Origin: an uncultured bacterium
GTDB lineage: Bacteria > Patescibacteriota > Patescibacteriia > CAIQCM01
DNA length: 15,195 nt
Assembly: GCA_903870305.1 (NCBI GenBank)
Contig: CAIQCM010000001.1
Span: 1-15,195 of the forward strand
Direction: 5' to 3'
Every line of letters begins with the position of its first letter. Positions within the stretch are counted from its first letter, which is position 1. Under the pieces are notes generated by a model, which did no database searches, was not told where the DNA came from, and saw nothing but the letters and a program-made list of their open reading frames with translations. Below are positions 1 through 15,195 of the stretch, one piece after another. Both the position numbers and the translations under genes were made by a program.

Positions 1-315
1 CGGATCGTTGATTATAAGACCGGCACGCCGAAGAGCGAGGACGACATCGGGTTTGAAGAAAAGCAGCAACTCCTCATCTATCAGGTCGCCTGTCTTGAAG
101 TGCTGGGCAAGAAGCCGTCAGCGCTTACGTTCGTGTATTTGGACAATGGCACGACGGTTGAATTTTTGGGAACCGACAAGGATCTCGATAAAATTCGCGA
201 ATACGTTTCGCGTACGATTGGCGAGATCCGTAAAAGCGATTTTGCCGCCGATCCCAACTTGCATAAATGCAAATATTGCGATTTCAAGGATATCTGCGAG
301 TTTAGAATACTTTAG
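1..315 (+). CDS. PD-(D/E)XK nuclease domain, C-terminal end of a UvrD/AddB-type helicase-nuclease (5' partial)
   Basis: The reading frame is open from base 1 to a TAG at 313-315, so the start lies outside the window. The visible 104 residues open with IVDYKTG, the core D-x-K strand of the PDDEXK_1 fold. QLLIYQ follows about 15 residues later, the usual Q-x-x-x-Y helix of RecB/AddB/Cas4-type nucleases. The end has CKYCDFKDIC, a C-x2-C-x5-C cluster like the C-terminal iron-sulfur cysteines of AddB and Cas4. The fourth cysteine would lie upstream. Family knowledge points to a DNA end-processing nuclease used in recombinational repair, most likely the tail of a UvrD-like helicase. A stand-alone nuclease cannot be excluded. 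The stop codon is the first three bases of a heptad-repeat array. Confidence 0.8.
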   Translation, partial: RIVDYKTGTPKSEDDIGFEEKQQLLIYQVACLEVLGKKPSALTFVYLDNGTTVEFLGTDKDLDKIREYVSRTIGEIRKSDFAADPNLHKCKYCDFKDICEFRIL

Positions 316-380
316 CTTTTAGGTTTTAGCTTTTAGGTTTTAGGAACGTCCTAACAGCTAAAAGCTAACAGCTAAAAGCT
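313..380. repeat. Inverted pair of 7-bp tandem repeats forming a long hairpin
   Basis: The left arm alternates TAGCTTT and TAGGTTT twice, in exact 7-base phase from 313, and starts with the stop codon of the nuclease gene. The right arm alternates CTAACAG and CTAAAAG twice, again in exact 7-base phase, from 351. The arms 314-344 and 350-380 are complementary at 27 of 31 positions, and the A-T pair 345/349 reduces the loop to three bases. The RNA would fold into one long hairpin. There is no T-run after it, so it is not a standard intrinsic terminator. It fills almost the whole gap before the next gene. Confidence 0.85.
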
Positions 381-383
381 CGC

Positions 384-695
384 ATGTCTTTCTCTCCATT
401 AGGAAATTACCTGCCCATGCTCTCCAAACGCCTGATCAATACCCAGGCGGGGATTGCTTTGGCGCTTGAAGCGGGGACGGCATTTATCGCCGCGACCGCC
501 CCGGCGCTTGCCGCGCGGACGCGGCTCGTTAGCGTGGGGCATGGCCGGCTTCACGCCGTCGCCACCTCGGCCCCGGCCAAAGAAGAGCTGCTTTCGTTAA
601 AAGAACCGCTGATTAAAGCCATGAAATCGGCATCAATGATCGAGCTTACCGAGCTTGTGGTCGAGGTTCGCGGCACCCTTGTCGAAGAACAATAA
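384..695 (+). CDS. Small protein, possible DUF721/DciA-like
   Basis: This 103-residue protein has no signal peptide or membrane segment. After residue 25 the pattern is helix (ALEAGTAFIAATAPALAA), then strand-like RLVSVGHGRLHAVAT, then a helix with KEELLSLKEPLIKAM, then ELVVEVRG. This order resembles DUF721/DciA domains, which end in a basic or hydrophobic strand and in many bacteria help load the replicative helicase. The match is by pattern only, and the usual tryptophan of the family is not visible. ATG 384 is used; ATG 417 is an alternative. No Shine-Dalgarno sequence precedes either start. It sits between the nuclease gene and the cell-shape operon, 24 bases before the next start. Confidence 0.5.
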   Translation: MSFSPLGNYLPMLSKRLINTQAGIALALEAGTAFIAATAPALAARTRLVSVGHGRLHAVATSAPAKEELLSLKEPLIKAMKSASMIELTELVVEVRGTLVEEQ

Positions 696-719
696 CTTTG
701 ATAACGTTCGTGTACTAAT

Positions 720-1118
720 ATGTCCTTACGCGCATACTTGGCGGTCATGGGATTTGGCACGATCTTGGCCGGAGCGACGTTTTTTTTGGTGCTTTTTAGG
801 ACCGATCCCGCCACCTCCGGGGCGCTGGGTTTCACGCTTTTTTACGCGAGTTTGGGGCTTACCCTTTGCGGCGCCGTTTCGATCATCGGCTTTCTGCTGC
901 GGGTCATGATGCATCGCGACGAGATGCTCTCGCGGCTTGTCGGCCTTTCTTTCCGGCAGGCGGCGCTGCTTTCGGCGCTTGCGGTCGGCGCGCTCGTCCT
1001 GCGCTCGCACGATCTGCTCTCGTGGTGGAACTGCCTCTTGCTCATTGTCGTCGCGACGGTTGTCGAATTTATTTTCATTTCGCTCGAACGCAAACCTAAA
1101 TCCGCGGAATCGCAATAA
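720..1118 (+). CDS. Four-helix integral membrane protein upstream of mreB (conserved hypothetical)
   Basis: 132 residues with four hydrophobic segments, at about 6-26, 38-60, 76-93 and 101-119, and a short charged C-terminal tail. Distinctive features are RTDP after helix 1, a SFRQAALLSAL motif before helix 3, and SWWNCLLL leading into helix 4, which ends EFIFISLE. I recall this arrangement from unnamed membrane proteins of Patescibacteria, but I know of no experimentally assigned function. It ends two bases before mreB and so is almost certainly co-transcribed with it. A role in envelope or cell-shape control is only inferred from position. Confidence 0.75.
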   Translation: MSLRAYLAVMGFGTILAGATFFLVLFRTDPATSGALGFTLFYASLGLTLCGAVSIIGFLLRVMMHRDEMLSRLVGLSFRQAALLSALAVGALVLRSHDLLSWWNCLLLIVVATVVEFIFISLERKPKSAESQ

Positions 1119-1120
1119 AC

Positions 1121-2164
1121 ATGTTCGCAAAATTCTTTGGATCATTTTCACAGGACTTGGGGATCGACCTTGGCACGGCCAATACTTTGGTGTACTCGCG
1201 CGACAAGGGGATCGTCGTGAACGAGCCGTCGGTGGTCGCGATCAATAATCGCACCGGCCAAGTGCTGGCGGTGGGAAACGCGGCGCGTGACATGATGGGT
1301 AAAACGCCGGCCTACCTAACCACGTCGCGACCGCTTTCAAAAGGGATCATCTCGGATTTTGAGGTAACGGAAAAAATGCTGCGATATTTCATCGACAAAG
1401 TGCACCGCGGCGGGTTTATCATGGCGCCGCGGCCGCGGGTGGTGATCGGCGTGCCGCTCGAGATAACCGAGGTCGAACGCAAGGCCGTCGAGGATGCCGT
1501 GCTTTCGGCCGGGGCGCGAGAAGTGGCGCTGGTCGAGAACACGATGGCCGCCGCGATCGGCGCGCGTTTGCCGGTCAATGAATCGATCGGCACGATGGTC
1601 GTGGATATCGGCGGCGGGACCACCGACATCGCCATCATCTCGATGGCCGGCATTGTCACCTGGAAGTCGTTGCCGGTCGCGGGCGATGAGATGAATCGCA
1701 ATATCGTGCAATACGCGCGCGAACACTTCAACCTCATGGTCGGCGATCGCGTGGCCGAACAGATCAAGATCAGGATCGGCTCGGCCATGCCGCTTGAAGA
1801 GGCCATGCAGATGGAAATGCGCGGCCGCGACCTCATGACCGGCTTGCCGCGCGAGGCCGTGGTGACCGACACGCAGATCCGCGAAGCGCTTTCCCGATCG
1901 CTGCGCCTCATTATTGAGAATATAAAAGCCACGCTTGAAGTGACGCCGCCGGAGTTGGTCGCCGACATTTACGAGCGCGGCATTGTGCTTGTGGGCGGCG
2001 GCGCCATGCTGCGCTCGATCGCCATAGCCGTGAGCGAGGCGGCGCATATTCCCGTCCGGATCGCCGACGATCCGTTAACCTGCGTCGTGCGCGGTTCCGG
2101 GCTGCTTTTGGACGACAAACTTTTGCTTTCGACGATCGCCCTCCCTTCGGCGCGGGCGAATTAG
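1121..2164 (+). CDS. mreB: Rod shape-determining protein MreB
   Basis: 347 residues, normal MreB length. The actin-fold nucleotide site is complete: phosphate-1 motif GIDLGTANT at residues 14-22, phosphate-2 motif VDIGGGTTD at 161-169, and adenosine motif VLVGGGAML at 289-297. MreB polymerises under the membrane and guides lateral peptidoglycan synthesis. The N-terminus MFAKFFGSF is a short hydrophobic, amphipathic stretch of the kind that binds MreB filaments to membrane. The gene starts with ATG two bases after the preceding membrane-protein gene and is followed four bases later by mreC, giving the classical mreBCD order. Confidence 0.97.
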   Translation: MFAKFFGSFSQDLGIDLGTANTLVYSRDKGIVVNEPSVVAINNRTGQVLAVGNAARDMMGKTPAYLTTSRPLSKGIISDFEVTEKMLRYFIDKVHRGGFIMAPRPRVVIGVPLEITEVERKAVEDAVLSAGAREVALVENTMAAAIGARLPVNESIGTMVVDIGGGTTDIAIISMAGIVTWKSLPVAGDEMNRNIVQYAREHFNLMVGDRVAEQIKIRIGSAMPLEEAMQMEMRGRDLMTGLPREAVVTDTQIREALSRSLRLIIENIKATLEVTPPELVADIYERGIVLVGGGAMLRSIAIAVSEAAHIPVRIADDPLTCVVRGSGLLLDDKLLLSTIALPSARAN

Positions 2165-2168
2165 ATAT

Positions 2169-2954
2169 ATGAGAAAGATCCGTTTTGCGCTCGGCGCGGT
2201 CGCGCTCGCGGCCGTCTTCCATTTTATTCCGTTCTTCGATCCGGCGGAGGCGCTGCTTGTGCGCGGTTTTTCGGATATCGGTTACGGCATCAGGAACGGC
2301 GCGCTCGGCATTGGCGCTGCTGCCGAACAAATATTCGCCGCCGGTCGAATTCAAAAAGAGAATGCCGCCCTTTCGGCGCAGATCATCACTTTAAACGAAA
2401 AGGTGGCCGCCGCCGCCTCGCTTACCGCGGAGAACGATTCGCTTAAAGGGCTTTTGGATTTCCGCTCGCGCTCCGGACTCAAACTCATCGCATGCGAGAT
2501 AGTCGGAGCCGATCCCGATACATCCGCTCGCGCGCTCACGATCGATTGCGGCACGGAAAGCAAGGTGACGCGAGGACAAGCCGTCATCACGGGCGACGGC
2601 ACCTTGGTGGGCCGCATTGAACGTGTCGCGAACGGCCGCTCGACCGTGTTGCTTCCAACCGATCCGCGGAGCGCGCTCGCCGTCATGGTTTCTGAACACC
2701 CCGAATCGAACGGCGTGGCGCGCGGCGAGCGCGGCTTGATCATTGCAATGTCGCTTATCCCGCAGCATGCGCCAATATCCTCCGGCGATACGATCGTCAC
2801 CACCGGACGCGAGGAGGGGATGCCGCGCGGCCTTATTCTTGGCACGGTTGAAAGCGTGGTGAGCGTCGCTTCCGACCCGTTTATCTCGGCGACCGTGGCG
2901 CCCGCGATCGAAGCGATCGACCTTACCAAGGTCGCGGTCATTGTTGGGAAATAA
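2169..2954 (+). CDS. mreC: Cell shape-determining protein MreC
   Basis: 261 residues. One N-terminal membrane segment lies at about residues 4-22, followed by an alanine-rich coiled coil at about 55-95 (IQKENAALSAQIITLNEKV). The rest is the extracytoplasmic two-lobed beta domain, with family-typical stretches such as GDGTLVGRIERV, STVLLPTDPRSALAV and TTGREEGMPRGLILGTV. MreC links the MreB scaffold to the elongation synthases, including PBP2, which is encoded two genes downstream. It starts four bases after mreB and ends three bases before mreD. Confidence 0.93.
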   Translation: MRKIRFALGAVALAAVFHFIPFFDPAEALLVRGFSDIGYGIRNGALGIGAAAEQIFAAGRIQKENAALSAQIITLNEKVAAAASLTAENDSLKGLLDFRSRSGLKLIACEIVGADPDTSARALTIDCGTESKVTRGQAVITGDGTLVGRIERVANGRSTVLLPTDPRSALAVMVSEHPESNGVARGERGLIIAMSLIPQHAPISSGDTIVTTGREEGMPRGLILGTVESVVSVASDPFISATVAPAIEAIDLTKVAVIVGK

Positions 2955-2957
2955 CTT

Positions 2958-3485
2958 ATGCGTTTCATTCGCGATATTATCCTGTTTTTTATCGGACTTC
3001 TGCTCGCGCTTTTTTCGGTCGCGCTGGCGCGTTTGGGTTACGGCGCGTTCGGTTTGGTACAAATTCCCATCATCGCTTTGGTAACAATGGTCTTTTTTTT
3101 CAAGGAGAGCCGCCTTGCCGCCCTGACGGCGGGTTTGGGACTGGGTCTTGACGCAATGTCCGCATATCCGTTCTTAACATGGACAATGATCCTCGCCGCC
3201 ACCGCGCTTTTCGGCTGGTATCTGGCGCGCACCGTGCTTACCAATCGTTCGCTGCCTTCGCTTATCATGCTGGGCGTTGCCATGCGGTTCGGATATTTCA
3301 TTTTTGAAATTGCGTTCTCGCGCGCCGCCGAATTTTTTGGCGGAACCGTTTGGTACATGGTTTCCACGATCGACCTGCCGCGCATCTTGGGAGCGTTTGG
3401 GATTGAGTTGGCGGCGCTTGCAGTGATCTTTGTAATTTATGTGCGTTCGCACGGCGAGCGCAGTCGAATGCTTAGCCATTTGTGA
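2958..3485 (+). CDS. mreD: Probable rod shape-determining protein MreD
   Basis: 175 residues, strongly hydrophobic, with about five membrane segments starting at residues 5, 30, 52, 68 and 130. MreD proteins are small and poorly conserved, so the call rests on length, topology and the slot between mreC and a PBP2 gene. Together these make it fairly secure. The family works with MreC in the elongasome membrane complex. A GGGA at 2946-2949 is the only weak Shine-Dalgarno-like sequence seen before any start in this window. The stop overlaps the start of the next gene (TGATG at 3483-3487), consistent with translational coupling. Confidence 0.82.
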   Translation: MRFIRDIILFFIGLLLALFSVALARLGYGAFGLVQIPIIALVTMVFFFKESRLAALTAGLGLGLDAMSAYPFLTWTMILAATALFGWYLARTVLTNRSLPSLIMLGVAMRFGYFIFEIAFSRAAEFFGGTVWYMVSTIDLPRILGAFGIELAALAVIFVIYVRSHGERSRMLSHL

Positions 3486-5461
3486 TGAACATATCAAATA
3501 GTGAACAAAATAATCCCTTTCCGCTGATCGAAGGAAATCTTGGATCTGTGGTCGGCGCAACGGGAGCCGAGACCTGGGTTGAAGAGGCCTATGGCGACGC
3601 TGCGTGGATGCCCTCAAATACGCCTGCCTCCTTTGAATTCATCGGGCTCGCGACTCGACGGCGCCGGGTGATTTTTTTCTTTGTCTGCATGGCCGCGCTT
3701 ATGATCGCGCTTTGGGCCAAGACCGGCGCGCTCATGGCCCAAAGCGGCTCGTTTAAGGCGCGTTCGGACATGAACCGCATTCGCGCCGTCACGACGCCGG
3801 CCGAGCGCGGTATCATCTTTGACGCGAATGGCGTTCAGCTTACCGACAATGTTCCGGATCTTCAGCTCGCGGTCGTGCCGGCCGACCTGCCGGACGACGC
3901 AGCCGCGCGCGCAGCCGCGATCGCGCGCATCGCCGCGCTCGCCGGAATTGATCCGGCCGCTGCCGAAACGACCCTGAATGATTTTGGCATTAAGGGGTAT
4001 CAGCCCGTTACGCTTTCCGCGAACATAAGCCGCGATCAGGCGATCGATCTTACGACCGCGCAGTCCGACATTCCGGCCATACGCATTGTAAACGGCACGC
4101 ATAGGTTCTATCCGCTTACCAATACGCTTACGAGCATGGCCCATTTCTTGGGGTATATGGGGCGGATCACCGCCGACGACCTTAAGAAACCGTCGATCAA
4201 AGATAATTATCAACCGACCGATTCGATCGGCCGCACCGGTCTGGAATACACCTATGAGCATGAATTGGCCGGCACGCCCGGCGTAAAAAAAGTTGAAGTT
4301 GATGCCTCGGGCAACGAGGTCGGTACGGTGGGCGAGACCGCGTCCGTCCCCGGCGAGAACCTGCGGCTGACCATTGACACCGATCTTACGGCCGCCGCCG
4401 AATCGTCGCTCAAGGCGATGATGGCAAAAAATAATCTGACGCGCGGCGCTGTGATCGTCGAAGACGTCAAGACGGGAGGAATACTCACGCTCATCTCATT
4501 GCCGTCGTTCTCGGATAATGATTTTTCCCAAGGGATCTCGAATGCCGAATATAAACAATTGGTGAACGATCCGGATCATCCGCTTTTTAATCGCGCTATT
4601 TCGGGAACTTACCCGCCGGGCTCGACGGCCAAGCTGATGGTTGCTTCCGGCGCGCTCGCCGAAGGCGTGATCACGCCGGAGACAACGGTGGACTCGGTCG
4701 GCGGAATTCATATCGGCGCTTGGTTCTTTCCCGACTGGAAGGCGGGCGGCCACGGCATCACGAACGTCACGCGCGCGATCGCCTGGTCGATCAACACCTT
4801 CTTTTACACGATCGGCGGCGGATACCAATCATTCGTCGGATTGGGTATCGATCGCCTGGACAAATATTTTTCGCTTTTCGGCATTGGCAAGCCGTTGGGG
4901 ATCGATCTGCCGAATGAAGCGGCCGGTTTCGTTCCCACGCCCGCGTGGAAAAAGGCGACCCAAGGCGTCGCATGGTACATCGGCGATACGTACCATGTAT
5001 CAATAGGCCAAGGCGATCTTTTGACCACGCCCTTGCAGATGGCTTCATGGACCGCGACGGTGGCGAACGGCGGCACGGTTTGGCAGCCGCATTTGGCGCA
5101 AGCGTTCTTGGACGATAAAGGCAATGTGATAAAGGTGGTCGAGCCGGTCGCGCAGCGGACGAAGATCGTTGACGATAAATATCTGGAAACCGTGCGCGAG
5201 GGCATGCGCGAGACGGTGACAAGCGGCAGCGCTCAATCGCTTAAGAATGTGGCGATGGACGTGGCGGGGAAGACCGGCACGGCGCAGGTGAGCGGCAAAG
5301 ACAATCATGCATGGTTCACCGGTTTCGGGCCATATGAAGATCCCCAGATCGCTGTCATGGTGCTTATTGAGCAGGGTAAGGAGGGTTCAACCGTCTCGGT
5401 TCCGGTGGCGCGCGATATTTTTGACTGGTGGGCAAAGAACAGGATGAAACATGGAACATAA
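3485..5461 (+). CDS. mrdA: Penicillin-binding protein 2 (elongation-specific transpeptidase)
   Basis: 658 residues from ATG 3485; a GTG at 3482 would add one residue. The cytoplasmic tail is unusually long, about 57 residues, then RRRR and a single membrane anchor at about 60-78. The pedestal domain follows, starting near ERGIIFDANG. The transpeptidase domain carries all three active-site motifs: S-T-A-K with nucleophile Ser380, S-I-N at 435-437, and K-T-G at 596-598. The enzyme cross-links peptidoglycan during sidewall growth, here with MreBCD from the same operon. The RodA polymerase that often follows is absent from the window. The last five codons (M-K-H-G-T) and the stop lie inside a heptad-repeat array, so the extreme C-terminus appears to be repeat-derived. 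Confidence 0.95.
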   Translation: MNISNSEQNNPFPLIEGNLGSVVGATGAETWVEEAYGDAAWMPSNTPASFEFIGLATRRRRVIFFFVCMAALMIALWAKTGALMAQSGSFKARSDMNRIRAVTTPAERGIIFDANGVQLTDNVPDLQLAVVPADLPDDAAARAAAIARIAALAGIDPAAAETTLNDFGIKGYQPVTLSANISRDQAIDLTTAQSDIPAIRIVNGTHRFYPLTNTLTSMAHFLGYMGRITADDLKKPSIKDNYQPTDSIGRTGLEYTYEHELAGTPGVKKVEVDASGNEVGTVGETASVPGENLRLTIDTDLTAAAESSLKAMMAKNNLTRGAVIVEDVKTGGILTLISLPSFSDNDFSQGISNAEYKQLVNDPDHPLFNRAISGTYPPGSTAKLMVASGALAEGVITPETTVDSVGGIHIGAWFFPDWKAGGHGITNVTRAIAWSINTFFYTIGGGYQSFVGLGIDRLDKYFSLFGIGKPLGIDLPNEAAGFVPTPAWKKATQGVAWYIGDTYHVSIGQGDLLTTPLQMASWTATVANGGTVWQPHLAQAFLDDKGNVIKVVEPVAQRTKIVDDKYLETVREGMRETVTSGSAQSLKNVAMDVAGKTGTAQVSGKDNHAWFTGFGPYEDPQIAVMVLIEQGKEGSTVSVPVARDIFDWWAKNRMKHGT

Positions 5462-5528
5462 AACATGAAACATTTTGGCGTCCCGCAGGGCGCAAATAAT
5501 GCTTCATGTTGCGTGTTTCATGCTTCAT
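5444..5528. repeat. Inverted pair of 7-bp tandem repeats forming a long hairpin at the PBP2 3' end
   Basis: The left arm has four heptads in phase from 5444: ATGAAAC, ATGGAAC, ATAAAAC, ATGAAAC. The PBP2 stop TAA lies inside the third. The right arm has four heptads from 5499: ATGCTTC, ATGTTGC, GTGTTTC, ATGCTTC. Arms 5444-5474 and 5498-5528 pair at 25 of 31 positions. The 23-base centre contains a smaller GC-rich hairpin, with CCC pairing to GGG around GCA. No T-run directly follows, so termination would have to depend on the long stem itself. Arm length and repeat period match the hairpin at 313-380, but the words are unrelated. Confidence 0.85.
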
Positions 5529-5537
5529 TTATTCCCC

Positions 5538-5566
5538 TTGACGGACAGGGGGCGATAAGGTAGCTT
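5538..5566 (+). promoter_or_regulatory. Candidate sigma-70-type promoter for greA
   Basis: TTGACG at 5538-5543 differs from the consensus -35 at one position. A 17-base spacer leads to TAGCTT at 5561-5566, a weak -10 that keeps the conserved T, A and final T. The site lies just after the hairpin that follows the cell-shape operon and 28 bases before the greA ATG. This fits a new transcription unit starting here. Confidence 0.45.
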
Positions 5567-5594
5567 ACTTACTTGTTAAGACAACCATCAAGCC

Positions 5595-6050
5595 ATGAAT
5601 AACATCTACATCACCAAAGAAGGTTACGCGAAGCTTAAGAAGGAGCTGGACGAACTGAAGAACGTCCGCCGCAAAGAGATCGCGCTCAGGATCGAGATCG
5701 CCAAAGACATGGGCGACCTCTCCGAGAACGCTGAATACCACGAAGCCAAGGATGAACAGGGTTTTATCGAGGGCCGGATCATGGAGCTTGAACAAATGCT
5801 AGTAAACGCGATCATCATCGAACACAACATGACCGGCTGCGTGAACGTCGGAAACACCGTCCGCGTTTCGGCTAAGGGCAAAGAAAAGGAATATACCATT
5901 GTCGGCGCGAACGAGGCCGATCCCATGGCCGGACGCATTTCGAACGAATCGCCGCTGGGGATCGCCTTCATCGGAAAATGCCCGGGCGACTCGGTCGAAG
6001 TGAAAGTCCCATCGGGCAAGATGGTTTATCACATCATCGCTGTTGTTTAA
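5595..6050 (+). CDS. greA: Transcription elongation factor GreA
   Basis: 151 residues, close to the usual 158. The N-terminal antiparallel coiled coil (about 1-75) carries GDLSENAEY with the tip acidic residues Asp41 and Glu44. These coordinate the catalytic magnesium when GreA enters the RNA polymerase secondary channel. The C-terminal FKBP-like domain (about 80-151) includes the usual IVGANEADP and ISNESPLGIAFIGK segments. GreA rescues backtracked polymerase by stimulating transcript cleavage. It starts with the only in-frame ATG at the expected place, without a Shine-Dalgarno sequence. Confidence 0.97.
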   Translation: MNNIYITKEGYAKLKKELDELKNVRRKEIALRIEIAKDMGDLSENAEYHEAKDEQGFIEGRIMELEQMLVNAIIIEHNMTGCVNVGNTVRVSAKGKEKEYTIVGANEADPMAGRISNESPLGIAFIGKCPGDSVEVKVPSGKMVYHIIAVV

Positions 6051-6061
6051 TAACATTTAGA

Positions 6062-6397
6062 ATGAAATTTTTATTATCAATAAATTATTTGGCTTGGTTA
6101 GTATTATCAGCCGTATTTTTTGCTTTTGGAGAATATTTATCAAAAAAGTTCGCCCTGAGCCCTCGAATATTCTATGTAATAGCGGTGATCGTTGTATATT
6201 CTCTGGGGACGCTTGCATGGCTTCCGGCGATCTTGCAAAAAAATCAATTGTCTCTCGTTGGCACGATCTGGTCTGTCTTGAGTTTGGCGGCTACGGTTTT
6301 GATCGGGTTGTTGATCTTTGGTGAAAAACTGAACATCATGGGTACGATCGGGGTTATTTTTGCGTTCGTAGCGGTCGTCTTTCTTTCATTGGCATAG
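6062..6397 (+). CDS. Small four-helix membrane protein, EamA/SMR-like transporter
   Basis: 111 residues from ATG 6062, with hydrophobic segments at about 4-24, 33-52, 62-84 and 88-110. The layout fits half of an EamA-type drug/metabolite transporter or a full SMR subunit. Helix 1 has FGEYLSKKFALS, resembling the E-x-x-x-T/S-x-x-K end of that helix in the superfamily. Helices 3 and 4 end with LLIFGEKLNIMGTIGVIFAF, close to the superfamily's F-G-E-x-L motif. Such proteins usually act as dimers; the substrate is unknown. The first third is visibly richer in A and T than its neighbours. It follows greA by 11 bases and ends in a terminator-like hairpin. Confidence 0.75.
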   Translation: MKFLLSINYLAWLVLSAVFFAFGEYLSKKFALSPRIFYVIAVIVVYSLGTLAWLPAILQKNQLSLVGTIWSVLSLAATVLIGLLIFGEKLNIMGTIGVIFAFVAVVFLSLA

Positions 6398-6422
6398 ACC
6401 ATATTGTACGGTCAATTTTTTT
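6397..6422 (+). terminator. Probable intrinsic terminator after the EamA/SMR-like gene
   Basis: GACC at 6397-6400 pairs with GGTC at 6410-6413. Two further A-T pairs lie inside past one mismatch, and the loop is short. A run of seven T residues follows at 6416-6422. The stem is short, so termination may be partial. Confidence 0.5.
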
Positions 6423-6426
6423 AGAA

Positions 6427-6440
6427 AATCTTTAAAGATT
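6427..6440. promoter_or_regulatory. Perfect 14-bp palindrome next to a start codon
   Basis: AATCTTTAAAGATT is its own reverse complement. It ends one base before the ATG at 6442 and occupies the place of the ribosome binding site. It could be a repressor operator or an RNA hairpin that limits translation. It is AT-rich, so chance is possible. Confidence 0.35.
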
Positions 6441-6441
6441 C

Positions 6442-7023
6442 ATGAACATCTCATATATCATTAAACCGGCCAAATGGTCGCGCCGAGTGAGGATCGCGGT
6501 TTCCGGCGGGCGCGTGATCGTGACCGCCCCAATGCGCATTAGCAAAGAACATTTGGATCGCATTGTCGCCAGCCACGAGGCGTGGATAGAGCGGGCTATT
6601 CGTAAACATGAAAAATTGACCGCCGGCATAAGGTTGGCGCACGACGAATTTGATCATCGCGAATTCGCATCAATGGCAAAAGCCATGGTTAAAGACCGTT
6701 ATTCAACGATCGCCGCGCCGTGCGGCGTTCGGTTGGGAAAAATAAGCGTGAAAAAAATGCGTTCGCGCTGGGGCAGCTGTTCCGGGCAGGGGAACATCTC
6801 GATCAACCTGCTGCTTGGGCACTTGCCGCCCGAGTTGCTCGAGTACGTGGTCGTTCATGAGCTGTGCCATCTCGTCCACCACGATCACTCAAAGCGTTTT
6901 TGGTCGCTTGTTGCCGCGAGCGAACCGGCGTTTAAGGCGCGCAAAGCTGAACTGCGCCGCTACAGCCATTTTCTCGCCAGCGCCGATATTCCTCGCAGCG
7001 CGGACGCGGATATGGTTAAATGA
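6442..7023 (+). CDS. YgjP-like zinc metallopeptidase domain protein (DUF45/M48-related)
   Basis: 193 residues, cytosolic in appearance. The diagnostic motif HELCHLVHHDHSKRFW begins at residue 139. It supplies the zincin HExxH (His139, Glu140, His143) and the third ligand His149 ahead of the FW pair. MRSRWGSCS upstream is also characteristic of YgjP/DUF45 proteins. The fold is that of a small metalloprotease, but its substrates are poorly known in the family. The stop overlaps the next gene's ATG (ATGA at 7020-7023), so the two are probably translated together. A palindrome takes the place of the ribosome binding site. Confidence 0.9.
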   Translation: MNISYIIKPAKWSRRVRIAVSGGRVIVTAPMRISKEHLDRIVASHEAWIERAIRKHEKLTAGIRLAHDEFDHREFASMAKAMVKDRYSTIAAPCGVRLGKISVKKMRSRWGSCSGQGNISINLLLGHLPPELLEYVVVHELCHLVHHDHSKRFWSLVAASEPAFKARKAELRRYSHFLASADIPRSADADMVK

Positions 7024-8342
7024 ATTGTCATATGTCAGATAAACTAGAAATCAGCGGACAATTTCAGGATGCCTATGAAGCAATGGAGCGCGGGAACAAA
7101 CATATATTCCTGACCGGGAAAGCGGGGACGGGGAAGTCCACGCTTTTGCGTTATTTCCGCGAGCGCACGCGGCGCGCGACAGCCGTGGTTGCGCCCACCG
7201 GGGTGGCGGCGGTCAACATCGACGGTCAAACGATCCATTCATTCTTCAAGCTGCGGCCGGGCGTGACGGTCGACGAAGCGCGGCATGACGGACGCGCGGC
7301 GCGGAAAGATCAGCTGTTTCAAAAGATCGAGACGATCATCATTGATGAGGTCTCCATGGTTCGCGCCGACCTCATGGACTGCATTGATGCATTTTTACAG
7401 TCAGCGCTAAAAAGCAAAGCGCGGTTCGGCGGCAAACGTCTCGTCATGATCGGCGACCTGCATCAATTGCCGCCCATTGTGCGCGGTGAAGAAGCGGCTG
7501 AGCTTAAAAAGAAGTATACAACGCCTTTCTTCTTTTCATCCGAAGCGATCCGCGATTGTTTGCAACTTGGCATGCTTGAACATATCGAGCTAACGAAGAT
7601 ATATCGTCAGACCGACGAACGGTTCATTGAGATATTAAATGCGGTTAGATGCGGAAATATTTCAGAACGCCAGTTGGCCGAGCTGAATATGCAATACGAT
7701 CCGGAGTTTTCTGATAAAGATGGCAAACATATGCATCTCATGGCGGTTAACGCTCAAGCTGATGATCATAATGAAACAAATTTGGAACGTCTGGGCGGGA
7801 AGGTAGCGATCGCCGAGGGAAAGATAAAAGGCGAGTTTAAAGAGAGCGAATTGCCAACCGATCTTGAATTGCGCCTAAAGAAAGGTGCGCGCGTCATGTT
7901 GGTCAATAACGACTCCCAGGGCCGTTGGGTGAACGGCACGCTGGCAAGCGTGCTGGAAGTTCGCGACGAATCAATCGACGTCAAGCTGGATAATGGTGAG
8001 GTGCTTGAAATTCTTCCGTATACATGGAATAAAGCAAAGACGAAATTCAATCAAGAGTCGGGCGAACTTACGCGAGAAACGCTCGGCAGTTTTACGCAAT
8101 TTCCATTGCGTCTGGCTTGGGCCACAACCATCCATAAGAGCCAGGGCAAGACCTTTGACCGGGTCGTGATCGACCTTGGTCGCGGTGCCTTTGCCGCCGG
8201 ACAATCATACGTCGCTCTCTCGCGCTGTCGGACGCTCGATGGGATCACGCTGAAGCGCCCGGTGCGGCGATCAGACCTCATCATGGATGAACGAATTTTA
8301 CAGTTTGCAAAAGAGTTTGGTGAAAAGAGGGGGACGATATGA
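7020..8342 (+). CDS. PIF1-like superfamily 1B DNA helicase
   Basis: 440 residues. Walker A GKAGTGKST is at 33-41, motif Ia is in APTGVAAVNIDGQTIHSFF, Walker B IIIDEVSM has Asp109-Glu110, and motif III is GDLHQLPPIV. The C-terminal part has TIHKSQGKTFDRVVIDLG and SYVALSRCRTLDGI, the SH3-like and motif V/VI signatures of PIF1 and RecD2. The family unwinds DNA 5' to 3' at R-loops, G-quadruplexes and stalled forks. The protein ends about 40 residues after motif VI, so it lacks the C-terminal additions seen in some bacterial PIF1 proteins. ATG 7020 overlaps the preceding stop; ATG 7032 is an alternative start. Confidence 0.93.
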   Translation: MNCHMSDKLEISGQFQDAYEAMERGNKHIFLTGKAGTGKSTLLRYFRERTRRATAVVAPTGVAAVNIDGQTIHSFFKLRPGVTVDEARHDGRAARKDQLFQKIETIIIDEVSMVRADLMDCIDAFLQSALKSKARFGGKRLVMIGDLHQLPPIVRGEEAAELKKKYTTPFFFSSEAIRDCLQLGMLEHIELTKIYRQTDERFIEILNAVRCGNISERQLAELNMQYDPEFSDKDGKHMHLMAVNAQADDHNETNLERLGGKVAIAEGKIKGEFKESELPTDLELRLKKGARVMLVNNDSQGRWVNGTLASVLEVRDESIDVKLDNGEVLEILPYTWNKAKTKFNQESGELTRETLGSFTQFPLRLAWATTIHKSQGKTFDRVVIDLGRGAFAAGQSYVALSRCRTLDGITLKRPVRRSDLIMDERILQFAKEFGEKRGTI

Positions 8343-8377
8343 ATGAACGAATATCTAATGTCTAATATCTAATCCGT
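8343..8377. repeat. 7-bp tandem repeat after the helicase stop
   Basis: AATATCT, AATGTCT and AATATCT run in exact 7-base phase from 8350 to 8370. Degenerate copies flank them: ATGAACG just after the stop codon, and AATCCGT after. No complementary arm is nearby, unlike the arrays near 313 and 5444. The array lies between the stop and the terminator hairpin. Confidence 0.7.
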
Positions 8378-8380
8378 ATT

Positions 8381-8413
8381 TAAAACATCCTTCAGCGATT
8401 GAAGGATGTTTTA
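8381..8413. terminator. Bidirectional intrinsic terminator between converging units
   Basis: A perfect 14-bp stem (8381-8394 with 8400-8413) encloses the loop GCGAT. Each arm ends in a TTTTA or TAAAA tract, so a U-rich tail is present on both strands. It lies between the plus-strand helicase and the minus-strand DUF5666 gene and should end transcription from both sides. Confidence 0.9.
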
Positions 8414-8425
8414 AAATTCTGCTTC

Positions 8426-8899
8426 TTATTTTCCTTGTACCGGAGCGGGTTGACCGCCCGGGACGCCGGGGGTGACGGAGCCGGCTGGACGGATCTGGAT
8501 GTTCGTCGCGGTCACGGTGCCGTCGGGGTTTGCCGTGCCGTTAACCATGACATTCTCACCCACCGTAAGATCGGCGGCGGTGCCCGAGGTGGTTTTGCCG
8601 ATCGCGGTTGAAGGCGCGAAGAAAACGATCTGCGAGCCGCCGGCGCGATTCTTCACCGTGATGCTTTTGGCATCAACCGACAAGATATCGCCATTCACAA
8701 ATCCGCTACCGCCTCGGAGCCGCGCGCCAGCCGCGCCGCCCGGCGTATTACTATTTCCGCGCATACCCGCGAATTGTCCGCTTGTTGGTCGTGCGGGTGA
8801 GAGCGATTGTCCGTATTTCATGCCGCCGAAAAATCCGCCGCCGCCCGCAATGACGAGGGTTACAACGATCGCGATAATAAGATTTTTTGATGCCTTCAT
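8426..8899 (-). CDS. Membrane-anchored DUF5666 protein, last gene of the exporter operon
   Basis: 157 residues. A short basic start (MKASKN) leads into a single hydrophobic segment at about 7-27 (IIAIVVTLVIAGGGGFFGG), which is either an anchor or a signal peptide. A Gly/Ala/Arg-rich linker runs to about 65. The DUF5666 beta domain follows, with VNGDILSVDAKSITVKNRAG, then VGENVMVNGTANPDGTVTA and TNIQI, and a Pro/Gly-rich tail. The domain resembles an OB-like barrel of unknown function, here facing outside. It lies 61 bases after the permease gene; that gap holds a heptad-repeat array. A second DUF5666 gene lies upstream in the same operon. Confidence 0.8.
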   Translation of the reverse strand: MKASKNLIIAIVVTLVIAGGGGFFGGMKYGQSLSPARPTSGQFAGMRGNSNTPGGAAGARLRGGSGFVNGDILSVDAKSITVKNRAGGSQIVFFAPSTAIGKTTSGTAADLTVGENVMVNGTANPDGTVTATNIQIRPAGSVTPGVPGGQPAPVQGK

Positions 8900-8927
8900 A
8901 TGATTATTGTTATTATTTAATATTTAT

Positions 8928-8958
8928 TTGGAAATTGGTTCTTGGTTCTTGGTTGTTG
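8928..8958. repeat. 7-bp tandem repeat after the permease stop
   Basis: On the plus strand TTGGAAA, TTGGTTC, TTGGTTC and TTGGTTG run in exact 7-base phase from 8928, followed by TTG. Read in the direction of transcription, repeated GAACCAA words begin two bases after the permease stop codon. No complementary arm is close by. The following bases, up to the next start, are very AT-rich. Confidence 0.75.
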
Positions 8959-8960
8959 TG

Positions 8961-10184
8961 TTACTCGTATCGCAGCGCCTCGATCGGACTCAGCTTCGCA
9001 GCGCGGCTCGCCGGATAATAGCCGAAGATGAGCCCGATCGCCGCGGAAACGCCGAAGGCGAGAAGAACGGAAGACAGGGAAACCGTGGTGGCGATGCCGG
9101 CGAATTTGGTCACGCCCCAAGCCAAGATCCACCCGAGAGCCGTGCCGATGATCCCGCCGATCAAGGTCAACATGATCGCTTCCGCCAAGAATTGCAGCGT
9201 GATATCGCGGTTCTTGCCGCCGATGGCTTTTCGCAAACCGATCTCGCGCGTGCGTTCGGTCACTGTCGTAAGCATCATGTTCATGATGCCGATGCCGCCG
9301 ACGAGGAGCGAAATGCCGGCGATCGCAGCCAGCAAGAAGGTGAAGGTGTTGGTCACCGACGATGCCGCGGCAAGGATGTCGGCTTGGTTCAAAACGCTGA
9401 AATCGGCCAGCGTCGGATCGCTGATCTTGTGGCGGGCGAGGAGAAGATCGGTGACCTGTTGCTGAACATCAGACATTGATTTGGAGTCCTGCGCCTGAAT
9501 ATTGATGCTGCTCACATATGTTTGTCCGGAAAGGAATCTTTGCGCCGTGGTGATGGGCACGATGATCACATCGTCTTGGTTGTTGAAACCGGTTCCGCCT
9601 TTTGCCACGGTTACGCCGATGACCTTAAAATCAACTTTGTTTATCTTGACGGTCTGCCCCGTCGGATCGGTGCCGGCGCCAAAAAGATCGTCGCGAGTGG
9701 TGGGGCCGAGCACGGCAACTTTTGAATAGGCGGTGACGCTTTGGTCGGTGATGAACGAGCCAAGATCCATGGTCACATTGTGGACCGTGGCATAATCCGG
9801 TTCGCCGCCAACCACCGAGGTGTTGGTATTCGTGCCCTTGGCCGTTACCTGATAGCGGCGGCTTACTTCGGGGGAAATGGCGGTAATGTTCGTCACTGTC
9901 GAATCAATGGCGCTGGCGTCGTCCAGCGTCAGCGTTTGCGCCGAGCCGCGGCCGGCGGAAACCGCCGCGCCCGGGACGCGTTGCGCCCCCGGAGTGACGA
10001 CGAGCAAATTTGATCCGATCGATTGGATCGATGATTGGATCGAACTTTGTGCGCCTTGGCCGACCGAGATCATGGCAATGACCGAGCCGATACCGATCAC
10101 GATGCCGAGAACGGTCAACCCCGACCGCACTTTGTTCACGGTCACGGCTGAATATGTTTCTTCGAGAAGATCAGTAATGCGCAT
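8961..10184 (-). CDS. MacB-type ABC transporter permease
   Basis: 407 residues. The N-terminal helix at about 20-45 (SGLTVLGIVIGIGSVIAMIS) is typical of MacB/FtsX-family permeases. A large extracytoplasmic periplasmic-core domain runs from about 50 to 270, with GRGSAQTLTLDDA and VVGGEPDYA. Three C-terminal helices follow, around 280-405. They include GGIGIMNMMLTTVTERTREI, the conserved coupling segment GLRKAIGGKNRDI and the ending GYYPASRAAKLSPIEALRYE. MacB proteins do not move substrate through the membrane; they use ATP to drive export or extraction from the outer face. Four bases separate it from the ATPase gene. With no outer-membrane partner visible, a YknYZ-like role is the better analogy. 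Confidence 0.93.
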   Translation of the reverse strand: MRITDLLEETYSAVTVNKVRSGLTVLGIVIGIGSVIAMISVGQGAQSSIQSSIQSIGSNLLVVTPGAQRVPGAAVSAGRGSAQTLTLDDASAIDSTVTNITAISPEVSRRYQVTAKGTNTNTSVVGGEPDYATVHNVTMDLGSFITDQSVTAYSKVAVLGPTTRDDLFGAGTDPTGQTVKINKVDFKVIGVTVAKGGTGFNNQDDVIIVPITTAQRFLSGQTYVSSINIQAQDSKSMSDVQQQVTDLLLARHKISDPTLADFSVLNQADILAAASSVTNTFTFLLAAIAGISLLVGGIGIMNMMLTTVTERTREIGLRKAIGGKNRDITLQFLAEAIMLTLIGGIIGTALGWILAWGVTKFAGIATTVSLSSVLLAFGVSAAIGLIFGYYPASRAAKLSPIEALRYE

Positions 10185-10188
10185 GTTT

Positions 10189-10890
10189 TTAGGTTGTGCT
10201 TATGACGCGATCCTTATTGATCTCGTCTTTCACAATGAGTCCGTCGCGCAGCATGATGATGCGCTTGGCGTGCGCGGCGACGTCGGGTTCATGGGTGATC
10301 ATGACGATCGTCCTACCTTCCTCATTAAGTTTTTCGAGTGTTGCGAGGACGATCTCGCCGGTTTTCGAATCAAGATTTCCGGTGGGCTCGTCGGCAAGGA
10401 GGAGCGATGGGTTGTTCACGAGCGCGCGTGCGATCGCCACCCGCTGCATTTGTCCGCCCGAGATCTGGTTAGAGAGGTATTTGAAGCGCGCTTCGTCCAT
10501 GCCCGCGGCCTTAAGCGCGTTCTTTGCTCGTTGCTCTCGCTGTTCTTTTGGCACGCCGGCGTAAATAAGCGGCAACGCGACGTTGCGCAAGACCGTGGCA
10601 CGCGGCAGTAGATTGAAGGCCTGGAAAACAAAGCCGATCTTTTTCATGCGGAAGTCCGCCGACTCGTCTTGCGTAAGCGACGAAGCATCATGCCCGTCAA
10701 TGAGGTACTGTCCCAAGGTCGGCGTATCAAGCGCGCCCAAGATATGCATGAGCGTGGATTTTCCGCTCCCCGAGGGGCCCATGATCGCCACATACTCGCC
10801 ATTATTCACTGTAAAAGTGATACCTTTAAGCACCGGCGTTTCCATGTCGCCGTTCTTATAGGTTTTGGTAATGTTTCGGCATTCGATCAT
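10189..10890 (-). CDS. ABC transporter ATP-binding protein, MacB/LolD type
   Basis: 233 residues with a complete nucleotide-binding domain: Walker A GPSGSGKST at 38-46, Q-loop Gln90 (FVFQAFNLLP), signature ISGGQ at 143-147, Walker B LLLADEP with Glu168 as catalytic base, and switch His200. The segments FQAFNLLP and TGNLDSKTGE are typical of the LolD/MacB/FtsE branch. It should pair with the separate permease encoded four bases downstream. It starts four bases after the adaptor gene, so the exporter parts are made together. Confidence 0.95.
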   Translation of the reverse strand: MIECRNITKTYKNGDMETPVLKGITFTVNNGEYVAIMGPSGSGKSTLMHILGALDTPTLGQYLIDGHDASSLTQDESADFRMKKIGFVFQAFNLLPRATVLRNVALPLIYAGVPKEQREQRAKNALKAAGMDEARFKYLSNQISGGQMQRVAIARALVNNPSLLLADEPTGNLDSKTGEIVLATLEKLNEEGRTIVMITHEPDVAAHAKRIIMLRDGLIVKDEINKDRVISTT

Positions 10891-10894
10891 AGGT

Positions 10895-12661
10895 CTAGTT
10901 GCCGCGGAAGGCCGCGCCGCCGCCGCCGGTTACCCCGCGAAGCGCGCCGCCGCCAAGGCCCGGGATGGCCGAGGTGGTCGAGGTTGTTGCTTTGGCGGTG
11001 CCCCCCGTTGTTATGGTTTGCGTCACAACCTCGTCGCCTTCGTTAAGACCGCTGGTTATTTCGGTATCGGTGTCGTTGGCAATACCGATTACCACATTCG
11101 TTCTGACCGGGGCATTGTTCACGAGCGTCTGAACATACGATTGCGTTCCTTGGGTTTTGATCGCCTCGTTGGGAACGTACAGAACGTCGACATCGGTCTG
11201 GGTAATGATGGCGGCGGAAACGCTCATGCCGGCTTTAATGCGATCGTCTTGGGTATCGAAAACGATCTTCACGTTGTAGGAAACAACGCCCTGCGATACC
11301 GTGCCAATGAGGTCGATTGAACTGACCTCGCCGGTTATTATCAAGTTGTCGATGGCGTCAAAGGCGAGCGTGGCTTTTTGTCCGATCTTGATCTTGGCGA
11401 CATCGGTTTCGTTGAGGGAAACATTGGCAACCTGCTGGTCGGCGATCAGCGTGGCAATCGTCGTGCCGGAAGAGACCTGCTGGCCTAAGGCGACCGGAAG
11501 CACCGCGATCGAGCCGGCAAACGGCGCGCGAACGGTATAATAAGCCAAGGTTTGTTGGTCGTTTAAGAGCGCGTTCTGCGACTTCTCAATGTTTAACTGG
11601 GACGATTTTATGTCCAGCGGATCGGGCCCGGCCGTGATCGCCGCGATGGATGCTTGTTTTTCAGCAATGCTTTGCAATGATGTCGTGATCGTATTCTGAC
11701 TCGACAGAATTGTTTGTTGGACTCCCGAGATGCTGGAAAGATGTCCATTGATCGTGCTGGTGAAGCTGTTGAGCTGGTTAAGCTGGGTGGCGGAAAGCGC
11801 GATCGGCTTGACGTTATTTTGCGTCAACATGTCGTTATAGAACTGGACCAAACTGGCGGTGTCCTTGATCGCTTCGGCGATCGTGCCGGTCGTCGCGTAC
11901 GTTTCGTTGATGATCGCGGTGATCTGGTCGGGAGTGGAAGTGCCGGTTATGTTCTTGAAATCGGAAAAATTCTTGTTATAAGCGCTAACGGCGGTTTGGT
12001 AAGAGTCGAAGGCATTGTTACGGTATTGATCCGAAGTGGTATTGTATGGCCTGATCGAATTGGCGTAAAAATCCATGTTTTCTTGATTTTTGTTGGCTTC
12101 ATTGCCCATGAGCACGTCCTGAAGGCCGGTCATGATGTTGGGAAGGTCCAAAAAAGCGTTGGTGACGGCGGTCGAGCCGCTGACATAAGCGTTTGCAAGG
12201 TCTGTTTGAGCGTTTTGTTTGGAGGATTGCGCTTGTGCCAGGGAGTTCTGCGCCTGAAGCAAAGCAAGGGGCGTCGCCGGCTCCTGGAGTTTTTGCAGAG
12301 ACAATTTGGCGCTGTCGAGCGACGCTTGGTCGTTTCTAAGCGTTTGCTGCAGGTTGGTTTGGTCGAGGCGCGCGATGACGTCCCCCGCGGCGACTTTTTG
12401 GCCGACGGTAATCGGCAAGGACGTGATCGTGCTTCCCACTTGCGGGTTGATGTTGACCTGATTAGTGCTTGCCACTTGTCCGGTGCCGCTAACCGAAACG
12501 CTGATCGTTCCTTTGGCCGCGGTCGCGGTTACATAACGGGTCGTGATTGGAACCTTGGTGGCATTTTTGTAAATATAATAACCGCCGACGGCCACCGCGA
12601 TCACGACGACTCCGATAAATAATTTATTTTTAAGAAGTTTTTTGATGAAGTTCATAATCAA
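10895..12661 (-). CDS. HlyD/MacA-like membrane-fusion adaptor with enlarged hairpin domain
   Basis: 588 residues, much longer than the roughly 370 of MacA. One membrane anchor lies at about 13-30. The first lipoyl half is near GTGQVASTNQVNINPQVG to GDVIARLDQTN. A long helical region from about 115 to 345 follows, rich in Q, N, S, T and A. The second lipoyl half starts at VRAPFAGSIAVLPV, then a beta-barrel and membrane-proximal domain with YVPNEAIKTQGTQSYV. The tail is glycine-rich (PGLGGGALRGVTGGGG). Adaptors of this type join a MacB-type transporter to the outside; YknX of Bacillus does so without TolC. Helical hairpins normally meet TolC, so an enlarged one here is notable. It sits one base after the upstream DUF5666 gene. 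Confidence 0.9.
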   Translation of the reverse strand: MIMNFIKKLLKNKLFIGVVVIAVAVGGYYIYKNATKVPITTRYVTATAAKGTISVSVSGTGQVASTNQVNINPQVGSTITSLPITVGQKVAAGDVIARLDQTNLQQTLRNDQASLDSAKLSLQKLQEPATPLALLQAQNSLAQAQSSKQNAQTDLANAYVSGSTAVTNAFLDLPNIMTGLQDVLMGNEANKNQENMDFYANSIRPYNTTSDQYRNNAFDSYQTAVSAYNKNFSDFKNITGTSTPDQITAIINETYATTGTIAEAIKDTASLVQFYNDMLTQNNVKPIALSATQLNQLNSFTSTINGHLSSISGVQQTILSSQNTITTSLQSIAEKQASIAAITAGPDPLDIKSSQLNIEKSQNALLNDQQTLAYYTVRAPFAGSIAVLPVALGQQVSSGTTIATLIADQQVANVSLNETDVAKIKIGQKATLAFDAIDNLIITGEVSSIDLIGTVSQGVVSYNVKIVFDTQDDRIKAGMSVSAAIITQTDVDVLYVPNEAIKTQGTQSYVQTLVNNAPVRTNVVIGIANDTDTEITSGLNEGDEVVTQTITTGGTAKATTSTTSAIPGLGGGALRGVTGGGGAAFRGN

Positions 12662-12662
12662 T

Positions 12663-13202
12663 TTAATAATTTAAAGTAGGAGCGGGGGGAACGTTCACCG
12701 TCGCCGGCGGCGCGCCAAAGACGCGGATGATCTCGGCGTTCACCGTACCGTTATTTTGCGGCTGGCCGATCACCGTCACCCTGTCGTCAATGCGAAGATC
12801 CGACGGCCCGAGCCGCGTCCGTCCTTTTATGATACTCGTTTTAGCGGTAACGATGATCATCTTTTCCACGCCGTCGCCGCCCTTGATGACGAAACCGTCG
12901 CCGCTTATCGAGGCGATCGTGCCGGCCGTGCCGTGACCGTTCATCATATCTTTGCCGGAAAAACCGCGCGTGAGGTCGCCCGCCGGTCCGCCGAAGACCT
13001 GATTATAATTATTACCCCAGCCGTAAGAGAACGAGGCCTTGCGGAAACCGACATACATGCCCAATTGGAAGATGAGCAGCGCCGATGCGAGGGCGATGAA
13101 TATTTTTAGCGCCAAGCCGAACCGTCGCGAACGAAAAAACGACGAAACAACGGGCGACGCGGCGGGAGAATGTTGGTCTTCGTTTTTGATAGGCGTATCC
13201 AT
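12663..13202 (-). CDS. Membrane-anchored DUF5666-like protein, upstream copy
   Basis: 179 residues. A cytoplasmic stretch of about 30 residues precedes one membrane segment at about 31-52 (ALKIFIALASALLIFQLGMY). The outside part has a Gly-rich linker, then a DUF5666-like beta domain from about residue 93: GTIASISGDGFVIKGG, a TAKTSIIKG strand, DLRIDDRVTVIGQPQNNGTV and NAEIIRVFG. A Pro-rich tail closes it. It has the same architecture as the protein at the end of the operon but little obvious identity. Two bases separate it from the candidate anti-sigma gene and one base from the adaptor gene. A role as partner or substrate of the exporter is inferred from position alone. Confidence 0.75.
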   Translation of the reverse strand: MDTPIKNEDQHSPAASPVVSSFFRSRRFGLALKIFIALASALLIFQLGMYVGFRKASFSYGWGNNYNQVFGGPAGDLTRGFSGKDMMNGHGTAGTIASISGDGFVIKGGDGVEKMIIVTAKTSIIKGRTRLGPSDLRIDDRVTVIGQPQNNGTVNAEIIRVFGAPPATVNVPPAPTLNY

Positions 13203-13204
13203 GG

Positions 13205-13606
13205 TTAAATATTGTTCACGGTTTTAAGTCGATGCACCGGCGCCATTCGTCTGGCATAAGCGGCGATGAATTTGATCGCGATCATGAGCACGACGACCTC
13301 GGCGACCAGCTCGGCCCCGGCGAGCGCTGGAAACGATTCGAGCAAGCTCATGCCAAAGTCCTGCCAATTCATAAGCACTTCTTTGAGGTCGATGAAAACG
13401 AGCGAGAAATATTGCATAAAGCCGGAGGCAAAAAGCTCGTGCATAAAAGCGCTGCAAATATAGACGAGCGAAACCGAAGCGGTGGCGCCGACGACCGAAG
13501 CGATCGCAAAACGCCAAATGGCTTTTTGGCGCATTTGTTCATCATGTATGCTCTTCATTACCCGTTCCAATAAGTTTTGCGGAAGACGCGTTTCGCTATA
13601 AGTCAT
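13205..13606 (-). CDS. Small membrane protein following an ECF sigma factor, candidate anti-sigma factor
   Basis: 133 residues. The N-terminus, about 30 residues (LPQNLLERVMKSIHDEQMRQ), is charged, helical and probably cytoplasmic. Hydrophobic segments follow at about 31-58 and 95-115, with a loop between them that is itself partly hydrophobic, and a basic C-terminus. A cytoplasmic helix joined to a membrane domain just downstream of a sigma gene is the usual design of a membrane anti-sigma factor. The zinc anti-sigma motif (HxxxCxxC) is absent, so it would belong to another class. I do not recognise a named family with certainty. The gene lies 44 bases after the sigma gene, with a terminator-like hairpin between them. 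Confidence 0.65.
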   Translation of the reverse strand: MTYSETRLPQNLLERVMKSIHDEQMRQKAIWRFAIASVVGATASVSLVYICSAFMHELFASGFMQYFSLVFIDLKEVLMNWQDFGMSLLESFPALAGAELVAEVVVLMIAIKFIAAYARRMAPVHRLKTVNNI

Positions 13607-13616
13607 GATATTTATA

Positions 13617-13648
13617 CGAAAAAATTCGCTTTTTTGGTGCGAATTTTG
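13617..13648 (-). terminator. Terminator-like hairpin between sigma factor and downstream operon
   Basis: On the minus strand AAAATTCGC (13648-13640) pairs perfectly with GCGAATTTT (13630-13622) around a nine-base loop, and the stem runs into a six-T tract. This begins three bases after the sigma stop codon. It may cut most transcripts after the sigma gene and so set the ratio of sigma factor to exporter, or it may mark a true operon end. Confidence 0.6.
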
Positions 13649-13650
13649 TT

Positions 13651-14232
13651 CTAGACCTGGTTTTTGTCTAAATAAAGCCGTAAATTGATGACCGCGCGGC
13701 GGTGCCGGCTTTTTATCGTGTGCAGGGGTTCGTTCAGTGTCTCAGATATTTCTCTGAAATTAAGTCCTTCTTTATAGTAGAGTGACAAGACCTTTTGGTA
13801 GGCGGGAGACAATTTTTCCATCGCTGAACTTAAAATTCGGCTTAAAATAGAGTGTTCCGCCATGTCGGCGGGGGAGGCGACAGATGAAGCGAATGTATCA
13901 ATGATAAAATTGTTGCCGTTCTCATCGTCAAAAGTGCTCATTGGCACGGCGCGCTTTTTTTTGAGCATGTCGAGGCAGGTATTTTTGGCGATCTCCAGCA
14001 CCCACGCCTTAAAGTTTTTTTGCGGATCGATCTTCTTCAGGTTGCGCCAAACCTTAACGAATGTTTCCTGAACCGCGTCGTCGGCTTCATCTTGGTTCCC
14101 TAAATATCGCAATGAAGAGCCGTAAACAACGGATAAGTGGCTTTCCACCAACCGTTCCAAGGCCTTGTCGTTACCCGCCTTGGCCAAAAGGATCAGTTCG
14201 TTCTCCGGAATGGTTGTTGAGATATATTCCAT
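13651..14232 (-). CDS. ECF-type RNA polymerase sigma factor
   Basis: 193 residues from ATG 14232. Region 2 spans about 25-95, with the core-binding and -10-reading stretch DEADDAVQETFVKVWRNLKK and the following FKAWVLEIAKNTCLDMLKKK. Region 4 spans about 138-188 as a helix-turn-helix: LSPAYQKVLSLYYKEGLNFR, then EISETLNEPLHTIKSRHRRA. There is no region 1 or 3, as in ECF (group 4) sigma factors. The linker between the domains is long and acidic. A longer start at ATG 14253 (MIGYIVS) is possible. The shorter one is preferred because a -10-like TATATT lies inside the extra stretch. As first gene it probably controls the exporter operon behind it, and perhaps itself. Confidence 0.92.
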   Translation of the reverse strand: MEYISTTIPENELILLAKAGNDKALERLVESHLSVVYGSSLRYLGNQDEADDAVQETFVKVWRNLKKIDPQKNFKAWVLEIAKNTCLDMLKKKRAVPMSTFDDENGNNFIIDTFASSVASPADMAEHSILSRILSSAMEKLSPAYQKVLSLYYKEGLNFREISETLNEPLHTIKSRHRRAVINLRLYLDKNQV

Positions 14233-14238
14233 AGAGAC

Positions 14239-14244
14239 AATATA
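14239..14244 (-). promoter_or_regulatory. Candidate -10 element of the sigma-factor gene, leaderless
   Basis: TATATT on the minus strand, preceded by GGG, ends six bases before ATG 14232. Transcription would then start at or next to the ATG. No good -35 lies 17 bases upstream; a TTGAAA occurs at 14272-14267 but with a 22-base spacer. The operon may use a non-standard promoter read by its own sigma factor. Confidence 0.3.
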
Positions 14245-14290
14245 CCCTATCATGTTACTTCATTCGTTTCAATCCCGCCATTCAATTATA

Positions 14291-14300
14291 TAGACGTCTA
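14291..14300. promoter_or_regulatory. 10-bp perfect palindrome in the sigma/lysS divergent region
   Basis: TAGACGTCTA is self-complementary. It lies near the middle of the 14254-14361 intergenic region, upstream of both divergent genes and 20 bases ahead of the lysS -35. It is a possible operator, but its short length makes chance occurrence plausible. Confidence 0.25.
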
Positions 14301-14320
14301 AACACTCGTTCGTTTACGCT

Positions 14321-14350
14321 TTGACGCATTGGTATAAAATACGATAGAAT
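14321..14350 (+). promoter_or_regulatory. Sigma-70-type promoter for lysS
   Basis: TTGACG at 14321-14326 and TAGAAT at 14345-14350 each match the consensus at five of six positions, with an 18-base spacer. Only 11 bases separate the -10 from the ATG at 14362, so the untranslated leader would be about five bases or fewer. Confidence 0.65.
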
Positions 14351-14361
14351 TACCTCATATT

Positions 14362-14970
14362 ATGTCCAGACAACAAGAGGAAGAAGTCGCGCGAAAGGTT
14401 AAGCTCCAAAAGCTTTTGGACGCGGGCATTGATCCGTATCCGGCCAAGTTTGACCGATCGCACCAGCTTTCGGCCGTCATCTCTCAATTTGATGACCTCT
14501 TAAAAGAGGGGACGATTATTACGGTTGCCGGACGGCTGAAGGCGTTCCGCGGTCATGGGGGGCTGACTTTTGCGACGATCGAGGACGGAACCGTGCCGAT
14601 GCAGATCGCGTTTCATAAAGATATATTGGGTGAAAATATTTATGACACGGTTTTGCCGTGCCTCGACCTGGGCGACTTTATCGGCGTTGAAGGAAAAGTT
14701 TTTACGACCAAGCGCGGCGAACGTTCGGTCGATGTTCATAAGCTTGCCGTGCTCACCAAGTCGCTTTTGCCGCTTCCGGAAAAATGGCATGGGCTTACCG
14801 ACACGGAAGTGCGTTACAGGAAGCGCTATCTGGACTTGATCTCGAACCCGGAAGTTCGCGATATTTTTAAAAAGCGTTCGCTCATCGTGAAGACGATCCG
14901 CTCGTTCCTTGATGCGGAGGGATGGGTAATGACTTTTCAATATTCTCAAAAGATGCAAAGGTACGAATAG
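14362..14970 (+). CDS. lysS: Lysine--tRNA ligase, truncated after about 189 codons
   Basis: The first 189 residues are clearly class II LysS. The N-terminal OB-fold anticodon-binding domain covers about 45-150 (TIITVAGRLKAFRGHGGLTF and IEDGTVPMQIAF). The start of the catalytic domain follows, with LTDTEVRYRKRYLDLISNPE and IRSFLDAEGWV. In intact enzymes this point continues directly into the E-V-E-T-P motif; instead the frame runs through 14 unrelated codons to a TAG at 14968-14970. All three class II motifs are missing, so this product could not charge tRNA. The break at about 14922-14930 coincides with a change of base composition and the start of an HsdR-like frame. An assembly join is likelier than a natural pseudogene, because lysS is essential. 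Confidence 0.9.
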   Translation: MSRQQEEEVARKVKLQKLLDAGIDPYPAKFDRSHQLSAVISQFDDLLKEGTIITVAGRLKAFRGHGGLTFATIEDGTVPMQIAFHKDILGENIYDTVLPCLDLGDFIGVEGKVFTTKRGERSVDVHKLAVLTKSLLPLPEKWHGLTDTEVRYRKRYLDLISNPEVRDIFKKRSLIVKTIRSFLDAEGWVMTFQYSQKMQRYE

Positions 14971-15195
14971 AACCGCTTGATATTAGAAGAAGGGGTGGAG
15001 TTCCAATGAGTGGTAGTGTATTTTTTACAATATTTCAAACTTTTATGAGTGGACCAAACAATACTCCTTATTATGGAGAATATCCACCAGACTTTTTTGA
15101 TTTAATTATAATCGATGAATGTCATAGGGGTGGAGCAAACGATGAAAGTAATTGGCGTGGAATATTAGAATACTTTTCTCCTGCAACTCAACCTC
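14925..15195 (+). CDS. hsdR: Type I restriction enzyme R subunit (HsdR), internal fragment
   Basis: A second frame, offset by two bases from lysS, is open from the break to the end of the window. Its 90 residues begin G-N-D-F-S and contain EYPPDFFDLIIIDECHRGGA, the DEAD/H helicase motif II region of EcoKI-type HsdR. They continue with DESNWRGILEYFSPATQ, which family members extend into the motif III T-A-T-P. HsdR is the ATP-driven translocase and nuclease of type I restriction systems. Both the N-terminal nuclease region and the C-terminus are missing. Only 14 of 88 third codon positions are G or C, against 19 of the last 30 lysS codons, so this DNA comes from a different sequence background. 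Confidence 0.85.

Follow-up and report, generated by a model that had tools for sequence, protein, structure and literature searches.

Tandem repeats built from seven-base units have been described in several bacterial lineages. In Geobacter metallireducens, the element Gmet_H4 consists of four tandem heptads (GGGACCG) and occurs at 49 places both between and within genes. The class 3 "global regulator binding sites" of that species have five tandem heptads and are drawn as strand-switching sequences, and the class 1 and 2 sites form opposite-strand pairs at variable distance; in the available parts of the report (PMC2700814) the explanation put forward is binding of regulators or a role as regulatory RNA. 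For the GGGAATC heptads of Xanthomonas, mostly in four units, and the GGGGA(C/T)T heptads of Nostoc, 70 and 75 inverted pairs are described, and these repeats lie mainly between co-oriented genes, many of them over a stop codon or at most 50 bp from it (PMC4692102, in excerpt). The same excerpt describes the STRR of filamentous cyanobacteria as tandem heptanucleotides, with three words in Calothrix. The TAACTGA heptads of Beggiatoaceae are, according to the portions available of PMC4679880, mostly intergenic; their forward repeats provide stops in all frames and overlap the stops of 13 ORFs. In these partial sources, heptamer repeats have so far been reported per word or per genome, with explanations that vary between slippage, G-quadruplexes, regulator sites and translation.

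The repeats of Geobacter, Xanthomonas and Beggiatoa (PMC2700814, PMC4692102, PMC4679880) are close precedents for those presented here. The kind is already known, though unexplained, and the remark in a preliminary description of this DNA that no such class had been described does not hold. For Patescibacteria, none of the matches listed by a search that left subscription papers and preprints mostly outside dealt with heptad repeats in title or abstract.

The four arrays of the window

The window is the whole stretch of 15,195 nucleotides analysed here. It holds four period-7 arrays at the places given in the preliminary description. Arrays 1 and 2 are hairpins with both arms heptadic, a layout absent from that description:

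311..344, plus strand: array 1, left arm, family A (TTAGCTT/TTAGGTT), TRF period 7; the word recurs elsewhere
351..380, minus strand: array 1, right arm, inverted partner of 311-344, TRF period 7
5444..5473, plus strand: array 2, left arm, family B (ATGAAAC type), TRF period 7
5477..5493, no strand: inner GC-rich stem-loop, enclosed by the two array 2 arms
5499..5528, minus strand: array 2, right arm, TRF period 7
8350..8376, minus strand: array 3, single arm, family C, with a CGGA flank at 8373-8376, TRF period 7 at 8350-8373
8380..8416, no strand: ordinary stem-loop with A/T tails, terminator-like, separate from array 3 and adjoining it
8928..8958, plus strand: array 4, single arm, family D (TTGGAAA TTGGTTC TTGGTTC TTGGTTG TTG), TRF period 7 at 8935-8958

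The stop codons claimed to lie next to or inside the arrays were also found at their positions. The TAG stop (313-315) of the preceding gene comes from the left arm of array 1, and a PBP2-type gene takes its last codons and its TAA stop (5459-5461) from the left arm of array 2. The hairpin of array 1 has an MFE of about -37 kcal/mol with 20-base flanks, and its arms have unlike two-heptad (14-bp) sub-periods. All four arrays belong to families with copies elsewhere in the genome; the family A word, for example, has further copies on contigs C34, C55, C64, C105, C127 and C132. The proposal that the words differ at each site stands in so far as many words are in use, but these words are not site-specific.

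Period, arm length and families

Short tandem arrays with period 7 and its multiples dominate in stretches of the window's genome (G000, 327,853 b) and of a congener (G001, 570,131 b) and in 80 named loci (1.32 Mb). In 40 contigs (230,305 b), 31 segments were found at period 7, 17 at period 14 and 3 at period 21, with 0-1 at each remaining period between 4 and 24; after one order-2 Markov shuffle, the same contigs gave none at any period except a single segment at period 24, which places the excess well outside the range of chance. Twelve contigs had been picked for holding a word (the six named above in G000; C35, C39, C57, C63, C64 and C143 in G001), and the main counts give the same picture once they are left out. 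The expectation that period 7 is commoner than 6 or 8 was thus borne out well beyond the window and for many words. The period is dominant in several unrelated lineages with differing words, and the 7-bp unit matches the Geobacter/Xanthomonas type.

A typical arm has 3.5-4.5 heptads, with 31 bp as the most frequent length. Arms of 4.5 copies form the most frequent class in three arm sets (26/71, 12/37 and 32/92) and arms of 3.5 copies the second (19, 5 and 19 in the same sets). This hump near 4.5 units is seen at two thresholds, though the score threshold drops short arrays and the control periods are too sparse for a comparison of its shape (14 arrays at period 8 in the named loci). A strong inverted repeat is present in 67 of 112 array-bearing co-oriented junctions, and 45 have no strong hairpin. 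Both the number of about four units per site and the frequent opposite-strand pairing are as in repeats of the Geobacter/Xanthomonas type. The runs of three or more G expected of G-quadruplex heptads, the account given for Xanthomonas and Nostoc, are missing from the most frequent words of G000: AACCAAG, AAACATG, AATATCT and AACGATG, the top four, contain neither GGG nor CCC, although a few rarer words do.

The exact family D core occurs 31 times in G000 and 6 times in G001, and the exact family C core 18 and 4 times; a sample of 283 further genomes of the class has neither core, and reversed patterns gave 0 occurrences. The order of heptads in family C is common to 12 loci, at least one of which is a non-array site (p=0.008), while that in family F is not significant (p=0.14), both p values being optimistic because arms within a family are related. 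Family B arms have the third heptad ACGCAAC in common, as seen in the right arm of array 2 (minus-strand reading) and at four other sites; the evidence for this family is the listed arms only, since its order pattern is loose (45 "loci", many of them non-array). Whole arms with fixed heptad order or flank are accordingly present at many loci for D, C and B. It had been argued that changing words speak against mobile copies; the argument finds no support here. There are several families, and three of them (D, C and B) consist of dispersed copies.

Replication slippage, in which a 7-nt step set by the polymerase generates every array on the spot and independently of the others, was proposed by Mrazek et al. 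(2007) according to the available parts of PMC4692102 and PMC4679880. It would agree with the dominance of period 7 in unrelated lineages with different words and with the unlike 14-bp sub-periods in the arms of array 1. It appears doubtful, however, in view of the long exact cores that recur at many loci with their flanks fixed, the heptad order shared between loci, the inverted pairs and a copy number that is humped instead of falling steadily.

A search for mobilising enzymes covered 51 genomes (49 from the 80 named loci, G000 and G001), and neither Y1_Tnp nor RVT_1 was found to track the arrays. Repeats of the REP type, mobilised by a RAYT (Y1 transposase), would also be short dispersed hairpins, mostly intergenic, and G000 and G001 have one Y1_Tnp match each. 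Y1_Tnp is nevertheless present in 15 of 20 genomes with arrays at the sampled locus and in 17 of 29 without (p=0.36), and was not found in five array-bearing draft genomes; in the absence of any association, REP/RAYT elements were rejected and are a very improbable source. A reverse transcriptase was rejected as mobiliser, RVT_1 being found in 25/51 genomes and in neither G000 nor G001. A virus as carrier of family D was also rejected, the viral contigs having no exact match.

Some family D copies are in frame inside genes with Pfam hits, a route by which short hydrophilic segments enter conserved proteins. Rickettsia palindromic elements are short palindromic repeats located in frame within proteins and also in intergenic DNA; they are not known to consist of heptads.

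Gene boundaries, stem pairing and the congener

Arrays are found mostly in spacers of co-oriented genes (53/321 junctions versus 9/137 others); some, free of stops, also lie in frame inside genes. The genes were called with our own codon-usage script (77% coding, 89% after a change), so that some junctions are wrong, e.g. through a missed gene at about 6061-6397. A preference for gene 3' ends, as first suggested, is partly visible: in the 112 array-bearing co-oriented junctions, 68 arrays are closer to the stop and 41 to the start, and an overlap is seen with the stop in 30 cases and with the start in 7. On the other hand, convergent junctions, with two 3' ends, do not differ from divergent ones (5/69 and 4/68), and at 62 junctions with ample room, 35 arrays are closer to the stop (p=0.37). 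One hairpin fills the gap separating two tRNA genes. Together with the arrays inside genes, these results speak against a process acting at 3' ends; the stop-side bias is attributed to short spacers, the room needed by the start codon and the logic of reading frames. Because 7 = 3n+1, all three frames are closed by any word that contains a stop triplet. Words carrying stops on both strands are more numerous than after letter shuffling in G000 (26 versus 11.5 of 59) and G001 (23 versus 7.9 of 34) but not in the other lineages (16 versus 14.3 of 63), and the idea that selection maintains the words as a "universal stop cassette" was therefore rejected.

Stable hairpins next to stops, mostly between co-oriented genes and some enclosing a GC-rich stem, could be RNA stem-loops, located between cistrons or at the 3' ends of mRNAs and selected for RNA pairing in termination, processing or stability. 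This is unlikely, as the stem mismatches of the 67 hairpins show no excess of G-U on the sense strand (165 G-U versus 205 A-C), in contrast to 234 terminator-like hairpins of the same loci (107 versus 42). The lack of enrichment at convergent junctions and the frequent single arms also count against it.

In the comparison with the congener, 10/55 orthologous junctions have arrays in both species, and the words differ at 7 of the 10. The result is confounded by spacer length, the table for junctions with both spacers of at least 40 bp being 9/3/1/2 (p=0.24). At some junctions one species has a hairpin and the other a spacer of -3, -1 or 5 bp; at such hairpin-less sites divergence blurs the ends of the element, and no target duplication of the kind expected for a MITE was made out. 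Words often change between the sister species while the seven-letter rhythm and the layout stay. Word change at kept positions calls for a second process beyond dispersal and counts against dispersal alone.

For the Geobacter repeats, binding of a DNA-bending or regulatory protein (IHF/HU) has been proposed. Such binding sites might account here for the set arm length and the paired sites on opposite strands. This seems most improbable, since many unrelated words in one genome and word change at orthologous sites agree poorly with one binding specificity, and family D copies occur inside ORFs.

Proposed origin and relation to known heptad repeats

The evidence favours a little-studied class of dispersed repeats over a gene-end process. 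The explanation that we lean towards is that of DNA-level hairpin repeats tolerated at gene boundaries, the window arrays being members of families A-D of short dispersed repeats. The unit would be an arm of about four tandem heptads (~30 bp), single or as an inverted pair forming a hairpin. Copies would land widely, and those with stop triplets would be lost except in DNA outside ORFs and at ORF ends; this would be why arrays abut stop codons, and it gives a plain reason for repeats that end at stops. The complementarity of the arms may be kept by a DNA-level process, such as template switching between arms or gene conversion between loci, and would not be owed to selection on a sense RNA stem. 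With such correction a locus could keep its hairpin while the words are replaced. Absence of SbcCD may be permissive; SbcD was above the cut-off in 0/51 genomes (sub-threshold matches in 6/51), which offers no contrast with array-poor genomes.

A more speculative possibility, to which we give little weight, is an enzyme system across unrelated phyla that writes or copies ~30-bp arms in 7-bp steps, about four per arm and with any word, so that word libraries are lineage-specific and changing and words swap at fixed hairpin loci. Such a structure-conserving repeat system would make the G-quadruplex, regulator-site and slippage accounts each one lineage's version.

Like the Geobacter/Xanthomonas type, the repeats described here are found between co-oriented genes and sometimes in genes. 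Geobacter classes 1, 2 and 4 differ in using units of ~8 or 5 bases, and the available text contains no word change at orthologous sites (PMC2700814). Xanthomonas and Nostoc have one G-rich word family explained by G-quadruplexes in the excerpt at hand (PMC4692102), whereas the words here are mostly AT-rich and several families coexist; the hairpin layout is absent from what that excerpt says of STRR. In Beggiatoaceae, according to the available portions of PMC4679880, there is one word, mostly just upstream of starts, and inverted pairs are nearly absent (169 direct, one indirect). Here, one small genome has several families that resemble each other in arm length and hairpin layout, and at the same places other words are often present in its sister species. 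The architecture is therefore separable from the sequence, and the question "why seven?" becomes testable by comparative genomics.

Period 7 in the genome and its relatives

Re-inspection of the sequence bore out the four arrays and their adjoining stop codons at the places in the window named in the preliminary description. Each array consists of one or two arms, an arm being a run of about four tandem 7-base words (heptads):

Array 1, 311-344 pairing with 351-380: hairpin
Array 2, 5444-5473 pairing with 5499-5528: hairpin enclosing a GC-rich inner stem
Arrays 3 and 4: a single arm each

Period 7 was far commoner than periods 6 or 8, the comparison proposed in that description, in the samples from the window's genome, its congener and 80 named MreB loci from other genomes (1.32 Mb). 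Forty contigs of the window's genome (230,305 b) held 31 segments at period 7, 17 at 14 and 3 at 21, with 0-1 at each remaining period in the range 4-24, and their shuffled control held none except 1 at period 24. At score 14, 60 contigs gave 37, 19 and 4 segments at periods 7, 14 and 21 (at most 1 at others), and 60 contigs of the congener gave 20, 8 and 3, besides 4 at period 12 and no more than 2 at any other. The named loci gave 55, 34 and 7, with 7 at period 8 and at most 5 elsewhere. Counts were little altered without the contigs selected for holding a word. The window, contig C1 in full, comes from a genome of 947,774 b in 160 contigs. The nearest matches by identity to the MreB of this genome belong to Patescibacteria, with Uhrbacteria, Magasanikbacteria or Falkowbacteria in the titles of several genomes. 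Of the 67 loci taken as Patescibacteria, which include some titled only 'bacterium', 20 contained an array at score 12, versus 5 of 13 other loci.

Dispersed families and copies inside genes

There are 26 canonical words among 71 arms of the window's genome and 16 among 38 of the congener. Arrays 1-4 belong to families A-D respectively, and F is a further family. Three have the following arms:

Family B: ATGAARC-ATGAAAC-ACGCAAC-ATGAAAC-ATT
Family C: CGGA-TTAGATA-TTAGACA-TTAGATA-TTAGATA-TT
Family D: TTGGAAA-TTGGTTC-TTGGTTC-TTGGTTN-TT

The exact core of D (23 bases) occurs 31 times in the window's genome and 6 times in the congener, that of C (22 bases) 18 and 4 times, and none of 283 further genomes sampled from the class has either; the reversed patterns gave no matches. 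Heptad order and the CGGA flank are preserved in C arms over a list of 12 loci that includes at least one non-array site (p=0.008), and heptad order was not significant in F arms (p=0.14). The third B heptad, ACGCAAC, is seen again at four sites distributed over L040, L152 and L154, as well as in the right arm of array 2. Because these cores, the C order with its flank and the B heptad recur across loci, whole arms of D, C and B were copied. The changing words had been taken to argue against mobile copies, a view not supported for these three families, whose arms are dispersed copies.

Some arrays fall within open frames. Pfam-supported hosts of D are rplV, rsmA, a FemAB-type gene (two copies), ileS, dnaX and a DUF4012 gene, and a Sua5/YrdC gene hosts a CGAGTTG-type array; three of ten candidate host proteins tried had no Pfam match. 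All nine translated in-gene D copies of the two species read in the GAACCAA sense, giving KNQEPRT or TTKNQEPIS-like peptides. The rsmA copy comprises residues 136-146, where 6 additional residues have to be allowed for in the alignment to a solved KsgA-type enzyme, and the congener's rsmA has a D-like stretch at the matching place. In rplV the copy follows the Pfam domain and belongs to a tail with little conservation in the congener. Several repeat-like insertions follow one another in the dnaX linker (L026:4473-4654): one is a D array, one encodes VIANSEATKQSH, and one is an ATTCGAC array whose translation is FDIRHST.

Other elements were seen at the sampled loci. One is a dispersed repeat of another kind, about 100-130 bp long and matching in both orientations (palindromic), at L121:2087-2215; it is present in both species, with matches in L007, L025, L026 and L027, and in L027 fills a junction that holds a heptad array in the congener. 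In the congener, ARAGORN reports a permuted tmRNA of unusual length (L184:3835-4593) whose tag peptide is odd; the call may be false.

Gene junctions and hairpin stems

With spacers of 40-400 bp in both species, arrays occur in 53/321 co-oriented versus 9/137 other junctions (p=0.004; p=1.4e-4 when the named loci are added as a stratum; without word-selected contigs 44/285 versus 7/122, p=0.005), with no difference between convergent (5/69) and divergent (4/68) junctions. The proposed process at gene 3' ends is not supported. In its favour, among 112 array junctions, 68 arrays are closer to the upstream stop and 41 to the start, the stop is overlapped by 30 and the start by 7, and arrays lie at a median of 6 bp from the stop and 24 bp from the start. 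Against it, 35 of 62 arrays in roomy junctions are closer to the stop (p=0.37), convergent and divergent junctions are alike, and a hairpin (L040:7350-7428) takes up the interval from tRNA-Met (7273-7347) to tRNA-Leu (7430-7512), a place that lacks a stop codon. In our reading, the stop-codon pattern is a product of short spacers, the room required by the start and frame logic, the last stated by MacGregor for TAACTGA (PMC4679880).

A strong inverted repeat was present in 67 of the 112 array-bearing co-oriented junctions (window's genome 25/35, congener 15/23, elsewhere 27/54). Arm copy number is humped at score 11, with 4.5 copies in 26/71, 12/37 and 32/92 arms, 3.5 copies in 19, 5 and 19, and more than 5 in 3, 2 and 15, a shape compared within period 7 since arrays of other periods were too few. 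Lowering the threshold raised the number of short arrays and left both peaks in place. The most frequent arm length is 31 bp (27/235 arms).

Mismatched pairs on the sense strand of the 67 hairpins were 165 G-U and 205 A-C (156 and 186 without word-selected contigs), versus 107 and 42 in 234 terminator-like hairpins of the same loci scored identically (p=1e-7). Since G-U is not in excess, unlike in this control, the mismatches offer no indication that pairing in the sense RNA keeps the stems. Stems can be created and mended by template switching from one arm to the other (PMC8794818). SbcD reached the cut-off in 0/51 genomes (6 weaker matches) versus 8/14 control genomes, a result that is permissive at most.

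Word turnover and known heptad repeats

An orthologous junction was present in the congener sample for 55 of 253 junctions of the window's genome. At score 8, arrays were in both species in 10, in the window's genome only in 10, in the congener only in 1 and in neither in 34 (p=5.5e-5; at score 10, p=1.6e-3), and the other periods tested (5, 6, 8-13) showed no coincidence. Spacer length confounds this result, because the counts become 9/3/1/2 (p=0.24) once both spacers are required to be 40 bp or longer. The words were read as different in seven of the ten shared junctions and alike in three, two of them D. At the locus of array 1, TAGGGAT/CTAACCC types replace TAGCTTT/CTAAAAG in the congener with the TAG phase retained, and in L024/L190 most inner heptads of both arms switch from TTAG to ACAG, the outermost being unchanged. 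Three array-bearing junctions (L022, L040:4656 and L152:4497) have congener spacers of -3, -1 and 5 bp. At L040:1743-1921 a C arm has as its counterpart in the congener (L196) a very long non-heptad hairpin.

The preliminary description knew of no described class in this kind of genome, but comparable repeats are described in three papers. In G. metallireducens, four heptads in tandem stand at 49 places, both intergenic and intragenic, and there are paired repeat sites on opposite strands (PMC2700814). GGGAATC arrays mostly have four units, are often inverted and lie between co-oriented genes and near stop codons, and shared positions in two species vary in sequence (PMC4692102). TAACTGA repeats are the subject of PMC4679880, which relays from Mrazek that, among long SSRs, heptanucleotides form the largest class in most genomes. 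This kind of repeat is thus already known but unexplained; added here are the coexistence of several families in one genome, AT-rich words in arms of similar length, words that change at loci common to sister species, and a mismatch test against RNA pairing.
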